Of a stretch of DNA of 64,000 nt, positions 1 to 64,000 are shown piece by piece. The translations under genes and the position numbers were made by a program. The notes below the pieces were generated by a model. It was not told the DNA's origin. It saw only the letters and a program-made list of their open reading frames with translations, and searched no databases. Source of the stretch: Epidermidibacterium keratini (GTDB taxonomy: Bacteria; Actinomycetota; Actinomycetes; Mycobacteriales; Antricoccaceae); contig NZ_CP047156.1 of assembly GCF_009834025.1 (NCBI RefSeq), forward strand, positions 1,860,001-1,924,000, written 5' to 3'. Every line of letters begins with the position of its first letter. The first letter of the stretch is position 1.

Positions 1-74
1 CGGAGCCGATCGTCGACCACGCCGTCGAGCGGCGGGTGGCACTCGAGCGCTACCAGGCCGCCCGGTCGACATAA
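1..74 (+). CDS. C-terminal end of an unidentified protein (partial)
   Basis: An open frame enters from the left edge and ends at TAA 72-74. The last residues read EPIVDHAVERRVALERYQAARST, an Arg/Ala/Glu-rich helix-like tail whose codon use matches the rest of the window. Too little remains to assign a function. The next gene is convergent, and the gap holds palindrome copy A1. Confidence 0.5.
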   Translation, partial: EPIVDHAVERRVALERYQAARST

Positions 75-112
75 CCGTCCCGCTCGGGCGCCGCGGACGG
101 GTTCCGCGGTGC

Positions 113-174
113 TGACCCATCCGTGGTGCCTCGACCCCGGTTATAACCGGGGTCGAGGCGTCATAAGTGGGTCA
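113..174. repeat. 62-bp imperfect palindrome, copy A1 (downstream of nuclease gene)
   Basis: This imperfect inverted repeat is centred between 143 and 144. The inner arms (128-143 / 144-159) are a perfect 16-bp palindrome around CCCCGGTTATAACCGGGG. The outer arms (113-119 / 168-174, TGACCCA / TGGGTCA) also pair. A second copy in the same orientation lies at 1248-1309 with about seven differences, so the nuclease-like gene between them is bracketed by direct repeats of a palindrome. It could also act as a transcription terminator, but it has no T-tract. It occupies most of the gap 75-225. Confidence 0.85.
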
Positions 175-225
175 CAGCCCGTCAGGCCGCCGGGGTCCGC
201 GGTCGGGCTGGCGGGCGATACGTCC

Positions 226-1164
226 TCAGCCGGCCAACGGGTCACGGTGGTCGGCGCTCGCCCGGCGCAGTCGCGCGATCAACGCACGCGGGGTGTGGAA
301 GTCCGACCAGACCACCCGTTCCACGCCAAACCGCAGCCGGCGCAGTCGGTCCTCGCGCTGCTTCTCCTCCCACAGCGGCTCGCCTCGCCTGTCTGGCCGG
401 TCTCGTCCATACTTGACCTTGCCGTCGAACTCGACCAACAGCCGCGTCCCCCGCACCCGAAAGTCGGCCCGCGCGAAGAGCTGCGCTCCGTCGTACACCT
501 CGAACTGCGGCTCCATCGCGATCCCGGCGCGCGCCGCAATCACTCGCAACACAGACTCCCCCGGCGATTCAGTCAGCGGCTCCAACATGCCGAGCGCCTC
601 TCGGGCGACCGCACGCCCGGGGAACGACGCAAACGTCGCACAGATCGCCGCGAGCTCGTCTCTCGAGCTCGACTTGCGGTGCAACATCGCGTCACCGGCG
701 ACCACCGCGGCAAGCAAACCCTGGCGCGAGGCGACCTGCAAAAACGCCGCCGGCTCGGTCACCGCGTTGATCAGCCCCACGCGTTCCTGCGGGAAGGTGA
801 GCGTCGAGCGGATGATCTGCAGCGGCCCGCTCACCCGCGATGAGCCCCCATTGCGCCACAACAGATGAGCGCGGGCGAGGTCGGCCTCGTACGTCGGAAG
901 TCCGTGCGCAACCAGGGCCGAATAGCTCGCGGCGACGATCCGGTCGCCATACCGGTGCATCGCCGCCGACAGCAGCTCCAGGTGTCGCGCGCTAAGACTG
1001 ACCGGTTCGGGTGCAATCGAGTAGAGGTCGTGGGCCAGTTTTCGGATGCGCCCGTCACGGACCAGCTTGGTGAGCACCGGCCGGCTCACCCCGGCGTGGC
1101 ACGCCTGCTGCCAGGTAAACGCTCCGTCCGAAGACGCGAGCGCGGCGAGGATCTCCGCTTCCAT
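226..1164 (-). CDS. AbiEi-like N-terminal / PD-(D/E)XK (DUF559/Vsr-like) nuclease-like protein
   Basis: This 312-aa protein belongs to the large actinobacterial family annotated as AbiEi antitoxin-domain or DUF559 endonuclease-domain proteins. Residues 1-60 form a winged-helix-like AbiEi segment (WQQACHAGVSRPVLTKLVRD...). The middle carries a conserved linker with VTEPAAFLQVA and AVVAGDAMLHR. Residues from about 200 form a PD-(D/E)XK-type fold with a Glu in PGESVLR, an Asp in ARADFRV and the core EFDGK, followed by KQREDRLRRL. The catalytic residues E, D and E-x-D-G-K are all present, so activity is plausible. The gene is monocistronic, lies between two copies of a 62-bp palindrome, and has a perfect DnaA-box 9-mer 55 bp upstream. 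No substrate or partner is visible. Confidence 0.8.
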   Translation of the reverse strand: MEAEILAALASSDGAFTWQQACHAGVSRPVLTKLVRDGRIRKLAHDLYSIAPEPVSLSARHLELLSAAMHRYGDRIVAASYSALVAHGLPTYEADLARAHLLWRNGGSSRVSGPLQIIRSTLTFPQERVGLINAVTEPAAFLQVASRQGLLAAVVAGDAMLHRKSSSRDELAAICATFASFPGRAVAREALGMLEPLTESPGESVLRVIAARAGIAMEPQFEVYDGAQLFARADFRVRGTRLLVEFDGKVKYGRDRPDRRGEPLWEEKQREDRLRRLRFGVERVVWSDFHTPRALIARLRRASADHRDPLAG

Positions 1165-1218
1165 GCAGTTGAGGATGTCCGAAGGGAGCGGTACGGCGCG
1201 CAGTTCGGGCCGGGCGTC

Positions 1219-1227
1219 TGTGGATAA
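1219..1227 (+). promoter_or_regulatory. Perfect DnaA-box 9-mer upstream of nuclease-like gene
   Basis: TGTGGATAA, the complement of the consensus box TTATCCACA, lies between palindrome A2 and the start of the nuclease-like gene. The second nuclease-like gene has the same 9-mer in the same relative place (25293-25301). Whether DnaA binds here is inference. Confidence 0.5.
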
Positions 1228-1247
1228 CCAGTCACCGCGCTGGGCGC

Positions 1248-1309
1248 TGACCCATCCGTGGCGTCTCGACCCCGGTCATAACTGGGGTCGAGGCGTCACA
1301 CATGGGTCA
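1248..1309. repeat. 62-bp imperfect palindrome, copy A2 (upstream of nuclease gene)
   Basis: Direct-repeat partner of the copy at 113-174, offset by 1135 bp. Both begin TGACCCATCCGTGG and end GGGTCA. The inner palindrome is CCCCGGTCATAACTGGGG with one mismatch and one G-T pair. It lies between the end of the SDR gene and the start of the nuclease-like gene. Confidence 0.85.
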
Positions 1310-1349
1310 CCGCACGATGGACGGTACGGCGAGCTCGGGTAGAGATGAC

Positions 1350-1391
1350 GACGCCGCCGCGCCCGTCTGCGGGATCGGACACGGCGGCGTC
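1350..1391 (-). terminator. Hairpin after the SDR gene
   Basis: Perfect 10-bp arms GACGCCGCCG (1350-1359) and CGGCGGCGTC (1382-1391) enclose a 22-nt loop that itself contains CCCG/CGGG. It lies 22 bp past the stop codon of the minus-strand SDR gene. No U-tract follows, so it is a GC-rich terminator-like hairpin only. Confidence 0.45.
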
Positions 1392-1413
1392 TGCTTAGGG
1401 GGCTGTACTCAGC

Positions 1414-2220
1414 TCACATACCCATGCCGCCGTCGACCGGGATGCCGGCGCCGGTGATGAAGCGCGCGGCGTCCGAGGCGAGGAAGACGACGGCGTCGGC
1501 CATGTCCTCGACCTCGCCGAGCCGGCCGGCGGGGGTCTGCTCGATGACCGCGCCCACGGCCTGGTCGGGGGATTCGAAAAGCCCGATCGTCGCCACGTCC
1601 TGCGCGAGCGCGGCTCCCATCGCGGTCGGCACGAGACCGGGATAGATGACGTTGACGCGTACGCCGTACCCCAGCTTGCCGGCCTCCATCGCGCTCACCC
1701 GGGTGAGCCGGTCGACGGCGGCCTTCGTGGCCGAGTAGATCGCGATGCCCGGGAAGGCGATGGTCGCGGCCACCGACGAGACGTTGATGATCGAGCCACC
1801 CTGCCCGGCCGGCCCGTCCGGGCGCATCGCACGCAGGCCGTGCTTGATGCCCAGTGCCGTACCCATGATGTTGACCTCGAGCTGGCGGCGGATCTCGTCA
1901 TCGGTGACTTCAGTGATGAGGTTGGTGATCTCGATACCGGCGTTGTTGACCAGGACGTCGAGGCCGCCGAGCTGATCGACCGTCTCGCCGATGGCCTTCT
2001 CCCAGCCGGCATCGTCGGTGACGTTGAGCTGCACCGACCCGTGCCCCTCGCCGAGCGCGGCGGCTGTCTTGGCGACATCCGGGTTGACATCGGCGAGTAC
2101 GACGCGCGCTCCCGCGGCCGCGAGCGCCTTCGCCATTCCCTCGCCGAGGCCCTGCGCCCCGCCGGTGACTAGCGCCTTGCGGCCGCTGAGGTCGAGTCCA
2201 CTGGTTGCCGTCTGTGTCAT
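1414..2220 (-). CDS. Short-chain dehydrogenase/reductase (SDR)
   Basis: This 268-aa classical SDR has the Rossmann glycine motif TGGAQGLG near residue 18, NNAG near 90, and the catalytic Ser-Tyr-Lys set (NVSS, then YSATK). The C-terminus reads FITGAGIPVDGGMGM, typical of the FabG/3-alpha-HSD-like group. It should be an NAD(P)-dependent oxidoreductase of a small alcohol/ketone substrate; the substrate is not deducible. The start at 2220 (MTQTATSGLDLSGRKAL) was chosen because upstream codons read through the intergenic promoter and are not SDR-like. It is transcribed divergently from a TetR gene, its probable regulator. Confidence 0.9.
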   Translation of the reverse strand: MTQTATSGLDLSGRKALVTGGAQGLGEGMAKALAAAGARVVLADVNPDVAKTAAALGEGHGSVQLNVTDDAGWEKAIGETVDQLGGLDVLVNNAGIEITNLITEVTDDEIRRQLEVNIMGTALGIKHGLRAMRPDGPAGQGGSIINVSSVAATIAFPGIAIYSATKAAVDRLTRVSAMEAGKLGYGVRVNVIYPGLVPTAMGAALAQDVATIGLFESPDQAVGAVIEQTPAGRLGEVEDMADAVVFLASDAARFITGAGIPVDGGMGM

Positions 2221-2362
2221 CGCGCGCTCCGTCTGCTTCGGTGCGAATACTTCGGTGAGTATGAGGTGGCCCACAGATTTCCGGAGATTTGGACACCTGT
2301 CAAGACACGGCGAGAGTAGACTCCGCAGACGGCTAAGCCACCCGGACCCGAACAGGAGCCCT
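2221..2362. promoter_or_regulatory. Divergent SDR/TetR promoter region
   Basis: This 142-bp gap lies between divergent genes. A minus-strand TTGACA hexamer (2298-2303) and an imperfect GACA-CC-TGTC inverted repeat (2293-2301) overlap. That layout would suit a -35 element covered by the TetR operator. No convincing -10 is visible. The TetR gene has a clear ribosome site AGGAG at 2354-2358. Confidence 0.4.
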
Positions 2363-3031
2363 ATGACCGCGACGCCGATCAGGCCGACGAACGACGCGCC
2401 GGTCGCCGCCGATGCCGCAGGCACCGCCAAAGGCGACAAGGGCGGCAAGAGCGAGCAGCGGCGGATCGAGCTTGCCGAGTCCGCGCTGTTGACGCTCAGC
2501 GAGCTCGGCTACGCCCGCACCAGCCTGCGCGAGATTGCGCAGAACTCGACTTTCTCGCACGGCGTCCTGCACTACTACTTCAAGGACAAGACCGAGCTGA
2601 TCGTCTACTGCGTGCGCCACTACAAGCAGCAGTGCGTGCACCGCTACGACGACGTCATCGCCACCTCGACCACACCGCAGCAGCTGCGCACGTCGTTTGC
2701 CGCCAAGCTGGTTGAGAGCATCGTCGACGAGGGCCACATGCACCGCCTGTGGTACGACCTACGCAGCCAGAGCCTGTTTGATGCCGACCTTCGTGATGCG
2801 GTCGAGCTGATCGACGACAGCATCGAGGAGATGGTCGGACGGGTGATCGACCGACTCGCAGAACTCAGCGGCGTCCCGGCGGCAGTGGACCACGGTACGG
2901 CGTACGCCATGTTCGACGGGATCTTCGAGCAGGCGCTGCTCGATCACCACGCCGACAAGCCGGATGCGCTCACCCGCCTCACCGACCGCACGCTCACCAC
3001 GCTCGAACTGCTCGTTCCGAAAACACCCTAA
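2363..3031 (+). CDS. TetR-family transcriptional regulator
   Basis: This 222-aa protein has a Lys/Asp-rich N-terminal tail, then a TetR helix-turn-helix from about residue 35: RIELAESALLTLSELGYARTSLREIA, then FSHGVLHYYFKDK. The C-terminal ligand domain carries the actinobacterial YDLRSQSLFD motif. The ATG at 2363 is preceded by AGGAG; the open frame extends further upstream, but that part overlaps the divergent promoter. It most likely represses the adjacent SDR gene and itself. The inducer is unknown. Confidence 0.85.
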   Translation: MTATPIRPTNDAPVAADAAGTAKGDKGGKSEQRRIELAESALLTLSELGYARTSLREIAQNSTFSHGVLHYYFKDKTELIVYCVRHYKQQCVHRYDDVIATSTTPQQLRTSFAAKLVESIVDEGHMHRLWYDLRSQSLFDADLRDAVELIDDSIEEMVGRVIDRLAELSGVPAAVDHGTAYAMFDGIFEQALLDHHADKPDALTRLTDRTLTTLELLVPKTP

Positions 3032-3069
3032 CGGCGCCACCTGCGGTGCGCGCCGGTGTACGCGCAGGG

Positions 3070-3714
3070 CTACTGCGGTTCGGGTTGCCCGGTGTACGCC
3101 GCCGTGCAGCGCGCCTCCGCCTCACGCGCCCATGTCGCGCCGAGCCCGCCGGCGACCGACGCCGCGCCCCAACCCGCGCTGGAGGCCTGCACGAGCGCGA
3201 TGCCATCCGGCGCGGCCATCATCGTCATGAACTCGGCGGGGTCGGTAGCAACCGACGGGTCGGCCAGGTGCAGGTCCAGGCCGAGCATCGTGAACTCCCA
3301 GCCGATCCCGACCGCGCCGGCACCGAACTTGCGCCAATGGTCGTCATCGGGCACCACATGCTCGAGCCGCACCTCCGTGCTCTCGGGCCCGGTCGCTCGC
3401 AGGCGCACGCCCACGTAGCTGACCTGCTCGCCAAAGACCCAGCTGACCAAGAACGATCGCGGCGGGTCACACTCCAGGATCTCGCCGCCGGCGTTGCCTT
3501 CGAGCTGGTACGAGCCGCCCCGCTGAAGATCGCCGGTGATCGGTAGGTACCACCGCGGGATGCGCTCGGCGTCGGTGACCGCGCTCCACACCTCATCCGG
3601 CGGAGCGGCGAAGGTGCGCGTGAGCGCCACCTCGTGCACGGTTTCGCCGCGGCTCTGGGCATCGGTGACCTCTCGGGTCACCACGGAGGCCTGTCGCTGG
3701 GGATCGATCTGCAT
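3070..3714 (-). CDS. SRPBCC (AHSA1-like) domain protein
   Basis: This 214-aa START/Bet v1-fold protein has the hallmark TRTFAAPPDEVWSAVTDAER near residue 32, RWYLP, then GGSYQLEGNAGGEILECDPP and a VRLEHVVPDD strand. AHSA1-like proteins bind hydrophobic ligands; no specific ligand can be assigned. A GGAGG ribosome site sits immediately upstream. The gene stands alone, convergent with the TetR gene (38 bp gap) and divergent from fhaA. Confidence 0.85.
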   Translation of the reverse strand: MQIDPQRQASVVTREVTDAQSRGETVHEVALTRTFAAPPDEVWSAVTDAERIPRWYLPITGDLQRGGSYQLEGNAGGEILECDPPRSFLVSWVFGEQVSYVGVRLRATGPESTEVRLEHVVPDDDHWRKFGAGAVGIGWEFTMLGLDLHLADPSVATDPAEFMTMMAAPDGIALVQASSAGWGAASVAGGLGATWAREAEARCTAAYTGQPEPQ

Positions 3715-3842
3715 GCCTCCTCTATATCAGCGCTCGCTCGTCGCCGCCTGTCCTCACGACGTGCAACTACGCCTCTGGCTACCATGAACCGGCAGACGTG
3801 CACCTGCGTCGGCTCTGAAGCAGTGCGTGCGAAAGGAGGGTC

Positions 3843-4715
3843 ATGGGCGTCTTTAGCCGTTTCGAGCGCAAGCTGGAAAGCGGCGTCGGCAACGCGTTCG
3901 CCCGCATGTTCAAGGGCAAAGTGCACCCCGCCGAGATCGCCCGGGCCCTGCAGCAAGACGCCGATGCCAACCGCACCGAGATCGCTCCGGGCCGCGTGCT
4001 CGTGCCCAACCGGTACGTCGTACGCCTGGGTCCGAGCGACTACGACCACCTGCACGAGTGGGAGAAGCAGCTCTCGCGCAGCCTCGCCGACATGGCGCGC
4101 GAGCAGTTCGACGACGAGGGCTGGTCGACGTACGGCGCCATCAAGATCTCCTTCACGCGCGATGAGTCGCTGCGCACCGGCGTCTTCGACATCGAGTCCG
4201 GCGTGGATAACGCGCCCGACAGCGTGCCGCCGTCGGCCCCCGCGCCGCCGCCGCGCCAGACGGCCGCGCAGCCCGCAGGGCAGCCCGCCGCGGCGGGAGG
4301 CCCGGCTCTCCCGCCGGTGCCCCCGCCTCCCCCGGTGGGCTTGGCACAACCGACTCGCCACCTTGGCACCTATGCACCACCGCCCGCGCCGGCACCGCAG
4401 CGCCCGGCTGCGCCAGCGCTCAAGCACACGATCGTGATCGACGGGCCCGGCACCCGGTTCGAGATCGGCGAGGGTAGCTCGACCATCGGGCGGGGCTCGA
4501 CCGCGACCGTGCGGGTCACCGACAACGGCATCTCACGCGAGCACGCCCAGATCAATGTGCGCGGGCCGATCGCGGTCATCCGCGACCTCAACTCCACCAA
4601 CGGCACGCTCGTCAACGGCCGCCGCGTCTCGGAGATGACGCTGCGCCACGGCGATGTGATCCGGCTCGGACGCAGCGTGCTGGTCTATCGATACGAATCC
4701 GGTGATGCCCGATGA
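3843..4715 (+). CDS. fhaA: FhaA: DUF3662 and FHA-domain protein
   Basis: This 290-aa cytoplasmic phosphothreonine reader acts in cell-wall control. Residues 1-120 are the FhaA N-terminal domain (MGVFSRFERKLESGVGNAFARMFKGKVHP...). A Pro/Ala-rich linker spans about 125-195. A canonical FHA domain follows from about 212, with TIGRG, SREHAQI and LNSTNGTLVNG. In mycobacteria FhaA binds the phosphorylated pseudokinase MviN and PbpA. AAAGGAGGG at 3831-3839 is a near-perfect ribosome site. It is the first gene of a seven-gene operon and overlaps fhaB by ATGA. Confidence 0.96.
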   Translation: MGVFSRFERKLESGVGNAFARMFKGKVHPAEIARALQQDADANRTEIAPGRVLVPNRYVVRLGPSDYDHLHEWEKQLSRSLADMAREQFDDEGWSTYGAIKISFTRDESLRTGVFDIESGVDNAPDSVPPSAPAPPPRQTAAQPAGQPAAAGGPALPPVPPPPPVGLAQPTRHLGTYAPPPAPAPQRPAAPALKHTIVIDGPGTRFEIGEGSSTIGRGSTATVRVTDNGISREHAQINVRGPIAVIRDLNSTNGTLVNGRRVSEMTLRHGDVIRLGRSVLVYRYESGDAR

Positions 4716-5203
4716 CCCCCGCGATCATCCTGCAGATCATGCGGTTCGGCTTCCTGGCGCTGCTGTGGCTGTTCCTCTTCTTCATCTTCCGACTGATCCG
4801 CGCCGACCTCACCGGTTCGCGGCCCCGCTCGGTCGCCGCCGCGCCGCCGCGCACCTCGCCGCGATCGGCGCCCCCACGCCAGGGGGTGGCTCCCGCGCAG
4901 CGTCGACATACCCCGCGCCAGCTCGTCGTCACGGCCGGATCGCTGATGGGCACCCGGATCAACCTCGGCTCGGCCCCGATCCTCATCGGGCGCGCCGACG
5001 ACTCGACCCTCGTGCTCACCGACGACTTCGCCAGCTCGCGGCACGCGCGGCTGACCAGGCGCAGCGACGGCGAGTGGCTCGTGGAGGACCTCGGCTCAAC
5101 CAACGGCACCTACCTCGACCGACAGCGCGTCTCCGCGCCGCTGCACGTGCCGCTCGGCGTACCCATCCGCATCGGTAAGACCGTCCTCGAGCTGCGCGTA
5201 TGA
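4712..5203 (+). CDS. fhaB: FhaB/FipA: membrane-anchored FHA protein
   Basis: This 163-aa protein has an N-terminal transmembrane segment (about residues 5-27, ILQIMRFGFLALLWLFLFFI), a Pro/Arg-rich linker, then an FHA domain from about 75 with LIGRADDS, SSRHARL and LGSTNGTYLD. The mycobacterial orthologue FipA is a PknA/PknB substrate linking kinase signalling to FtsZ/FtsQ. Four-base ATGA overlaps with both fhaA and pstP indicate translational coupling. Confidence 0.95.
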   Translation: MTPAIILQIMRFGFLALLWLFLFFIFRLIRADLTGSRPRSVAAAPPRTSPRSAPPRQGVAPAQRRHTPRQLVVTAGSLMGTRINLGSAPILIGRADDSTLVLTDDFASSRHARLTRRSDGEWLVEDLGSTNGTYLDRQRVSAPLHVPLGVPIRIGKTVLELRV

Positions 5204-6657
5204 CCTTGTACCTGCGGTACGCCGCACGCTCGGACCGCGGCCTGGTGCGCAGCAACAACCAGGACTCGGTCTTTGCCGGACCACGACTGCTTGCGGTCGC
5301 CGACGGCATGGGCGGGCATGTCGGCGGAGAGGTCGCGAGCAAGGTCGTCATCGCCGCGATCGAGTACCTCGACGAGGACGATCCGGGCGGCGACATGCTC
5401 GAGGCGCTGCGGCAAGCCGTCGATACCGGCACCGATGACCTGCGCCACGTCGTCGACGACAACCCCGACCTCGACGGCATGGGTACGACGTTGACGGCGC
5501 TGCTGTTTAACGGCAAGCGCATCGGCGTGTGCCACGTCGGCGACTCGCGTGCCTACCTGCTGCGCGATGACGAGCTCACCCAGATCACCCACGACGACAC
5601 GTTCGTGCAGGCGCTGCTGGACGAAGGACGCATCACCGAGGAGGAGGCGAGCGTCCACCCGCAGCGCTCGGTCATCCTGCGCGCCCTCAACGGGATGCAC
5701 GTCGACCCGGACCTGTCGATGCGCGAGGGCCGGCCCGGCGATCGCTACCTGCTGTGCTCGGACGGGCTGTCGAGCTTCGTCTCGGCCGAACGCATCGGCA
5801 AGGTGCTGCGCAGCTCTGCCTCACCCAGCGAGGCCGCCGACCAGCTCATCGACTTCGCGCTGCGCGCCGGCGGCCCGGACAACATCACGGTGATCGTCGC
5901 GGACCTCATCGACGACAACGCCCCCGAGTCCTCCGACGGTGCGCCCGTCGTCGACGGCGCTGCCGGCAACAACCAGGGCCAGCGCGAAAACACCGGCGAC
6001 ACCCCGGCTGGGCGCGCAGCGCTGCTTCGCCCCCGCAAGGACGAACCGGCCGAGGAGGCCGACGATGACGAGGACTCACAGCCCAAAGGCACCCTTCGCC
6101 GACGGCTGATCGCATCGCTGATCGCCGTCGTACTCATCGTCGGACTACTGCTCGCCGGCCGCGCGTACGTCGGCTCGCAGTACTTCGTCGGTGTCGACGG
6201 GGCCGATGTCGTCATCTACAACGGTGTCGACACCGAGATCGGCCCGGTAAAGCTCTACTCGCTGCAGGAACGCACGGACTACCAGGTCAGCGACCTAGAG
6301 GAGGCGACGCAGGTCGACGTCCGCGAAGGTCTCTCGGCCGGCTCGCTCACCGAGGCTCGGCAGATCGTCGCGCGCCTCGATGACAAGCTCCTGCCGCTGT
6401 GCCCGGACCCGGCGACGTCGTCGGCACCGAGCCCTTCGGCCGCAGGGCCGAGCGCGTCCGATCCGGGCGCGTCCGATCCGAGCGCGTCCGGCAGCGCAGC
6501 GCCCACCGACACCGCCGCGCCCAACGCGAGCGCCTCGCCGACCGACACCGCTGCGCCGGGCACCGGGTCGGCGGCCGGTTCGGCATCGGCCAGCGCGTCC
6601 GGTAGCGCGTCCAGCAGCGCCGGCGCGTCCGCCCCCGCCTGTCGAGAGGGGGCCTAG
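5200..6657 (+). CDS. pstP: PstP: PP2C-family Ser/Thr phosphatase
   Basis: This 485-aa phosphatase reverses PknA/PknB phosphorylation. The PP2C domain (about 1-235) shows the metal-binding motifs SNNQDSV, VADGMGGHVGGE, GDSRAYLLRD, CSDGLSSFV and GGPDNITVIV. An acidic juxtamembrane segment follows, then a transmembrane helix at about 303-321 (IASLIAVVLIVGLLLAG). The extracellular part ends in about 80 residues of Ala/Ser/Pro/Thr/Asp low complexity with repeated SASDPGASDPSASG-like units. The family usually has an extracellular tail, but this one is long and repetitive. It overlaps fhaB by 4 bp and lies 2 bp before rodA. Confidence 0.97.
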   Translation: MTLYLRYAARSDRGLVRSNNQDSVFAGPRLLAVADGMGGHVGGEVASKVVIAAIEYLDEDDPGGDMLEALRQAVDTGTDDLRHVVDDNPDLDGMGTTLTALLFNGKRIGVCHVGDSRAYLLRDDELTQITHDDTFVQALLDEGRITEEEASVHPQRSVILRALNGMHVDPDLSMREGRPGDRYLLCSDGLSSFVSAERIGKVLRSSASPSEAADQLIDFALRAGGPDNITVIVADLIDDNAPESSDGAPVVDGAAGNNQGQRENTGDTPAGRAALLRPRKDEPAEEADDDEDSQPKGTLRRRLIASLIAVVLIVGLLLAGRAYVGSQYFVGVDGADVVIYNGVDTEIGPVKLYSLQERTDYQVSDLEEATQVDVREGLSAGSLTEARQIVARLDDKLLPLCPDPATSSAPSPSAAGPSASDPGASDPSASGSAAPTDTAAPNASASPTDTAAPGTGSAAGSASASASGSASSSAGASAPACREGA

Positions 6658-6659
6658 AC

Positions 6660-8348
6660 ATGACCGCCCTCGCAACCTCGACCCCCGGCAAAGCCACCGC
6701 GGCGCCGGCATTCCCGAAGCGGCGCAACGCCGAGCTGGCAATGCTCATCTTCGCCACTGTGCTGGTGATCGGCGCGCAGATCGCGACCGACCTCGCCCTC
6801 ACCGACGGGCTCGATCCGCAGATCTGGCTCTATGCGCTCGGGTTCATCGGCGTCTGGGGTGCCGCCCACATCGTGGTGCGCATCGTCGCGCCGTACGCCG
6901 ACCCGATCCTGCTGCCGTGCGTCGCGCTGCTCAACGGCCTCGGCCTGGTGATGATCCGCCGCCTGGACTTCGCCGACGAGGAGTACGCCGTCTCCGAGGG
7001 CCTGCCGGTGCCCGACCCCACCGCGAACTCGCAGATCGCCTGGATGGTCATCGGCGTGGCGATGTTCATCGCGCTGCTGTTTGTCTATCGCGACCACCGC
7101 ACGCTGGGGAAGTTCACCTTCACCCTCGGGGCCATCGGCCTGTTCTTGCTTGTGCTCCCGGCGATCCTGCCCGGCGCGATCGCGCCCACCATCAACGGCG
7201 CGAAGATCTGGATCCGGGTCGCCGGCTTCTCCATCCAGCCCGGCGAGTTCGCGAAGGTCGCGCTGCTGATCTCGTTTGCCGGCTACCTCGTCGCCAAGCG
7301 CGACGTCATGTCGCTGGCCAGCAAGAAGTTCCTCGGGATGGAGTTCCCGCGCGCCCGCGACCTCGGCCCGATCATGGTGGTGTGGGCGGTCAGCCTGCTG
7401 GTGCTGATGTTCGAGAAGGACCTCGGCTCCTCGCTGCTCTTCTTCGGCATCTTCGTCGCCCTGCTCTACATCGCGACCGAGAAGCTGTCGTGGGTCATCA
7501 TCGGGCTGCTGATGTTCCTCGGCGGCGCCTTCGTGGCCTACCAGCTCTTCGGGCACGTCCAGCAACGCGTCGAGGCCTGGCTCGACCCGTTCGGTGCCGG
7601 CGATGCCGGATACCAGCTGCGCCAGGCAATGTTTGGACTTGGCACCGGCGGAATCTTCGGCACCGGCTGGGGCAACGGGCACCCGGACAACGTGCCGCTG
7701 CCCAAGTCGGACTTCATCACCGCAGCCCTCGGCGAGGAGCTGGGTCTCGTCGGGCTCGTCGCGATCCTGGTGCTGTACGTCGTCATCGTCGAGCGCGGCT
7801 TTCGCACCTCGCTGCTGGTGCGCGACTCGTTCGGCACGCTGCTGGCCGCCGGTATCGCCTTCTCCATCGGACTGCAGGTCTTCGTGATCGTCGGCGGCGT
7901 TACCGGCCTCATCCCGCTGACCGGCCTCACCACCCCGTTCCTGTCCGCCGGCGGCAGCTCGCTGCTGGCCAACTTCATCCTGATCGCATTGCTCGTGCGG
8001 ATCTCCGACGCCGCCCGACGGCCAGCCGCCAGACCGGTCACCAAGGGCAACGTCAGCGAGCAGACGCTGCAGCTCAACCGGATCGACGCGGCCAAGATCG
8101 GCACCCACAAGAAGGAGTCCAAAGCCCGCGCCTCGAAGGCCCATAGCGCCGCGTTTACCGGTGAACCCGAGGCCGAGCTGCACCACGGTGACCCGGCTGA
8201 CGGTGCGACCGAGCAGCTCGACCACCGCCCAGAGGCGTCGGGCAGGTCCGCGGCCAGCGAGCCCGGCCCGCCCACCGCAGAGTTCGCCCCCTACACCGAC
8301 GACGAGACTCCGACGCGGCACGAGCCGGGCACCGGTGATGCGCGATGA
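6660..8348 (+). CDS. rodA: RodA/FtsW-type SEDS peptidoglycan glycosyltransferase
   Basis: This 562-aa polytopic SEDS protein polymerises lipid II with its partner PbpA, encoded next. It contains the SEDS signatures INGAKIWIRV, PGEFAKVALLI, FGHVQQRVEAWLDPF, and the KSDFITAALGEELGL motif whose Asp matches the catalytic Asp of RodA. About ten or more membrane helices end near residue 455. A roughly 100-residue charged cytoplasmic tail, variable in actinobacteria, follows. It starts 2 bp after pstP and overlaps pbpA by ATGA. Confidence 0.96.
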   Translation: MTALATSTPGKATAAPAFPKRRNAELAMLIFATVLVIGAQIATDLALTDGLDPQIWLYALGFIGVWGAAHIVVRIVAPYADPILLPCVALLNGLGLVMIRRLDFADEEYAVSEGLPVPDPTANSQIAWMVIGVAMFIALLFVYRDHRTLGKFTFTLGAIGLFLLVLPAILPGAIAPTINGAKIWIRVAGFSIQPGEFAKVALLISFAGYLVAKRDVMSLASKKFLGMEFPRARDLGPIMVVWAVSLLVLMFEKDLGSSLLFFGIFVALLYIATEKLSWVIIGLLMFLGGAFVAYQLFGHVQQRVEAWLDPFGAGDAGYQLRQAMFGLGTGGIFGTGWGNGHPDNVPLPKSDFITAALGEELGLVGLVAILVLYVVIVERGFRTSLLVRDSFGTLLAAGIAFSIGLQVFVIVGGVTGLIPLTGLTTPFLSAGGSSLLANFILIALLVRISDAARRPAARPVTKGNVSEQTLQLNRIDAAKIGTHKKESKARASKAHSAAFTGEPEAELHHGDPADGATEQLDHRPEASGRSAASEPGPPTAEFAPYTDDETPTRHEPGTGDAR

Positions 8349-9805
8349 AGAAACCGGTCCGCAAGCTCGCCCTGTTTACCGTCTTGCTGTTCCTCGCGCT
8401 CATCGTCAACCTCAACTGGCTGCAGGTGGTGCGCTCGGAGGCGCTACGCAAGGACCCGGGCAACACGCGCGTGCTGCTTGATGAGTACCAGCGCCAGCGC
8501 GGCTCCATCGTCGTCGAAGGCACCCCGATCGCCTACAGCGAGCCCACCGACGACAAGCTCAAGTACCTGCGCAAGTACGCCAACGGCCCGATGTATGCAC
8601 CGGTGACCGGCTACTACTCGATCGTCTACGGCACCTCCGGGCTGGAGAAGTTCGAAAACGACGTACTCTCTGGCACCGACGACCGTCTGGTCGGCAAGAA
8701 CATCACCGACCTCTTCTCCGGGCGCGACCCCAAGGGCGGCAACATCGAGCTCACGTTGAGCGCGGCCGCGCAGGAGGCGGCATACAACGCCCTCTCCGCG
8801 ACCGGCATGGTCGGCGGCGTGGTGGCGCTCAACCCCAAGACCGGGGCGATCCTGGCCGTGGCGAGTACGCCGACCTACGATCCCAACCTGCTGTCGACGC
8901 ACGACCCGTCTCAGATCCGCGAGGCCGCCGGTCAGCTGTCGGCCCAGCAGCCTGACCCGCGGGCCAACCAGGCGCTGACCGAGAACTACCCGCCCGGCTC
9001 GATCTTCAAGATCGTCGATGCCGCCGCCGCCATCGAGGGCGGGCTGAGCATCGACGACCAGATCCCGGCGCCGGACCTCTACCAGCTGCCAGGGACCAAG
9101 ACCACGCTCAGCAACTTCGACGGCAAGGCGTGCACCAGCAGCGAGATGGACACGCTGATGCACTCCTTCACCGTCTCGTGCAACACCACGTTTGCCCAGC
9201 TCGCGGTCGATCAGATCGGCGAAGACCGGCTGCGCAGCGCCGGCGAGATCTTCGGCATCAACGACGAGTCCTTCGAGATGCCGCTGAAGGTCGCCGGCAG
9301 CACGATGGGCGACATCATCGACGATGCCTCGCTCGCGCAGACCGCGATCGGCCAGCGCGACGTCCGCTTCACCGTCATGCAAGCCGCGATGCTCAGCGCC
9401 ACCATCGCCAACGACGGCACGCTGATGAAGCCCTACCTCGTCGCTCGCACGCAGGCCCCTGACCTGTCGACGCTCGATGAGACCGACCCCGAGCAGTTCG
9501 GCACCGGTTCGCTGCCGAAGTCGACCGCGCAGGACATCACGGACATGATGATCAGCGTGGTCGAAAACGGCTCAGGCCAGAACGCGCAGGTCTCCGGTGT
9601 GCAGGTCGCCGGCAAGACCGGTACGGCGCAGGTCTCCGAGGGCGTCAACGACCACACGTGGTTTACCGGGTTCGCGCCGGCAGACGACCCGCAGATCGCG
9701 GTCGCGGTGTTCATCCGCAACGGCGGCGGGACCGGCGGCGAGCAGTCCGCGCCGATCGCTGCCGACGTCATCTCGGCGTACCTGCAGTCGCAGGGCGGCG
9801 GCTGA
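8345..9805 (+). CDS. pbpA: PbpA: class B penicillin-binding protein
   Basis: This 486-aa D,D-transpeptidase crosslinks peptidoglycan. A short cytoplasmic N-terminus precedes a single membrane helix (about 8-22). A PBP dimerisation domain follows, then the transpeptidase domain with the three active-site motifs: SIFK (in YPPGSIFKIV), SCN (in FTVSCNTTF) and KTGTAQV. It pairs with RodA in elongation or septation. It overlaps rodA by 4 bp and pknA by 1 bp (TGATG). Confidence 0.97.
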   Translation: MKKPVRKLALFTVLLFLALIVNLNWLQVVRSEALRKDPGNTRVLLDEYQRQRGSIVVEGTPIAYSEPTDDKLKYLRKYANGPMYAPVTGYYSIVYGTSGLEKFENDVLSGTDDRLVGKNITDLFSGRDPKGGNIELTLSAAAQEAAYNALSATGMVGGVVALNPKTGAILAVASTPTYDPNLLSTHDPSQIREAAGQLSAQQPDPRANQALTENYPPGSIFKIVDAAAAIEGGLSIDDQIPAPDLYQLPGTKTTLSNFDGKACTSSEMDTLMHSFTVSCNTTFAQLAVDQIGEDRLRSAGEIFGINDESFEMPLKVAGSTMGDIIDDASLAQTAIGQRDVRFTVMQAAMLSATIANDGTLMKPYLVARTQAPDLSTLDETDPEQFGTGSLPKSTAQDITDMMISVVENGSGQNAQVSGVQVAGKTGTAQVSEGVNDHTWFTGFAPADDPQIAVAVFIRNGGGTGGEQSAPIAADVISAYLQSQGGG

Positions 9806-11523
9806 TGAGCATCAAGCCCGGCGTCCGTCTCGGTCAGCGCTACCAGCTGCTCAGTCCCATCGCGACTGGCGGCATGGGGCAGGTGTGGCGTGCCGAAGAC
9901 ACCACGCTGCATCGCGTGGTCGCGGCGAAGATCCTGCGCAGTGAGTTCACCGGTGACGAGACGTTCCTCAAGCGCTTCCGCGCCGAGGCGCAGAACACCG
10001 CTTCGCTCTCGCATCCCAATATCGCCAGCGTCTACGACTACGGCGAGCAGGTGCACGACTCCGAGCGGCTGGCCTACCTGGTGATGGAGCTGGTCGAGGG
10101 CGAACCGCTCGTCGACATCCTCGCCCGCGAGCGCCGCATCACCCCCGAGCGCACGCTGGACTACCTCGAGCAGACCGCCTCCGGGCTCGCGGCCGCGCAC
10201 CGCGAGGGCATGGTGCACCGCGACATCAAGCCGGGCAACCTGATCATCCGCCCGGACGGCGTACTGAAGATCACCGACTTCGGCATCGCTCGCGCGGCCA
10301 ACGCGGCCGCTCTCACCGAGCAGGGCACGGTGGTCGGCACCGCGCAGTACCTCGCGCCCGAACAGGCCGAGGGCAAACCCGCGCGACCAGCCAGTGACAT
10401 CTACGCACTCGGCGTGGTCGGATACGAATGCCTGGCCGGCGTACGCCCGTTTGACGGCGACAACTCGGTCGCCATCGCGCTATCGCAGATTCGCGACGCA
10501 CCGCGCCCCCTGCCGCCGGACATCCCCCCGCACGCGCGGCGGCTGATCGAGCTGACGATGGCCAAGAATCCCGACGCCCGCTACCGCGACGGTGACGAGT
10601 ACGTCGCCGCAGTCCGTCAGGTGCGCGCCGGGCGTCCGCCCACGCCGCCGCCGTACCGGCCGACGGCCGCGACCGTTGCCCCGGTGCAGCTTCCGGGAAC
10701 CCCACGCCCGCCGGGTATGCCCGGGCCGGGACCCGCCGGTCCCGGCGGCCCCGGCGGCCCCGGCGGCCCCGGCCCGATGCGACCCGGTCCGGGCGCTGCT
10801 GGCCCCGGCGCTCCTGGACCGGGCGGACCCGGGCCGGGCGGTCCAGGTCCCCGTGCCGGCGGGCCCGGAGCTCCTGGTCCTCGTGCCGGCAATGTGGCCC
10901 GCACCGGCACTGCCGTGCCAGGCCCGGCCGGACCCGCAGGCCCCGGCGGCCGCGGCCCAGGCGGACCGAGCGGACCTGGCGCCGGCGGCGCCGCGCCGCA
11001 CGGCGCGACGCCGGCCGCCAGCGCATCGAGCGCCACCGGCACGCACGAGCGACCCGGCGGCCTGCCGCGCAAGTGGTGGTGGGTCGCGGGCGTCGTACTC
11101 GCCGTGCTGATCGCCGCGGTCGTCGTGGCGCTGGTCGTCAACACAGATGAATCCAGCGACAGCTCCTCCGGTGCACCCGAACCGACGGCGACGACTACGT
11201 CGAGCACGCACTCCAGCAGCCCAGCGCCGAGCTCCTCGCACCAAGGCGAGGCGAGCGCTGCCGATGTGACCAAGGACGGCACCGACCCCCAGACCGTCAT
11301 CCTGGATCCGGACAAGATCATCGGCACCGACGTCAACCGCGTGGTCAACGGGTTGCAGGCGCTGGACTACGACCTGCAGATCGCGATCGTCTACGACGGG
11401 ACTGCCAAGGACGGCAAGCCGGGGACCGTCTACGACGCCGACCCACTCGACGTACCCATCAAGCCGCAGGACGTCATCATGCTCTACGTCGTCGAGGGCA
11501 CGTCGGAGGCGCCGAGCTCATGA
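9805..11523 (+). CDS. pknA: PknA: transmembrane Ser/Thr protein kinase with collagen-like linker
   Basis: This 572-aa Hanks-type kinase has its catalytic domain at about 15-280: GGMGQVW, AAKILR (Lys 41), HRDIKPGN near 138, DFGIARA, and GTAQYLAPEQ. Residues about 305-400 are a Gly-Pro-rich stretch of repeated GPGGPGGPG and GAPGPGGPGPGG units. A membrane helix lies at about 422-446 (WWWVAGVVLAVLIAAVVVA). The extracellular end is Ser/Thr-rich and closes with one degenerate PASTA-like unit (DPDKIIGTDVNRVVNGLQAL...VIMLYVVEG). Mycobacterial PknA lacks PASTA domains. The start at 9805 overlaps the pbpA stop; an open frame upstream is internal to pbpA. Confidence 0.95.
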   Translation: MSIKPGVRLGQRYQLLSPIATGGMGQVWRAEDTTLHRVVAAKILRSEFTGDETFLKRFRAEAQNTASLSHPNIASVYDYGEQVHDSERLAYLVMELVEGEPLVDILARERRITPERTLDYLEQTASGLAAAHREGMVHRDIKPGNLIIRPDGVLKITDFGIARAANAAALTEQGTVVGTAQYLAPEQAEGKPARPASDIYALGVVGYECLAGVRPFDGDNSVAIALSQIRDAPRPLPPDIPPHARRLIELTMAKNPDARYRDGDEYVAAVRQVRAGRPPTPPPYRPTAATVAPVQLPGTPRPPGMPGPGPAGPGGPGGPGGPGPMRPGPGAAGPGAPGPGGPGPGGPGPRAGGPGAPGPRAGNVARTGTAVPGPAGPAGPGGRGPGGPSGPGAGGAAPHGATPAASASSATGTHERPGGLPRKWWWVAGVVLAVLIAAVVVALVVNTDESSDSSSGAPEPTATTTSSTHSSSPAPSSSHQGEASAADVTKDGTDPQTVILDPDKIIGTDVNRVVNGLQALDYDLQIAIVYDGTAKDGKPGTVYDADPLDVPIKPQDVIMLYVVEGTSEAPSS

Positions 11524-13451
11524 CGACGATGAAAGTTCTCGCCGAGCGCTACGAGGTAGGCGAGCTGCTCGGGTACGGCGGCATGGCCGAGGTCCGGCTG
11601 GCCCGCGACACCCGCCTGGACCGCGACGTCGCGGTCAAGATCCTGCGCAGCGACCTCGCGCGCGACCAGACCTTCCAGGCCCGCTTCCGCCGCGAGGGGC
11701 AGTCGGCGGCCGCGCTCAACCACCCCGCCATCGTCGCGGTCTACGACACCGGCACCGACCCGAGCACGACGCCGCCGACGCCGTTCATCGTCATGGAGTA
11801 CGTCGAGGGCCAGACGCTGCGCGACCTGCTGCGCTCCAAGGGCCGGCTCGAGCCGCATGAGGCAATGCGGATCGTCGCCGAGATGTGCGCTGCGCTGGAC
11901 TTCTCGCATCGCGGCGGCATCGTGCACCGCGACGTCAAGCCCGGCAACGTGATGATCACGCCCGCCGGACGCGTCAAGGTGATGGACTTCGGCATCGCCC
12001 GTGCTGTCTCCGACACGCAGGCGACCATGACCGCGACCGCTGCTGTCATCGGCACCGCGCAGTACCTCTCCCCGGAGCAGGCCCGTGGCGAGCCGGTCGA
12101 TGCCCGCTCCGATGTGTACGCCGCCGGATGTGTGCTCTATGAGCTGCTGACCGGCTCGCCGCCGTTTGTCGGCGACTCGCCGGTGGCCGTGGCCTACCAG
12201 CACGTGCGCGAGAACCCAGTGCCGCCGAGCCAGGTGCGCCCAGAGATCTCGCGTGAGCTCGATGCGATCACCATGAAGGCGCTGAGCAAGAACCCCGCCA
12301 ACCGCTACCAGAGCGCGGCGGCGATGCAGGACGATCTGGAGCGCGCAATCCGCGGCGAGAAGATCGCCGCGACCCCGGTGATGACCGAGGACGAACGCAC
12401 CGCGCTGATCAGCACGACGCCGCCGGTCCCGCCGGAGGGCGATGACGACTTCGAGGGCGCCGAACCGCCGAAGAAGTCGGTGCGGACGCGCACCTGGGTG
12501 CTGCTCGGCGTACTGCTCGTGGCCGCCATCGTGGCCGCGTTCTTGATCATCCCCAACCTCGGCGACGACGAACCGGCCCCGGTGAGCGTGCCGTCGGTGG
12601 CCGGACTGTCGGAGGAAGAGGCCACCACCGCGCTGGAGTCGGCCGGCCTGAAGGTCGGTGACGTGACCGAGACCGTCTCCACGATCGACCAGCAAGGCCG
12701 GATCGTCGGACAGAACCCCAGCAGCGGCAGCTCGGTGGACCGCGGCTCGACCGTCGACCTGGAGATCGGCTCGGGACCGGCACAACGCACGATCCCCGGC
12801 GACATCGTCGGCAAGACCCAGCAGGAGGTCCAAGCCGCACTCGAGGCTGACGGGCTGATCGTCACGGCGATCCAGCAGGATGCCGCGCAGGCCGCGGGCA
12901 CCGTCGTGAACTCCTCCCCGGCGCCGGGTACGGCGGTCCCCGAGGGCAGCACAGTGACCATCTTCGTCAGCAGCGGGCAGGTCGACCTGCCCGATGTCAC
13001 CGGGATGGACGAGCAGACCGCGATCTCCACGCTCAACCAGGCCGGGTTCACGAACGTCTCCACGGCCAGCGCACCCAGTTCCCAGCCCGTCGGGACCGTG
13101 GTCGCGCAGGATCCGCAGGCGGCCAAGGCAGCGACGTCGACGACCGTCACCCTGACCCTCAGCTCCGGGGCCCCCAACGTCGTCGGGCTCTCCGAGGCCG
13201 ACGCCCGCACCGAGCTGCAGAAGGCCGGGTTCAGCAACGTCACGACGGTCACGCAGGAGACGACGGGGGCGCCACCGGGCGCGGTCGTCGCTCAGGACCC
13301 CGCACCCGGGGCGCTTCCCGCGGCCGGTGCAGGGGTCACGATCACCGTGGCGGTCGCGCCCACGCCGACTCCGACACCAACCCCGACGCCGACGCCGAGC
13401 CCCTCGCCGTCGTCGCCGGCACCGCCGAGCTCGGCATCCCCCACGTCCTAG
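11520..13451 (+). CDS. pknB: PknB: transmembrane Ser/Thr kinase with four PASTA domains
   Basis: This 643-aa kinase is the muropeptide/lipid II-sensing regulator of growth. The catalytic domain (about 10-275) shows GYGGMAEVRLA, AVKILRSD, HRDVKPGNVM, DFGIARA and GTAQYLSPEQA. A membrane helix spans about 324-344. Four extracellular PASTA repeats follow (starting near VPSVAGLS, IPGDIVGKT, LPDVTGMD and PNVVGLSE), then a Pro-Thr repeat tail (PTPTPTPTPTPTPSPSPS). It overlaps pknA by ATGA and is the last gene of the fhaA operon. Confidence 0.97.
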   Translation: MTTMKVLAERYEVGELLGYGGMAEVRLARDTRLDRDVAVKILRSDLARDQTFQARFRREGQSAAALNHPAIVAVYDTGTDPSTTPPTPFIVMEYVEGQTLRDLLRSKGRLEPHEAMRIVAEMCAALDFSHRGGIVHRDVKPGNVMITPAGRVKVMDFGIARAVSDTQATMTATAAVIGTAQYLSPEQARGEPVDARSDVYAAGCVLYELLTGSPPFVGDSPVAVAYQHVRENPVPPSQVRPEISRELDAITMKALSKNPANRYQSAAAMQDDLERAIRGEKIAATPVMTEDERTALISTTPPVPPEGDDDFEGAEPPKKSVRTRTWVLLGVLLVAAIVAAFLIIPNLGDDEPAPVSVPSVAGLSEEEATTALESAGLKVGDVTETVSTIDQQGRIVGQNPSSGSSVDRGSTVDLEIGSGPAQRTIPGDIVGKTQQEVQAALEADGLIVTAIQQDAAQAAGTVVNSSPAPGTAVPEGSTVTIFVSSGQVDLPDVTGMDEQTAISTLNQAGFTNVSTASAPSSQPVGTVVAQDPQAAKAATSTTVTLTLSSGAPNVVGLSEADARTELQKAGFSNVTTVTQETTGAPPGAVVAQDPAPGALPAAGAGVTITVAVAPTPTPTPTPTPTPSPSPSSPAPPSSASPTS

Positions 13452-13600
13452 CCACCGGTGACCGGCGCGGGTGCGAGTGTCTGGTATGTGTCATCTCGGA
13501 CATCCGGGGCGCAAATCGGCCGACCTCTTGGTACGGTCATACCCGGTCCGGTTGGACCGCGATCTTTGTGTTGAGCAATCATGTGTCCGGAGGACGCTTC

Positions 13601-14269
13601 ATGAATCAGTCTGCACGCCGGCGTACGCTGCGCGCACTTGGCGCCGGAGTACTCGCCGCAGGGGCGATCACCCTGGCCAGCGCGAGCACTGCGGACGCCG
13701 CACCGGCCGCGACCACAGGCTCGCCGGCGACGACGACCGAGGCGAACTCCCCCCAAGAAGCTCCGGCCGAGACCAACGCACCGGGCGATAACGACCCCGA
13801 CGACGGCGACAACGGTGGCGGCAACGACGGCGGTGAGGGCCCGAACGAACCAACGGAGCCGACCGAGCCGAGCATCCCGTCGCTTCCGCCGGAGCCGACC
13901 GAGAGCCTTCCGCCGATCCCGCCGCTGCCCACGCCCGAGCCGACGCAGCCGCCGGCCCCTGAGCCGACGAACCCGCCGGCTCCCGAGCCGACGACGCAGC
14001 CCGGCGGTGGTGGCGGCGGCAACGGCGGCGGTGGCAACAGCTCGAACGACGACAACGACTCCGGCAGCAACTCAGGTGGCGGTCAGAACTCCGGTAACAA
14101 CAACTCAGGTGGCGGTCAGAACTCCGGCTCGCAGGGCTCGAGCGCGCAAAACACCGGCCCAGAGCTGGCCGAGACCGGCGCCGACGTCGGCCCGACCATC
14201 GGCATCGCTGCCGGCCTGATCGGCGCTGGCGCAGCCCTGGTCGTCGCCGGACGACGCCGCACCAACTAG
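13601..14269 (+). CDS. LAETG sortase-anchored surface protein, Pro/Gly/Asn-rich
   Basis: This 222-aa secreted protein has a signal peptide (about 1-33, ending ADAAPA), an acidic Asp/Gly segment, a proline-rich stalk with repeated PEPTxPPAPEPT units, and a Gly/Asn/Ser tail. The C-terminus is a sorting signal: LAETG, a hydrophobic helix (IGIAAGLIGAGAALVVAG), then RRRTN. LAXTG is the recognition motif of class E sortases, and such a sortase is encoded 1.5 kb away. The ATG at 13601 has GGAGG at 13589-13593. It probably forms a wall-linked stalk; no functional domain is visible. Confidence 0.85.
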   Translation: MNQSARRRTLRALGAGVLAAGAITLASASTADAAPAATTGSPATTTEANSPQEAPAETNAPGDNDPDDGDNGGGNDGGEGPNEPTEPTEPSIPSLPPEPTESLPPIPPLPTPEPTQPPAPEPTNPPAPEPTTQPGGGGGGNGGGGNSSNDDNDSGSNSGGGQNSGNNNSGGGQNSGSQGSSAQNTGPELAETGADVGPTIGIAAGLIGAGAALVVAGRRRTN

Positions 14270-14282
14270 GTCCTCATCAGAT

Positions 14283-14324
14283 AGGAGCGTTCCTCGCTGT
14301 GGTTGGCGAGGAACGCTCCTTTTT
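14283..14324 (+). terminator. Rho-independent terminator
   Basis: A perfect 15-bp stem AGGAGCGTTCCTCGC (14283-14297) / GCGAGGAACGCTCCT (14306-14320) is followed directly by TTTT, 13 bp past the LAETG gene. The opposite-strand end of the DUF1707 gene lies 6 bp beyond, so it may serve both convergent genes. It is the best canonical terminator in the window. Confidence 0.9.
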
Positions 14325-14329
14325 GCCTC

Positions 14330-14950
14330 TTACGCGCCGTCGATCTCGCGGCGAGACTCCCGCTCGGCCGGCACGCGGATGACGTTGACCGCACCCCAGA
14401 ACGCGAAGCCGGACACCCGCACCCGCGGCGCCCCAGGCGGCGCGTGTGCCGCGGCACCCTCGCGCTCCTGGGTCTCAAACGCTCCCATCAGCGCCGTACC
14501 TGTGACGTCGACATCGACGTCATCCGGGACGAGTACGTCGATCCCGCCCATGATCGCCACGGCGGTAATCGCGCTTTCGGGCCCTGCGAATCTCGCCTGA
14601 CGCAGGTCAATGGTGACGCCGCCCCAGAAGGCGAGGCTCGTGTGCTTCGCCGGCACCACCCAGGCGCCGCGACGCTCCGTCCCGGACATCACCGCGATCG
14701 AGGACGTCGAGCCCGGTGATCCGGCGACGCGCCGCTCGGTCTCCCGCCCGGCCGCTCCCACGTCGCTGGGCAGGTCGGACACGGGCGCGGTGAGCTCGTC
14801 GCGGGTCTTCGCGGCGTACACCACGTCAAGGCGCTCTTCAAGCTCGTCCATCGTGATGCGACCGTCCGAAGCGGCGCGATGCAACACCTGCGCGACCCGC
14901 TCCCGGTCCTGGTCAGAGGCCCGTACGGCGGGCACGTCACCCTCGGTCAT
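14330..14950 (-). CDS. DUF1707 / LiaF-like C-terminal domain protein
   Basis: This 206-aa protein opens with a DUF1707 domain (VRASDQDRERVAQVLHRAAS, then GRITMDELEERLDVVYAAKT). It ends in a beta-helical repeat region resembling the LiaF/DUF2154 cell-wall stress domain (SLAFWGGVTIDLRQARF, AIMGGIDVLVPDDVDV, FAFWGAVNVIRV). Such proteins are common near actinobacterial cell-wall loci; function unproven. It has no membrane segment. It lies 14 bp from the convergent or adjacent operon end. Confidence 0.85.
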   Translation of the reverse strand: MTEGDVPAVRASDQDRERVAQVLHRAASDGRITMDELEERLDVVYAAKTRDELTAPVSDLPSDVGAAGRETERRVAGSPGSTSSIAVMSGTERRGAWVVPAKHTSLAFWGGVTIDLRQARFAGPESAITAVAIMGGIDVLVPDDVDVDVTGTALMGAFETQEREGAAAHAPPGAPRVRVSGFAFWGAVNVIRVPAERESRREIDGA

Positions 14951-14964
14951 GTCGCCGAGCGTAC

Positions 14965-15645
14965 TCAGGTCACGGCAAAATGCGCATCGGCGCGCACAGC
15001 GCCCAGCTCCACATCTAGCTGATCGGCCCGCTGTAGCGCGTCCATAACGCCGATCCGCTGCAGCCAGTTGGCCACGATGCGGTGACCGTGCTCGGTCAGC
15101 ACCGACTCGGGGTGAAACTGCACGCCCTCGATCGGCAGGCCGGTGTGCCGCAGTGCCATCACGACCCCGCCAGCGGTGCGCCCGGTCACCTCGATCTCGG
15201 CCGGCAGCTCAGCCTCGTCGACGGCCAGCGAGTGATAGCGGGTCGCCACAAATGGCGAGGGCAGGCCGGCGAGTACGCCGGAATCGTCGTGCTCAACCAT
15301 CGAGGTCTTGCCGTGCAACAGCTCGGGAGCGTGGTGCACGGGTGCGCCGTACACCGCCCCGATGCACTGGTGGCCGAGGCACACCCCGAACACCGGCAGT
15401 GCGCGGTCACGGCAGGCGCGCACCATCGCGTTGGAGACTCCGGCTTCGGCCGGGGTGCCCGGCCCCGGGCTGACGAGTACGCCGGCAGGGCGGTGCTGCT
15501 CAAGCAGCGCCGCGGCCGCCTGGTCGTCGATGCCGGCCTCATCGTTGCGGACGACGACCGGCTGCGCGCCCAGCTGGGCGAGGTACTGCACCAGGTTGTA
15601 GACGAAGCTGTCGTAGTTGTCGATCACCAGGACCTTGGTGCTCAC
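14965..15645 (-). CDS. Glutamine amidotransferase (PabA/TrpG type)
   Basis: This 226-aa class I glutamine amidotransferase supplies ammonia for para-aminobenzoate or anthranilate synthesis. Motifs are LVIDNYDSFVYNL at the N-terminus, VSPGPGTP, the nucleophile in GVCLGHQ, and the C-terminal HPESVLTEHG with catalytic His and Glu. The start is GTG 15645, which overlaps the TAG of the upstream 51-aa gene by one base (TAGTG), so translation is probably coupled. No synthase component I is nearby. In actinobacteria this copy next to pknB is usually shared between folate and tryptophan pathways. Confidence 0.92.
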   Translation of the reverse strand: MSTKVLVIDNYDSFVYNLVQYLAQLGAQPVVVRNDEAGIDDQAAAALLEQHRPAGVLVSPGPGTPAEAGVSNAMVRACRDRALPVFGVCLGHQCIGAVYGAPVHHAPELLHGKTSMVEHDDSGVLAGLPSPFVATRYHSLAVDEAELPAEIEVTGRTAGGVVMALRHTGLPIEGVQFHPESVLTEHGHRIVANWLQRIGVMDALQRADQLDVELGAVRADAHFAVT

Positions 15646-15800
15646 TAGTCCACCGTCACGTTGTTGTAGGGCATCAGCGGCTCGATGATCGGGAAGATGA
15701 CGAAAAACAGCAGCGCGACGACGGCGAGGAACAACACGAAGGCCTGCACGCTCTTGAGTGCGACTCCTCCGGGCAGCTTGCGCCAAATCCATCCGTACAT
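15645..15800 (-). CDS. Small single-pass membrane protein (51 aa)
   Basis: A short gene between the sortase and pabA/trpG. It reads MYGWIWRKLPGGVALKS, then one hydrophobic helix (VQAFVLFLAVVALLFFVIF), then PIIEPLMPYNNVTVD and TAG. The start lies 4 bp after the sortase stop, and its stop overlaps the amidotransferase GTG. Coupling on both sides and a clean membrane topology support it as real. Similar short proteins sit at this place in other actinobacteria, to my recollection; function unknown. Confidence 0.8.
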   Translation of the reverse strand: MYGWIWRKLPGGVALKSVQAFVLFLAVVALLFFVIFPIIEPLMPYNNVTVD

Positions 15801-15804
15801 GAAC

Positions 15805-17034
15805 TCAGCCTTCCGTCAGCGCTGGGACGTCTTCGGGGTTGGGGTACTGCGCCTTCGGCAGCGGGTCGCCGTCGAGGTAGGCGTGGATGATCAGCCGCTC
15901 GGCCGCCGAGAACTTCGGGTGGCACGTCGTCAGCGTCAGCAGCGCCTGGGTCGGCTCGGCGGACTGGTCGTGCGGCACCGCCGCGACCTGGGCATAGTCG
16001 GCCGGCTCGGTGATCTCCTGACCGGGCGCGGGGTACGCCGGATCGTCGAAGCTGCCGGTCGCCGGGTCACCGATCACGCGGTAGATGTACCAGTTGACCT
16101 CGGTCTCGATCACGATCGCATCGCCAGGTGCCAGCTTGTCGAGGTTCAGGAACGGCGAGCCCTTGCCCACGCGGTGCCCGGCGATGGAGAAGTTGCCGAT
16201 CTCCCCCGGACCGACGGTGTCGGTGTAGTGCCCGGGGCCCTTCTCCAGCGCGGCGTTCGTCGTACCCTGCACAACCGCCTCGGCGTAGTCGGCGCCGAAC
16301 GACGGGATCCGCATGACGGCAAACGCGTCACCGATCGGGACCTCGCTGAAGGTCGTCTCTTGCTGAGCAGGTCCCTCGAGCGTCGGGTCCTGCCAGTCGT
16401 CCTGCAGCTGAGACTTCAGCTCGTCCTGCTTCTGGGCGTTGAAGATGTCGGTGATGAACGCTTCGTAGACGATAAACAGCGCGACGACGACGCCGAGCGT
16501 GATCAGCGTCTGGCCGATGCCGCGCAGCCCGGTGCGGACGGCATCGCCACGGGTACGCCGCCGCGCGCTTCCCCCGCCTGCGCCGTCGCCATCGTCACCG
16601 CCGTCGCCGCCTGACCCGCCGAAGCCGGGGCCCTCAGGCGGACCTGCCGGCGGGACCACGCCGCCGTCGGTGCGCTCTGGCGCCTCATCGCGATCCAGGA
16701 TGGCGACACCGGAGTCCTGTGGCCGGTCGGCGTACTCGCGGCTGCGGTCATCTGCTGCCGACGCGCTCGGTGCCGGTGAGGAACCACTGGCGACCCGGAC
16801 GGGCTCATCGGGCTGCGGCCGGCCCTGCGGCGTACTCGTCGCGGCGGGCTCGTCTGCGGATGTTTCCGGATCGTCGGCGGCGTGTCGGCGGCGCCGGTCG
16901 CTGGTCTCGAGCTCGGCCGTCTGCTGGCGGTGCTCGGCAAGAATGTCAGCCACTGAGCGCGTGCCTGACCCACCTTCGGCATGGCTTAAGCGACGGCCGC
17001 CGTCGTCGACGTCGTCACCAGGACGTGCAGACAT
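15805..17034 (-). CDS. srtE: Class E sortase with long disordered N-terminus
   Basis: This 409-aa membrane transpeptidase links LAXTG proteins to the wall. About 160 N-terminal cytoplasmic residues are charged, Pro/Gly-rich and probably disordered. A membrane helix follows at about 170-190. The catalytic domain has His in FSIAGHRVG, Cys 371 in LTLTTCHPKF and Arg in AAERLII; TLTTC plus the GHR context match class E. Most class E sortases have a much shorter cytoplasmic tail. The nearby LAETG protein is an obvious substrate. It is the first gene of the operon with the 51-aa peptide and pabA/trpG. Confidence 0.93.
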   Translation of the reverse strand: MSARPGDDVDDGGRRLSHAEGGSGTRSVADILAEHRQQTAELETSDRRRRHAADDPETSADEPAATSTPQGRPQPDEPVRVASGSSPAPSASAADDRSREYADRPQDSGVAILDRDEAPERTDGGVVPPAGPPEGPGFGGSGGDGGDDGDGAGGGSARRRTRGDAVRTGLRGIGQTLITLGVVVALFIVYEAFITDIFNAQKQDELKSQLQDDWQDPTLEGPAQQETTFSEVPIGDAFAVMRIPSFGADYAEAVVQGTTNAALEKGPGHYTDTVGPGEIGNFSIAGHRVGKGSPFLNLDKLAPGDAIVIETEVNWYIYRVIGDPATGSFDDPAYPAPGQEITEPADYAQVAAVPHDQSAEPTQALLTLTTCHPKFSAAERLIIHAYLDGDPLPKAQYPNPEDVPALTEG

Positions 17035-17219
17035 TGATCATCCCCTCCGACGCCGGTCGCGTGCGCACCCGACCGGCGTCCCCACCATGCCACATTGCGC
17101 ACCAGAGCATCACATAGCACGTCACGAGGACGTGAGTCTCACATCCCGCGGCAAGCGCCACGGAGGCGGCGTACTAGGCGCGGTACCCTGGGATAAGTCT
17201 GTGCTAGGAGAAGGTCGCT

Positions 17220-17489
17220 GTGCCCAAGTCCAAGGTCCGCAAGAAGTCGGTCTACACCCCTCCCGCCGACGCGCCCATCTCGCGCTCGCGCGCGGTAGCC
17301 AAGGAGCCCAGCCCTCCGTGGTGGGCACCGGTGATGCTGCTGCTGATGCTCGCCGGGCTGATCTACATCGTCGTCTTCTATGTGCGCGGCGATGCGATCC
17401 CTTTCATGATCTCCCTCGGTGCCTGGAACTATGCCGTCGGCTTCGCTCCGATCGTCATCGGGCTGCTGATGGCGATGCGTTGGAACTGA
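17220..17489 (+). CDS. crgA: CrgA: cell division protein
   Basis: This 89-aa integral membrane protein has a basic N-terminus (VPKSKVRKKSVYTPP), a first helix at about 34-53 (WWAPVMLLLMLAGLIYIVVFY) and a second at about 68-87 (WNYAVGFAPIVIGLLMAMRW), matching CrgA. In mycobacteria and Streptomyces CrgA recruits PBPs and regulates Z-ring/septum assembly. The start is GTG 17220 with AGGAGAAGG at 17206-17214. It is transcribed alone, away from the sortase operon. Confidence 0.95.
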   Translation: MPKSKVRKKSVYTPPADAPISRSRAVAKEPSPPWWAPVMLLLMLAGLIYIVVFYVRGDAIPFMISLGAWNYAVGFAPIVIGLLMAMRWN

Positions 17490-17503
17490 GCTAATCACAC
17501 ACA

Positions 17504-17544
17504 TGTAGTTATCCACCGGAGTTATCCACATGTGGATAACTACA
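17504..17544. promoter_or_regulatory. Cluster of DnaA boxes outside oriC
   Basis: Two perfect DnaA boxes abut head to head, TTATCCACA (17522-17530) and TGTGGATAA (17531-17539). A third near-perfect box TTATCCACC lies at 17509-17517. Together they form overlapping palindromes; the outer one pairs TGTAGTTATCCAC with GTGGATAACTACA. The cluster lies just past crgA, about 38 kb from oriC. It may titrate DnaA or act as a hairpin terminator; the sequence alone cannot decide. Confidence 0.6.
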
Positions 17545-17556
17545 CCGCTGTCATTC

Positions 17557-17615
17557 ATCTGCGGTGGAACCCGACACGCTATGCGGCTCATAGCGTGCCG
17601 GGTTCCACCGCAGAT
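17557..17615. repeat. 59-bp palindromic element D (orphan)
   Basis: Perfectly paired 24-bp arms (17557-17580 / 17592-17615) flank an 11-nt centre ATGCGGCTCAT. The outer 15 bases (ATCTGCGGTGGAACC) are identical to those of the pair flanking the nuclease-like gene at 25 kb. The centre resembles that of the element at 52235-52293. Here no nuclease gene is adjacent: it sits between the convergent ends of crgA and an acyl-CoA dehydrogenase gene. Confidence 0.85.
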
Positions 17616-17620
17616 CGCGT

Positions 17621-18592
17621 TTAGCTGGCGGCCGCGAGCGAGAGCCGGGCCACCGCGTCGAGGTGGCTGGCCTCATCGCCCAACAGGAGCCGGTCGACCT
17701 TCGCGCGGCGCCAGTAGAGGTGCGCGTCGTGCTCCCAGGTAAACCCAATCCCGCCGTGCACCTGGATCAAGGCCTCGCCGGCCTGCTCGACCACGCGCGC
17801 GCTGAGCGCCTTCGCCGCCGACGCGGCGATCGGCAGGTCCTGCGGCGAGTGATCGGCTGCCCAGGCGGCCCACCAGACCAGAGAGCGCAGCTGCTCGATG
17901 CCGACGTACACGTCGACGAGCAGGTGCTTGACGGCCTGGTAGGAGCCGATCTTGCGTCCGAAGGCCTCCCGAAGGTTGGCGTACTCGACGCCGATCTCCA
18001 GCGCTCGTCCGGCGGTGCCGAGATCTTCCGCGGCGAGTACGACGGCCGCGATCAGGCGGGCGCGCTCCCACAGCTGCGCGGCGTCGCTCACCAGCACCTC
18101 GGGGTCGTGCAGCTCCACTCGCGCCAGCCCGCGGGTGGCATCGATTGGATCCTGCGTGCTGACCTCGCCCTCACCGATCACCAGGTTGCCCTCACGAAGC
18201 GCAAGGAAGCGCTCCGCGCCGACGGCGTCGATTCCGATCCGGTCATCGAGCACGCTGAAGGCCACCGAACCGTCGGCAAGCTGGGCCAGCAGCTCCGGCT
18301 GGTCGGCAAGCAGGATGGCGGCGCGTACGGCGGTGACCATCGACGGCGAGGCCAGCCAGCGCCCGGCCTGCTCGGCGACCACTGCGGCATCGAGCACGCT
18401 CTGCCCGATGCCGCCGGCTTCCTCGGGTACGACAATGCCGTAGAAGCCGAGCTCGGCGACGGAGGATAGCCCCGGAGAAGGTGCGGTGCCGCCTAGCGCC
18501 TCGCGTGCTTTGCCGGCCCCGGCGGACTGCTCGTAGAACTTGCCGGCCATCGCGGCAAACTCGCGCTGGCCCTCATCGAGATCGAAGTTCAT
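17621..18592 (-). CDS. Acyl-CoA dehydrogenase, small subunit type
   Basis: At 323 aa this is shorter than a normal acyl-CoA dehydrogenase (about 380); the middle beta domain is reduced. Conserved family parts remain: REAFGRKIGSYQAVKH in the C-terminal helical domain and IQVHGGIGFTWEHDAH near the end. It overlaps the next dehydrogenase by ATGA. The pair resembles the heteromeric FadE pairs of actinobacteria, where one subunit lacks the catalytic base. It is the last gene of the beta-oxidation operon. Confidence 0.9.
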   Translation of the reverse strand: MNFDLDEGQREFAAMAGKFYEQSAGAGKAREALGGTAPSPGLSSVAELGFYGIVVPEEAGGIGQSVLDAAVVAEQAGRWLASPSMVTAVRAAILLADQPELLAQLADGSVAFSVLDDRIGIDAVGAERFLALREGNLVIGEGEVSTQDPIDATRGLARVELHDPEVLVSDAAQLWERARLIAAVVLAAEDLGTAGRALEIGVEYANLREAFGRKIGSYQAVKHLLVDVYVGIEQLRSLVWWAAWAADHSPQDLPIAASAAKALSARVVEQAGEALIQVHGGIGFTWEHDAHLYWRRAKVDRLLLGDEASHLDAVARLSLAAAS

Positions 18593-19800
18593 TTGCGTCC
18601 TCCTGCAAACGGGGTGTCCTTGTCGACGCGCGGCTCAGGGGGCAGCCCCAGCACCCGCTCGCCGATGATGTTGCGCAGCACCTCATCAGTGCCGCCAGCG
18701 ATCGCCAGGCCGGGCAGCGCGCCCTGCGAACCCTGCCAGAGCCCGTCGCCATCGGCGGTGCGCGCAAACAGCGCATCATCACCGAGCAGGCGTACACCGA
18801 GATCCGCGCCGCGGCGGGCGGCGCGGGTGCCGGCCAGCTTGCCGGCAGAGGCCTCCGGGCCAGGCTTCTCGCCCTTGCTGAGCTTGGACAGCAACCGGTA
18901 GCCGGTGTACGTCGTACCCAGCGACTCCACAAGCACCTCACCGAGAGCCTGCCGCGCGAGCACCTGCTCACCCTCAGGCAGATCGCCGATCGAGTCGGCC
19001 ACGTGCTGCACGAGTACGTCGGTGGACACGCCAAGTCCCCCGCCGCCGCCACCGACCGCGACGCGTTCGTTCATCAACGTGGTCAGCGCGACCCGCCACC
19101 CGTCGTTGACGTCGCCAAGCCGCTCGCTGTCGGGGATGATCACGTCGTCGAAGTAGACCTCATTGAACTCCGAGCGTCCGCTCATCTGCTGCAGCGGGCG
19201 CACCGTGACGCCGGGGGCGTGCATGTCGACGACGAACATCGTCAAACCTCGATGTTTGGGCAGCGACGGGTCGGTGCGAGTCAGCAGGATGCCGTAGTCG
19301 GCGTACTGCGCGCCGGTCGTCCACACCTTCTGACCGTTGACCCGCCATGAGCCGTCGGCCTCCTGGACCGCTGTGGTCCGCAGCGCGGCCAGGTCGGAGC
19401 CCGAAGCCGGCTCGGAGAAGAGCTGGCACCACATGTCATCGGCGCGAAACAGCCGGGTCAGGTAGCGCTCGCGCTGGTCGTCCGAACCGTGCACCGCCAC
19501 CGTCGGCGCGCACATCCCGATGCCGATGTTGTTGGGCACCCGCGCGATGCCGGCACGCGTCATCTCCTGGTCGATGATCGCCTGCTGCATGCGGCTGCCG
19601 CCACGCCCGCCCAGCTCCTCGGGGAAGGAGACCGCGACATAGCCGCCGTCGTACAACGCCGCCTCGGAAGCGCGGTGCTGGTCGATCGTCTCCGGTGTCA
19701 GGGCAAGCGAGCTGGCCGCGAGCTCGTCGCGATGCTCGGCTAGAAAGTTGCGGACCTGAGTGCGGTACGCCGCCTCGTCCGGTGTGTCATCGAAATCCAT
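18589..19800 (-). CDS. Acyl-CoA dehydrogenase, large subunit type
   Basis: A 403-aa FAD-dependent acyl-CoA dehydrogenase. Motifs include CQLFSEPASGSDLAALRT and VNGQKVWTTGAQYADYG (FAD/substrate region), MSGRSEFNEVYFDDV, and GGTDEVLRNIIGERVLGLP at the C-terminus. The Glu of the usual C-terminal YEGT motif is replaced by Gly (AGGTDEV), so the base is probably the Glu in LMNERVAVGG, as in the IVD/FadE29-like branch. The start at 19800 (MDFDDTPDEAAY) was chosen because upstream residues are non-conserved. It probably forms a heteromer with the downstream 323-aa subunit. Confidence 0.92.
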   Translation of the reverse strand: MDFDDTPDEAAYRTQVRNFLAEHRDELAASSLALTPETIDQHRASEAALYDGGYVAVSFPEELGGRGGSRMQQAIIDQEMTRAGIARVPNNIGIGMCAPTVAVHGSDDQRERYLTRLFRADDMWCQLFSEPASGSDLAALRTTAVQEADGSWRVNGQKVWTTGAQYADYGILLTRTDPSLPKHRGLTMFVVDMHAPGVTVRPLQQMSGRSEFNEVYFDDVIIPDSERLGDVNDGWRVALTTLMNERVAVGGGGGGLGVSTDVLVQHVADSIGDLPEGEQVLARQALGEVLVESLGTTYTGYRLLSKLSKGEKPGPEASAGKLAGTRAARRGADLGVRLLGDDALFARTADGDGLWQGSQGALPGLAIAGGTDEVLRNIIGERVLGLPPEPRVDKDTPFAGGRK

Positions 19801-19920
19801 CGCGTATTTTTCCTTTCGCTCTCTCCGGAACCGCTCGGCTCCTCGGCTCTGCCGGCGGGCTCGCACGCTCACCGCCGCCATCACCTGCGATGCTCACGAA
19901 CCCGTCGATCGCGGGTCTCC

Positions 19921-20700
19921 TTATTCGCCGGTGAAGTTGGCCTGGCGCTTCTCGCGGAACGCTGCGACGCCTTCGGCGTTGTCCTTGGACTTCAGCAGCT
20001 CGGTCTGCCCGACGACCTCACGCTCCAGCGCCTGCTCAAGCAGGTCGATCGAGCTGGCGTTGATCGCGGCCTTGGTCTTGGCGTACGCCTTCGTCGGGCC
20101 ATTACCAAGCTTTGCGGCAAGCTCTGCGACCGCCTTCTCGAAGTCGTCGTCGGGTACGACGCGACTGATCAGGCCCCATTCGGCGGCCTTCGGTGCCGGG
20201 ATCTGCTCGGCGGTCAGCGCCATATCCATCGCGCGGGCCCGACCGATCGAGGCAGCGGCCCACAGCGTGGCGCCGCCATCGGGCATCAGCCCGATCCGGC
20301 TGAACGCCAGCAAGAACGAGGCCGACTCCTTGGCGATACAGATGTCGGCCGCGAGCGCGTAGGAGACTCCAACGCCGGCCGCCACGCCGTTGACCGCGGA
20401 GATCACCGGCTTGCTCATCGTGGAGATCAAGGTGACCGTGTTGTTGGCGTGGGTCAGCAGATCACCGGCATCGAGCTCGGCCTCGGCCTCCCGGTCGCGC
20501 GCCAGGTCAGCGCCGGCACTAAAGCCACGTCCGGCACCGGTGAGTACGACGACCCGCACCGACGGGTCGTTGTCGGCCTTCTTCAGTGCGTCGTACACCT
20601 CCTTGCCGAGTGCGGCATCGAGGGCGTTCAGCCGGTCAGGCTTGTTGAGCGTGAGGGTGAGGACCGCGCCGTCCTTGGACGTCTGCAGGGATTCGGACAT
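19921..20700 (-). CDS. Enoyl-CoA hydratase/isomerase family protein
   Basis: A 259-aa crotonase-fold protein that hydrates the trans-2-enoyl-CoA made by the dehydrogenases. The oxyanion-hole motifs are GRGFSAGADLARD and NGVAAGVGVSYALAAD. LMPDGGATLWAAASIG follows; this LMPDGG form is typical of the PaaG/EchA8-like branch, so isomerase activity is possible. The start at 20700 has AAAGGA upstream. Second catalytic step of the operon. Confidence 0.92.
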   Translation of the reverse strand: MSESLQTSKDGAVLTLTLNKPDRLNALDAALGKEVYDALKKADNDPSVRVVVLTGAGRGFSAGADLARDREAEAELDAGDLLTHANNTVTLISTMSKPVISAVNGVAAGVGVSYALAADICIAKESASFLLAFSRIGLMPDGGATLWAAASIGRARAMDMALTAEQIPAPKAAEWGLISRVVPDDDFEKAVAELAAKLGNGPTKAYAKTKAAINASSIDLLEQALEREVVGQTELLKSKDNAEGVAAFREKRQANFTGE

Positions 20701-20766
20701 GACTGTCCTTTCGGGTCGTAGATACGAACGTGGGCAGGCCATCGGCCTGCCCACGTCGGCTGGTTG

Positions 20767-21528
20767 CTACTTCGGCGCCATCCGGATCGCGCCATCGAGG
20801 CGGATCGTCTCGCCGTTCAGCATCGGGTTCTCGATGATCTGCGCGGCCAGCATCGCGTACTCGCTTGGATCGCCTAGCCGCCGCGGATGCGGCACCTGCT
20901 TGCCCAGCGAGTCCAGCAGCTCCGGCGGAGCACCCATCAGCAGCGGGGTCATGAAGAGCCCCGGTGCGATGGTGCAGACGCGGATCATCATCGAGGCAAG
21001 ATCGCGCGCGATCGGCAGCGTCATGCCGACGATGCCACCCTTGGAGGCCGAGTACGCCGCCTGACCGATCTGGCCCTCGAACGCCGCAACCGAGGCGGTG
21101 TTGACGATGACGCCGCGCTCGCCGTCGACCGCGTCGTGCTTCAGCATGCGCTCGGCCGATAGCCGGATCACGTTGAACGTGCCGATCAGGTTGACGTCGA
21201 TGACCTTCTTGAAGTGATCGAGCGGGTAGGCGCCTTCCTTGCCGACGGTGCGCTTGGAGCCGCCGATGCCGGCGCAGTTGACCGCGACAAACAGCTCGCC
21301 GAGCTCTTCGGCGACATCCAGCGCGGCGACCACGTCGCCCTCCTGCGAGACATCGGTGCGCACGAAGCGCACCGCGTCGCCGAGCTCCTTGACAGCCTCG
21401 GCGCCCTTGTCTTCCTGCAGGTCGAGGATGACGACCTTGGCGCCCAGCGAGACGAGCTTCTTCGTCGTCGCCAGACCGAGTCCGGAAGCTCCGCCGGTGA
21501 CGACCGCGACCTTTCCATCGATGTTCAT
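20767..21528 (-). CDS. Type II 3-hydroxyacyl-CoA dehydrogenase (HSD17B10-like SDR)
   Basis: This 253-aa SDR oxidises 3-hydroxyacyl-CoA with NAD. It has TGGASGLG near residue 11, [26 protein letters not shown] with the catalytic Ser and Tyr, and [16 protein letters not shown]. The C-terminal [18 protein letters not shown] is the signature of the 17beta-HSD10 group rather than FabG. It lies 12 bp from the thiolase gene and completes the cycle with the neighbouring hydratase. Confidence 0.92.
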
Positions 21529-21540
21529 CTATGTATCTCC

Positions 21541-22689
21541 TTAGAGCTTCTCGAGGATGGTCGCGTTGGCCTGCCCGCCGCCCTCGCACATGGTCTGCAG
21601 GCCGTACTTCACGTCGTTGTTGAGCATGTAGTGGATCATCGTCGCCATGATCCGCGCACCCGAGCCGCCGAGCGGGTGGCCGAGCGCGATCGCACCGCCG
21701 GTCGGGTTGAGGCGGTCCTCCTCGACGCCGATGTCCTTCATCCACGCCATCGGAACCGGCGCAAACGCCTCGTTGACTTCAAAGACGCCGATGTCATCGA
21801 GCGAGAGCCCGGAGCGCTTGATCGCCTTCTCGGTCGCCGGGATCGGCGCGGTGAGCATGATGATCGGATCGTTGGCAGCCAGCACCGTGGTGTGCACGCG
21901 CACGAGCGGCGTGAGGCCAAGCTCCTTGGCCTTCTCGCTGGTGGTCACCAGCATCGCGGCCGAGCCGTCGGAGATCTGCGAGGCGTTGCCGGCCGAGATG
22001 ACACCGTCTTCCTTGAACGGGGTCGGCAGCGAGGCAAGCTTCTCGACGGTGCCGCCGCGGCGTACTCCCTCATCGGCCGAGACAACGCCCTCCGGAGTCT
22101 CGACCGGGACGATCTGCGAGTCGAACGCGCCGTCGTCCTGGGCCTTCGCGGCCTTCTCGTGCGAGCGCAGCGAGAACTCGTCGAGCTCGGTACGCGAGAA
22201 GCCCCACTGCTCGGCGATCATCTCCGCGCCGATGCCCTGGTTGGGCATCTGCCCGTAGCGCGCCAGCCACGAGTCGGCAAACGGACGACCGAAGTCCTTG
22301 TTGGAGGACGTCGAGCCCATCGGGACCCGCGACATCATCTCGACGCCGCCGGCGACCGCGAGGTCGTACTGCCCGGAGATGACGCCGGCGGCGGCGAAGG
22401 CGAGGGACTGCTGCGACGAGCCGCACTGGCGGTCGATCGTCGTACCGGGCACCGACTCCGGCCATCCGGCCACCAGCGCCGCCGTACGGCCGATGTCGCC
22501 GGTCTGCTCGCCCACCTGGGACACGCAGCCCCAGATCACGTCGTCGACCTGGGCGGGATCGATGCCGCTGCGCTCGACGAGCGACTTCAGCACATGGGCG
22601 GACAGGTCCGCGGCATGCACGCCGGACAGCGCGCCACCGCGCTTGCCAACAGGGGTGCGAATCGCTTCGCAGATGACAGCGTCGCGCAT
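21541..22689 (-). CDS. Acetyl-CoA C-acyltransferase (thiolase)
   Basis: This 382-aa thiolase II cleaves 3-ketoacyl-CoA. The nucleophilic Cys is in DRQCGSSQQSL (about residue 90), His in ALGHPLGGSGARI (about 340), and the second Cys in TMCEGGGQANATI near the C-terminus. The start ATG 22689 (MRDAVICEAIRTPVGK) matches the family N-terminus; upstream codons are not conserved. It is the promoter-proximal gene of the five-gene beta-oxidation operon (22689 to 17621). Confidence 0.95.
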   Translation of the reverse strand: MRDAVICEAIRTPVGKRGGALSGVHAADLSAHVLKSLVERSGIDPAQVDDVIWGCVSQVGEQTGDIGRTAALVAGWPESVPGTTIDRQCGSSQQSLAFAAAGVISGQYDLAVAGGVEMMSRVPMGSTSSNKDFGRPFADSWLARYGQMPNQGIGAEMIAEQWGFSRTELDEFSLRSHEKAAKAQDDGAFDSQIVPVETPEGVVSADEGVRRGGTVEKLASLPTPFKEDGVISAGNASQISDGSAAMLVTTSEKAKELGLTPLVRVHTTVLAANDPIIMLTAPIPATEKAIKRSGLSLDDIGVFEVNEAFAPVPMAWMKDIGVEEDRLNPTGGAIALGHPLGGSGARIMATMIHYMLNNDVKYGLQTMCEGGGQANATILEKL

Positions 22690-22725
22690 GAGAGTCCTCC
22701 AGAGGTGAATGGGTCTTCGTCTGCG

Positions 22726-22754
22726 ACTATATGACTGACGTGTCAACTTTGAAA
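22726..22754 (-). promoter_or_regulatory. Putative promoter/operator of the beta-oxidation operon
   Basis: On the minus strand there is a TATAGT hexamer (22726-22731) and, upstream of it, a perfect TTGACA (22741-22746) that overlaps the inverted repeat TGAC-AC-GTCA (22737-22746). The spacing between TTGACA and TATAGT (9 nt) is too short for a standard promoter. One of the two motifs is therefore probably an operator. GGAGGA is the ribosome site. Confidence 0.35.
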
Positions 22755-22787
22755 GTAGCGTGACCTAGCCCACGAGTCCCGACCCAG

Positions 22788-22892
22788 CCACCTTCCGCTC
22801 GTCGAGCAGCGTGGGAGCCCTGCCCGACCGGGCCACCTCCCGGTGGTCGAGCAGCGCGGGAGCGCCAGCGACCGAGCGGTTGTCGAGACCAC
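22788..22892. repeat. Two tandem 45-bp imperfect repeats (GGTCGAGCAGCG type)
   Basis: Two units start CCACCT at 22788 and 22833 and share GTCGAGCAGCG-GGGAGC. The block ends GTCGAGACCAC, which pairs with GTGGTCGAG in the second unit. GGTCGAGCAGCG...CGAGACCAC intergenic repeats are widespread in actinobacterial genomes. No gene lies in the gap 22690-22902. Confidence 0.65.
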
Positions 22893-22902
22893 GACCCCGT
22901 GG

Positions 22903-23598
22903 CTAGTACGCCGCGATCAGGATGATGGCCGCGATGATAAGCAGCAGCAGGAAGCCGCCGAGCAGCATCGCCTGGATGCGATTGCGGCGGCGGTCATCGG
23001 GAGCGGAGATCAGTAAGAACGCGACCATCACGCCGGCCGCGAGCGCGCCGAGCGCGGCCCAGATGCTCGACTCGGCGCTGCCGAGGTACACCAGCAGGTC
23101 GACGACGCCGACCAGGGCGATCAGCCAGATCCGAAACCCCGCGCGGCGGGCGACCGTCAGCGCGGCCCCGATCAGCCCGAGCATGGCCGCCGTACCCGTG
23201 GCCCATCGCGACACCGGCGGCACCAGCGCCATCGTCGTGAGGGTTGTCGCGAGCCCGACGATCACGATGGTGGCCGTGTAGCGACGCGCACCCCACCGCG
23301 CCTCCACCTCCGAGCCCACGAGCGCGAGGGTGAGCAGCGAGGCGAGCAGCGACCAGAGGTTGCTGTGCAGGAGGTTGGCCGTCAGCAGGCGCCATACCTC
23401 GCCCTCAGCCACGAACTGGGGAGCCAGCGACAACCGGCCGTACAGCGCGGAGGTGGCGGTCGCGGCGCGGTCGCTGGAGCTATCGACGCGGTGAAAGAGG
23501 TAAACGCCGACGAGAACGACGCCGATCACCGCTGATAAGAACCAGTGGCTCGGCAGTGCTGTGCGCGATTCGTGCCGAACGATCCGCGATGTCGTCAT
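22903..23598 (-). CDS. Rhomboid-like membrane protein lacking the catalytic serine
   Basis: This 231-aa protein has about six hydrophobic helices. It keeps the rhomboid loop-1 layout (GEVWRLLTANLLHSNLWSLL) and an EVEARWG segment equivalent to the conserved E-x-R region. The position of the GxSG active-site motif reads GTAAMLG, and no downstream catalytic His motif is visible. It is therefore best seen as a pseudo-rhomboid. It stands in tandem with a genuine rhomboid (next gene upstream, 88 bp gap). Regulation of that protease is a reasonable guess only. Confidence 0.75.
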   Translation of the reverse strand: MTTSRIVRHESRTALPSHWFLSAVIGVVLVGVYLFHRVDSSSDRAATATSALYGRLSLAPQFVAEGEVWRLLTANLLHSNLWSLLASLLTLALVGSEVEARWGARRYTATIVIVGLATTLTTMALVPPVSRWATGTAAMLGLIGAALTVARRAGFRIWLIALVGVVDLLVYLGSAESSIWAALGALAAGVMVAFLLISAPDDRRRNRIQAMLLGGFLLLLIIAAIILIAAY

Positions 23599-23686
23599 TC
23601 ATTACCTCGATCTTTTCCGCACCGACATCTTACGGGCGTGACCTGCTCACCTCGGCGTACTGGGCCGAGGCGATGGGCGCGGTCTT

Positions 23687-24529
23687 CTAGCGACGGCGCG
23701 CGGCGCGGATCCGGTTCCACGGCAGCACCGCGAGCGCGACGAGTACGCCGGTAATGAGCCCGCCGAGGTGCGCGAGCAACGAAATGCCTGGGGTGAGACT
23801 GATGATCGCGTTGAGGGCGAGTACGGCGATCAGCCCGTTGAGCGGCTGGCGGGTAATGACGAGCACGACCCCCAGCGCGCCAAGGAGCCCGAAGACCGAA
23901 CCGGACGCGCCGGCCAGCAGCGAGTTGGCCCCGCCGAACCACAGCACGGCCAGCGATCCGCCAATGCCGGCAAGGAGATAGACCGCGAGGTAACGGACGC
24001 GGCCGAGCGCAACTTCCAGGTCGCGGCCGATGATCCACAGCGACAGCATGTTGACGCCGAGGTGGATCAGCCCGAAGTGCAAGAAGCCGGCGGTCACGAG
24101 GCGCCACCACTGGCCGGCCTCGACCGCCGGCGGCCACATCGCCAGCTGGAAGAAGATCTCGCTGAACTGGTTGTTGGAGATCGAGCGGGCATCGACCGCC
24201 GTGACGACGTACATCAGCACGTTGATGGCGATCAGTCCGGCGGTGATCGGTCCGACGCTGCGATAGCGCGCGGCCATCGATTTCGCGCGTGAAGGCTGAC
24301 GCACTGAGGCGCGGCCCTCACGCACGCAGTCGTTGCACTGGTAGCCGACCGGGGCCTCGTTGAGGCACTCGTGGCAGGCCGGGCGGTTGCAGCGTTGGCA
24401 GCGCAGGCCGGTCTGGCGATCTTGGTGCCGATAGCAGGACGCCGCCTGCCCGGGCTGGGCGCCCGCGCCGGCGGCGTACTGCGGTGGGCCCTGCTCGGGG
24501 CCCTCGTTCGGGTACGGCGGGTGGGTCAC
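23687..24529 (-). CDS. Rhomboid intramembrane serine protease with N-terminal zinc-binding module
   Basis: This 280-aa protein starts with a B-box-like Cys/His module (CYRHQDRQTGLRCQRC, RPACHECL, CNDCVREG; residues about 30-75), common in actinobacterial rhomboids. The rhomboid core follows: GQWWRLVTAGFLHFGLIHLG, the active serine in LAGASGSVFGLLGAL, and the catalytic His in LLAHLGGLITG. The start is GTG at 24529, overlapping the ppiA stop by one base. Substrates are unknown. Confidence 0.92.
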   Translation of the reverse strand: MTHPPYPNEGPEQGPPQYAAGAGAQPGQAASCYRHQDRQTGLRCQRCNRPACHECLNEAPVGYQCNDCVREGRASVRQPSRAKSMAARYRSVGPITAGLIAINVLMYVVTAVDARSISNNQFSEIFFQLAMWPPAVEAGQWWRLVTAGFLHFGLIHLGVNMLSLWIIGRDLEVALGRVRYLAVYLLAGIGGSLAVLWFGGANSLLAGASGSVFGLLGALGVVLVITRQPLNGLIAVLALNAIISLTPGISLLAHLGGLITGVLVALAVLPWNRIRAARRR

Positions 24530-25047
24530 TACTTCTCGATGGTGACCGAGTTGATCACGACGTCATCGACCGGACGGTCGCCCGGGCCGGTGCTGACCGA
24601 CTCGATCTCGTCAACGACCTTCTTGCTGGCGTCGTCGGCCACCTCACCGAAGATGGTGTGCTTGCCGTTGAGCCAGCTCGGCTCGGTCGTGGTGATGAAG
24701 AACTGCGAGCCGTTGGTGCCCTTGCCGCCGCGTAGGCCGGCGTTGGCCATCGCGAGCAGGTACTTGCGGTTGAACTGCAGCTCAGGGTGGATCTCGTCGT
24801 CGAAGGTGTAGCCCGGTCCGCCCATGCCGGTGCCCTCGGGGTCGCCGCCCTGGATCATGAAGCCGTTGATGATGCGGTGGAAGATCACGCCGTCGTACAG
24901 CGGCTTGTTGGACTTCGCGCCCGACGGATCGGTCCACTCGCGGCTGCCCTCGGCGAGCTCGACGAAGTTGCGGACCGTCTTCGGCGCGTGGTTTTCGAAC
25001 AGCTCAAGGCGGATATCGCCCTTGTTGGTGTGCAGCGTCGCGAACAT
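24529..25047 (-). CDS. ppiA: Cyclophilin-type peptidyl-prolyl cis-trans isomerase
   Basis: This 172-aa cytoplasmic cyclophilin has DGVIFHRIINGFMIQGGDP (catalytic Arg and Phe), MANAGLRGGKGTNGSQFFI and HTIFGEVA, all family hallmarks. The start at 25047 (MFATLHTNKGDIRLELF) gives the normal length. A longer frame would add a Pro/Gly-rich repeat from the leader. It is translationally coupled to the rhomboid gene (TAGTG) in the usual actinobacterial ppiA-rhomboid-crgA neighbourhood. Confidence 0.95.
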   Translation of the reverse strand: MFATLHTNKGDIRLELFENHAPKTVRNFVELAEGSREWTDPSGAKSNKPLYDGVIFHRIINGFMIQGGDPEGTGMGGPGYTFDDEIHPELQFNRKYLLAMANAGLRGGKGTNGSQFFITTTEPSWLNGKHTIFGEVADDASKKVVDEIESVSTGPGDRPVDDVVINSVTIEK

Positions 25048-25067
25048 GCTCTGGTGACCTTTCTGTC

Positions 25068-25122
25068 GAGGGAGACCCTCGGGAGTCTTCTGCGGAGGGA
25101 GCCCCTCGGGAATCTGCGGGTG
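25068..25122. repeat. Two-copy tandem repeat in the ppiA leader
   Basis: Two copies of a roughly 28-bp unit beginning GAGGGAGNCCCTCGGGA lie directly upstream of the ppiA ribosome site. Each contains a CCCTCGGGA element able to form a small stem with GAGGG. It might be a leader-region regulatory or slippage repeat; nothing more can be inferred. Confidence 0.45.
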
Positions 25123-25212
25123 ACGGCGCACGGGTGGTGACCCGCGGCCGGCACCCATGCTTCCACACTGCGCCGTACTCCGCCGTCCGCCGCCGTACTC
25201 TCCCGCCTTCTC

Positions 25213-25271
25213 ATCTGCGGTGGAACCTCTAACGCTATTGGCCGACTAGCGCTAGAGGTTCCACCGCAGGT
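25213..25271. repeat. 59-bp palindromic element C1 (upstream of nuclease-like gene)
   Basis: Twenty-four-bp arms (25213-25236 / 25248-25271, one G-T pair) flank an 11-nt centre ATTGGCCGACT. The near-identical copy C2 lies in the same orientation at 26346-26404 beyond the nuclease-like gene. The 55-bp core differs at about three positions. The arms share CTGCGGTGGAACC with element D. Confidence 0.88.
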
Positions 25272-25292
25272 GGCTCAGGCGTACGACGAAGC

Positions 25293-25301
25293 TGTGGATA
25301 A
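25293..25301 (+). promoter_or_regulatory. Perfect DnaA-box 9-mer upstream of nuclease-like gene
   Basis: TGTGGATAA lies between palindrome C1 and the start codon (38 bp upstream). It repeats the arrangement seen at 1219-1227 for the first nuclease-like gene. Function is inferred only. Confidence 0.5.
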
Positions 25302-25338
25302 GTCAGAGTGCGGCCATCGATGCGGGCATCCTCAAGGC

Positions 25339-26388
25339 ATGAGCAGAAGCGACGCGCGCGATCCCGCTCAGGCCTCCCGAGCCCTCAGCAATCCAGGTAT
25401 TGGGCCTCGCGCAGAATGGCTGGACGCGGGCGCAACCCACCGAATGTTTCTGGACGGCCGCCTCATGCAGCTCGGGTACGACCTATGGGCCTTGCCGGAG
25501 GCGTGGCGCGCCGACCCGCTCGCCCTCCTGCGCCAGGTGCTGCCCCCGGAGGCGATCTTGAGCGGGTGGGCCTGTGCCATGGTGTGCGGCGTACGCGACG
25601 CGGGCCCGTCGATGGCACCCGGTCTTGCGCGTGGGATCCCGATCTACCTGCCACGGCACATCAACAAAGGCCCCGCAGCGTTTCAGGTGCTGCGATGCGA
25701 CCTGGGTGAGGATGAGTGGCAGGCGGCGCAGGGCACCCGGCTCGCTACGCCGGCCCGTGCGGCGTACGACATGATCCGCTTCTGTCGACCCCTGTCGTCC
25801 GGTGTCTCGGTGGGGGATTGCTTTGCCTGGCAGCACAACCCATCCCCGGTCACCGGCGCCGAGCTGCTGCAACTCGTGGATACGCACCCGCGAGCGCGGG
25901 GCAACCCGCGAGTACGCCGAGCCGCCCCGCTGATGAGCGACCGTGCCCGTTCGATCGCCGAGACGAAGCTGCGCCTGCGGTGGCTCGAGGACGTCGGGCT
26001 GCTTGCGTACGACGTACTGGTCAACGCGACCCTCACGGCACCGAACGGCGCGGAATTCGAGATCGACCTCATCGACACCCGACACGGCATCGCCGCCGAG
26101 TACGACGGCGCACACCACGCCGACTCCGACCAACGCTCGCGCGACTCTCGCAAGGACCAGGCCGTCTACGATGCCGGGCTCACGATGGTGCGCTACAACG
26201 CACCGGATCTGCAGTCGACGCCCGGCCAGTTCAGCAGCCATTTCGCTACGCGTCGCCGCATCGCCCTCGATCGAGGCTGCGACGTGGCAGTGCGCCGGCT
26301 GCTGCAGGACGGCGTACTCGTCGAGCGACCCCTGCGCAACTATCGACCTGCGGTGGAACCTCTAACGCTATTGGCCGATTATCGTTAG
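25339..26388 (+). CDS. DUF559/Vsr-like PD-(D/E)XK-fold protein
   Basis: This 349-aa protein is of the same broad family as the one at 226-1164. The N-terminal half carries the family linker (TRLATPARAAYDMIRFCRPL and DTHPRARGNPRVRRA). The C-terminal domain has Glu in IAETKLRLRWL, Asp in FEIDLIDT, and AAEYDGAHH, where the usual Lys/His after E-x-D-G is a His pair, then RSRDSRKDQAVYDAG. The frame is open from a GTG at 25270, but the ATG at 25339 is preferred because the upstream part lies in palindrome and leader sequence. Its TAG stop lies inside the right arm of palindrome C2, so the last 13 or so residues are palindrome-encoded. Confidence 0.8.
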   Translation: MSRSDARDPAQASRALSNPGIGPRAEWLDAGATHRMFLDGRLMQLGYDLWALPEAWRADPLALLRQVLPPEAILSGWACAMVCGVRDAGPSMAPGLARGIPIYLPRHINKGPAAFQVLRCDLGEDEWQAAQGTRLATPARAAYDMIRFCRPLSSGVSVGDCFAWQHNPSPVTGAELLQLVDTHPRARGNPRVRRAAPLMSDRARSIAETKLRLRWLEDVGLLAYDVLVNATLTAPNGAEFEIDLIDTRHGIAAEYDGAHHADSDQRSRDSRKDQAVYDAGLTMVRYNAPDLQSTPGQFSSHFATRRRIALDRGCDVAVRRLLQDGVLVERPLRNYRPAVEPLTLLADYR

Positions 26389-26404
26389 AGGTTCCACCGC
26401 AGAT
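26346..26404. repeat. 59-bp palindromic element C2 (overlaps 3' end of nuclease-like gene)
   Basis: Twenty-four-bp arms (26346-26369 / 26381-26404, two mismatched pairs) flank ATTGGCCGATT. It is a direct repeat of C1, 1133 bp downstream. It also supplies the stop codon of the nuclease-like gene and ends 3 bp before the convergent lipoprotein gene. Confidence 0.88.
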
Positions 26405-26407
26405 GGG

Positions 26408-26977
26408 CTACGCGAGGGCGGCAAGGGCGGTCTCGGCGATCGTCGTCGCCTCGAGCGAGGACTCCTGGTTGATGGTCACGAAGACGACGAGGGTCCCCTG
26501 GTACGCCGCCAGCTGGGTCAGGTCCTCACCCTTCTTGACCAGCACCGAGCCGCCTTCACCGGCCTTGACCGGGTTGCCGCCGGGCGCGAAGTCCAGCGCC
26601 GTCTGCTGCGCGGTCGCCGGATCGGCAGCCGCCAACGTGTCGACGGTCGCGGCAATCTCCCCGTTGGGCCTGGTGAACTCACACTTCGGACCCGGTCCGG
26701 GCGGCGGCGTGATCGTGGTGACGGTGGAGGTGCTGAGCTGCTGGCCCACCGTTTCGGACATGAAGTCGATGTCCAGATACGGGCACGGCTCCTCGGCCGA
26801 CGCGGTCTGCGCCTGCTGGGTGGTGGTCGCCGGCGCCTGGCTCGAGCTCTGCTGCGTCGTCTCACCGCCCGAGCTGGACTCGGCAGACTGGCTGGGACCA
26901 GTGGTGCAGCCGGCCACGGCGAGTACGGCGAACATCGCGGTCGTCGCCGCGCGAGCTGGGGTCTTTATGGCTGTCAT
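26408..26977 (-). CDS. Lipoprotein with DUF2020/DUF3558-like domain
   Basis: This 189-aa protein has a signal peptide ending in a lipobox (VLAVAGC, lipidated Cys about residue 24). A Ser/Thr/Gln-rich linker follows, then a domain beginning EEPCPYLDIDFMSETVGQQ, with a second Cys in KCEFTRPNGE and LAAYQGTLVVFVTINQ. CPYLD-type domains occur in actinobacterial surface lipoproteins of unknown function. It is monocistronic and convergent with the nuclease-like gene. Confidence 0.8.
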   Translation of the reverse strand: MTAIKTPARAATTAMFAVLAVAGCTTGPSQSAESSSGGETTQQSSSQAPATTTQQAQTASAEEPCPYLDIDFMSETVGQQLSTSTVTTITPPPGPGPKCEFTRPNGEIAATVDTLAAADPATAQQTALDFAPGGNPVKAGEGGSVLVKKGEDLTQLAAYQGTLVVFVTINQESSLEATTIAETALAALA

Positions 26978-27031
26978 CGCCCGCAGAGTCTACTGGGCAA
27001 TCGAGCTCGCACGAGCGCGCTGTGACCAGAC

Positions 27032-28021
27032 TCAGTAGGTCGTGGCCTGGCCGAACACGTACACCGCATCGCCGACGTCGAGCAGGTCCCAGTAGGCCTG
27101 GGCGTCGGGCTTCTCCAGTCGGATGCAGCCGTGCGAGGGGGTGTCGGTGCTGCCTTGGTGGAAGGCGATGCCGCCGTTGAAGAAGATCGCATACGGCATC
27201 GGGGCGTTGTTGAACTCCGATGACTTGTGGTCGATGTTCTTCCAACCGACGTAGAACATCCCCGGCGGCGTGCGGTAGCCCTCACGGCCGGCGATCTGCG
27301 GGACCGGGCCGTAGATGATCTGCCCGCCCTCCTGGATCCATGTCTTGTTGTTGGTGAGGTCGACACAGGCGCGAGCCGAGGCCGGGCACGGGTTGCCGGA
27401 CGCGGCCGCGGCCGCCTCCTCTTGCTTCTTCTTCTCGGCTGCGGCGGCCTCTTCCTGCTTCTTCTTCTCCGCGGCTGCCTCGGCGGCGGCGATCTCCTCC
27501 GCCGTCATCACGGTGATCGCCTTGTCCGAGCTCTGGGCCGCGACGTACTCGAGGTTGCCGGCGTACGACCCGGTGAAGGTGTGCGATCCGGCGGGAAGCC
27601 CTTGTACCGAGAAGGTCGCGTTGCCCTCGGCGTCCAGCGTCGCGCTGGCGTAGCTCGCGCCGTTGACCAGCAGCGTCACGTCGCCGAAGGGTACGCCGGG
27701 GTTCGGCGTCTCGACCCGCACGGTCACGTCGACCGGCTCGCCCACCGCGCTGGAAGCAACAGACTTGAGGTAGACGACCGCAGGTTGGTTGGCCGGTGTT
27801 GGCGCGGCGCTCGTCGTAGGCGCGGGGCTCGTCGACTCAGGGGTCGGGGGCGCAGTGCTCGGAGCGCTCGACGTACTCGACGTCGATGCGGACGTGCTCG
27901 GCGATCCAGGCGGCTGGGACTTCGGCGCGCCGGTGGCGCACGCTGCCAGGCTGAACAGCAGCGCACAGCCGAGCACCAGAGCAACGATCGCGCGGGACGG
28001 CGCGCTCGAGCGGACCGGCAT
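27032..28021 (-). CDS. L,D-transpeptidase (YkuD) lipoprotein with Ig-like domain
   Basis: This 329-aa exported protein has the lipobox FSLAAC (about residue 27), a Ser/Thr/Pro linker, and an Ig-like domain (YLKSVASSAVGEPVDVTVRV...GSHTFTGSYAGN). An Ala/Glu/Lys coiled segment follows with the unit EKKKQEEAAAA repeated twice. A YkuD catalytic domain ends the protein with HQGSTDTPSHGCIRL, holding the active His and Cys. It should form 3-3 crosslinks or anchor proteins in peptidoglycan. The start at 28021 has a strong GAGGAGGG site; a GTG or ATG further upstream lacks one. A 7-bp-arm hairpin (28038-28052) precedes the ribosome site. Confidence 0.93.
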   Translation of the reverse strand: MPVRSSAPSRAIVALVLGCALLFSLAACATGAPKSQPPGSPSTSASTSSTSSAPSTAPPTPESTSPAPTTSAAPTPANQPAVVYLKSVASSAVGEPVDVTVRVETPNPGVPFGDVTLLVNGASYASATLDAEGNATFSVQGLPAGSHTFTGSYAGNLEYVAAQSSDKAITVMTAEEIAAAEAAAEKKKQEEAAAAEKKKQEEAAAAASGNPCPASARACVDLTNNKTWIQEGGQIIYGPVPQIAGREGYRTPPGMFYVGWKNIDHKSSEFNNAPMPYAIFFNGGIAFHQGSTDTPSHGCIRLEKPDAQAYWDLLDVGDAVYVFGQATTY

Positions 28022-28159
28022 GAACCCTCCTCGGAGCCGAGCATCATGCTCGGGTCCCATCGCCAACAGGGGGAGCCTCGATCAGACCTCACCGGTGCGG
28101 GGCCAACAAGGGATCACCGCCAAACGTCACCGCCTAGCAACGTCACTGTGTCCCCACGG

Positions 28160-30469
28160 TTATCTTCTGTCACACCTGTAACACGGTTCGACGGCGTACG
28201 CCGGGGCGGACTCGCTCAGCCCGGACCCCGGGAGCAGTCGAGCCAACCAGTCCGGCAGCCACCAGTTGGCCCGCCCGAGCAGACGCATGAGGGCCGGCAC
28301 CATCACCATGCGGATCAGCGTGGCATCGACGAGGACGGCGACGGCCAGCGCGAAGCCCATCTGTTTGACCTCCGTGACCTGCGTGATCATGAAGGCGGCG
28401 AACACCACCACCATGATGCCCGCGGCCGCAGTGATGACCTTGGCGCTGTGGGCGACCCCGGACACAACGGCGCCCTGCGTGTCATGCCCTCGGTCCCATT
28501 CCTCCTTCATCCGAGAGATCAGGAACACCTCGTAGTCCATGGAGAGCCCGAACACCACCACGAAGGTGAAGAGCGGCAGGTAGGCCTGGATGAATCCCCT
28601 GCTGGTGAAATCCAGGACGGATTCGCCCAGGCCTTCCTGGAAGACCAAGGTCAGCAGGCCAAAGGCCGCCGCCACGGAGAGTCCATTCATGACGATCGCG
28701 CTGAGCGCGAGCACCACGCTTCGAAACGCCAGCAGGAGCAAGACGAAGGACGAACCGAGAATCGCGGCCACCACCCATGGTGTCGACCGGTCCACCTCTG
28801 CGATGACATCGACGGTCTGCGCGGAGAGCCCCCCGACGCTCACCGTCAGCCCCTCGGGCTCTGGCAGTGATCGGATCGATTCGACGAGCGCGATTGTCTC
28901 GTCGGCGTCGGGTGCCGAGTCGGCGAAGACCAAGGCCAGCGTCGTACGCCGGTCGGCGCTGAGTAGGCGATCCACCTCGGGAGCGCCGTCGTCCTGAAGC
29001 GCGTGCAGCGAGGCACTCTCCAGCGGTAATCCGACCGCCGTGAGGGCACTGGTCAACGACTCAACCCCGTCAACGTCGGGCAGATCGCTGAGGTCTTGGG
29101 TGAATTCGGCGATCTGTTCGAGACCCTGTGCGGCAAACGGCGTCTCACTCTCGATCACCACTTGCAGCGGCGTGGCGGCTCCCGCGGAGAAGTCCTCGGC
29201 GACGGCGGCTTACCCGGCCCCGGCCGGTGATTCGGAGACGGCATCGGCGCCGACGTCGAAGCCCAGCTTCAGGCCCAGCGCCGGGACCGCGGCGAGGATG
29301 AGGGCAGCCCCGGTGGCACCTCCGATAACGACGGGACGCCGCAGGACCGCCCTCGTCCAACGAGCCCACCAGGATTTCTCGATGTCGACCGGCGCCCTCG
29401 AGCGCGCCAGGCCGGGCACCTTGAGACTGTCGATGCGTCGTCCGAGGACTCCGAGCAGAGCCGGGAGCAAGGTGGTCGAGAGCGCAAGCATGATGGCCAC
29501 CGCGACCATGACGCCGAGGGACATGGACCGAAAGACAGGAGCCTGCACGAGGAACAAGCCGGACACCGAGATCAGCACGGTCGAGCCAGAGAACAGCACG
29601 GCGTTGCCGGCCGTGGCCAGCGTGCGGCCAACTGCCTCCGGGATGTTCGAGGGCCCCACTCGCGCGAGCTCCTCGCGGAACCGGGTGACGACGAAGAGGC
29701 AGTAGTCGATCCCGAGGGCAAGTCCCAGCATGGTGACGACTGCCTGAACGAAGACATCGAAGGACGTGACGAAACTGAGGGCGCCGAGTGCGCCGAACGC
29801 CGTCACGAGAGTAAGGACGCCCAGGAGCAGGGGAAGACCGGCCGCCACGAGAGTGCCGAAGGCGACGAGGAGAACCACCAGTGCGATCGGGAGGCCGATG
29901 GACTCCGCCCGGGCGATATCGGAGTCCTGCTGTTCGACCACGGCGGCATTCAAAGCGCTCGATCCCGTCAAGGACGCAGTCACGTCGTCCACCTGCACGG
30001 CATCCAGTGCGGTTTGGAGGCGAGGAGCCAGCTCTTGTCGCTCCCGTTCATCACCGGTCAGACCCACCAGGACCTGCGCTGTGCGTCCGTCCTCGGACAC
30101 CTGTTCTCCAGAGGGCGCGTCCCAAGGATCACTGATGGATGTGACTCCGGGGTCGTCGTCCGCCGCTTGTGCGGCCTCGGAGATCGCTCGCTGAAACTCG
30201 CTGTCGCGCATCGTCAGACGCTCGGATGCGATGACGATGATCGCGTCCTCGGTGACGCCGCGGTCGAACTCCTGCTCGAGAAGCTGTTCCGTGCGCGCGG
30301 ATTCAGATCCCGACACCGCGATCGAGGAACCGCTGAGGCTCTCGGCAAACCGGGGGAGCAAGAGAGCTGCGGCGGTGAGGACCACGCCCCACCCCAGCAC
30401 CACCCACCTCGCATGCGTGGCGCACCACATCCCCCAACGCTGCAGTGCGCTCTGAGCATTGGTTCGCAT
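28160..30469 (-). pseudogene. MMPL-family transporter interrupted by one in-frame stop
   Basis: A full-length MMPL/RND-type exporter (about 769 codons, roughly 12 helices) is broken only by TAA at 29210-29212. Translation on both sides stays in one frame: ...AVSESPAGAG, stop, AAVAEDFSAGAATPLQ.... Family members usually have GYxAVAEDFPAG here, so a TAC to TAA change is likely. The N-terminal half has GLALGIDYCLFVVTRFREEL; the C-terminal half has LSMDYEVFLISRMKEEW, both MMPL signatures. A downstream restart at 29161 could make a half-protein. It is divergent from a TetR gene with operator repeats between. The extreme C-terminus is encoded by a 39-bp duplicate of the P55 gene end. Sequencing error is the alternative. 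Confidence 0.85.
28165..28203. repeat. 39-bp imperfect direct repeat, left copy
   Basis: TTCTGTCACACCTGTA followed by 23 bases ending GGCGGCGTACGCCG-like sequence matches 31218-31256 at 35 of 39 positions. Here it encodes the last residues of the broken MMPL protein; in the right copy it encodes the end of the P55-like transporter in another frame. The two copies bracket the MMPL/TetR module. Confidence 0.8.
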
Positions 30470-30486
30470 GCCGGCCCCATCCCATG

Positions 30487-30510
30487 TCTAGACCTACTGG
30501 TCGGTCTAGA
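30487..30510. promoter_or_regulatory. TetR operator 1 (MMPL/TetR intergenic)
   Basis: Perfect 8-bp inverted arms TCTAGACC / GGTCTAGA are separated by 8 bp (TACTGGTC). It lies between the divergent MMPL gene (start 30469) and the TetR gene (start 30596). It shares ACTGGTCGGTCTAG with operator 2. The overall GACC-GGTC form is typical of TetR operators. Confidence 0.75.
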
Positions 30511-30520
30511 GTAGACATCA

Positions 30521-30534
30521 ACCGACTGGTCGGT
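30521..30534. promoter_or_regulatory. TetR operator 2 (MMPL/TetR intergenic)
   Basis: A perfect inverted repeat ACCGAC-TG-GTCGGT is followed by CTAG. Together with operator 1 it suggests cooperative or dual binding of the regulator, one site for each divergent promoter. Confidence 0.7.
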
Positions 30535-30595
30535 CTAGTGGTAGGTTGCGGGGCGGCGCAGACTGGCGCGCGGACGAATCACAGCGGGAGCAGGC

Positions 30596-31210
30596 ATGGC
30601 GAAGCAGAACGACAGGCGTGAGGGCAGACGCAACGAAATCCTCGACGCGGCTGCCGCGCTCTTTGCCACGAGCGGCTACCACGGGGCGCGCATGGACGAC
30701 ATTGTCAGGCGCTCGGGCCTGAGCAAGGGCACGCTGTACTGGTACTTCTCCAGCAAGGAGGAGATCGCTACGGCCCTCGTTGATCGGGAACTCGCTGAGC
30801 AGGGTGTGGCCATCGAGCGCGTGCTGGCCGTCGAAGCCGATCCCCGGATCCAGCTTGAGACGCTCGTCAGGGCATTCGCCAACGGTCTCGCAGAGAACCC
30901 CGATGCCGCCCGTTTGACGTTGGAGCTGCTCTCGCTCGGTCATTCAGCGCCCGACATTGGGCGCCGATTCGTTGAGCATCATCGAACGTTCCTCAAGCAG
31001 ATCGAGGGCATCGCGCTCGGCATCATGGGTGAGGACGACGCCGAGCGTGCTCCCGAAGCCGCAGCGGCCTCCACTGCCCTCGCGGCGCTGGTCGACGGAT
31101 TTGCCCTCCGGGTGGCAATGAACCCCGGAGAGCCGGATCTAGCGGACCGCCTGTGGGCCGCAACCAACCTGATTGTCGAGGGGATCGCCCCGTCGCGAGA
31201 ACCTCACTGA
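30596..31210 (+). CDS. TetR-family regulator of the MMPL exporter
   Basis: This 204-aa regulator has the DNA-binding domain RRNEILDAAAALFATSGYHG, then ARMDDIVRRSGLSKGTLYWYFSSKEE at residues about 10-55, and a C-terminal TetR ligand domain. It is divergent from the MMPL pseudogene, with two operators in the 126-bp gap. It ends 12 bp before the convergent P55-like gene. With its target exporter broken, it may now control only itself. Confidence 0.9.
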   Translation: MAKQNDRREGRRNEILDAAAALFATSGYHGARMDDIVRRSGLSKGTLYWYFSSKEEIATALVDRELAEQGVAIERVLAVEADPRIQLETLVRAFANGLAENPDAARLTLELLSLGHSAPDIGRRFVEHHRTFLKQIEGIALGIMGEDDAERAPEAAAASTALAALVDGFALRVAMNPGEPDLADRLWAATNLIVEGIAPSREPH

Positions 31211-31217
31211 ACCGGCC

Positions 31218-31256
31218 TTCTGTCACACCTGTAGCCCGGCTCGGCGGCGTACGCCG
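31218..31256. repeat. 39-bp imperfect direct repeat, right copy
   Basis: Partner of 28165-28203. It spans the stop and last codons of the P55-like gene (GVRRRAGLQV) and includes GTACGC within a self-complementary GGCGTACGCC. It is probably the ancestral copy because it is in a coding context conserved for its own gene. Confidence 0.8.
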
Positions 31257-32863
31257 AAGCTGAACGCGACCACCGCGCCGACGGCGGCGGCGATCGCAGC
31301 GCCGATAAAGACCGACTGCACCTGCACGATTCCTGCGGCGAGCAGCGCGTCGCCGTCGGTTTGGTCGGGCAGCTGCGCGACGGCGGCGTAGTAGCGGTGC
31401 AGCCCGACCGCGGTCAGCAGCGCGAGCCCGGCGACCATGCCGATCATCCGGGCGATCACTACCATCGCCGAGGCGGTGCCGTGACCGGCCGGGGGAGCGT
31501 CGGCGAGTACGACGTTGTTGATCGGCGCGAGCGGCAGCCCAACACCTAGCCCGACGAGCACGAGTACGACGTACGAACCAATCCCGGCAAGCGATCCCGG
31601 ACCCCAGGTGCCCATCACGCCCAGTCCGGCGGCGCACGGGCCGAGACCGGCGGCGGTGACGAGGCCGTCACCGAACCGCCGCAGCAGCAGGCCGCCGAGC
31701 AGCGCACCGACCGGCACCGCGACCAGGAACCGCACGAGCACCAGCGCGGCGGAGGTCTGCGAGTCGGTCAGCGTCAGGCGCGCGAGCACCGGGATGTCGA
31801 CGACGACGGCGACCAGCGCGACGCCGAGCAGGGCGCTCACCACGAGGGCGTACGGCGCGCGCCCGCGCAATGTTCCACGTGGAACCAACGGCTCGGCCGC
31901 GACCCGGTGCCTCCAGAGATAGAGCCCGAGCAGGACGGCGCCGGCCGGCAGCAGTGCAAGCCCGAGCGGGCCGACGACCTCGGTGGCCGGATCGGCGGCG
32001 GCGAAGGTGAGTACGACGCAGCCCAGCGCACCACCTAGCAGGACCGCTCCGGGCAGGTCAGCGCGCCGCAGGATCGGCCACCACCGCGGCGCGGTGAGCA
32101 CGAGAAGCACCGCAAAAAGGCTCAGGGTGACAAGGCCAATCGGCGTCCACAGCCGCGACGACGAGTCGCCGAACGGCACGAACGGCAGGCCCAGCTCGAT
32201 CGAGCTGGTCAGCGCCTCAGGCGCAGCGAGCGCCAACGTGCCGGCAACGGCGGCGAGCAGCCCGACCAGCGACGGCAGCACGCGCGGCCGGCGCAGGCGC
32301 GCGTTGCCGGCGACCAACACAAACCCGGCGAGTACGACGCCCAGCACCGCGTTGAGCCAGAAGATCGCTCGCCAGTCCCACACGGCGAGCACGAGCGCGC
32401 CGAGCACGGGGCCCAGCACGCTGCCGAGCTCCTGCACGGCGCCCACGACGCCGAGCGGTACGCCGCGGCGATCCGCCGGCCACAGGTCGGCGACCAGCGC
32501 CAACGTGGCCGGGACAAGACCGCCGCCGCCGGCGCCCTGGATGACGCGACCGGCCACCAGCACCGGCAGCTCAACCGCGAGGGCGGTGATCGCCGAGCCG
32601 ATGACGAAGATGGCGAGGCAGGCGAGCAGGACCTTCTGTCGCGAAACCAGGTCGGCGAGGCGCCCGACGAGCGGGAGTACGGCGATGTAGCCAAGCAAGA
32701 AGCCGGAGATGATCGGGGTGGCCTTCTGCAGCGCGTCGATCCCGATGCCGACGCCGGCCATCATGTCGGTGAGGGCGAGGACGACGACGTACGTGTCCGC
32801 CGCGGCGAGCGCGACCGCGATGGCGGCGGTCGTCAGCAGCGCCCTAGGGCTCGCTGATCTCAA
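31223..32863 (-). CDS. P55-like MFS transporter (14 TM, LprG partner)
   Basis: This 546-aa DHA2-type major facilitator has LVGRLADLVSRQKVLL (motif A) near residue 65, GRVIQGAGGGGLVPATLAL (motif C-like), and about 14 helices. It directly follows lprG, as P55 (Rv1410c) follows lprG (Rv1411c) in mycobacteria. There the pair exports triacylglycerides and lipomannan-type lipids to the outer envelope. The start is TTG 32863, overlapping the lprG stop by 20 bp with GGGAAG upstream; no better start is in frame. A parS-like palindrome lies inside the gene. Confidence 0.88.
   Translation of the reverse strand: MRSASPRALLTTAAIAVALAAADTYVVVLALTDMMAGVGIGIDALQKATPIISGFLLGYIAVLPLVGRLADLVSRQKVLLACLAIFVIGSAITALAVELPVLVAGRVIQGAGGGGLVPATLALVADLWPADRRGVPLGVVGAVQELGSVLGPVLGALVLAVWDWRAIFWLNAVLGVVLAGFVLVAGNARLRRPRVLPSLVGLLAAVAGTLALAAPEALTSSIELGLPFVPFGDSSSRLWTPIGLVTLSLFAVLLVLTAPRWWPILRRADLPGAVLLGGALGCVVLTFAAADPATEVVGPLGLALLPAGAVLLGLYLWRHRVAAEPLVPRGTLRGRAPYALVVSALLGVALVAVVVDIPVLARLTLTDSQTSAALVLVRFLVAVPVGALLGGLLLRRFGDGLVTAAGLGPCAAGLGVMGTWGPGSLAGIGSYVVLVLVGLGVGLPLAPINNVVLADAPPAGHGTASAMVVIARMIGMVAGLALLTAVGLHRYYAAVAQLPDQTDGDALLAAGIVQVQSVFIGAAIAAAVGAVVAFSFGVRRRAGLQV
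31872..31885. promoter_or_regulatory. parS-like palindrome GTTCCACGTGGAAC
   Basis: A perfect 14-bp palindrome differs from the canonical parS GTTTCACGTGAAAC by a symmetrical T-to-C / A-to-G change. It lies inside the P55-like gene, about 30 kb from the parAB parS cluster. ParB binding is possible but weaker sites of this type vary between species. Confidence 0.5.
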
Positions 32864-33548
32864 CCGACTTCCCGTAGTCGCTGACCTGGAAGGTGTAGGT
32901 CGCCTCGGCGTCGGTGTAGAAGGGCCCGGTGAGTACGGCGGTCCGCAGCTCGCCGTCGTCGGTGACGCCGTAGGTCACGTCAAACTCGCCGGTGCCATCA
33001 CCGAGCGCGAGCAAGGTCTGGATCTCCGATCCGGGCAGCTTGCCGCTGACCTCGCTGAGCACGTCTTTGCCCACGCGTTTTTGCTCACCGGCCTGCAGGT
33101 CGGTCGTCTTGCCGACCAGCCCCGGCAGCCCGGTCTCGGGGTGAAACAGCATCGCGGGGTTCGGCGCGCCAAGCGTGGCCATGTCGATGGGGTTGTAGTC
33201 GGGGGTGAAGAACTTCAGCCAGGTCTGCTCGCCGATCGCGATGATCTGCAGCTCGCCGGTGACCCCGTTGACGGTGCCGGTGATGGTGCCCTTGAACTTC
33301 GGCGTCGCCGCGTCGATCACGCCGTCGCCCTTGGCGGCGGTGACTCCGTTGGCGTCCTTGGGTACGCCGTCGCTGCTGAGCTTGACCGCGACCGTGCCCG
33401 CGCCGGCGAAGCTCTCCTGCGCGGTGGCGATAAGCTCCTGCGGGTCGGCGCTCGCGCCGCCGCCGTCGCTTCCGGAGTCACTGCCAGAGCACCCGGAGAT
33501 CAGCAGGCTCAGCAGGGGGAGGGCAAGCACGGCTCGGCTGCGATGCAT
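32844..33548 (-). CDS. lprG: LprG-like lipoprotein (LppX_LprAFG family)
   Basis: This 234-aa lipoprotein has the lipobox LLISGC (Cys about residue 19) and a Gly/Ser/Asp linker. The LppX_LprAFG lipid-binding fold follows (AGTVAVKLSSDGVPKDANGV, GTITGTVNGVTGELQIIAIG, TWLKFFTPDYNP). LprG carries lipids in a hydrophobic cavity and works with P55, here the overlapping downstream gene. The ATG at 33548 gives a normal signal peptide (MHRSRAVLALPLLSLLISGC). Confidence 0.9.
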   Translation of the reverse strand: MHRSRAVLALPLLSLLISGCSGSDSGSDGGGASADPQELIATAQESFAGAGTVAVKLSSDGVPKDANGVTAAKGDGVIDAATPKFKGTITGTVNGVTGELQIIAIGEQTWLKFFTPDYNPIDMATLGAPNPAMLFHPETGLPGLVGKTTDLQAGEQKRVGKDVLSEVSGKLPGSEIQTLLALGDGTGEFDVTYGVTDDGELRTAVLTGPFYTDAEATYTFQVSDYGKSVEISEP

Positions 33549-33586
33549 GGGCTCAGCGTACTGACTGGCCATCAATAAGCCCATGC

Positions 33587-34492
33587 TCAGGCGAAGTACC
33601 GGCGTACCGCGTCCTGGATCTCGTCCGCTCGCGGGATCGAGGCGACGGCGCCGGGGCGCTGCACCGCGAGCGCGGCGGCCGCGGCGGCGTACTCCAACCG
33701 CCCTTGCTCGGGCAGGCCCGCGACGGTGGCGGCGACGTACGCCCCGGCAAACGTGTCGCCGGCGCCGGTGGTGTCGACCGCATCGACCTTCGGCGCGTTG
33801 ATGCGGACCGGGTCCGAGCCGCGGCGCTGCAGCAGCGAGCCGGCAGCGCCGAGGGTGATGAGTACGTCGGGCACCCGCTCACCGATCGTCGCCGCGAGCT
33901 CCTCGGGCGTGCCGCTGCGCCCGGCCGCGAGCGCCGCCTCGTGCTCGTTGACCATCAGCAGGTCGAGGTTGGCGATGAGCTCGTCGGGCAGCTCGGCGTA
34001 CGGCGCGGCGTTGAGGACGACGTAGCCGCCCGCGCGCTTGGTCTGCGCTGCGGCTTCGAGCACGGTCGCCATCGGCACCTCGAGCTGCATCAGCAGCGCA
34101 TCGGCGCCACGCAGCACCTCGCGCTCGGCGTCGGTGAGCGAGAGCAGCTGGCCGTTGGCTCCGGCCACGACGACGATCGCGTTCTCGGCTCGCGAGTCGA
34201 CCATGACGTACGCCGTACCGCTCGGGGCGTCCTCGATGCGACGCACGTGGGTGACGTCGATGCCGGCTTCGCGCTGCGCCTCCAGCAAGAAGTCACCGGA
34301 CTCATCGGCACCCACCGCGCCAAGGAACACCGTCGGCGCTCCGGCCCGCGCGGCCGCGATGGCTTGATTGTTGCCCTTGCCGCCGCGCCCGCGATCGGAC
34401 GCGTCGGTCAGGACGGTCTCGCCCGGGCCGGGGATGCGGTCGAGCTCGATGATGACATCGACGTTGGCACTGCCAAGGATCACGACGGACAC
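33587..34492 (-). CDS. Ribokinase (PfkB family carbohydrate kinase)
   Basis: This sugar kinase of about 301 aa has GRGGKGNNQAIAAARAG near residue 38 (PfkB signature 1) and DTTGAGDTFAGAYVA near 240 (signature 2 with the catalytic Asp). ASPSGTAYVMVD-like residues and NAAPYAELP are typical of ribokinase. It phosphorylates ribose or a related sugar at O5. GTG 34492 has GGTAGG nine bases upstream; a TTG at 34501 is an alternative start. No transporter or nucleosidase neighbours it. Confidence 0.9.
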   Translation of the reverse strand: MSVVILGSANVDVIIELDRIPGPGETVLTDASDRGRGGKGNNQAIAAARAGAPTVFLGAVGADESGDFLLEAQREAGIDVTHVRRIEDAPSGTAYVMVDSRAENAIVVVAGANGQLLSLTDAEREVLRGADALLMQLEVPMATVLEAAAQTKRAGGYVVLNAAPYAELPDELIANLDLLMVNEHEAALAAGRSGTPEELAATIGERVPDVLITLGAAGSLLQRRGSDPVRINAPKVDAVDTTGAGDTFAGAYVAATVAGLPEQGRLEYAAAAAALAVQRPGAVASIPRADEIQDAVRRYFA

Positions 34493-34522
34493 GCCGCTCA
34501 ACCTACCGCCTCGCGGTCACGC

Positions 34523-35572
34523 TCACGCGGCGCGGCGGGCTCGGCGACTGTCGTCACGGACCTCGCCGACCAGCTCCTCGAGCACGTCTTCCAGCGCCAC
34601 GATGCCCAGCACGTCACCCGTGGCATCGAGTACGACGCCCAGGTGCGCGCGAGCCTTCTGCATCTTCGCCAGCGCGCCGCGCAGCGAGTCGTCGGCATTG
34701 ACCGTAGGCAGCCGGCGGATCAGCTCGCGGTCCATCGGCCGGGTGCGCGTGGCCGGGTCGTCGACGAGCAGGTCCTTAATGTGCACATAGCCGATCATCG
34801 CGCCGGCCTCGTCGGTCACCGGGAACCGCGAGAAGCTGCGGGCGGAGATCTGCTCGGCCTGCTCCGGGGTCACCGTGACGGGCAGCGTCACGATCTCATC
34901 GAGCGGCAACAGCACGGCAGTGACGTCCTTGGAGTCAAACTGCAACGCACCGAGCAGCAGCCGCTCGTCGTTGGACTCCAGATAACCACCCGAGCGCGAC
35001 TCGGCGACCAGCTGCGCGACCTCGTCCTGGGTGAAGGCCGACGCGACCTCCTCCTGCGGTTTGACCCGCACGGCCCGCAGCACCAGGTTGGCCAGGGTGT
35101 TGAGCACCCAGATCACCGGATACAGCACCCACATGACCAGCAACATGGGCGGGGCGAGCACGGACGACGCCCGCTCGGGAGCGACGAGCGCGAGGTTCTT
35201 GGGCACCATCTCACCGAGTACGACGTGCAGCCACGTGACGAGCGCGAGCGCGATGATGAACGCGATCGGGTGCTGCAGCGACGGGCTGATACCCAACGCC
35301 GCGAAGGGTGCCTGGAGCCAGCCGGCGATGATCGGCTCGCTGATCGAACCCAGCGCCACCGAGCAGATGGTGATGCCGAGCTGCGCTGCGGCCATCAGCA
35401 TCGTGACGCGCTCGAGGCAGTAGAGCACGATGCGCGCAATCCGGCTTCCGGTCTCGGCGGCCGGCTCGACGCGGGCCCGTCGAGCCGAGATCAGGGCAAA
35501 CTCCGCGGCCACGAAGAACGCGTTGCCCAGCAGCAGCCCGAAGGTGATGGCAAGTCCGGAGAAGAGGTTCAC
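34523..35572 (-). CDS. CNNM-domain / CBS-pair membrane protein (HlyC/CorC family)
   Basis: This 349-aa protein has an N-terminal CNNM (DUF21) membrane domain of about 4 helices (LGNAFFVAAEFALISARRAR, LHVVLGEMVPKNLALVAPE). A CBS pair follows (RSFSRFPVTDEAGAMIGYVHIKDLL; RAHLGVVLDATGDVLGIVALEDVLEELVGEV). The CorC_HlyC C-terminal domain is absent. The family is tied to Mg2+/Co2+ transport. It starts 4 bp after the stop of a full-length paralogue, from which it may depend for function. Confidence 0.9.
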   Translation of the reverse strand: MNLFSGLAITFGLLLGNAFFVAAEFALISARRARVEPAAETGSRIARIVLYCLERVTMLMAAAQLGITICSVALGSISEPIIAGWLQAPFAALGISPSLQHPIAFIIALALVTWLHVVLGEMVPKNLALVAPERASSVLAPPMLLVMWVLYPVIWVLNTLANLVLRAVRVKPQEEVASAFTQDEVAQLVAESRSGGYLESNDERLLLGALQFDSKDVTAVLLPLDEIVTLPVTVTPEQAEQISARSFSRFPVTDEAGAMIGYVHIKDLLVDDPATRTRPMDRELIRRLPTVNADDSLRGALAKMQKARAHLGVVLDATGDVLGIVALEDVLEELVGEVRDDSRRARRAA

Positions 35573-35576
35573 GTGC

Positions 35577-36929
35577 CTACTCCTCCTCGTCTTCGGTTAC
35601 GTCAACGACGCTCGCGCGGATGTGGTCGGCGCGGGTGTCCTCAACGTCGATGACCTCGAGTACGACGCGTTTGGGCTCGTCGTCTGCCGGCTGGACCGGG
35701 ACGACCTGAACGATGTCGCCCACCTGCGGGAAGGCGCCGAGCTCGACCGTCATGAGTCCGCTGAGGGTCTCGTAGTCCTCGCCCTCGGGGAGCTTCAGCC
35801 CGACGATCTCGCTCACCTCGTCCGGGCGCATGAGGCCATTCACCACGAACGACCCGTCGGCCTCGGAGACCGGCTGCTCCTCGTTGTCGTGTTCGTCGTG
35901 CACTTCTCCGACGAGCTCCTCGACGAGGTCCTCGAGCGTGACGAGCCCGGCGATGCTGCCGAACTCGTCGATGAGCACGGCCATCTGCAGCCCGCCCTCA
36001 CGCAGCTGGTCCATCAGGTCGTCCAGCGGTGCAGTGTCCGGCACGATCACCGGGTCGCTCATGACCGCGGTCACCGGGGTGATGGAGCGGGCGGCGTACG
36101 GCACGGCTAGTGCGCGGCTGAGGTGTCCGACGCCGATGACCCGGTCGACGGTCTCGTCGAGCTCCTCGATGACCGGGAACCGCGAAAACCCGCTGGTGCG
36201 CGCCAGATCCACGAGGTCGGCGACGGTGTTTTCGGGGTCCAGCACCGTCATCTGCCGGCGCGCGGTCATCACGTCATGGGCCCGCCGCTCACCAAAGACG
36301 AGCGAGCGCTCAAGCAGCGCGGCGGTGTCGGTGGCCAGCGTGCCCTCGCGTGCCGAGTGCCGGACGAGGGCGCCAAGCTCGTCAGGGGCTCGTGCCGAGG
36401 CGAGCTCTTCCTGAGCCTCGATTCCGAACAGCCCGAGGATGCGGTTGGCGGTGCCGTTCATGAAGGCGATCGGCCCGCGCATCACCGTGGTGAACCCGCG
36501 CATGAAGCCCTGCACGGCGCGAGCGGTCGCTACCGGCTTGGCGATCGCCAGGTTCTTCGGGACCAGCTCACCAAACAGCATGGTCAAGAAGGTGGCGATG
36601 AGCAGGGCGAGCGTCGTACTCGCCGTGCGCACCACACCTTCGGGCATGCCCCAGGACGTCAGCGGGTCACGCAGCATCTCGGCGATGCTCGGCTCGGCCA
36701 GAAAGCCGATGCCCAGGTTGGTGACCGTGATGCCGACCTGAGCGCCAGACAGCTGCGTCGACAGGCGATGCAGGGCGCGTACGACGCCCTCGGCCTTGCG
36801 GTCCCCGCTATTGGCCTGGGCTTCAATGGAGGCGCGGTTGACGGTGATGAAGGCAAACTCGGCGGCCACGAACATGCCGCACGCGATGACTAGTAGGAGA
36901 GCTAGGCCAAGGAGAAGCAGCTCGGTCAC
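35577..36929 (-). CDS. CNNM/CBS/CorC_HlyC membrane protein (Mg2+/Co2+ efflux family)
   Basis: This 450-aa full-length member has a CNNM domain (FVAAEFAFITVNRASIEA, LFGELVPKNLAIAKP), a CBS pair (SRFPVIEELDETVDRVIGVGH and MAVLIDEFGSIAGLVTLEDLVEELVG), and a C-terminal transporter-associated domain (GSFVVNGLMRPDEV, YETLSGLMTVELGAFPQVGD). Its GTG start has GGAG upstream. The tandem pair of CNNM genes with a 4-bp gap is a common actinobacterial arrangement. Confidence 0.92.
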   Translation of the reverse strand: MTELLLLGLALLLVIACGMFVAAEFAFITVNRASIEAQANSGDRKAEGVVRALHRLSTQLSGAQVGITVTNLGIGFLAEPSIAEMLRDPLTSWGMPEGVVRTASTTLALLIATFLTMLFGELVPKNLAIAKPVATARAVQGFMRGFTTVMRGPIAFMNGTANRILGLFGIEAQEELASARAPDELGALVRHSAREGTLATDTAALLERSLVFGERRAHDVMTARRQMTVLDPENTVADLVDLARTSGFSRFPVIEELDETVDRVIGVGHLSRALAVPYAARSITPVTAVMSDPVIVPDTAPLDDLMDQLREGGLQMAVLIDEFGSIAGLVTLEDLVEELVGEVHDEHDNEEQPVSEADGSFVVNGLMRPDEVSEIVGLKLPEGEDYETLSGLMTVELGAFPQVGDIVQVVPVQPADDEPKRVVLEVIDVEDTRADHIRASVVDVTEDEEE

Positions 36930-37022
36930 GAGCCCGCCTCCTCAGCCAAGGGTCGCGGGACGTCGCTCATTCCTGCTCGCTCACTCGTTTCTTCTCTATC
37001 GACTCGATCGACATCGCCGCGA

Positions 37023-38294
37023 TCATCCGATCTGCGCCGCGGCGAAGTGGGCCTGCGCGTCGTCTGCGGTCAGCGCGGTCGGGTAGACCGACACCTCGTC
37101 GACGCTGCCGAGGAAGGCCGCGTTGCTGGCCCCGGGCCACCCGGAAACGTTATCGCCGCAGATCCGCCAGAACCCCTGCTCAAGATCCTGCGCGCCGATG
37201 CCCTTGGGCTCAGTCGCGACCGGCTGACCGTCGACATACAGGGTGAGACCACCCGTCGCGGAGTAGGTGCCGACGATCTGGTGCCATTTGCCGTCGGCGA
37301 TCGTCGACTCACTCTTGGCCACAAACCGCTTGTCGCCGCGGATTCCGAAGTACACGAACCCGGTGCCATCCATGTAGAGCGAGCGCGTGACCGTCTTGCT
37401 CTGCCCCTCATCGGTGCTGCCGAACGAGACGATCTGACCGCCGGTCGAGGACGAGGTGTTGACCCAGGCCTCGATCGAGAAGTCGCCGGCGCCGAGCTCA
37501 GGTACCTGTGAGGTGATCGTGCTGCGTTTGGTGGCGGCGCAGTCGACCGCACCCACGTTGTCCTTCGCGGCGCTGACGCCCAGCGGCAGGATGTCCTTGC
37601 CGAGAGTCAGGTTCGAGACGGCCATCTCGTCGTTTCCGGGCGCAGCGCTGCTGAAGCGCCAGAAATGCGTCGGGCTCGAAGCGAGCACAACTTCGCCGTA
37701 CTTCTTCTGCGGCGGGGGAGCCGAGGTCGTCGGCGGCGGCGCACTCGAGGTCGCCGCGGCATCCTCGCTCTTGTCGAAAAGCTTGGGGATGAGGATGAAC
37801 GACAACAGGATGAAGGCGACCGTGACGGCGCCGACGATCATCCACTTCGAGGCGTTCATCCCGGGATCGGCCCGGGTCAGCTCGGCGTACCCCGGCCCGT
37901 CTCGTTCGATGTTGGAGCCGAAGCCAAAACCGCCGTCATCGTCGTAGTCCTCGTCATCGAGCTCTTGGCGGCTCGGGCGATTACGGGCGGCGCCGTACTC
38001 GTCGAGGTCGAAATCGTCGACGGCGTACGGGTCGTCGTCGGCGTCGTCGGTGGCGTCGGCGTCGTCCGTGGCGTCGGCGTCTTCGTCTACGTCGCTTGCG
38101 GGAGTGTCGCTGGGTTTATCGCTGGGATCGTCGAGCGCCGCGCTCCCGGTCTCCTCCGCCGACTCGGTGATATCACCCGACGCGGCGCTGGAGGGGGCAG
38201 CGTCGGACGTCGAGGCGTGATCGCCGCCATCCTGTGCTTCGCGCACTAGATCGTCCGCCGCCTTGTCGTGAGTCGAATCGTCCGCGCCCGCCAT
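37023..38294 (-). CDS. Single-pass membrane protein: acidic cytoplasmic tail and extracellular LamG domain
   Basis: This 423-aa protein opens with about 145 strongly acidic, low-complexity residues (runs such as DEDADATDDADATDDADDDP). A transmembrane helix follows at about 150-170 (WMIVGAVTVAFILLSFILIP) and a Ser/Pro/Thr linker. The extracellular LamG/concanavalin-like domain includes HFWRFSSAAPGND, GDFSIEAWVNTSS, GKWHQIVGTYSATGGLTLYVDG and LGSVDEVSVYPTALTADDAQAHF. The LamG domain suggests carbohydrate binding. There is no signal peptide; topology is N-in. It is monocistronic. Confidence 0.82.
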   Translation of the reverse strand: MAGADDSTHDKAADDLVREAQDGGDHASTSDAAPSSAASGDITESAEETGSAALDDPSDKPSDTPASDVDEDADATDDADATDDADDDPYAVDDFDLDEYGAARNRPSRQELDDEDYDDDGGFGFGSNIERDGPGYAELTRADPGMNASKWMIVGAVTVAFILLSFILIPKLFDKSEDAAATSSAPPPTTSAPPPQKKYGEVVLASSPTHFWRFSSAAPGNDEMAVSNLTLGKDILPLGVSAAKDNVGAVDCAATKRSTITSQVPELGAGDFSIEAWVNTSSSTGGQIVSFGSTDEGQSKTVTRSLYMDGTGFVYFGIRGDKRFVAKSESTIADGKWHQIVGTYSATGGLTLYVDGQPVATEPKGIGAQDLEQGFWRICGDNVSGWPGASNAAFLGSVDEVSVYPTALTADDAQAHFAAAQIG

Positions 38295-38410
38295 GGAGTC
38301 GATCTTGCCGCGATTTCTCGATCTGGGTAGCCAGATCGTTCCCCGGGGGCGGCTTCGTTATCGATTGTATGTCGTCCGAGCAACCGCCCCTCGCCCCAGC
38401 CCAACCGTTC

Positions 38411-38492
38411 CGGTGATCGAGCACCCCCTCCCGGTGATCGAGGACCCCCTCCCGGTGATCGAGCAGGCGCGAGCCGTTAGGGTCGAGATCAC
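38411..38492. repeat. Three tandem 21-bp repeats plus inverted end
   Basis: Units starting CGGTGATCGAG occur at 38411, 38432 and 38453, spaced by CACCCCCTCC-like filler. The block closes with GTCGAGATCAC, an inverted copy of GTGATCGA. It resembles the GGTCGAGCAGCG-type block at 22788 in layout. It lies in the gene-free gap 38295-38513, otherwise without recognisable features. Confidence 0.7.
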
Positions 38493-38513
38493 TCCCGCAC
38501 CGGCAAGCTCCAC

Positions 38514-39110
38514 TTAGCCACCGCGCCGACCCAACGCTGCCACGCACAGGCGCGCGATCGCACTCGCGGCAACCTCCAGCGGTTCGGCCGATCCTCGCAC
38601 CCGGGCGAGCATCTCTGCTCCCTCGATAATCGAAATGACCGACACCGCCAGCTCGTGCGCCGCGGCGGCGTCGATGCCTTCAGCTCGCGCCGCGTCGGCC
38701 ACCAATCCGATCCACTCATCGAAGGCCTGTCGCGATCGGCCGCGAAGCACCTCGCTGCTGGTGACGGTCTCCAGTGCTGTCGTCGCGACCGGGCAACCTA
38801 ACGAGAAGTCGTCTTTGGCCAGCAGCTTTGCAGTTGCGCGCGCGATCTCGGCGGCTCGGCTCGGGAACGTTCCCTCGCTGTCGAGCGCCCGGCTGATGAG
38901 CCGGGCGTAGGCCTGCGCCCCTACCCCCATCGCCGTGGCGGCGAGCTCTTCTTTGCCACCGGGGAAGTGGTAGTAAAACGAGCCCATCGGTGCGCTTCCC
39001 TCGCGGGCGATCTCGTTGACGCCGGTACCTGAGTAACCCTGCCGGCGGATCAGCGTCACGGCCGACTCGATCAGCCGTTCGCGACTTGCCGCCTCCTTGC
39101 CCCTTGCCAT
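38514..39110 (-). CDS. TetR-family regulator (LmrA/YxaF-like)
   Basis: This 198-aa protein has RERLIESAVTLIRRQGYSGTG and EIAREGSAPMGSFYYHFPGGKEEL at the N-terminus; GSFYYHFPGGKEEL is the signature of the LmrA/QacR-like subgroup. The C-terminal domain carries CPVATTALE. It is divergent from an MFS efflux gene, its probable target. Confidence 0.9.
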   Translation of the reverse strand: MARGKEAASRERLIESAVTLIRRQGYSGTGVNEIAREGSAPMGSFYYHFPGGKEELAATAMGVGAQAYARLISRALDSEGTFPSRAAEIARATAKLLAKDDFSLGCPVATTALETVTSSEVLRGRSRQAFDEWIGLVADAARAEGIDAAAAHELAVSVISIIEGAEMLARVRGSAEPLEVAASAIARLCVAALGRRGG

Positions 39111-39166
39111 ACCGCGATCATAGTGCGAAGAATATCTAGAGCGATCGTTATAATCGAAGGAGGCTC
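39111..39166. promoter_or_regulatory. Divergent TetR/MFS promoter-operator
   Basis: This 56-bp gap contains a perfect TATAAT (39149-39154) reading toward the MFS gene and AAGGAGG at 39157-39163. An AT-rich imperfect inverted repeat is centred on CGATCG (39142-39147), a likely operator overlapping both promoters. On the minus strand TATGAT sits just before the TetR ATG. Confidence 0.5.
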
Positions 39167-40318
39167 ATGAGACTCGCCAGTCGCGGGGCGCCACTCATCG
39201 CCTTGCCGGCCATCGGCTGGGGAGCTAACCAGTTCGCACCACTGGTCGTGATGTACCAGCAGCTCGGGATCGATGCGACCGCGGCACAGACGATGTTTGT
39301 GCTGTACGCCGTCGGCCTCGTGCCCGGGTTGTTTGCCGGTGGACCGATCTCGGACCGCTACGGCCGGCGGATCGTCGTACTCGCCGCCTTAGTCGCCTCG
39401 GGCGTATCGACCGTGCTGCTCATGGTGGGTGGGACGAGTGCGCCGTTGCTGTACGTCGGGCGGTTGCTGGCCGGGCTCGCGAGTGGTGCGGGGTTCAGCG
39501 CAGGCACCGCGTGGGCCAAGGAGTCCGCGCCGGGGCCGCATGGCGCCCGGCGAGCGGTGATCGCGATGACGGCCGGGTTTGGACTCGGGCCGTTGGTGGC
39601 CGGGTTGGTCGCCGCGGTCGCGTCGCCGCCGGAGGTGATCGCCTACGTGCCACACCTGGTGATCACCGCGGTCGCCGTACTCGTCGTCGCCGCGAGTGCC
39701 GCGTCGGCGCCGGCGCACGACTCGAGCGTGCCCGTCGGTGACAGCTCGATCGCGGCTTTCGTGCGCGACCCACGGTTTGTGCGGGTGATCGTGCCGCTCG
39801 CGCCGTGGGTCTTCCTCACCGCATCGGTCGCACTCGCCGTACTGCCCGGTGCCGTCGCGCGACCGGGCAGCGGCGTACTCTTCTCTGCCCTGGTGACTCC
39901 GATCCCAGCTATTTCTGGGATTCTCGTGCAGTCGCTGATGCGTCCGCTTGCCGGCGACCTGCGTCGCCAGCTGCTCGTCGGGTTCGCGTTCACGGCCGTG
40001 GGTTTCGCGGTGGGCGCGTGGGCAGTCGCAGCAGGATCACTGGTCGGCGTCATCATCGCAGCGGTGCTGCTCGGATGCGCGTACGGGATGTGTCAGACGG
40101 CTGGGCTCGCCGAGGTGGCGGCGATGTCGCCTGCGAACCGGCTCGGACGCACCACCGCGATCTACCAAGCGCTGACATATCTGGGATATCTCGCGCCGCT
40201 ACCGATCGTCGTACTCGCTCGCTGGGTTCCGCTGCCCGCCATCTTGATCGCACTGACTGTCCTGGCCGCGCTCACGGCGGTGGCGACCACGACCCATCTA
40301 CGAAAGGTCCCGGCATGA
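39167..40318 (+). CDS. MFS transporter (about 12 TM)
   Basis: This 383-aa major facilitator has motif A GGPISDRYGRRIVVL near residue 58 and RLLAGLASGAGFSAGTAW near 105. A family such as AraJ/YcaD-type drug or metabolite exporters fits; the substrate is unknown. It is preceded by AAGGAGG and coupled by ATGA to a thioesterase gene, suggesting export or detoxification of an acyl or aromatic compound. Confidence 0.88.
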   Translation: MRLASRGAPLIALPAIGWGANQFAPLVVMYQQLGIDATAAQTMFVLYAVGLVPGLFAGGPISDRYGRRIVVLAALVASGVSTVLLMVGGTSAPLLYVGRLLAGLASGAGFSAGTAWAKESAPGPHGARRAVIAMTAGFGLGPLVAGLVAAVASPPEVIAYVPHLVITAVAVLVVAASAASAPAHDSSVPVGDSSIAAFVRDPRFVRVIVPLAPWVFLTASVALAVLPGAVARPGSGVLFSALVTPIPAISGILVQSLMRPLAGDLRRQLLVGFAFTAVGFAVGAWAVAAGSLVGVIIAAVLLGCAYGMCQTAGLAEVAAMSPANRLGRTTAIYQALTYLGYLAPLPIVVLARWVPLPAILIALTVLAALTAVATTTHLRKVPA

Positions 40319-40710
40319 ACTTGCCTGATATTGCTGGTTTGCCGGCCGAGCTCGGCATTACCGATCTGTATGCCGAACCGGGCCTCGCTCGGGCATCACT
40401 GACCGTGGCTCCGAAGCACCTCGCACCGATCGGACGTCTGCATGCCGGTACGTCGGTGACCTTGGCCGATACCGTCTGCGGTTACGGCTGTCTCGCCTCG
40501 CTGCCGGATGGTGCGACTGGTTTCGCCACGTCCACGATCACCTCGCACCACGTCTCGACCGCGGAGGTGGGTGACTCGCTGGCGGTCGAGGCCCGGCTGG
40601 TGCACGGCGGACGTACGACGCAGCTCTGGGAAGCCGGCGTACACCGCACCAGCGACGGCAAGCTGGTCACCACGGTTCGCGTGCTTCAGCAGTTGCTCTA
40701 TCCGCGATAG
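40315..40710 (+). CDS. PaaI-type hotdog thioesterase
   Basis: This 131-aa hotdog-fold protein has LHAGTSVTLADTVCGYG, corresponding to the HGG..ADxA active-site helix of PaaI thioesterases, TSTITSHHVSTAEVGDSL and ARLVHGGRTTQLWEAGV. It hydrolyses small acyl-CoA thioesters. It overlaps the MFS gene by 4 bp and is convergent with, and directly abuts, the next gene. Confidence 0.9.
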   Translation: MNLPDIAGLPAELGITDLYAEPGLARASLTVAPKHLAPIGRLHAGTSVTLADTVCGYGCLASLPDGATGFATSTITSHHVSTAEVGDSLAVEARLVHGGRTTQLWEAGVHRTSDGKLVTTVRVLQQLLYPR

Positions 40711-41262
40711 TCACAGAGCGTTGCTCCAGTCGGGGTCTCGACCAAGTAGCGCAACGATTCGGTCCAGCGGGTCTCGACTGCGTGCGCGCCGTCGCGGCTG
40801 GTAGGCGCTATTCACGAGAGGGCTGTCGGGCGCGCTGACCGACTCGGCGATCGGTAAGGCGTGTGCCACAAGTGCGGCCGGGGTTTCGACGGGTATGCCG
40901 ACAGATTTCGCGAGATCCCATCGGTGCACGATCATGTCCAGGCCGTGCACGGCCAATACCCGGGCTGCCGGGACGTCTCGGTGCAGGCGTGGCAGATACA
41001 CCAGCTCACCCACTCGATCCATTGCAACGAGCCAACGATCGACCGACCGCGCGAACTCCTCCCGCGGGTCGTCTCTCGTGATGGACGGCCCGAGCACGGT
41101 CGCGACAATCAGCTCATGCTCGAAGGCCATATGCCGCAGCAGGTCACTGACAGTCCACCCTTCGCAGGGCGTGGCTAACGCAAGTTGCCCGTCCGAGATT
41201 TTCGCGACGTCGGCGTCGATCAGCTCGAGGGCATCGCGATCAAACTCCGTCTGCGCGATCAT
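40711..41262 (-). CDS. DinB-fold maleylpyruvate isomerase-like (TIGR03086-type) protein
   Basis: This 183-aa four-helix protein has LATPCEGWTVSDLLRHMAFEHEL near residue 32 and AVHGLDMIVHRWDLAKSVG near 115. Its His residues correspond to the metal site of the mycothiol-dependent DinB family. It probably is a mycothiol-linked enzyme of unknown substrate. The ATG at 41262 overlaps the SGNH gene stop (ATGA), which decides the start over a GTG five codons upstream. Confidence 0.85.
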   Translation of the reverse strand: MIAQTEFDRDALELIDADVAKISDGQLALATPCEGWTVSDLLRHMAFEHELIVATVLGPSITRDDPREEFARSVDRWLVAMDRVGELVYLPRLHRDVPAARVLAVHGLDMIVHRWDLAKSVGIPVETPAALVAHALPIAESVSAPDSPLVNSAYQPRRRARSRDPLDRIVALLGRDPDWSNAL

Positions 41263-41960
41263 CGATTCTGTCCCCACGCGCCCGTTGGTCGTTGGTTGGA
41301 TACGTGCGCGGCCAATGCGCGAGTGACCTCGGTGGCCATGACGGCCTGACCGGGAGCAGCGAAGTGGATCCGGTCCGCGCTGAGCAAGTCAGCGCGGTCA
41401 TTGACCGGGTGGTCCCACATCTCGATCACAATTGCGCCGTACTCCGCGGCGATGCCGCGCACCATCTCGTTCATCGCGGTGATCCGCGCTGTCCAGTCCT
41501 CGATCCGCGGCACGACGTACGCCCGGCCGAGGGTGAAGGTCATGAGCTGTGCACCGGTGCTCGCTGCCAACTCGTACATCTGGCGAAGGTCGTATTCGAT
41601 CCGGGAAAAATCGGCCCGCTTTGCGGTGATGTCGTTGGCCCCGGATGACACATGCAGCAAATCCGGTCCAAACTCCATGATCGCGCCGTACTGCCGATCG
41701 ATGACCTCTCGGGTGGTCGCGCCAATGATCGCGCTGTTGCGGTACTGAAGCTCGGGCTGCGCGTCAGCGAGAGCCCGGGCGATCCGATCAGACCAACCAA
41801 GTCGGCGGTATCCCGACACGTGATCCCCAGTTCCAAGGGACAGGCTGTCGCCAGCGACGGCGAACCGTCGGTATGGCACATCACCGAGCAGCGCGGTCTG
41901 CACGTGGAGGGCGAGGCACATCGGGTCTACGAGCTCTGCGTAGCAGCCGGTCTCAGTCAT
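41259..41960 (-). CDS. SGNH/GDSL hydrolase
   Basis: This 233-aa hydrolase has the block I serine in VAGDSLSLGTGD near residue 36, block II Gly in NSAIIGATT, block III Asn in VSSGANDI, and block V Asp-x-x-His in SADRIHFAAPG. It is an esterase or lipase of unknown substrate and lacks a signal peptide. The ATG at 41960 overlaps the MFS stop (ATGA). It is the middle gene of an MFS-SGNH-DinB operon. Confidence 0.88.
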   Translation of the reverse strand: MTETGCYAELVDPMCLALHVQTALLGDVPYRRFAVAGDSLSLGTGDHVSGYRRLGWSDRIARALADAQPELQYRNSAIIGATTREVIDRQYGAIMEFGPDLLHVSSGANDITAKRADFSRIEYDLRQMYELAASTGAQLMTFTLGRAYVVPRIEDWTARITAMNEMVRGIAAEYGAIVIEMWDHPVNDRADLLSADRIHFAAPGQAVMATEVTRALAAHVSNQRPTGAWGQNR

Positions 41961-43417
41961 TGGGACCTGTCCCTTCTCGAAGGTTCGCGGGCGATGGCGC
42001 AGATGAGCGCAGTGGCGAGGGCCGCGATTGCGCATGCGGCAAACGAAGCAGTCGCGAAGCCGTGCGCGGCTGCGTGCCGGGCACTGCCCAGCTCGGGGTC
42101 GAAGTCAGCAAAGAACAAGCCGCCGATCACGGCTACGCCGAGCGCCGCTCCGATTTGCTGGGCGGTCGATAGCAACCCGGAAGCCATTCCGGTGTCATCC
42201 GGTGCGACGCCGGCAAGTACGACGTTGAGCGCGGGGGTAATCACGAGGCCGCCACCGACGCTCTGCACCATGAGCAGCGGCACGAGCACCGCAATGCTCA
42301 TCTCCTGGACGGTCACCAGAACGAGTCCGGCGGCGGCGTACCCGATGCTGAGAATCGCGCCACCGATGAGCAGGACCGGCGTTCCGTAGCGCGGCACGAG
42401 GCGGCCGGCAAGCAAGCTGGAGGCAAAGAACATCCCAGCGGCGGGCACATAAACCAGCCCCGCGTCCAGGGCACTCAGGCCGAGCCCGTCCTGCAGCGAG
42501 ACCGAGAGGGCTAGGTAGTACGACGTGATCACCGCGTACAAGGCGACAACGAGAAGCAGCCCCAGCGTGAAGGTCGGCGCTGCAAAGAGCCGGAGGCGCA
42601 GGAGCGGATCGCCACCTCGCCGATCAACGGCCGCCTCGACCGCCACGAACCCGCCAAGCAGCAGGACACTGAGCGCGAACAATACGATCACCCACCGGGG
42701 CCAGCCGAGTTCTGGACCCTGGACCAGCGGATAGGTCAGCGACAACACCGCCATGCTCAGCACGACAGCGCCATAGAGATCGAGGCGGTGCACGGCGGAT
42801 GCGCGGAGCTCGGGCACAACGCGTCGAGTGAAAATGAGCAGGGCAATGCCAATGGGCAGGTTTACCGCAAAGATCGGCCGCCAGCTCGTGCCTAAGACAT
42901 CGGCGCCGACGAGTACGCCGCCCAGCAGCTGCCCCCCGATGGTTGCCATTGCAAGGACAACGCCAACCACGCCGAACACCCTCGAGCGGGCGACGCCTGG
43001 CACGACGAGTGAGACGACGGCGTACACCTGCGGCACGATCAGAGCCGCGCCGAGCCCCTGCGCGACGCGTGCAGCGATGAGCCCGGCGACAGAGGGACTC
43101 AAGGCACACAGCACCGAGGCCAGCGTGAAGAGCACTACGCCAAGGGTGAATACCCGTCGACGACCGACGATGTCGCCAATTCTGCCCGCGGTGATGAGTG
43201 CGACGGCGTAGCTGAGCTGATAACTGGCGAGTACCCATTGCACGTCGCTGGGCGCAGCGTGGAGGTCTTGCTGAATTGTCGGCGCGGCGACAATCACGAT
43301 GTACGAGTCGAGCGTGGCCATGAACAGCCCGGCGAGCAGGACCGAGACCGCCGGCCACGGCACTGGGGTGTTGTGCGACCGATCGACGATCGCGGCGTTG
43401 ACGCCTGTCTCGGACAT
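41957..43417 (-). CDS. DHA2-type MFS drug efflux transporter (14 TM)
   Basis: This 486-aa exporter has LAGLFMATLDSYIVIVAAPT in helix 1, ITAGRIGDIVGRRRVFTLG (motif A) and RVAQGLGAALIVPQVYAVV (motif C region), typical of EmrB/QacA-type 14-helix antiporters. It is transcribed from a promoter inside the TetR operator at 43431-43454, with GGAGGGG as ribosome site. Operon order: MFS, SGNH hydrolase, DinB protein. Confidence 0.92.
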   Translation of the reverse strand: MSETGVNAAIVDRSHNTPVPWPAVSVLLAGLFMATLDSYIVIVAAPTIQQDLHAAPSDVQWVLASYQLSYAVALITAGRIGDIVGRRRVFTLGVVLFTLASVLCALSPSVAGLIAARVAQGLGAALIVPQVYAVVSLVVPGVARSRVFGVVGVVLAMATIGGQLLGGVLVGADVLGTSWRPIFAVNLPIGIALLIFTRRVVPELRASAVHRLDLYGAVVLSMAVLSLTYPLVQGPELGWPRWVIVLFALSVLLLGGFVAVEAAVDRRGGDPLLRLRLFAAPTFTLGLLLVVALYAVITSYYLALSVSLQDGLGLSALDAGLVYVPAAGMFFASSLLAGRLVPRYGTPVLLIGGAILSIGYAAAGLVLVTVQEMSIAVLVPLLMVQSVGGGLVITPALNVVLAGVAPDDTGMASGLLSTAQQIGAALGVAVIGGLFFADFDPELGSARHAAAHGFATASFAACAIAALATALICAIAREPSRRDRSQ

Positions 43418-43430
43418 CGCCCCTCCAAAT

Positions 43431-43454
43431 AACTATACGGTCGTATGTATAGTT
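43431..43454. promoter_or_regulatory. Divergent TetR operator with symmetric -10 elements
   Basis: Perfect 8-bp arms AACTATAC / GTATAGTT are separated by GGTCGTAT; a nested repeat ATACG-GT-CGTAT overlaps. TATAGT (43448-43453) reads toward the TetR gene and its mirror (43432-43437) toward the MFS gene. One bound dimer would block both promoters. Confidence 0.82.
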
Positions 43455-43460
43455 GGTTGC

Positions 43461-44108
43461 GTGGAGAAACGCAAGCCATTCCAGTCGCCAACCGTCGCCG
43501 CTATGCTTCGGCCGGTGAACGCTGACGGCAATGACGGACGACGGCTGCGCGGCAATCGAACCCGCGGAATCGTTCTCGACGCCGCGGTGAATCTGGCCTC
43601 CGAAGATGGCCTGGAGCCACTGAGTTTCGGTCGCCTCGCGACGCAGACCGGGGTGAGCAAGGCCGGAGTGCAGGCGCTCTTTGGCACCAAGCAGGAGCTT
43701 CAGCTCGCGACGATCGCCCATGCGGCACGCGTTTTCGCCGCTGAAGTGATCGCACCGACCGACCGCCTCACACCAGGTGCGGAACGCCTCACTGGTCTCG
43801 TCGAACGATGGATCGAGTACGCCGAAACCCCGCTGTTTAGCGGCGGCTGTTTCTGGAGCGCGACCATGCCCGAGCAGGACAGTCATCCAGGGCCCGTGCG
43901 CGATGCGCTGGTGAGCCAACGCGACGCGTGGATCGGGTTGCTGGCGCGTGAACTGGCCGAGGCACGGTCATCGGCGACCGAGGATGGACAGCTCGCCGCC
44001 TTCCAGCTCAACGCCGTACTCAGCGCGGTGAACTCGGCCCTGCGACTGGGTGAGGCGAGCGCCAGCGATCGAGCCCGCGACACTGCCCGCCAGCTCATCA
44101 ACGCGTGA
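43461..44108 (+). CDS. TetR-family regulator, probably leaderless
   Basis: This 215-aa regulator has TRGIVLDAAVNLASEDGLEPLS, then GRLATQTGVSKAGVQALFGTKQEL at residues about 33-75. The C-terminal domain has LFSGGCFWSATMPE, typical of the TetR_C_6-like subgroup. The GTG at 43461 has no ribosome site and lies 7 nt after the TATAGT -10, so transcription would start at or one base before the start codon: a leaderless mRNA. ATG 43503 is an alternative. Confidence 0.82.
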   Translation: MEKRKPFQSPTVAAMLRPVNADGNDGRRLRGNRTRGIVLDAAVNLASEDGLEPLSFGRLATQTGVSKAGVQALFGTKQELQLATIAHAARVFAAEVIAPTDRLTPGAERLTGLVERWIEYAETPLFSGGCFWSATMPEQDSHPGPVRDALVSQRDAWIGLLARELAEARSSATEDGQLAAFQLNAVLSAVNSALRLGEASASDRARDTARQLINA

Positions 44109-44131
44109 CTGCAGGCTCGTCGCCCATTGCG

Positions 44132-44168
44132 CGTAGCGTTTCAGTCACCAGGTGACTGAAACGCTACG
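44132..44168. terminator. Near-perfect 37-bp palindrome between convergent TetR and tRNA-Ala
   Basis: Perfect 18-bp arms (44132-44149 / 44151-44168, core GTTTCAGTCACC / GGTGACTGAAAC) surround a single central A. It lies 23 bp past the TetR stop and faces the tRNA-Ala 3' end, so a bidirectional terminator is likely. The tiny loop and length are unusual; a protein-binding or cruciform role is possible. It is not related to the 59-bp elements. Confidence 0.6.
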
Positions 44169-44237
44169 TCTAAAGGGATCGGACAATCCGGACCAAATGA
44201 ACGGTCATCGGAACTGGTGTCAGGCACCGAAATTCGG

Positions 44238-44310
44238 TGGAGCCACGGGGAATCGAACCCCGGACCTCCTGCTTGCAAAGCAGGCGCTCTACCAATTGAG
44301 CTATGGCCCC
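44238..44310 (-). tRNA. tRNA-Ala (TGC)
   Basis: The 73-nt cloverleaf reads on the minus strand from GGGGCCATAGCTCAATTGGT; the anticodon loop CTTTGCAAG gives TGC, and the T-arm is GGGGTTCGATTCCCC. The acceptor stem GGGGCCA/TGGCTCC has one G-T pair. CCA is not fully encoded. It is the usual companion of tRNA-Ile downstream of gyrA in actinobacteria. Confidence 0.97.
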
Positions 44311-44341
44311 GTGCTACGCCTAACGCGCGCAGTACGTCGTA

Positions 44342-44476
44342 CTATTTCGCCGGCTTGGCATCCGGAGCGGTGGTCGCTTCCCGCCAGAGCTGCTGCTCGT
44401 TCTTTGCCGCAGCCTGCCGCCGGTATCCGGCGATCCCGGCCGCCGCTACCGCGGCAAGCAAGATCTTCTTCAACAC
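44342..44476 (-). CDS. DLW-39-like small protein (44 aa)
   Basis: A very short gene between tRNA-Ala and tRNA-Ile. It reads VLKKILLAAVAAAGIAGYRR, then QAAAKNEQQLWREATTAP and DAKPAK. Length, a Lys-rich start, one hydrophobic helix and the LW-x-EAT motif match the DLW-39 family found at this exact position after gyrA in actinobacteria; here the Asp of DLW is Gln. GTG start with AGGAGAG upstream. Function unknown. Confidence 0.88.
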   Translation of the reverse strand: MLKKILLAAVAAAGIAGYRRQAAAKNEQQLWREATTAPDAKPAK

Positions 44477-44507
44477 GGCGGCTCTCCTATCGATGAAGCC
44501 TGCGACG

Positions 44508-44581
44508 TGCGCCTGGGAAGAATCGAACTTCCGACCTCATCCTTATCAGGGATGCGCTCTAACCGACTGAGCTACAGGCGC
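44508..44581 (-). tRNA. tRNA-Ile (GAT)
   Basis: The 74-nt cloverleaf reads on the minus strand from GCGCCTGTAGCTCAGTCGGT; the anticodon stem-loop CATCCCTGATAAGGATG gives GAT. The T-arm is GGAAGTTCGATTCTTCC and the acceptor stem GCGCCTG/CAGGCGC is perfect. Confidence 0.97.
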
Positions 44582-44657
44582 GGGGTGCATCACCGCGCAG
44601 CGGCAACCGGAAAATAGTACAAGACCAGTGGCCGGCGCCGCCACGCGGGGTGAGCGA

Positions 44658-45397
44658 TCAGCCTCGCTCGGCGAGGGTGATCTCCAGTCCGCCGGCGAGG
44701 TCGGCGCACAGGTTATAGATATACGAGCCGATCGTCGCGAGCGCGGTGAAGAGCACGATGTTGATCGCGCCGATCAGCGCCGCGCCGCCGAAGATCAGCT
44801 TCGGGGTGACGATCGTGGTGGTCTGCCCACCGAGGTCGGTGAACATGCTGTCGATGGAGTCAAAGACGCCCATCCCGGACAGTACGCCGTAGAGGATCGC
44901 GACGGCGATCATCCATACGAAGAAGAACGCCACCGCGAGCACCAGCGACAGCTTCAGCGTCGACCACGGGTCGATGTGCCGGATCTGCAGCTTTGCGCGG
45001 CGCGGGTTACGGCCGCCGCCGCGGCGCTGCCGGGCCGACACGGTGCGTACGCCGGTGGAGGTCGAGGCAGAGCCGAGACCGACGGAGGTCGCCGGTCCCG
45101 GCGACGGCTCGGCGTCCAGGGCCGGCGAGGCGCCGGTGGTGCGCCCGGCACCCGAGCCGGCCGGATACAGCGATCCGGTCTCGGGCTCGGTCGCGATGCG
45201 GTTGGTGAACGACGACTTGTAGCGCGACAGCCCGGACGGGGCTGGCTCGGCCACGGTCGGCTCAGGGTCGGCCGCCGGCGAGCTAGCCGACGCGGGGGCC
45301 GACGAGGCCGACCCCTGCTCGGGCGCGCGGTCGGACGACTTGGTGCCGACGGGCGCCGACAGCCAGTCCTCGCCGGCGGAGCCCTTGTCGTTGCTCA

Positions 45398-45398
<1 letters not shown>
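44658..45398 (-). CDS. DUF3566 membrane protein downstream of gyrA
   Basis: This 246-aa protein has a roughly 130-residue Ser/Pro/Glu-rich cytoplasmic N-terminus. The DUF3566 domain follows, starting [18 protein letters not shown]-like (here [17 protein letters not shown]), with two membrane helices ([40 protein letters not shown]). It overlaps gyrA by one base (TAATG). The conserved gyrA-DUF3566 link is known in actinobacteria but its function is not. Confidence 0.92.
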
Positions 45399-47911
<2,513 letters not shown>

Positions 47912-47957
47912 GAGTTATCTCCGATATATCTGCAAAGAAGGCGTCGAGTACGACGAG

Positions 47958-49895
<1,938 letters not shown>

Positions 49896-50165
49896 GCGCA
49901 GGTGTGCCTTTCCGTGTCGTGTCGGTCGCCGAAGTGCGACCGGTCCGGATTGCCGTCCATCAGGCCGCACCCCAGTGAGGGTGGAGCGCTGAAAGTCGCT
50001 CAGTGACGCTCTGACGGAATATTTCGGGCAGGCGGACCTTCCAATTCTATGCCTGTTCGGTCCAGAAGCGGGGATTTGGGTCGGTGAAACTGTGGAAAAC
50101 GCCGTGATTTGCCCCAGGACGACGCTCGACATCCCGCGTTCACGTCGTACGGCGGGGCTCGTCGG
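49896..50165 (-). promoter_or_regulatory. gyrB leader/promoter region
   Basis: This 270-bp non-coding gap holds a minus-strand TAGAAT (-10-like, 50043-50048) and a DnaA-box variant TGTGGAAAA at 50091-50099, also found twice near dnaA. No riboswitch-like or terminator structure is visible. A long leader is common for supercoiling-regulated gyrB promoters. Confidence 0.4.
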
Positions 50166-50852
50166 TTAGGTGGCGGGGTCCCAGGCGCTGCTCGGGATGT
50201 CACCGGCGAGGGTGGTGAGGGTGCTCAGGTGTGCACCGAGGACATCGGCGTTGTGCGAGTCGACGCGGCAGATGCATAGCGAGCGGCCGGCGGTCCACAG
50301 CTCATCAAACGGCGGCTGCTCGATGAGGTAGCGCATCGACCGGGGCGAGATCAGCTGGTAGACGGTGCGCGCCGAATCAGAGAAGACCGAGTAGCGGTCG
50401 TTGAACTCGCCGGACTCCAGATTCACCTCGGGCGTCAGCGAGCTCACCGTCGCGCGCCAGGACTCCGGGTAGATGTGCACATAGGGCAGTACGCCGGGAA
50501 ACTGCATCGCGGTGAGGGCATATGGTCGCTGGTCGCCGCCGCGCGTGCGCGCCATGATCGTGCAGGCCAGGAAGTTCCAGAAGCCGGCCTGCCCGAGTAC
50601 GACGGGCCCGCTCGGCCAGTACTGCTCGGGGGCGAAGGCGCCGCCGTCGAAACGCATCGGCTGCCCGTCCGCTTCGGTCGGCAGGGCATTGGTGACCTGC
50701 CAGCCGTTGGTCCGCGCCATCTCTTCAATCGGCAGACCGTAGGACTGCTGAGCGAACTCCGGCATCTGGCTGTAGCCGTACTGACCGCCGCCATAGCCAC
50801 GACCCATCCGACGTCCTCGGCCGCCGTACCGGCGCCCGCCCCAGCCGAACAT
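50166..50852 (-). CDS. Hypothetical protein, paralogue of the next upstream gene
   Basis: This 228-aa protein begins with a Gly/Arg/Tyr-rich low-complexity segment (GRRYGGRGRRMGRGYGGGQY) and continues with a domain containing FNDRYSVFSDSARTVYQLIS and ISPRSMRYL. It ends FDELWTAGRSLCICRVDSHN, then ADVLGAHLSTLTTLA. The neighbour encodes the matching LDEIWTSGDHLLVG...SEDVLARHLGVLTRM. I recognise the FN-x-x-Y-V pattern from actinobacterial proteins of unknown function. It has no signal peptide or membrane helix. It lies 4 bp after its paralogue. Confidence 0.75.
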   Translation of the reverse strand: MFGWGGRRYGGRGRRMGRGYGGGQYGYSQMPEFAQQSYGLPIEEMARTNGWQVTNALPTEADGQPMRFDGGAFAPEQYWPSGPVVLGQAGFWNFLACTIMARTRGGDQRPYALTAMQFPGVLPYVHIYPESWRATVSSLTPEVNLESGEFNDRYSVFSDSARTVYQLISPRSMRYLIEQPPFDELWTAGRSLCICRVDSHNADVLGAHLSTLTTLAGDIPSSAWDPAT

Positions 50853-50856
50853 CCGA

Positions 50857-51627
50857 TCAGCCCGTCCCGCGCAGCGCCCGCAGCATCCGGGTCAGAACGC
50901 CGAGGTGGCGGGCGAGCACGTCTTCGCTGTGTGGGCCGGCGCTGCCGACAAGCAGGTGATCGCCACTGGTCCAGATCTCATCGAGGTCCGGGCCGGCGCA
51001 CAGCTCGGAGCGCACGTCGTCATCGAGCAGGTCAGTGAGGATCGCGAGCTCCTGCTCACCGTTGGGCGCGAGCAGCTTGAAGCGAGCATCAAAGATGGGA
51101 TCGACGGTCGGGTAGACGGCCATCTGACCTGAGCCCGCCGTACTGAAACGCGAGGGCAGGATCCGCAGCCGCGGCAGCTCGATCATCGTCGGGGACGCAG
51201 TCACGCAGTGCCCGACGGTGCGCCCAACCCGGCTGTCTTCGACCGCATCGAAGGCGATGAAGCTCCATTCGCCGGTCGGCAGCCCTTCGGCGCGGCGGTC
51301 GGCGAACGGGTCAAACCGGCCGCGCACGACATGACCGGCACGGAAACCGGCGTGCCGGAACGGCGCCGACTCCAGCAGCGCCTCGGCCTGCTCGTCGGAG
51401 TCGCTGACCTGCCACCCGAACTCCTGCGCGGCCTGCGCGAGCGCGCCCTGGTGTGTTTCGTCGAAGGTCATCGAGTAGGGCACGCCACTTCCGACGAACC
51501 GCGCGGTCCGGTTGCTGAAGATGCGGTCCTTCCAGGACCGTTTGGGCTGCTGCCCGGGGTCAGAGGCAGCGCCGTACTCGCCGTAGTCCTCGGGCTCGCC
51601 GGGTCGTCTCGGGTCGTTCTCAGCCAT
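50857..51627 (-). CDS. Hypothetical protein next to dciA, paralogue of the downstream gene
   Basis: This 256-aa soluble protein has an acidic/Pro-rich N-terminal 50 residues, then a domain with ALAQAAQEFGWQVSD, GEWSFIAFDAVEDSRVGRTV, FDARFKLLAPNGEQELAIL, and LDEIWTSGDHLLVGSAGPHS. The ATG at 51627 overlaps the dciA stop by 8 bp. A longer open frame exists, but its extra residues are Arg-rich shadow of dciA. The two adjacent paralogues suggest duplication and perhaps a heterodimer; function unknown. Confidence 0.75.
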   Translation of the reverse strand: MAENDPRRPGEPEDYGEYGAASDPGQQPKRSWKDRIFSNRTARFVGSGVPYSMTFDETHQGALAQAAQEFGWQVSDSDEQAEALLESAPFRHAGFRAGHVVRGRFDPFADRRAEGLPTGEWSFIAFDAVEDSRVGRTVGHCVTASPTMIELPRLRILPSRFSTAGSGQMAVYPTVDPIFDARFKLLAPNGEQELAILTDLLDDDVRSELCAGPDLDEIWTSGDHLLVGSAGPHSEDVLARHLGVLTRMLRALRGTG

Positions 51628-52165
51628 AGGTATCCCTCGGTCCGCGCCCGCGCACCGAGCGCGGGCCCTTCTTCCAGCTCGGCGCGGCCGGTCCGCGAAT
51701 CGTGATGGTGCGTACGACGTTAGGCCCGACCTTCTCATCGATTCGTTGGTGCAGCAGCCGTTTCATCAGGTTCAGCTGGGTTGCCCAGGACGTCGACGCG
51801 GCGTGGACGACGAGGTTGCCGTCTTGTAGCGAGGTGGGTGTCGTCTTGGCGGCGACGTCCTGCCCGACGATGCTGGCCCACTCGCTGAGCACCCGCCCGC
51901 GCTGCAGGTCAGCGGCCCATCCCTGGGTGCGCGAGATCTGGGTGAAGATGTCGCCGATCGGCTTGGGGTCGCGCACGGAGGGCCCGGCTCCGGACCACCG
52001 GCGCCGCTTTCGTGGCTGGTCGGTCTGCTTGGAGATTTTCGGCTGGGGCCTTATCTTGCGCGGATCGATGTCGCTGCGCGAGAGCTTGGCGAGGTTGGCA
52101 AACGCCGCGGCCGCCGGGTCGTCGTCGGCCGGCAGCGCCTGCTCGTGACCGTCCGCCGGGCTCAT
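51620..52165 (-). CDS. dciA: DciA-type replicative helicase loader (DUF721)
   Basis: This 181-aa protein has a disordered basic N-terminus and the DUF721/DciA domain at about 75-165: PIGDIFTQISRTQGWAADLQ, then LSEWASIVGQDVAAKTTPTS and TSWATQLNLMKRLLHQRID. DciA loads DnaB helicase in bacteria without DnaC. ATG 52165 has ATAGG nine bases upstream; the ATG at 52174 has the same AGG directly abutting, so it is less likely. It lies downstream of recF, as in mycobacteria. Confidence 0.92.
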   Translation of the reverse strand: MSPADGHEQALPADDDPAAAAFANLAKLSRSDIDPRKIRPQPKISKQTDQPRKRRRWSGAGPSVRDPKPIGDIFTQISRTQGWAADLQRGRVLSEWASIVGQDVAAKTTPTSLQDGNLVVHAASTSWATQLNLMKRLLHQRIDEKVGPNVVRTITIRGPAAPSWKKGPRSVRGRGPRDTYG

Positions 52166-52234
52166 GCGGCCCATCCTATCCGCGACGCCCGGTCACGGTG
52201 CTCGAGCAAACCCGAGGCCCACGTCTCAAGCCCG

Positions 52235-52293
52235 ACGCGCGGTGGGTTTTACCCCGCTCTGCGGCTGATAGCGGGGCATAACCCACCGCGCGT
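52235..52293. repeat. 59-bp palindromic element E (orphan)
   Basis: Twenty-four-bp arms (52235-52258 / 52270-52293, two mismatched pairs) flank an 11-nt centre CTGCGGCTGAT. Geometry equals elements C1, C2 and D. The arms share GCGGTGG and the final CGCT with them but differ elsewhere, and the differences are mirrored in the opposite arm. It lies between the recF stop and the dciA start. Confidence 0.82.
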
Positions 52294-52297
52294 GGGG

Positions 52298-53467
52298 TTA
52301 GGAGGCGATCGTGCCGGCGGTGACCCGATGGGTGGTGGCCTCAAGACCGTCGGGGACGTCGGCCTCGACCGCGGCGGTGATGATCGTCTGCTCGGCGGCC
52401 TTGGCCACCTCCGACAGATAGGCCCGGCGCTTGGCATCGAGCTCGGCAAACACGTCGTCCAGCAGCAAGATCGGTTCGGCGCCCTCAGCGCGCAGCAGCT
52501 CGTACGCCGCTAGCCGCAGCGCGAGCGCGATCGACCACGACTGCCCGTGACTGGCGTAGCCCTTGGCCGGGAAGTCATCGAGGCGCAGCAGCAGCTCGTC
52601 GCGGTGCGGCCCGACAAGGGTCATCCCGCGCTCGACCTCCTTCGCGCGCATGGCCGCCAGCCGGGTCCGCATCAGAGCGCTCAGCTCCTCGATGTCCGGT
52701 ACGCCGATCTCCTCCTCAGGCGCCTGCGGATCGTCGACGTCATCGGCGTCCGCGCGAACATCCTCAGCAAGGGTCCGGTATCGCATCGCGACGTCGTCGG
52801 CCGAGCCGGAGATCGCGGCGTACGCCGTCTGGAAGTGCGGGCTGAGATCGTGCACCAGCTCAAGGCGCCCATGCAGCAGCGCGGCGCCGTGCGCGATCAG
52901 GTGCTCGTCCCAGGCGTCCAACGTCGACAGATCACCGGACTTCCCTGCCCGTCGCGCCATTCCGGCGGTGCGCAGCAGCGCATTGCGCTGCGCCCGGACA
53001 CGCTCATAGTCGCTGCGTACGCCGGCGTACCGCGGGTAGCGCTGCACGAGCAGCTCATCGAGAAATCGCCGTCGGTCGCTGGGATCACCCTTCACCAGCG
53101 ACAGGTCTTCGGGGGCAAAGAGCACCGAGCGCACGATGCCGATGACGTCTTTGGTGCGACCCACGGGTGCCCGTCCGATGCGGGCGCGGTTGGCCTTGCC
53201 GGCGGTGATCTCCAGCTCGACGCTCAGCTCGCGGTCGTCGTTGAGCACGATGGCGCGGATGACCGCGCGCTCGGCGCCGCGCCGAATCAGCGGTTGGTCG
53301 CTGGCGACGCGGTGCGATCCCAGCGTCGACAGGTAGCCGATCGCCTCGACGATGTTGGTCTTGCCCTGACCGTTGGAGCCGACCAGCACCGTCGGTCCGG
53401 CCTGCAGCTCCAGCTCGGCCTGGGCATAGTTGCGGAAGTCGATGACCTGCAGACGCGACAGCCGCAC
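52298..53467 (-). CDS. recF: RecF recombination protein
   Basis: This 389-aa SMC-like ATPase loads RecA at gaps. It has the N-terminal LSRLQVIDFRNY, Walker A GSNGQGKTN at about 30-38, signature YASHGQSWSIALALRLA, and Walker B PILLLDDVFAELD. GTG 53467 has GGGGAAG upstream; the longer frame into gnd is a shadow. It is followed by palindrome E and dciA. Confidence 0.96.
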   Translation of the reverse strand: MRLSRLQVIDFRNYAQAELELQAGPTVLVGSNGQGKTNIVEAIGYLSTLGSHRVASDQPLIRRGAERAVIRAIVLNDDRELSVELEITAGKANRARIGRAPVGRTKDVIGIVRSVLFAPEDLSLVKGDPSDRRRFLDELLVQRYPRYAGVRSDYERVRAQRNALLRTAGMARRAGKSGDLSTLDAWDEHLIAHGAALLHGRLELVHDLSPHFQTAYAAISGSADDVAMRYRTLAEDVRADADDVDDPQAPEEEIGVPDIEELSALMRTRLAAMRAKEVERGMTLVGPHRDELLLRLDDFPAKGYASHGQSWSIALALRLAAYELLRAEGAEPILLLDDVFAELDAKRRAYLSEVAKAAEQTIITAAVEADVPDGLEATTHRVTAGTIAS

Positions 53468-53490
53468 CCGGAAGCTTCCCCTCGGTACAG

Positions 53491-54396
53491 CTAGCTGACG
53501 GGTACGTCGCCGGTCTCGCCGGCCTTGCCGACCGCGTGCCCGCCGAACTGGTTGCGCAGGGCCGCGATCACCTTCATCGCCGGCGACTCCTCCTGGCGCG
53601 AAGCGAAGCGCGCATAGAGCGCGGCGGTGATGACCGGCAGTGGTACGGCGTTGTCGATCGCGGCTTCGACGGTCCACCGGCCTTCGCCGGAGTCCTGGGC
53701 ATAGCCGCGCACCAGCGATAGTCCCGGATCCTGCTTGACCGCGTTGACCAGCAGATCCAGCAGCCAGGAGCGGACCACGGTGCCCTGCTGCCACGAGGCG
53801 AACGTCTCGTCGACGTTTTCCACCAGCGGCGAGGCCTGCAGCAGCTCGTAGCCTTCGGCGTACGCCTGCATCATGCCGTATTCGATGCCGTTGTGGACCA
53901 TCTTGGTGAAGTGTCCGGCGCCGACCGGGCCGGCATGCACAAACCCGAAATCGCCCTCGGGCTTGAGCGTCTGGAACAGCGGCATCGCGAGCTCGACGTT
54001 CTTGTCGTCACCGCCGCACATCAGCGCGTAGCCCTCGGTCAGGCCCCACACGCCACCGGAGACGCCGCAGTCGACGAACCCGATCTGCGACTTCGCGAGC
54101 TTCTCGGCGTGCGCCTGGTCGTCGGTGTACTTCGAGTTGCCACCGTCGATGACCAGATCGCCGGGCTCCAGCAGCTCGCCGAGCTGGTCGATGGTCTCCG
54201 ATGTCGGCGCACCGGCGGGCACCATCACCCAGACGACGCGCGGCGCCTGAAGCTGCTCGACCATCGCCTTGAGCGAGTCGGCCTGACGATCGCTGTCTGG
54301 CGAGCGGTCGTAGCCGATCACGTCGTGGCCGCCCTGGCGCAGACGCTGCGCCATGTTGCCGCCCATTTTGCCCAGTCCGACCAGTCCTACCTGCAT
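53491..54396 (-). CDS. gnd: 6-phosphogluconate dehydrogenase, decarboxylating (short form)
   Basis: This 301-aa enzyme of the oxidative pentose phosphate pathway makes ribulose-5-phosphate, CO2 and NAD(P)H. It has VGLVGLGKMGGNMAQRL (Rossmann), VIDGGNSKYTDD, VDCGVSGGVWGLTEGYALMC, HFTKMVHNGIEYGMMQAYAE (catalytic Lys) and SGEGRWTVEAAID. It is the roughly 300-aa type, shorter than the 470-aa GndA. ATG 54396 has AGGAG six bases upstream. Insertion of gnd between dnaN and recF is an actinobacterial trait. Confidence 0.96.
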   Translation of the reverse strand: MQVGLVGLGKMGGNMAQRLRQGGHDVIGYDRSPDSDRQADSLKAMVEQLQAPRVVWVMVPAGAPTSETIDQLGELLEPGDLVIDGGNSKYTDDQAHAEKLAKSQIGFVDCGVSGGVWGLTEGYALMCGGDDKNVELAMPLFQTLKPEGDFGFVHAGPVGAGHFTKMVHNGIEYGMMQAYAEGYELLQASPLVENVDETFASWQQGTVVRSWLLDLLVNAVKQDPGLSLVRGYAQDSGEGRWTVEAAIDNAVPLPVITAALYARFASRQEESPAMKVIAALRNQFGGHAVGKAGETGDVPVS

Positions 54397-54447
54397 CACT
54401 GACTCCTGCGTGTGAGTGTGGTTGCTTGCGGGGTACGCCGTCCGGGC

Positions 54448-55575
54448 TTAGCCGGGCAGGCGCATCGGCATGATCAAGTAACGATACGAGTCGACCGCCT
54501 CGCCCTCGCTCTCACTGGAGGTGGGGCTGAGTACGGCGGGCTTCGTCGAGGTCACAAACGACATCCGCACCGAGTCGGCACCGACCGCGCCGAGGCCGTC
54601 GAGGAAGTACTGCGGGTTGAAACCGATCCGGATGTCATCGCCGCTGAGCTGCGCCGGTAGCGACTCCTCGGCGCTGCCTTCGTCCTCCCCAGCCACGCTG
54701 AGCTTGACTGATCCGTCGTCGAAGGCAAGCTGCACCGGCGTACCGCGGTCAGCGACCAACGCGACGCGGCGTACTGCCTCGATCAGATCCTGGGTCTGCA
54801 GATCGGCGGTGGCGAGCTGATCGCTGGGGATGAGCTTGCGAAACGGCGGGAACTCCGGATCCAGCAGCCGGGTGGTGGTGTGCCGGTCACCGCCGCTGAA
54901 GCCGATCAGTCCGTCGGCGCCAGCGCTGAGGCTGATCTGGATCTCGCCGGACCCAGCCAGTGCCTTGGCGGTGTCGCTGAGCATCTTGGCCGGGACCAGC
55001 ACTTCGATCTTCTGCCCGGGTGAGGCCGGCTTCCAAGTCATCTCGCGGACGGCGAGGCGGTAGCGGTCGGTCGCGGCAAGGGTCATCGTCTCGCCGTCGG
55101 TCTCAATGCGCAGACCGGTGAGCATCGGCAGCGTCTCATCGCGACCGGCAGCGACCGCAACGGTGCTCACCACCCGCGCGAACTCATCGGAGTTGACCGT
55201 GCCGGACAGCTCCGGGAGCTTCGGCAGTGCCGGGTAGTCCTCGACCGGCATGGTCGGAAGGGTGAACTTCGAGGATCCGCAGGTCAGCACCAGGCGCGAG
55301 CCGTCGACGCTGAACTCGACCGGGCGGTTCGGCAACGCTTTGGTGATGTCGGCGAGCAGCCGCCCGGAGACGAGCGCCTTGCCGGCCGTGTCGGTGTTGG
55401 CCTCGATCCGCATCTGGGTCGAGACCTCGTAGTCGAAGCTCGAGACGGTGAGCTCGTCGGAGTCCACCGACAGCAAGATTCCCGAGAGGACGGGCATCGG
55501 CGGGCGCTGCGGCAGGCTGCGCGCGACCCATGCCACGGCGTCGGCTAGGGCCTGCCGCTCGACCTGAAACTTCAT
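54448..55575 (-). CDS. dnaN: DNA polymerase III beta sliding clamp
   Basis: This 375-aa processivity clamp has three clamp domains. It starts MKFQVERQALADAVAWVARS with PVLSGILLSVD, includes GRDETLPMLTGLRIETDG, ATDRYRLAVRE, and ends YRYLIMPMRLPG, the conserved C-terminus. The ATG at 55575 has GGAGGAACG upstream. It is separated from dnaA by oriC. Confidence 0.98.
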   Translation of the reverse strand: MKFQVERQALADAVAWVARSLPQRPPMPVLSGILLSVDSDELTVSSFDYEVSTQMRIEANTDTAGKALVSGRLLADITKALPNRPVEFSVDGSRLVLTCGSSKFTLPTMPVEDYPALPKLPELSGTVNSDEFARVVSTVAVAAGRDETLPMLTGLRIETDGETMTLAATDRYRLAVREMTWKPASPGQKIEVLVPAKMLSDTAKALAGSGEIQISLSAGADGLIGFSGGDRHTTTRLLDPEFPPFRKLIPSDQLATADLQTQDLIEAVRRVALVADRGTPVQLAFDDGSVKLSVAGEDEGSAEESLPAQLSGDDIRIGFNPQYFLDGLGAVGADSVRMSFVTSTKPAVLSPTSSESEGEAVDSYRYLIMPMRLPG

Positions 55576-55975
55576 CGTTCCTCCACCGACGTGCCTACCT
55601 GGGCGTGCTCGCCACGAATGCACCAGCGACGGTACCGGCCCGGTGGGACGGCGCTGCGCTGAGGTCCAAGAGCGGTACGGCGTACTCGCCCTTCGTTGGT
55701 TCGTCCACAGATCGGCTCGTTGCTAACTCGATCTGGGTTCGCGGTGGAATTACTTCCCGTGTTCGTAGTAGGGGCTGTGAACACTGTGGAAAACGCGTGT
55801 TTGTGCAGGTCACCGCGATTGTGGCGGTGTGGATCGAATGTGGGCGGGCGCTTGAACAACCCAACCGGCCCGGGGAAAACCGCATCGTGTCCCCAGCTGT
55901 CCCCAACCGAATCGACAAGCCATCCACAGTTGTCCACAGGCTTATCCACACTGGTGGATAGCGAGTTGGCTGTGC
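55576..55975. other. Replication origin oriC (dnaA-dnaN intergenic)
   Basis: This 400-bp gene-free region contains at least six DnaA-box-like 9-mers: TCGTCCACA (55701), TGTGGAAAA (55785), TGTGGATCG (55828), CCATCCACA (55920), TTGTCCACA (55930) and the perfect TTATCCACA (55942). The last three are in tandem within 31 bp beside dnaA. The dnaA-dnaN spacer is the established origin position in actinobacteria. A clear AT-rich unwinding element is not obvious; 55710-55770 is the least GC-rich part. Confidence 0.9.
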
Positions 55976-57556
55976 TCACTCGCTGCGTCCCTTGGTCTTG
56001 ATCAGCGTCGTGAGTTCGGCGACCTGGTTGTAGACATGGCGCTTTTCCTTCATCTCGCCGGCGACCTTCTTGTAGGCGTGCATGACCGTGGTGTGGTCCT
56101 TGCCGCCGAAGCTGGCGCCGATGCGCGGCAGGGAGAGGTCGGTCAGCTCGCGGCAGAGGTACATCGCGATCTGGCGGGGCATGACGAGCGCCTTGCTGCG
56201 GCTCTTGCCGCACAGTTCGTCGAGGGAGACCTCGAAGTACTGCGCGACCTCCTGCATGATCAGCGTCGCGGAGATCGTCCGCTCGGAGTTGTCCGGAATC
56301 AGGTCCTTGAGCACGTGCTCGGCAGCCGTGCGGTCCATGCCCTGGTCGTTGAGGTTGGCGAACGCCGAGACGCGGATCAGCGCCCCTTCGAGCTCGCGGA
56401 TATTGCTCTGGATCCGGGTGGCGATCAGCTCGAGGACTTCCGGGGCGATGGAGAAGCCCTCTTGGTTCGCCTTGCGCCGCAGAATCGCCAAGCGGGTCTC
56501 CAGATCGGGGGTCTGGATGTCCGGGGTGAGCCCGCTGACGAAGCGGCTGCGCAGCCGGTCCTCGAGGGTGGTCAGCTCCTTGGGCGTGCGATCGGAGGTG
56601 ATCACGATCTGCTTGTTGGCGTTATGCAGCGTGTTGAAGGTGTGGAAGAACTCTTCCTGCGTCTGCTCCGCGCGCTCGAGGAACTGGATGTCGTCGATCA
56701 TCAGGATGTCGACGTCGCGGTAGCGGCGCCGGAAGCGCTCGCGCTGATCGCCGGCGCCACCGCGGATGTTGGCGATGGCGTTGATGAAGTCGTTGGTGAA
56801 CTCCTCGGAGCTCACATACAGCACCTTGATGTCGGGGAACACCTGGTAGGCGTAGTTGCCGATGGCGTGCAGCAGGTGGGTCTTGCCCAGTCCGGACCCG
56901 CCGTAGATGAACAGTGGGTTGTAGGCCTTGGCCGGTGCCTCGGCGACCGCTGAGGCGGCAGCGAAGGCGAGCCGGTTGGAGGGTCCGCGCACGAAGTTCT
57001 CGAATGTGTACTTCGGGTTCAGTCGTCCCGGCGCGGTGAGGCGGGTCCCGATCGTGGCCGCGTGGGTGCCGTTGGGCGAGCTCGGCAGGGTGGGGATGAT
57101 CTCCGGCTCGTCATCGTCAGGCTCGGGGTGTACGTCGTGCGGTGGCAGCTCATCGAGCTCATCGAACTCGGTGTCGGTCTCGAGGTCATCGCCACCGGTC
57201 TGCTCCGAGCGCAGCGGCGGCAGCAGCGTCGTACGGTCCGGCGCTGAATCTCCCGCCGCCTCGCTGTCGACTGCCACCGGCTGGGCCTCGCGCATCGCGG
57301 GGTCGACGGTGACGGCGATCTGGACCGAGTGCCCGAGGATCTGCGAGAGCGCCTTGCCCAGCAGCGGCCGGAGCTTCGTCTCAATCATCGTCTGCGTGTA
57401 GGTATCCGGCGCCGCGACGACTGCGGTGTTGTTCATCAACCCGACCGGCTTCGTGAGCCGTAGCAGTGCCCGATGGCGCCCGGTGAGCTCGTCGGCGGGG
57501 ATCGTGGCGATCGCCTCTGACCAGATCGGTTCTAGATCAGGAGCTTGATCGGTCAC
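55976..57556 (-). CDS. dnaA: Chromosomal replication initiator DnaA
   Basis: This 526-aa AAA+ initiator has domain I (LEPIWSEAIATIPADELTG), a long acidic domain II (about 95-175), domain III with Walker A GGSGLGKTHLLHAIG (about residue 218) and Walker B ILMIDDIQFLE. Domain IV ends in MPRQIAMYLCRELTDLSLPR and GGKDHTTVMHA, the DnaA-box-binding signature. GTG start with GAGAGGAC upstream. Flanked by oriC and by a second DnaA-box cluster. Confidence 0.98.
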   Translation of the reverse strand: MTDQAPDLEPIWSEAIATIPADELTGRHRALLRLTKPVGLMNNTAVVAAPDTYTQTMIETKLRPLLGKALSQILGHSVQIAVTVDPAMREAQPVAVDSEAAGDSAPDRTTLLPPLRSEQTGGDDLETDTEFDELDELPPHDVHPEPDDDEPEIIPTLPSSPNGTHAATIGTRLTAPGRLNPKYTFENFVRGPSNRLAFAAASAVAEAPAKAYNPLFIYGGSGLGKTHLLHAIGNYAYQVFPDIKVLYVSSEEFTNDFINAIANIRGGAGDQRERFRRRYRDVDILMIDDIQFLERAEQTQEEFFHTFNTLHNANKQIVITSDRTPKELTTLEDRLRSRFVSGLTPDIQTPDLETRLAILRRKANQEGFSIAPEVLELIATRIQSNIRELEGALIRVSAFANLNDQGMDRTAAEHVLKDLIPDNSERTISATLIMQEVAQYFEVSLDELCGKSRSKALVMPRQIAMYLCRELTDLSLPRIGASFGGKDHTTVMHAYKKVAGEMKEKRHVYNQVAELTTLIKTKGRSE

Positions 57557-58305
57557 GCGGGGTCGTCCTCTCGGCGGGTAGTCGCAGGCTCACTGAACGT
57601 TGCCTGAGGCGGTCGCGAGCGACCTCGATCGTGGGCGTGTGCCAGATACCGACCAGGGCGATTGTCAGCGTGCGTTTGGTTGTGCAGTCATCTCGGGTCT
57701 TCCACAGTAGGTCCGGCTCGGGGCCGCCGCTATGTGGAAAACCAGGTCGCCATACTACCTGGTCACGGGCTATTTCTAGAGTTACCCACAGTTATATCCA
57801 CAGGCTGTGGAGATAGACTACTCCCTTGGTCGGAGGGCGTGCCCGGAGTCTGCGAGAAGACTCACGAACACCACGAGGTCCGACACGCGGACCGTCGACT
57901 GGGGCTTCGCGACCACTGCGCAGGACGACGGTGAGAGGCCAGGCTATCGCCAAGCCGATCCGGTTTACAACTAGATCACCGGAAAACTTCGATACTTCGG
58001 CGTGTCGCTGCTCGGCGCCGCGATCTCGGGCTGCGATGATGCGCGCCCGACCGCTTTTTGCGTGGCTCTCGCTACACTTGTCAGCGGACGTTTGACCGCT
58101 CTGCCTGCCATCCGTACCGTAGATAGGTCGCACAAATGCGTCACCTGTCACCCACGGCACCTTCCCGTCGCAGCGACCCGGCCTTTCGAACGCATGCCGG
58201 CCTAGGTGCTGACAGGCTCATCGGTGGCATGCCACCGCACAGCATCACCCGTTCGGCCCAGGCCACCCACCCGCGCGGTGGATCAAGCGAGAAAGCGAGC
58301 CCGCA
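57557..58305. promoter_or_regulatory. dnaA-rpmH intergenic region with DnaA-box cluster
   Basis: A 749-bp gap with no convincing gene. At 57733-57814 are four box-like 9-mers: TGTGGAAAA (57733), TTACCCACA (57782), ATATCCACA (57794) and TGTGGAGAT (57806), probably the second half of a bipartite origin or dnaA autoregulation. A TACACT hexamer at 58073-58078 may be the rpmH -10. The rest shows nothing recognisable. Confidence 0.65.
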
Positions 58306-58443
58306 GTGAGCAAGCGGACGTTCCAGCCCAACAACCGTCGTCGCGCCAAGACCCACGGCTTCCGGTTGCGCATGCGCACCCGCGCTGGCCGCGCCATTCT
58401 GGCCTCGCGTCGCCGTAAGGGCCGCGGCGCCCTGTCGGCGTAG
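58306..58443 (+). CDS. rpmH: 50S ribosomal protein L34
   Basis: This 45-aa ribosomal protein reads [20 protein letters not shown], then [20 protein letters not shown] and GALSA, the complete invariant L34 sequence. GTG start. It is first in the rpmH-rnpA-yidD-yidC-khpB-rsmG-parA-parB string. Confidence 0.98.
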
Positions 58444-58475
58444 CCGACCGGCAGCGGGCCGACGATCCGACGGCG

Positions 58476-58808
58476 GTGCTTGCACCCAGTCAGCGCATCG
58501 GGCACAGCCGCGACTTCACGCGCGCCGTGCGACACGGCAGGCGAGTGCGACGCGGACACCTGGTCGCGCACATCGCGCCCGCCGACGAGATGACGCGCTG
58601 CGGGTTCATCGTCTCCAAAGCCGTCGGCAACTCGGTGATCCGTCACCGGGTCACCAGGCGGCTCAGAGCGCTATGCCACGACCAGTACGCCGATCTGCCA
58701 CCGAGCTCACTCGTCGTACTCCGCGCCCTGCCCAGTGCCGGGGCGGCGAGCTTCGATGCCCTCCGCGCTGACCTGCGCCAGATCGCCGGGACGGTGCGGA
58801 CTCGATGA
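58476..58808 (+). CDS. rnpA: Ribonuclease P protein component
   Basis: This 110-aa RNA-binding subunit matures tRNA 5' ends. It has RIGHSRDFTRAVRHGRRVRR, then GFIVSKAVGNSVIRHRVTRR (the RNxxR-type signature region). GTG start at 58476, 32 bp after rpmH. It overlaps yidD by 4 bp. Confidence 0.96.
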   Translation: MLAPSQRIGHSRDFTRAVRHGRRVRRGHLVAHIAPADEMTRCGFIVSKAVGNSVIRHRVTRRLRALCHDQYADLPPSSLVVLRALPSAGAASFDALRADLRQIAGTVRTR

Positions 58809-59104
58809 GCGACCCGCAGCAGACGCCGCCCCCCGGACTGCCCGCACGGGCGTTGCTCGGGCTGGTGCGCGGCTACCAACGCTGGATCAGCCCGCTGCTG
58901 CCCCCGTCGTGCCGCTTCTATCCCAGCTGCAGCCAGTACGCCGTCGAGGCCATCGCCACCCACGGAGCGCTGCGCGGAACGGGATACGCCGCCGTCCGTT
59001 TGCTCAAGTGCGGACCATGGCACCCCGGCGGTGTCGACTTCGTTAAGCCTGCACGTCCCGGCCGCCGCGCGCCGCGCATCGCCCCCGACCACGGAGCATC
59101 ATGA
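58805..59104 (+). CDS. yidD: Membrane protein insertion efficiency factor YidD
   Basis: This 99-aa protein has LVRGYQRWISPLLPPSCRFY, then PSCSQYAVEAI and LKCGPWHPGGVDFV; the CRFYPSCSxYA and PWHPGG motifs define the family. It acts with YidC at the membrane. ATGA overlaps with both rnpA and yidC. Confidence 0.96.
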   Translation: MSDPQQTPPPGLPARALLGLVRGYQRWISPLLPPSCRFYPSCSQYAVEAIATHGALRGTGYAAVRLLKCGPWHPGGVDFVKPARPGRRAPRIAPDHGAS

Positions 59105-60348
59105 ACCTGGACTTCCTGTACATCCCGATCGCCTGGACGCTTAAGCAGTGGCACGCGCTGCTGTCGCTGTTCCTGGATCCCACCGGCGGTCTGGCGTGGG
59201 TGCTCAGCATCATGCTGCTGGTGGTCACGGTCCGTATCCTGCTCTTCCCGATCTTCGTCAAGATGATCAAGAGCCAGCGGGCGATGCAGGAGCTGCAGCC
59301 GGAGATCGCCAAGCTGCGCAAGGAGTACGGCTCGGACCGCCAGGGCATGGCGCTGGCCATGCAGGCGCTGCAGAAGGAGCGCGGAGTCAACCCGCTCGCC
59401 GGCTGTCTGCCGCTGCTGCTGCAGGCCCCGGTCTTCATCGCGCTGCTGCACGTGCTGCGCCGGCTCGGACCGGACAAGCCCGGCCTCTACACCTGGAGCG
59501 ACCAGCTCACCCACAACGCGGCCGTGGCCGAAGTCTTCGGTGCGCCTATCTCGTCGTACTTCACGATGAGCGGCCAGCCGCTGCAGGCGCTTATCGACGA
59601 GACTGGGACGTCGTCGATGAACATCAAGATCGTCACCGCAATCCTGACGATCATCATGGCGATCACGCAGTTCATCACCACCAAGCAGATCATGAAGCGC
59701 AGCACTACAGCTGGTCAGTTGACCGACCAGATGCAGATGGTGCAGAAGCTGATGCTGTACGGCGCACCTATCGGCCTGCTGGTCTCGGGCACCTTCTTCC
59801 CGCTCGGCGTACTGCTCTACTGGTTCTTCAACAACCTCTGGACGATCGGCCAGCAATTCTGGGTGCTGAAGCGGATGCCTCCGCCCGGGCAGACCGAGAG
59901 CACCCTCGATGAGAGCGTGGACCGCACCAAGCTCGCGCCGCGCCCCGGCGCGAAGCCGGCCGCCAAGGGCAAGGCCGCGGCCGTCACCGCGCCGAAGCGC
60001 ACCGCGACGACCGACACCACCGAGGCCGATCCGGAGCCCGACACGGCCGATGACGGAGCCGCCGCTGCCTCGACGGCGACGAAGACCCGGCCCAAGAACG
60101 GCCCGAAGGGCAAGAACGCGGGCAAGAAGAACGCAAATGCCGCCGGCGGCGCCAAGCCCGCTAAGTCCGGAGGGGCAAAGAAGGGCGCGGCGTCGACGGC
60201 ATCGACGCCGGCTCGCGCGAACTCAAGCGGTGCGGCGAAGAAGGCTGTGGGGTCTGAGGGATCAGGCAGTTCGAGCGCGTCATCGCCGGCCAGCACGACC
60301 CCGAAGCCAGGCGCCCGACCGGGCACGGTCAAGCGTAAGAAGCGCTGA
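59101..60348 (+). CDS. yidC: Membrane protein insertase YidC/Oxa1
   Basis: This 415-aa Gram-positive-type insertase has about five helices in residues 1-260, including VLSIMLLVVTVRILLFPIFV with the conserved groove Arg, PLAGCLPLLLQAPVFIALLH and PLGVLLYWFFNNLWTIGQQF. A roughly 150-residue Lys/Ala/Ser/Thr-rich basic tail follows, which probably contacts ribosomes. It overlaps yidD by 4 bp. Confidence 0.96.
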   Translation: MNLDFLYIPIAWTLKQWHALLSLFLDPTGGLAWVLSIMLLVVTVRILLFPIFVKMIKSQRAMQELQPEIAKLRKEYGSDRQGMALAMQALQKERGVNPLAGCLPLLLQAPVFIALLHVLRRLGPDKPGLYTWSDQLTHNAAVAEVFGAPISSYFTMSGQPLQALIDETGTSSMNIKIVTAILTIIMAITQFITTKQIMKRSTTAGQLTDQMQMVQKLMLYGAPIGLLVSGTFFPLGVLLYWFFNNLWTIGQQFWVLKRMPPPGQTESTLDESVDRTKLAPRPGAKPAAKGKAAAVTAPKRTATTDTTEADPEPDTADDGAAAASTATKTRPKNGPKGKNAGKKNANAAGGAKPAKSGGAKKGAASTASTPARANSSGAAKKAVGSEGSGSSSASSPASTTPKPGARPGTVKRKKR

Positions 60349-60370
60349 GCGCGGCGTACCCCAAATTCCC

Positions 60371-60384
60371 CTCCCACCTGGGAG
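60371..60384 (+). terminator. Short hairpin between yidC and khpB
   Basis: CTCCCACCTGGGAG forms a 5-6 bp stem followed by TTT. It is weak for termination and may only attenuate or process the mRNA in the 65-bp yidC-khpB gap. Confidence 0.3.
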
Positions 60385-60413
60385 TTTCCAATGATCCGAA
60401 AGGGCAAAGAGCT

Positions 60414-60929
60414 ATGAGCGTGCAGGACCAGGCGCAGCCGAACGACGACCTCGAGCCTGAGGTCGACAGCGACGATCCATTGGTCGTTGAAGGCGATATC
60501 GCCGGCGACTATCTCGAGCGACTGCTCGACATCCTGGATCTCGATGGCGATATCGACCTGGACGTCGAGGGATCACGCGCCGTCGTCGCGGTGGATGGCG
60601 GTGACCTGGCACATCTGGTCGGCCCGCGCGGGCAGACGCTGGATGCCTTGCAGGAGTTGACCCGACTCGCGGTGACCGCTCGGACCGGCAACCGCAGCCG
60701 GCTGATGCTCGATATCGACGGCTACCGTGCAGATCGTCGCTCCAGCCTGACGCAGATCGCCAAGAAGGCGATCGAGGACGTCCGCGATCGCGGGGAGTCG
60801 ACCACGCTCGCGGCCATGAATCCCTTTGAGCGCAAGGTTGTGCACGACGTCGTCGCGGACGCCGACGGTGTGGTGAGCGAGTCGACCGGTGAAGAGCCCA
60901 ACCGCCGCGTCGTCATCCTCCCGGCCTGA
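60414..60929 (+). CDS. khpB: KhpB/Jag: KH and R3H RNA-binding protein
   Basis: This 171-aa protein has an acidic N-terminus and a KH domain with VAVDGGDLAHLVGPRGQTLD (GxxG-like GPRG). The R3H domain follows: RRSSLTQIAKKAIEDVRDRG, then LAAMNPFERKVVHDVVAD with the R-x-x-x-H-like motif. It lies downstream of yidC, as in most Gram-positives. AAAGGGC precedes the ATG. Confidence 0.95.
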   Translation: MSVQDQAQPNDDLEPEVDSDDPLVVEGDIAGDYLERLLDILDLDGDIDLDVEGSRAVVAVDGGDLAHLVGPRGQTLDALQELTRLAVTARTGNRSRLMLDIDGYRADRRSSLTQIAKKAIEDVRDRGESTTLAAMNPFERKVVHDVVADADGVVSESTGEEPNRRVVILPA

Positions 60930-60948
60930 GCTCGGCCACGCACCGGTC

Positions 60949-61593
60949 ATGACCAGCCCACCTGCGGTGGCCCAGGAGCTGTTTGGCCCAGGCCTCGCGC
61001 GTGCGCAGCGCTACCACGACTCGTTGGTCAACGCTGGCCCGGTGCGCGGGCTGAACGGTCCGCGCGAAGTCCCCGTGCTGTGGGAACGGCACTTGATCAA
61101 CAGCGCGCTGCTCGCGTGCGCGCCGGCCGAACTCCTGCCCGAGGGCGCCTCGGTCGTGGATCTGGGTAGTGGTGCCGGCCTGACCGGTATCCCGTTGGCC
61201 ATCGCGCGCCCGGATCTTCGCCTCACACTGGTCGATCCCCTCCAGCGGCGGATAACCTATCTACGCGAGATCGTCGCGGAGCTCGGGCTCGATAATGTGA
61301 CGGTCCAGCGCGCCCGCGCAGGAGATCCCGACTCCCTCGAGGCCATCGGTCAGTTCGATGTCGTGACCTCGCGCGCAGTCGCCCCGCTCGGACGGTTGCT
61401 GCGTTGGTCGATGCCGCATGTGCGCCCAGGCGGCGTACTGCTCGCAATGAAAGGTCGCAAGGCCGAGGATGAGATCGCTGCGCTGAGCGCGAGCGAGCGT
61501 CGTCTCGCTGGGGAGCTCTCCGTCCACGAGCTTCACTCGCCTGACGGTGAACAGCACGCGCGGGTCGTCGTCGCCGGCACCCGAGAGAGGTAG
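60949..61593 (+). CDS. rsmG: 16S rRNA (guanine527-N7)-methyltransferase RsmG
   Basis: This 214-aa SAM-dependent methyltransferase has WERHLINSALLA, VVDLGSGAGLTGIPLAIARP (SAM motif), TSRAVAPLGRLLRWSMP and LLAMKGRKAEDE. It modifies G527 of 16S rRNA. The start ATG 60949 was preferred to an upstream ATG inside khpB. parA follows after 4 bp. Confidence 0.96.
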   Translation: MTSPPAVAQELFGPGLARAQRYHDSLVNAGPVRGLNGPREVPVLWERHLINSALLACAPAELLPEGASVVDLGSGAGLTGIPLAIARPDLRLTLVDPLQRRITYLREIVAELGLDNVTVQRARAGDPDSLEAIGQFDVVTSRAVAPLGRLLRWSMPHVRPGGVLLAMKGRKAEDEIAALSASERRLAGELSVHELHSPDGEQHARVVVAGTRER

Positions 61594-61597
61594 CGCA

Positions 61598-63025
61598 ATG
61601 GCTTTCGAACGATCCAAGCTCGGCTGGCCCCGTCGCCGGTTTGCCGCGGCCCCGGCCGAGGACCACTCTTCTGCGCTCGGTTGGCCGACGGTTTCACGTG
61701 AAACATCGACTGCACCATCGGCCAGCCCGCAGGGTGGACCGGCCGATACCGCGTCGCTGGCGCCTTCAGACGACCTCGGGGCCGATGTTTCACGTGAAAC
61801 ATCCGGTAGCGTGCCGGCCACCGATGATCTGGGTCCGGCAACGAGCGAGATCCCGGCGACCGCGCTGCCGGTGGACACCCCCGACGTGACCGGACCGCCG
61901 CAGTTGCGCACCTTGGCCGATGTGGCCGTTGGTCCGGATGAAGAACCGGCAACCGGAAACATCGCGGCTGCGGGCGCTGAGGCGGACGAGTACGCCGCAG
62001 ACCTGGCAGAGGCTGCCGAGGCGTCCAGTGACAATCCGCCCCGGGGCGAGGCCGATGCGGCTACCGACGGCGTGGAGGTAGCGAACACCGCAACGAGCAC
62101 CGACGCTGCCGAGAGCACTGTGCCGGAGCCAAGCTCGGTGTCGCCTGACGCGCTGGAACAGGATGTTTCACGTGAAACCCCCGCCCCGGTGACCGAGCAG
62201 CTGCCGCGTCCCGACACGACCCGCGTCTTGACGATCTCGAACCAGAAGGGCGGCGTCGGTAAAACGACCACGACGGTCAATCTCGCGGTTGCCCTTGCGA
62301 TGCGCGGCGCGCGCGTGCTGGTCGTCGACCTTGACCCCCAGGGCAACGCGAGCACCGGGCTGGACATCGACCACCCAAACGGGACGCCTTCGACCTACAA
62401 CGTGATTGTGGACAAGGCCTCGATCGCTGATACGGCGCAACCGGTGACGACCGAAGGTATCCCCGACGGCGCCCTGCTGTGCGTGCCGGCCACAAGTGAT
62501 CTCGCCGGTGCCGAAGTCGAGCTTGCGGCCGTCGTCGTCGGGCGGGAGTTCCGCCTGAAGCAGGCCATTGATGCGTTCGTGGCGGCCCATACCGGTGATG
62601 ACCGCTTCGACTACGTCTTTATCGACTGCCCGCCGTCGCTGGGCCTGCTGACCGTCAACGCCCTTGCTGCCGCAGGCGAAGTCCTGATTCCGATCCAGTG
62701 CGAGTACTACGCGCTGGAGGGCCTCGGCCAGCTGCTGGAGACGATCGAGCTGATCCACGGCTACCTGAACCCGTCGCTGCACATCTCGACAATGCTGCTC
62801 ACAATGTTCGATGCCCGCACTAAACTTGCAGGTCAGGTCGTCGATGAGGTGCGCGAGCATTTCGGCGATACGGTCATGCGCACGATCATTCCGCGCAGCG
62901 TCAAGGTCTCCGAGGCGCCGAGCTATCGCCAGTCGGTCATGACGTACGATCCTATGTCGCGGGGCGCGACGTCCTATCTCGCGGCAGCCCGCGAGTTTGC
63001 CGAGCGCGGCCCTCGCAATCATTGA
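61598..63025 (+). CDS. parA: ParA chromosome-partitioning ATPase with long N-terminal extension
   Basis: This 475-aa protein has about 205 N-terminal Ala/Pro/Asp/Glu-rich residues ahead of a normal ParA domain. The ATPase has the deviant Walker A SNQKGGVGKTTTTVNLA (Lys about 217), VVDLDPQGNASTGL, FIDCPPSLGLLTVNAL and IPIQCEYYALEGLGQL. The extension encodes three parS sites, visible as VSRETS, DVSRETSG and DVSRETP. Start ATG 61598 with GAGAGAGG upstream. Works with ParB in origin segregation. Confidence 0.95.
   Translation: MAFERSKLGWPRRRFAAAPAEDHSSALGWPTVSRETSTAPSASPQGGPADTASLAPSDDLGADVSRETSGSVPATDDLGPATSEIPATALPVDTPDVTGPPQLRTLADVAVGPDEEPATGNIAAAGAEADEYAADLAEAAEASSDNPPRGEADAATDGVEVANTATSTDAAESTVPEPSSVSPDALEQDVSRETPAPVTEQLPRPDTTRVLTISNQKGGVGKTTTTVNLAVALAMRGARVLVVDLDPQGNASTGLDIDHPNGTPSTYNVIVDKASIADTAQPVTTEGIPDGALLCVPATSDLAGAEVELAAVVVGREFRLKQAIDAFVAAHTGDDRFDYVFIDCPPSLGLLTVNALAAAGEVLIPIQCEYYALEGLGQLLETIELIHGYLNPSLHISTMLLTMFDARTKLAGQVVDEVREHFGDTVMRTIIPRSVKVSEAPSYRQSVMTYDPMSRGATSYLAAAREFAERGPRNH
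61691..61704. other. parS site 1 (in parA)
   Basis: Perfect palindrome GTTTCACGTGAAAC, the universal ParB-binding parS. It encodes VSRET in the ParA extension. Confidence 0.95.
61787..61800. other. parS site 2 (in parA)
   Basis: GTTTCACGTGAAAC flanked by T and A, giving the full 16-mer consensus. It encodes DVSRETS. Confidence 0.97.
62165..62178. other. parS site 3 (in parA)
   Basis: Perfect GTTTCACGTGAAAC, encoding DVSRETP just before the ParA ATPase domain. Confidence 0.95.
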
Positions 63026-63088
63026 TACTGAACGAGGCACGCCGAATCGTCGGTGTGATTCCTCGGTGCTCTCGGAAGGTCGTGAAGC

Positions 63089-64000
63089 GTGGCCGACAAC
63101 GACAAGAAGACCGAGCCGCCTACTAAACGCGGCGGTCTCGGCCGGGGCCTCGGCGCGCTGATCCCCAGTGCCCCGCTGGGCGGCGGCGCCGGAAAGGGCC
63201 ACTTCTGGAGCGCCCTCGACAACCCTCCGACGGTGGATCCGGCCAGTGCGGTGACGCTTCCCGATATCGCGCCGCAGCCGGTCCCCGGGCAGCAGGAGGA
63301 GGCAACCTCCACCGACACCGAGGCAACAACCGCCGCCGCACCCGCGGCCGAGCCGGAGTCCGCCGCCGATGTTTCACGTGAAACGGCGGCCAGCGCATCC
63401 GAGGGTCGCGAGAGTGCCAATGCCGACAGCGACGCCGATGTTTCACGTGAAACCGGCGACGCGGATGCCTGGACGAAGGTGCAAGACGACTCGACGGACG
63501 AGCCGGCTGGCGGCGAGGTCTCCGGCGCCGCGGTTCTGATCGAGATCGCGCCCGACGACGTCGTCGCCAACCCGAAGAACCCGCGGCAGGTCTTCGACGA
63601 GGACGAGCTCGCCGAGCTCGCCGCCTCGGTCGCGGAGTTCGGGCTGCTGCAACCGATCGTGGTTCGTCGCCGCGAGGACGGCGCGCACGAGCTGGTCATG
63701 GGTGAGCGTCGTCTTCGCGCCTCCCGGCTGGCGGGGTTGGAGACCATCCCGGCCATCGTTCGGCGTACCGAAGACGAAGACATGCTGCGCGACGCGCTGC
63801 TGGAGAACATTCACCGCGTGCAGCTGCACCCACTGGAAGAGGCTGCGGCCTATCAGCAGCTCATCGACGAGTTCGGCGTGACCCACGAGCAGCTTGCGCA
63901 GCGGATCAAGCGCAGCCGCCCGGTCATCAGCAATACGATCCGCCTGCTAAAGCTCCCGGTCCGCGTGCAGAACCGGGTCGCCGCAGGCGTCATCTCCGGC
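63089..64000 (+). CDS. parB: ParB chromosome-partitioning protein (partial, runs off the end)
   Basis: At least 304 residues are present. It starts GTG 63089 with GGAAGG upstream and reads [10 protein letters not shown], then [14 protein letters not shown], the ParA-stimulating box. A roughly 110-residue disordered segment containing two DVSRET peptides follows. The ParB/sulfiredoxin CTPase domain starts near residue 148 ([53 protein letters not shown]). The helix-turn-helix ([20 protein letters not shown]) begins near 264. The dimer domain lies beyond the window. Confidence 0.96.
63371..63384. other. parS site 4 (in parB)
   Basis: Perfect GTTTCACGTGAAAC encoding DVSRETA inside the ParB N-terminal segment. 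Confidence 0.95.
63440..63453. other. parS site 5 (in parB)
   Basis: Perfect GTTTCACGTGAAAC encoding DVSRETG, 69 bp (23 codons) after site 4 and in the same frame. Confidence 0.95.

Follow-up and report, generated by a model that had tools for sequence, protein, structure and literature searches.

A gene for a putative AbiEi-Vsr nuclease of Epidermidibacterium keratini is bracketed by two near-identical palindromes, family-specific copies of such palindromes are dispersed through the same genome, and at a site orthologous to that of a related cassette the gene is absent and a single palindrome stands in its place. The bracketing anatomy is firm, and the view that bracketed genes and their palindromes belong to one another is well supported. 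These findings suggest a little-recognised enzyme-repeat partnership, akin to the REP repeats of other bacteria. The gene lies in a stretch of 64,000 nucleotides, here called the window, which comprises bases 1,860,001-1,924,000 of the 4.02 Mb host genome.

The gene (25339..26388, plus strand, 349 aa) is flanked by cyclophilin (PF00160) and DUF2020 (PF09449) genes, both on the minus strand. On its upstream side lies palindrome C1 (25212..25272, family F1), with a 53-bp core TGCGG...CCGCA at 25216-25268, and on its downstream side palindrome C2 (26346..26405, core 26349-26401), no strand being assigned to these or to the other palindromes. As direct repeats, C1 (25215-25273) and C2 (26348-26406) have 93% identity and a spacing of 1133 bp, and the hairpins predicted for them contain at least 20 pairs each (z -9.1 and -10.2), with none of 200 shuffles equally stable. 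At the chosen threshold the window contained seven palindromes, against none in each of three mononucleotide shuffles. A TGTGGATAA box, DnaA-box-like by motif, was located at 25293-25301 on the plus strand between C1 and the start codon, and the window held five such 9-mers against 0.02 expected. An earlier note on this DNA had described a gene between near-identical direct-repeat palindromes with TGTGGATAA ahead of the start codon, and both points were borne out.

A protein search of the host genome (G000) recovered three further full-length relatives, with 43-47% identity to the window protein. All four paralogues were bracketed by palindrome pairs, the four pairs differing in sequence, and the spacing of the other three was about 1129, 1135 and 1187 bp. 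Three of the four genes have TGTGGATAA in the interval from palindrome to start, and the fourth has TGTGGACAA there. The earlier note had also placed the gene's stop codon inside the downstream palindrome; this holds for the window gene, whose reading frame ends within C2, and for L010, but not for L011 and L012, and stop-in-palindrome was therefore rejected as a general feature, being true of only two of the four paralogues. Across the five genomes of the host family, six of seven subfamily members carried a palindrome pair, the seventh (L127) having a palindrome on one side only, and no pair was present at another homologue in the host genome (L135) or at the homologues L129 and L132 of G001. 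Nine palindromes were measured in G000, G003 and G004; from one outer CGG-type end to the other, eight of them extended over 53 bp, the ninth being cut at 51. As regards an insertion sequence or transposon, no second identical copy of the window cassette was found in the genome.

Another cassette in the window, cassette 1, consists of a minus-strand gene with an AbiEi_4-like start (226..1164) and palindromes on its start side (1244..1313) and stop side (113..174). The two window cassettes had been called independent, which is too strong because their genes are distant homologues: the two proteins share 17% identity, and the cassette 1 protein matched a profile of the four paralogues at E 1.5e-4. 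The repeat spacing, from which a common layout had been argued, is indeed nearly equal (1133 vs 1135 bp), but it mirrors only the similar length of the genes. Elsewhere in the window, a solo palindrome at 17557..17615, grouped with family F1b, brackets no nuclease gene, and a further solo palindrome of a CGCGG-ended type, with a 53-bp core as well, lies at 52231..52297. Another dispersed palindrome family, CGTAGCGTTTCAGTCACC / GGTGACTGAAACGCTACG or close variants, was observed at 44132-44168 of the window and at L220:3738, L219:848 and L230:17698. Several repeats resembling TGTTTCACGTGAAACA, presumably parS-like, occur at 61686-63458.

As modelled, the window protein is an AbiEi-like part fused to a nuclease of the Vsr / I-Bth0305I type. 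An AlphaFold2 model (pLDDT 87.6, pTM 0.85) was compared with known structures in VIA-align 2, a re-alignment of Foldseek's own candidates. Residues 54-200 (25498..25938, plus strand) take the fold of the AbiEi antitoxin 6y8q_A (Z 10.4, rmsd 3.9, 128 aligned), and residues 203-312 (25945..26274, plus strand) form a Vsr-type nuclease domain, which aligned with the homing endonuclease I-Bth0305I, 3r3p_A (Z 10.3, rmsd 3.1, 96 aligned), and with Vsr, 1cw0 (Z 10.0, rmsd 2.3, 100 aligned); the model also aligned with 3hrl (Z 9.7, 92 aligned), and these four structures are tied. Foldseek alone returned no match for the model at E <= 0.001. A profile of 37 family sequences matched 3hrl at 1.9e-6 and PvuRts1I at 1.7e-4, and the residues invariant in the family, in an alignment that drew on 36 of the 46 loci proteins considered below, include E208, D243, E254, D256, H259, H260 and D269. 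In Pfam, DUF559 fell under the cut-off (E 0.035) and DUF2726 barely above it, and NCBIfam held no family for the protein. Of the former label 'DUF559/Vsr-like', the Vsr-type domain was upheld by fold and family profile, but DUF559 was not.

The dispersed palindromes were surveyed through the frame TGCGG-N43-CCGCA, which occurred 104 times in the host genome against 25 for a reversed control pattern. Pairing was examined at the 81 of these 104 places that were listed: 66 were palindromes, in which no fewer than 10 of the 17 inner pairs were complementary, and the other 15 had seven at most. Those 66 fall into F1 (23), F1b (17), F3 (11), F2 (8), F4 (6) and one other, and so into no fewer than five sequence families, of which three match a bracketed gene. 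F1, F2 and F3 correspond to the window gene, L011 and L012, dispersed copies thus being observed for these three of the four types, and for F1b and F4, with the 17 and six copies listed, no matching gene was found in this genome. All 31 copies with the arms TGCGGTGGAACC and GGTTCCACCGCA measured 53 bp, the pattern having permitted 34-64. Twenty sampled stretches (400 kb) yielded 36 palindromes against two in Markov shuffles, a count that includes families with other ends; the G002 sample in this survey was spoilt by one masked stretch and supports a remark only. Frame and reversed-control counts in the host family were 104/25 (G000), 58/15 (G004), 46/14 (G003), 40/14 (G002) and 17/16 (G001). 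G001, which has only distant homologues of the gene, showed no frame excess. G002 showed an excess and no match to the gene profile, and palindromes can therefore outlive the gene or do without it. Solo palindromes tend to sit right behind stop codons; by a crude gene caller, seven of 17 lay between convergent genes, six between tandem and two between divergent ones, with two lacking a call. A further palindrome family, around ATGGAGCGTTGG, was observed at L216:11950, L216:8189, L217:5408 and L230:3530. The solo palindromes L113 and L114 (G000:1452708 and 1454783), 2 kb apart, share a 65-bp sequence and box, and are perhaps a local duplication.

To judge from the sequence, the dispersed palindromes may possibly adopt a hairpin form. 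Between families the arms covary, with 971 of 1122 cells paired against 607 expected on shuffling. Within families, we counted 146 one-arm changes, 23 complementary both-arm changes and nine both-arm changes that were not complementary, and pooled pairing was slightly above shuffles (958 vs 941, sd 6.4, 20/2000). The central bases of the frame paired no better than shuffles (106 vs 97; 194/2000). Since single-arm changes dominate within families and pairing there is barely above shuffles, conserved half-sites account for most of the symmetry. The argument that the arms covary perfectly and thereby prove a hairpin was rejected, covariation being weak within families.

Among more distant relatives of the same order, a clear palindrome pair was recognised by eye at 12 of 28 loci. 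We then considered 46 named relative loci, whose titles assign almost all of them to the Actinomycetota and a few to other or uncultured sources. At 16 of these the upstream and downstream repeats matched one another, as against three of 154 neighbouring control ORFs (Fisher p 3e-9); the other 30 failed. This direct-repeat test required a score above 22, about 300 cross-locus pairs reaching at most 22.6, and it replaced a first palindrome-pair test (10/46, including L077, an artefact of masked bases). Both copies were self-complementary (score of at least 18) at 12 of the 16 passing loci, the exceptions being L067, L070, L077 and L095, and six loci (L065, L066, L072, L087, L091 and L101) fell just below the line. 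L067, from a MAG titled Chloroflexi, carries a relative gene with non-palindromic direct repeats of about 75 bp on either side. Relatives were also sought in viral contigs, where 26 stretches matched a pattern and none was confirmed, and in plasmids and phages, where there was no match.

Protein identity correlated with palindrome similarity across 36 cassettes selected for a visible repeat pair (Spearman 0.32, with none of 2000 permutations as high), a relationship that is confounded by common descent and base composition; among pairs under 35% identity the value was 0.25. The set comprises 12 of the 28 loci L028-L055, 19 of the 46 loci L056-L101 and five from the host genome, and it includes L131, whose protein is a 600-aa stop-to-stop reading, and L077, whose repeat adjoins masked bases. 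The palindrome was common to proteins at 75% identity or more, partly common to some at 40-58%, and mostly unrelated-looking below that. A comparison of protein phylogeny with palindrome sequence had been proposed as a check, and this one, which was run in part, favours pairing.

The second proposed check, for strains that had lost the gene together with one palindrome, was run in part as well, in another genus, that of G018, where 121 genomes were searched and the loci of the best 30 were read. This genus has kept the flank of cassette L042. The gene stands between its two palindromes at L137, but L139, L140 and L141, matched on either flank, lack the gene and have a single palindrome. The gene is present with decayed palindromes at L138; at L142 an orthologous gene (75% DNA identity) has a palindrome pair of different sequence; a 90-base gene fragment is left at L143; and L158 and L159 have both flanks with neither gene nor palindrome. 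In the remaining 21 of the best 30 the right flank was unmatched, and neither a similar gene nor a similar palindrome was observed. As the gene is found at the orthologous site in G018, G087 and G076, and a fragment in G089, the order of events there is better read as gene loss. The G018-type palindrome (three mismatches at most) was present in five of the 121 genomes, the reversed control in none, with nine sites in G018, where the cassette is intact, four each in G048 and G153, and two each in G075 and G087. At the orthologous site each of the five has the gene or else a palindrome on its own, and several sites are common to these genomes, many solo sites being shared by descent. At four G018 sites the relatives showed the palindrome, one arm, an extended loop containing repeated units, or nothing at all, and no fresh insertion or target duplication could be read from these four comparisons.

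TGTGGATAA occurred near the gene start in six of the 46 named relatives and in none of 159 controls. The reading of TGTGGATAA as a DnaA box is a motif match only and was not accepted as settled; the motif also occurs beside solo palindromes and near genes without a palindrome, and in cassette 1 it runs in the opposite direction relative to its gene. By the solo palindrome at 17557..17615, a head-to-head TGTGGATAA pair (TTATCCACATGTGGATAA) at 17522-17539, likewise without assigned strand, is possibly a relic or a control site. A parallel arrangement was found in the same genome at G000:C1:2321892-2322438 (L120, L207), where a GIY-YIG gene (PF01541, E 1.3e-13) is enclosed by a pair of identical palindromes of 54 bp, of a different type, and preceded by CTGTGGATAAC. 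Twelve of the 24 CTGTGGATAAC copies in the genome are no more than 30 bp away from a palindrome, and a 13th is 60 bp away. The GIY-YIG gene is present a second time, incompletely, behind its stop-side palindrome.

The closest known arrangement is that of the REPtrons (TnpAREP / RAYT), in which, according to the available text of PMC6006769, each REP type generally comes with a single full-length tnpAREP that has REPs on either side. As in REPtrons, the palindromes here are dispersed, there is one full-length gene per palindrome type with same-type copies flanking it, the copies lie mostly near gene 3' ends, and the gene shows no obvious movement as a unit. In the sections available of PMC8266576 and PMC3733652, REP systems are characterised by a GTAG foot, an HUH enzyme and a preference for gene ends. 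In contrast, the bracketed gene here is AbiEi-Vsr by profile and fold and not an HUH/Y1 transposase, the palindromes are 53-61 bp long against the 20-40 bp given for REPs (PMC3733652, in part), and the hosts are actinobacterial relatives, the Actinobacteridae being reported in the same portion of PMC6006769 with only subclass 1.1 TnpAY1. No GTAG foot was seen at the printed flanks of the 31 exact-arm copies and the 66 palindromes, the TGCGG start being fixed by the pattern. I-Bth0305I shares the Vsr-type catalytic fold and, being an EDxHD enzyme that forms a dimer on a nearly 60-bp site (the review PMC3943268, as far as its available text goes), has a target near the palindrome in length; unlike it, the present gene lies between two whole palindromes, has an AbiEi-like part and sits in no intron or phage host gene. 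As for the homing features of EDxHD enzymes, a gene-less single-target allele was seen (L139, L140 and L141) and a target interrupted by the gene was not. The fold of residues 54-200 is that of the AbiEi antitoxin, which differs in that here it is fused to a nuclease with no AbiEii partner alongside. The catalytic domain is that of Vsr / DUF559 endonucleases (1cw0, 3hrl; Caulobacter VsrA, PMC12907096), from which the bracketing palindromes set the present genes apart, the string 'palindrom' occurring 0 times in the accessible text of the VsrA paper. By title and abstract start, no paper tying DUF559, Vsr-like, AbiEi or GIY-YIG genes to flanking palindromes was found in a search whose coverage excluded preprints and most subscription papers, and the part consulted of a 2025 REP survey (PMC12306157) mentions neither RAYT nor a nuclease.

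The most likely reading, to which we give about an even chance, is that of a REPtron-like system in which a PD-(D/E)XK nuclease takes the place of the HUH transposase. Such a system would have two parts, a 53-61-bp palindrome with many solo, mostly intergenic copies, and a single-copy gene for a nuclease, with an AbiEi-like DNA-binding part and a Vsr-type cutting domain, bracketed by its own palindrome. The protein would bind that palindrome, either as a dimer on both arms or on an extruded hairpin, and nick or cut it, whereupon host repair would copy the palindrome to new places; recombination between the bracketing copies would remove the gene and leave a solo palindrome. Recognition, binding, cutting, copying and mobilisation of the palindrome by the protein, and the gain of the gene, are the steps that we infer, and the reading as a whole could as readily fail as hold. 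The cognate nuclease-palindrome pairing put forward in the earlier note is sustained as an association by the correlation and by L139-L141 against L137, but stops short of recognition, because the correlation still contains the effects of descent and base composition, some families are gene-less and G002 has palindromes without the gene. Also counting against the REPtron-like reading are the relatives that fail the repeat test, the pairless homologues L135, L129 and L132, the decayed palindromes of L138, the weak arm covariation and the lack of fresh insertions.

Its nearest rival is homing-like behaviour, which we consider rather unlikely. A free-standing homing-endonuclease-like gene would cut the solo palindrome as its target, and repair from a filled copy would insert the gene between two copies. 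This agrees with I-Bth0305I being among the best nuclease folds and with the closeness of its dimer target to the palindromes in length (PMC3943268, as above), with another homing-endonuclease fold, GIY-YIG, between identical palindromes in the same genome, and with solo sites at the orthologous place. However, filled sites retain two whole palindromes, so that no protection from cutting would be expected; the gene copies are few and their palindromes differ, rather than one gene recurring in many palindromes; and gene loss is the better reading of the orthologous site. Alternatively, the palindromes could be transcription terminators, other host structures or neutral repeats that merely insulate the nuclease genes, the pairs arising via recombination between copies, a view that we hold to be unlikely. 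Their tendency to adjoin stop codons (7/17 between convergent genes) and their strong hairpins are in keeping with it, but neither C1 nor C2 has a terminator-like T run, matching flanking repeats are seldom found at neighbouring control ORFs, and each paralogue has its own sequence type. It is improbable that the gene is an AbiEi-type regulator or a toxin-antitoxin or defence gene with the palindromes as operators. PADLOC's AbiEi models recognise as many as 30 of the 37 aligned members, and the AbiEi fold and the TGTGGATAA before the start would fit; the window protein, however, has no PADLOC match at E 0.01, its neighbours in this one genome, the cyclophilin and DUF2020 genes, include no AbiEii toxin, and operators need neither a repeat behind the gene nor dispersal through the genome.

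Going beyond the REPtron-like reading, we suggest only tentatively that these genes and repeats form a new kind of palindrome-based repeat system, in a phylum from which REP transposases are reportedly absent. In such a system, nucleases of unrelated folds (AbiEi-Vsr and GIY-YIG) would each partner their own long palindrome, co-diversify in one genome as distinct pairs, and spread the palindrome by cutting it or its hairpin. Should the pairing prove to be recognition, a REPtron-like arrangement would have arisen with a nuclease unrelated to the HUH enzymes. In that case, too, very common and unexplained actinobacterial genes (DUF559/AbiEi-like) would acquire a substrate, and many of the palindromes between actinobacterial genes a source; the four pairs in one genome would then constitute an orthogonal set of nucleases and sites, in which a change of specificity could be tested directly.
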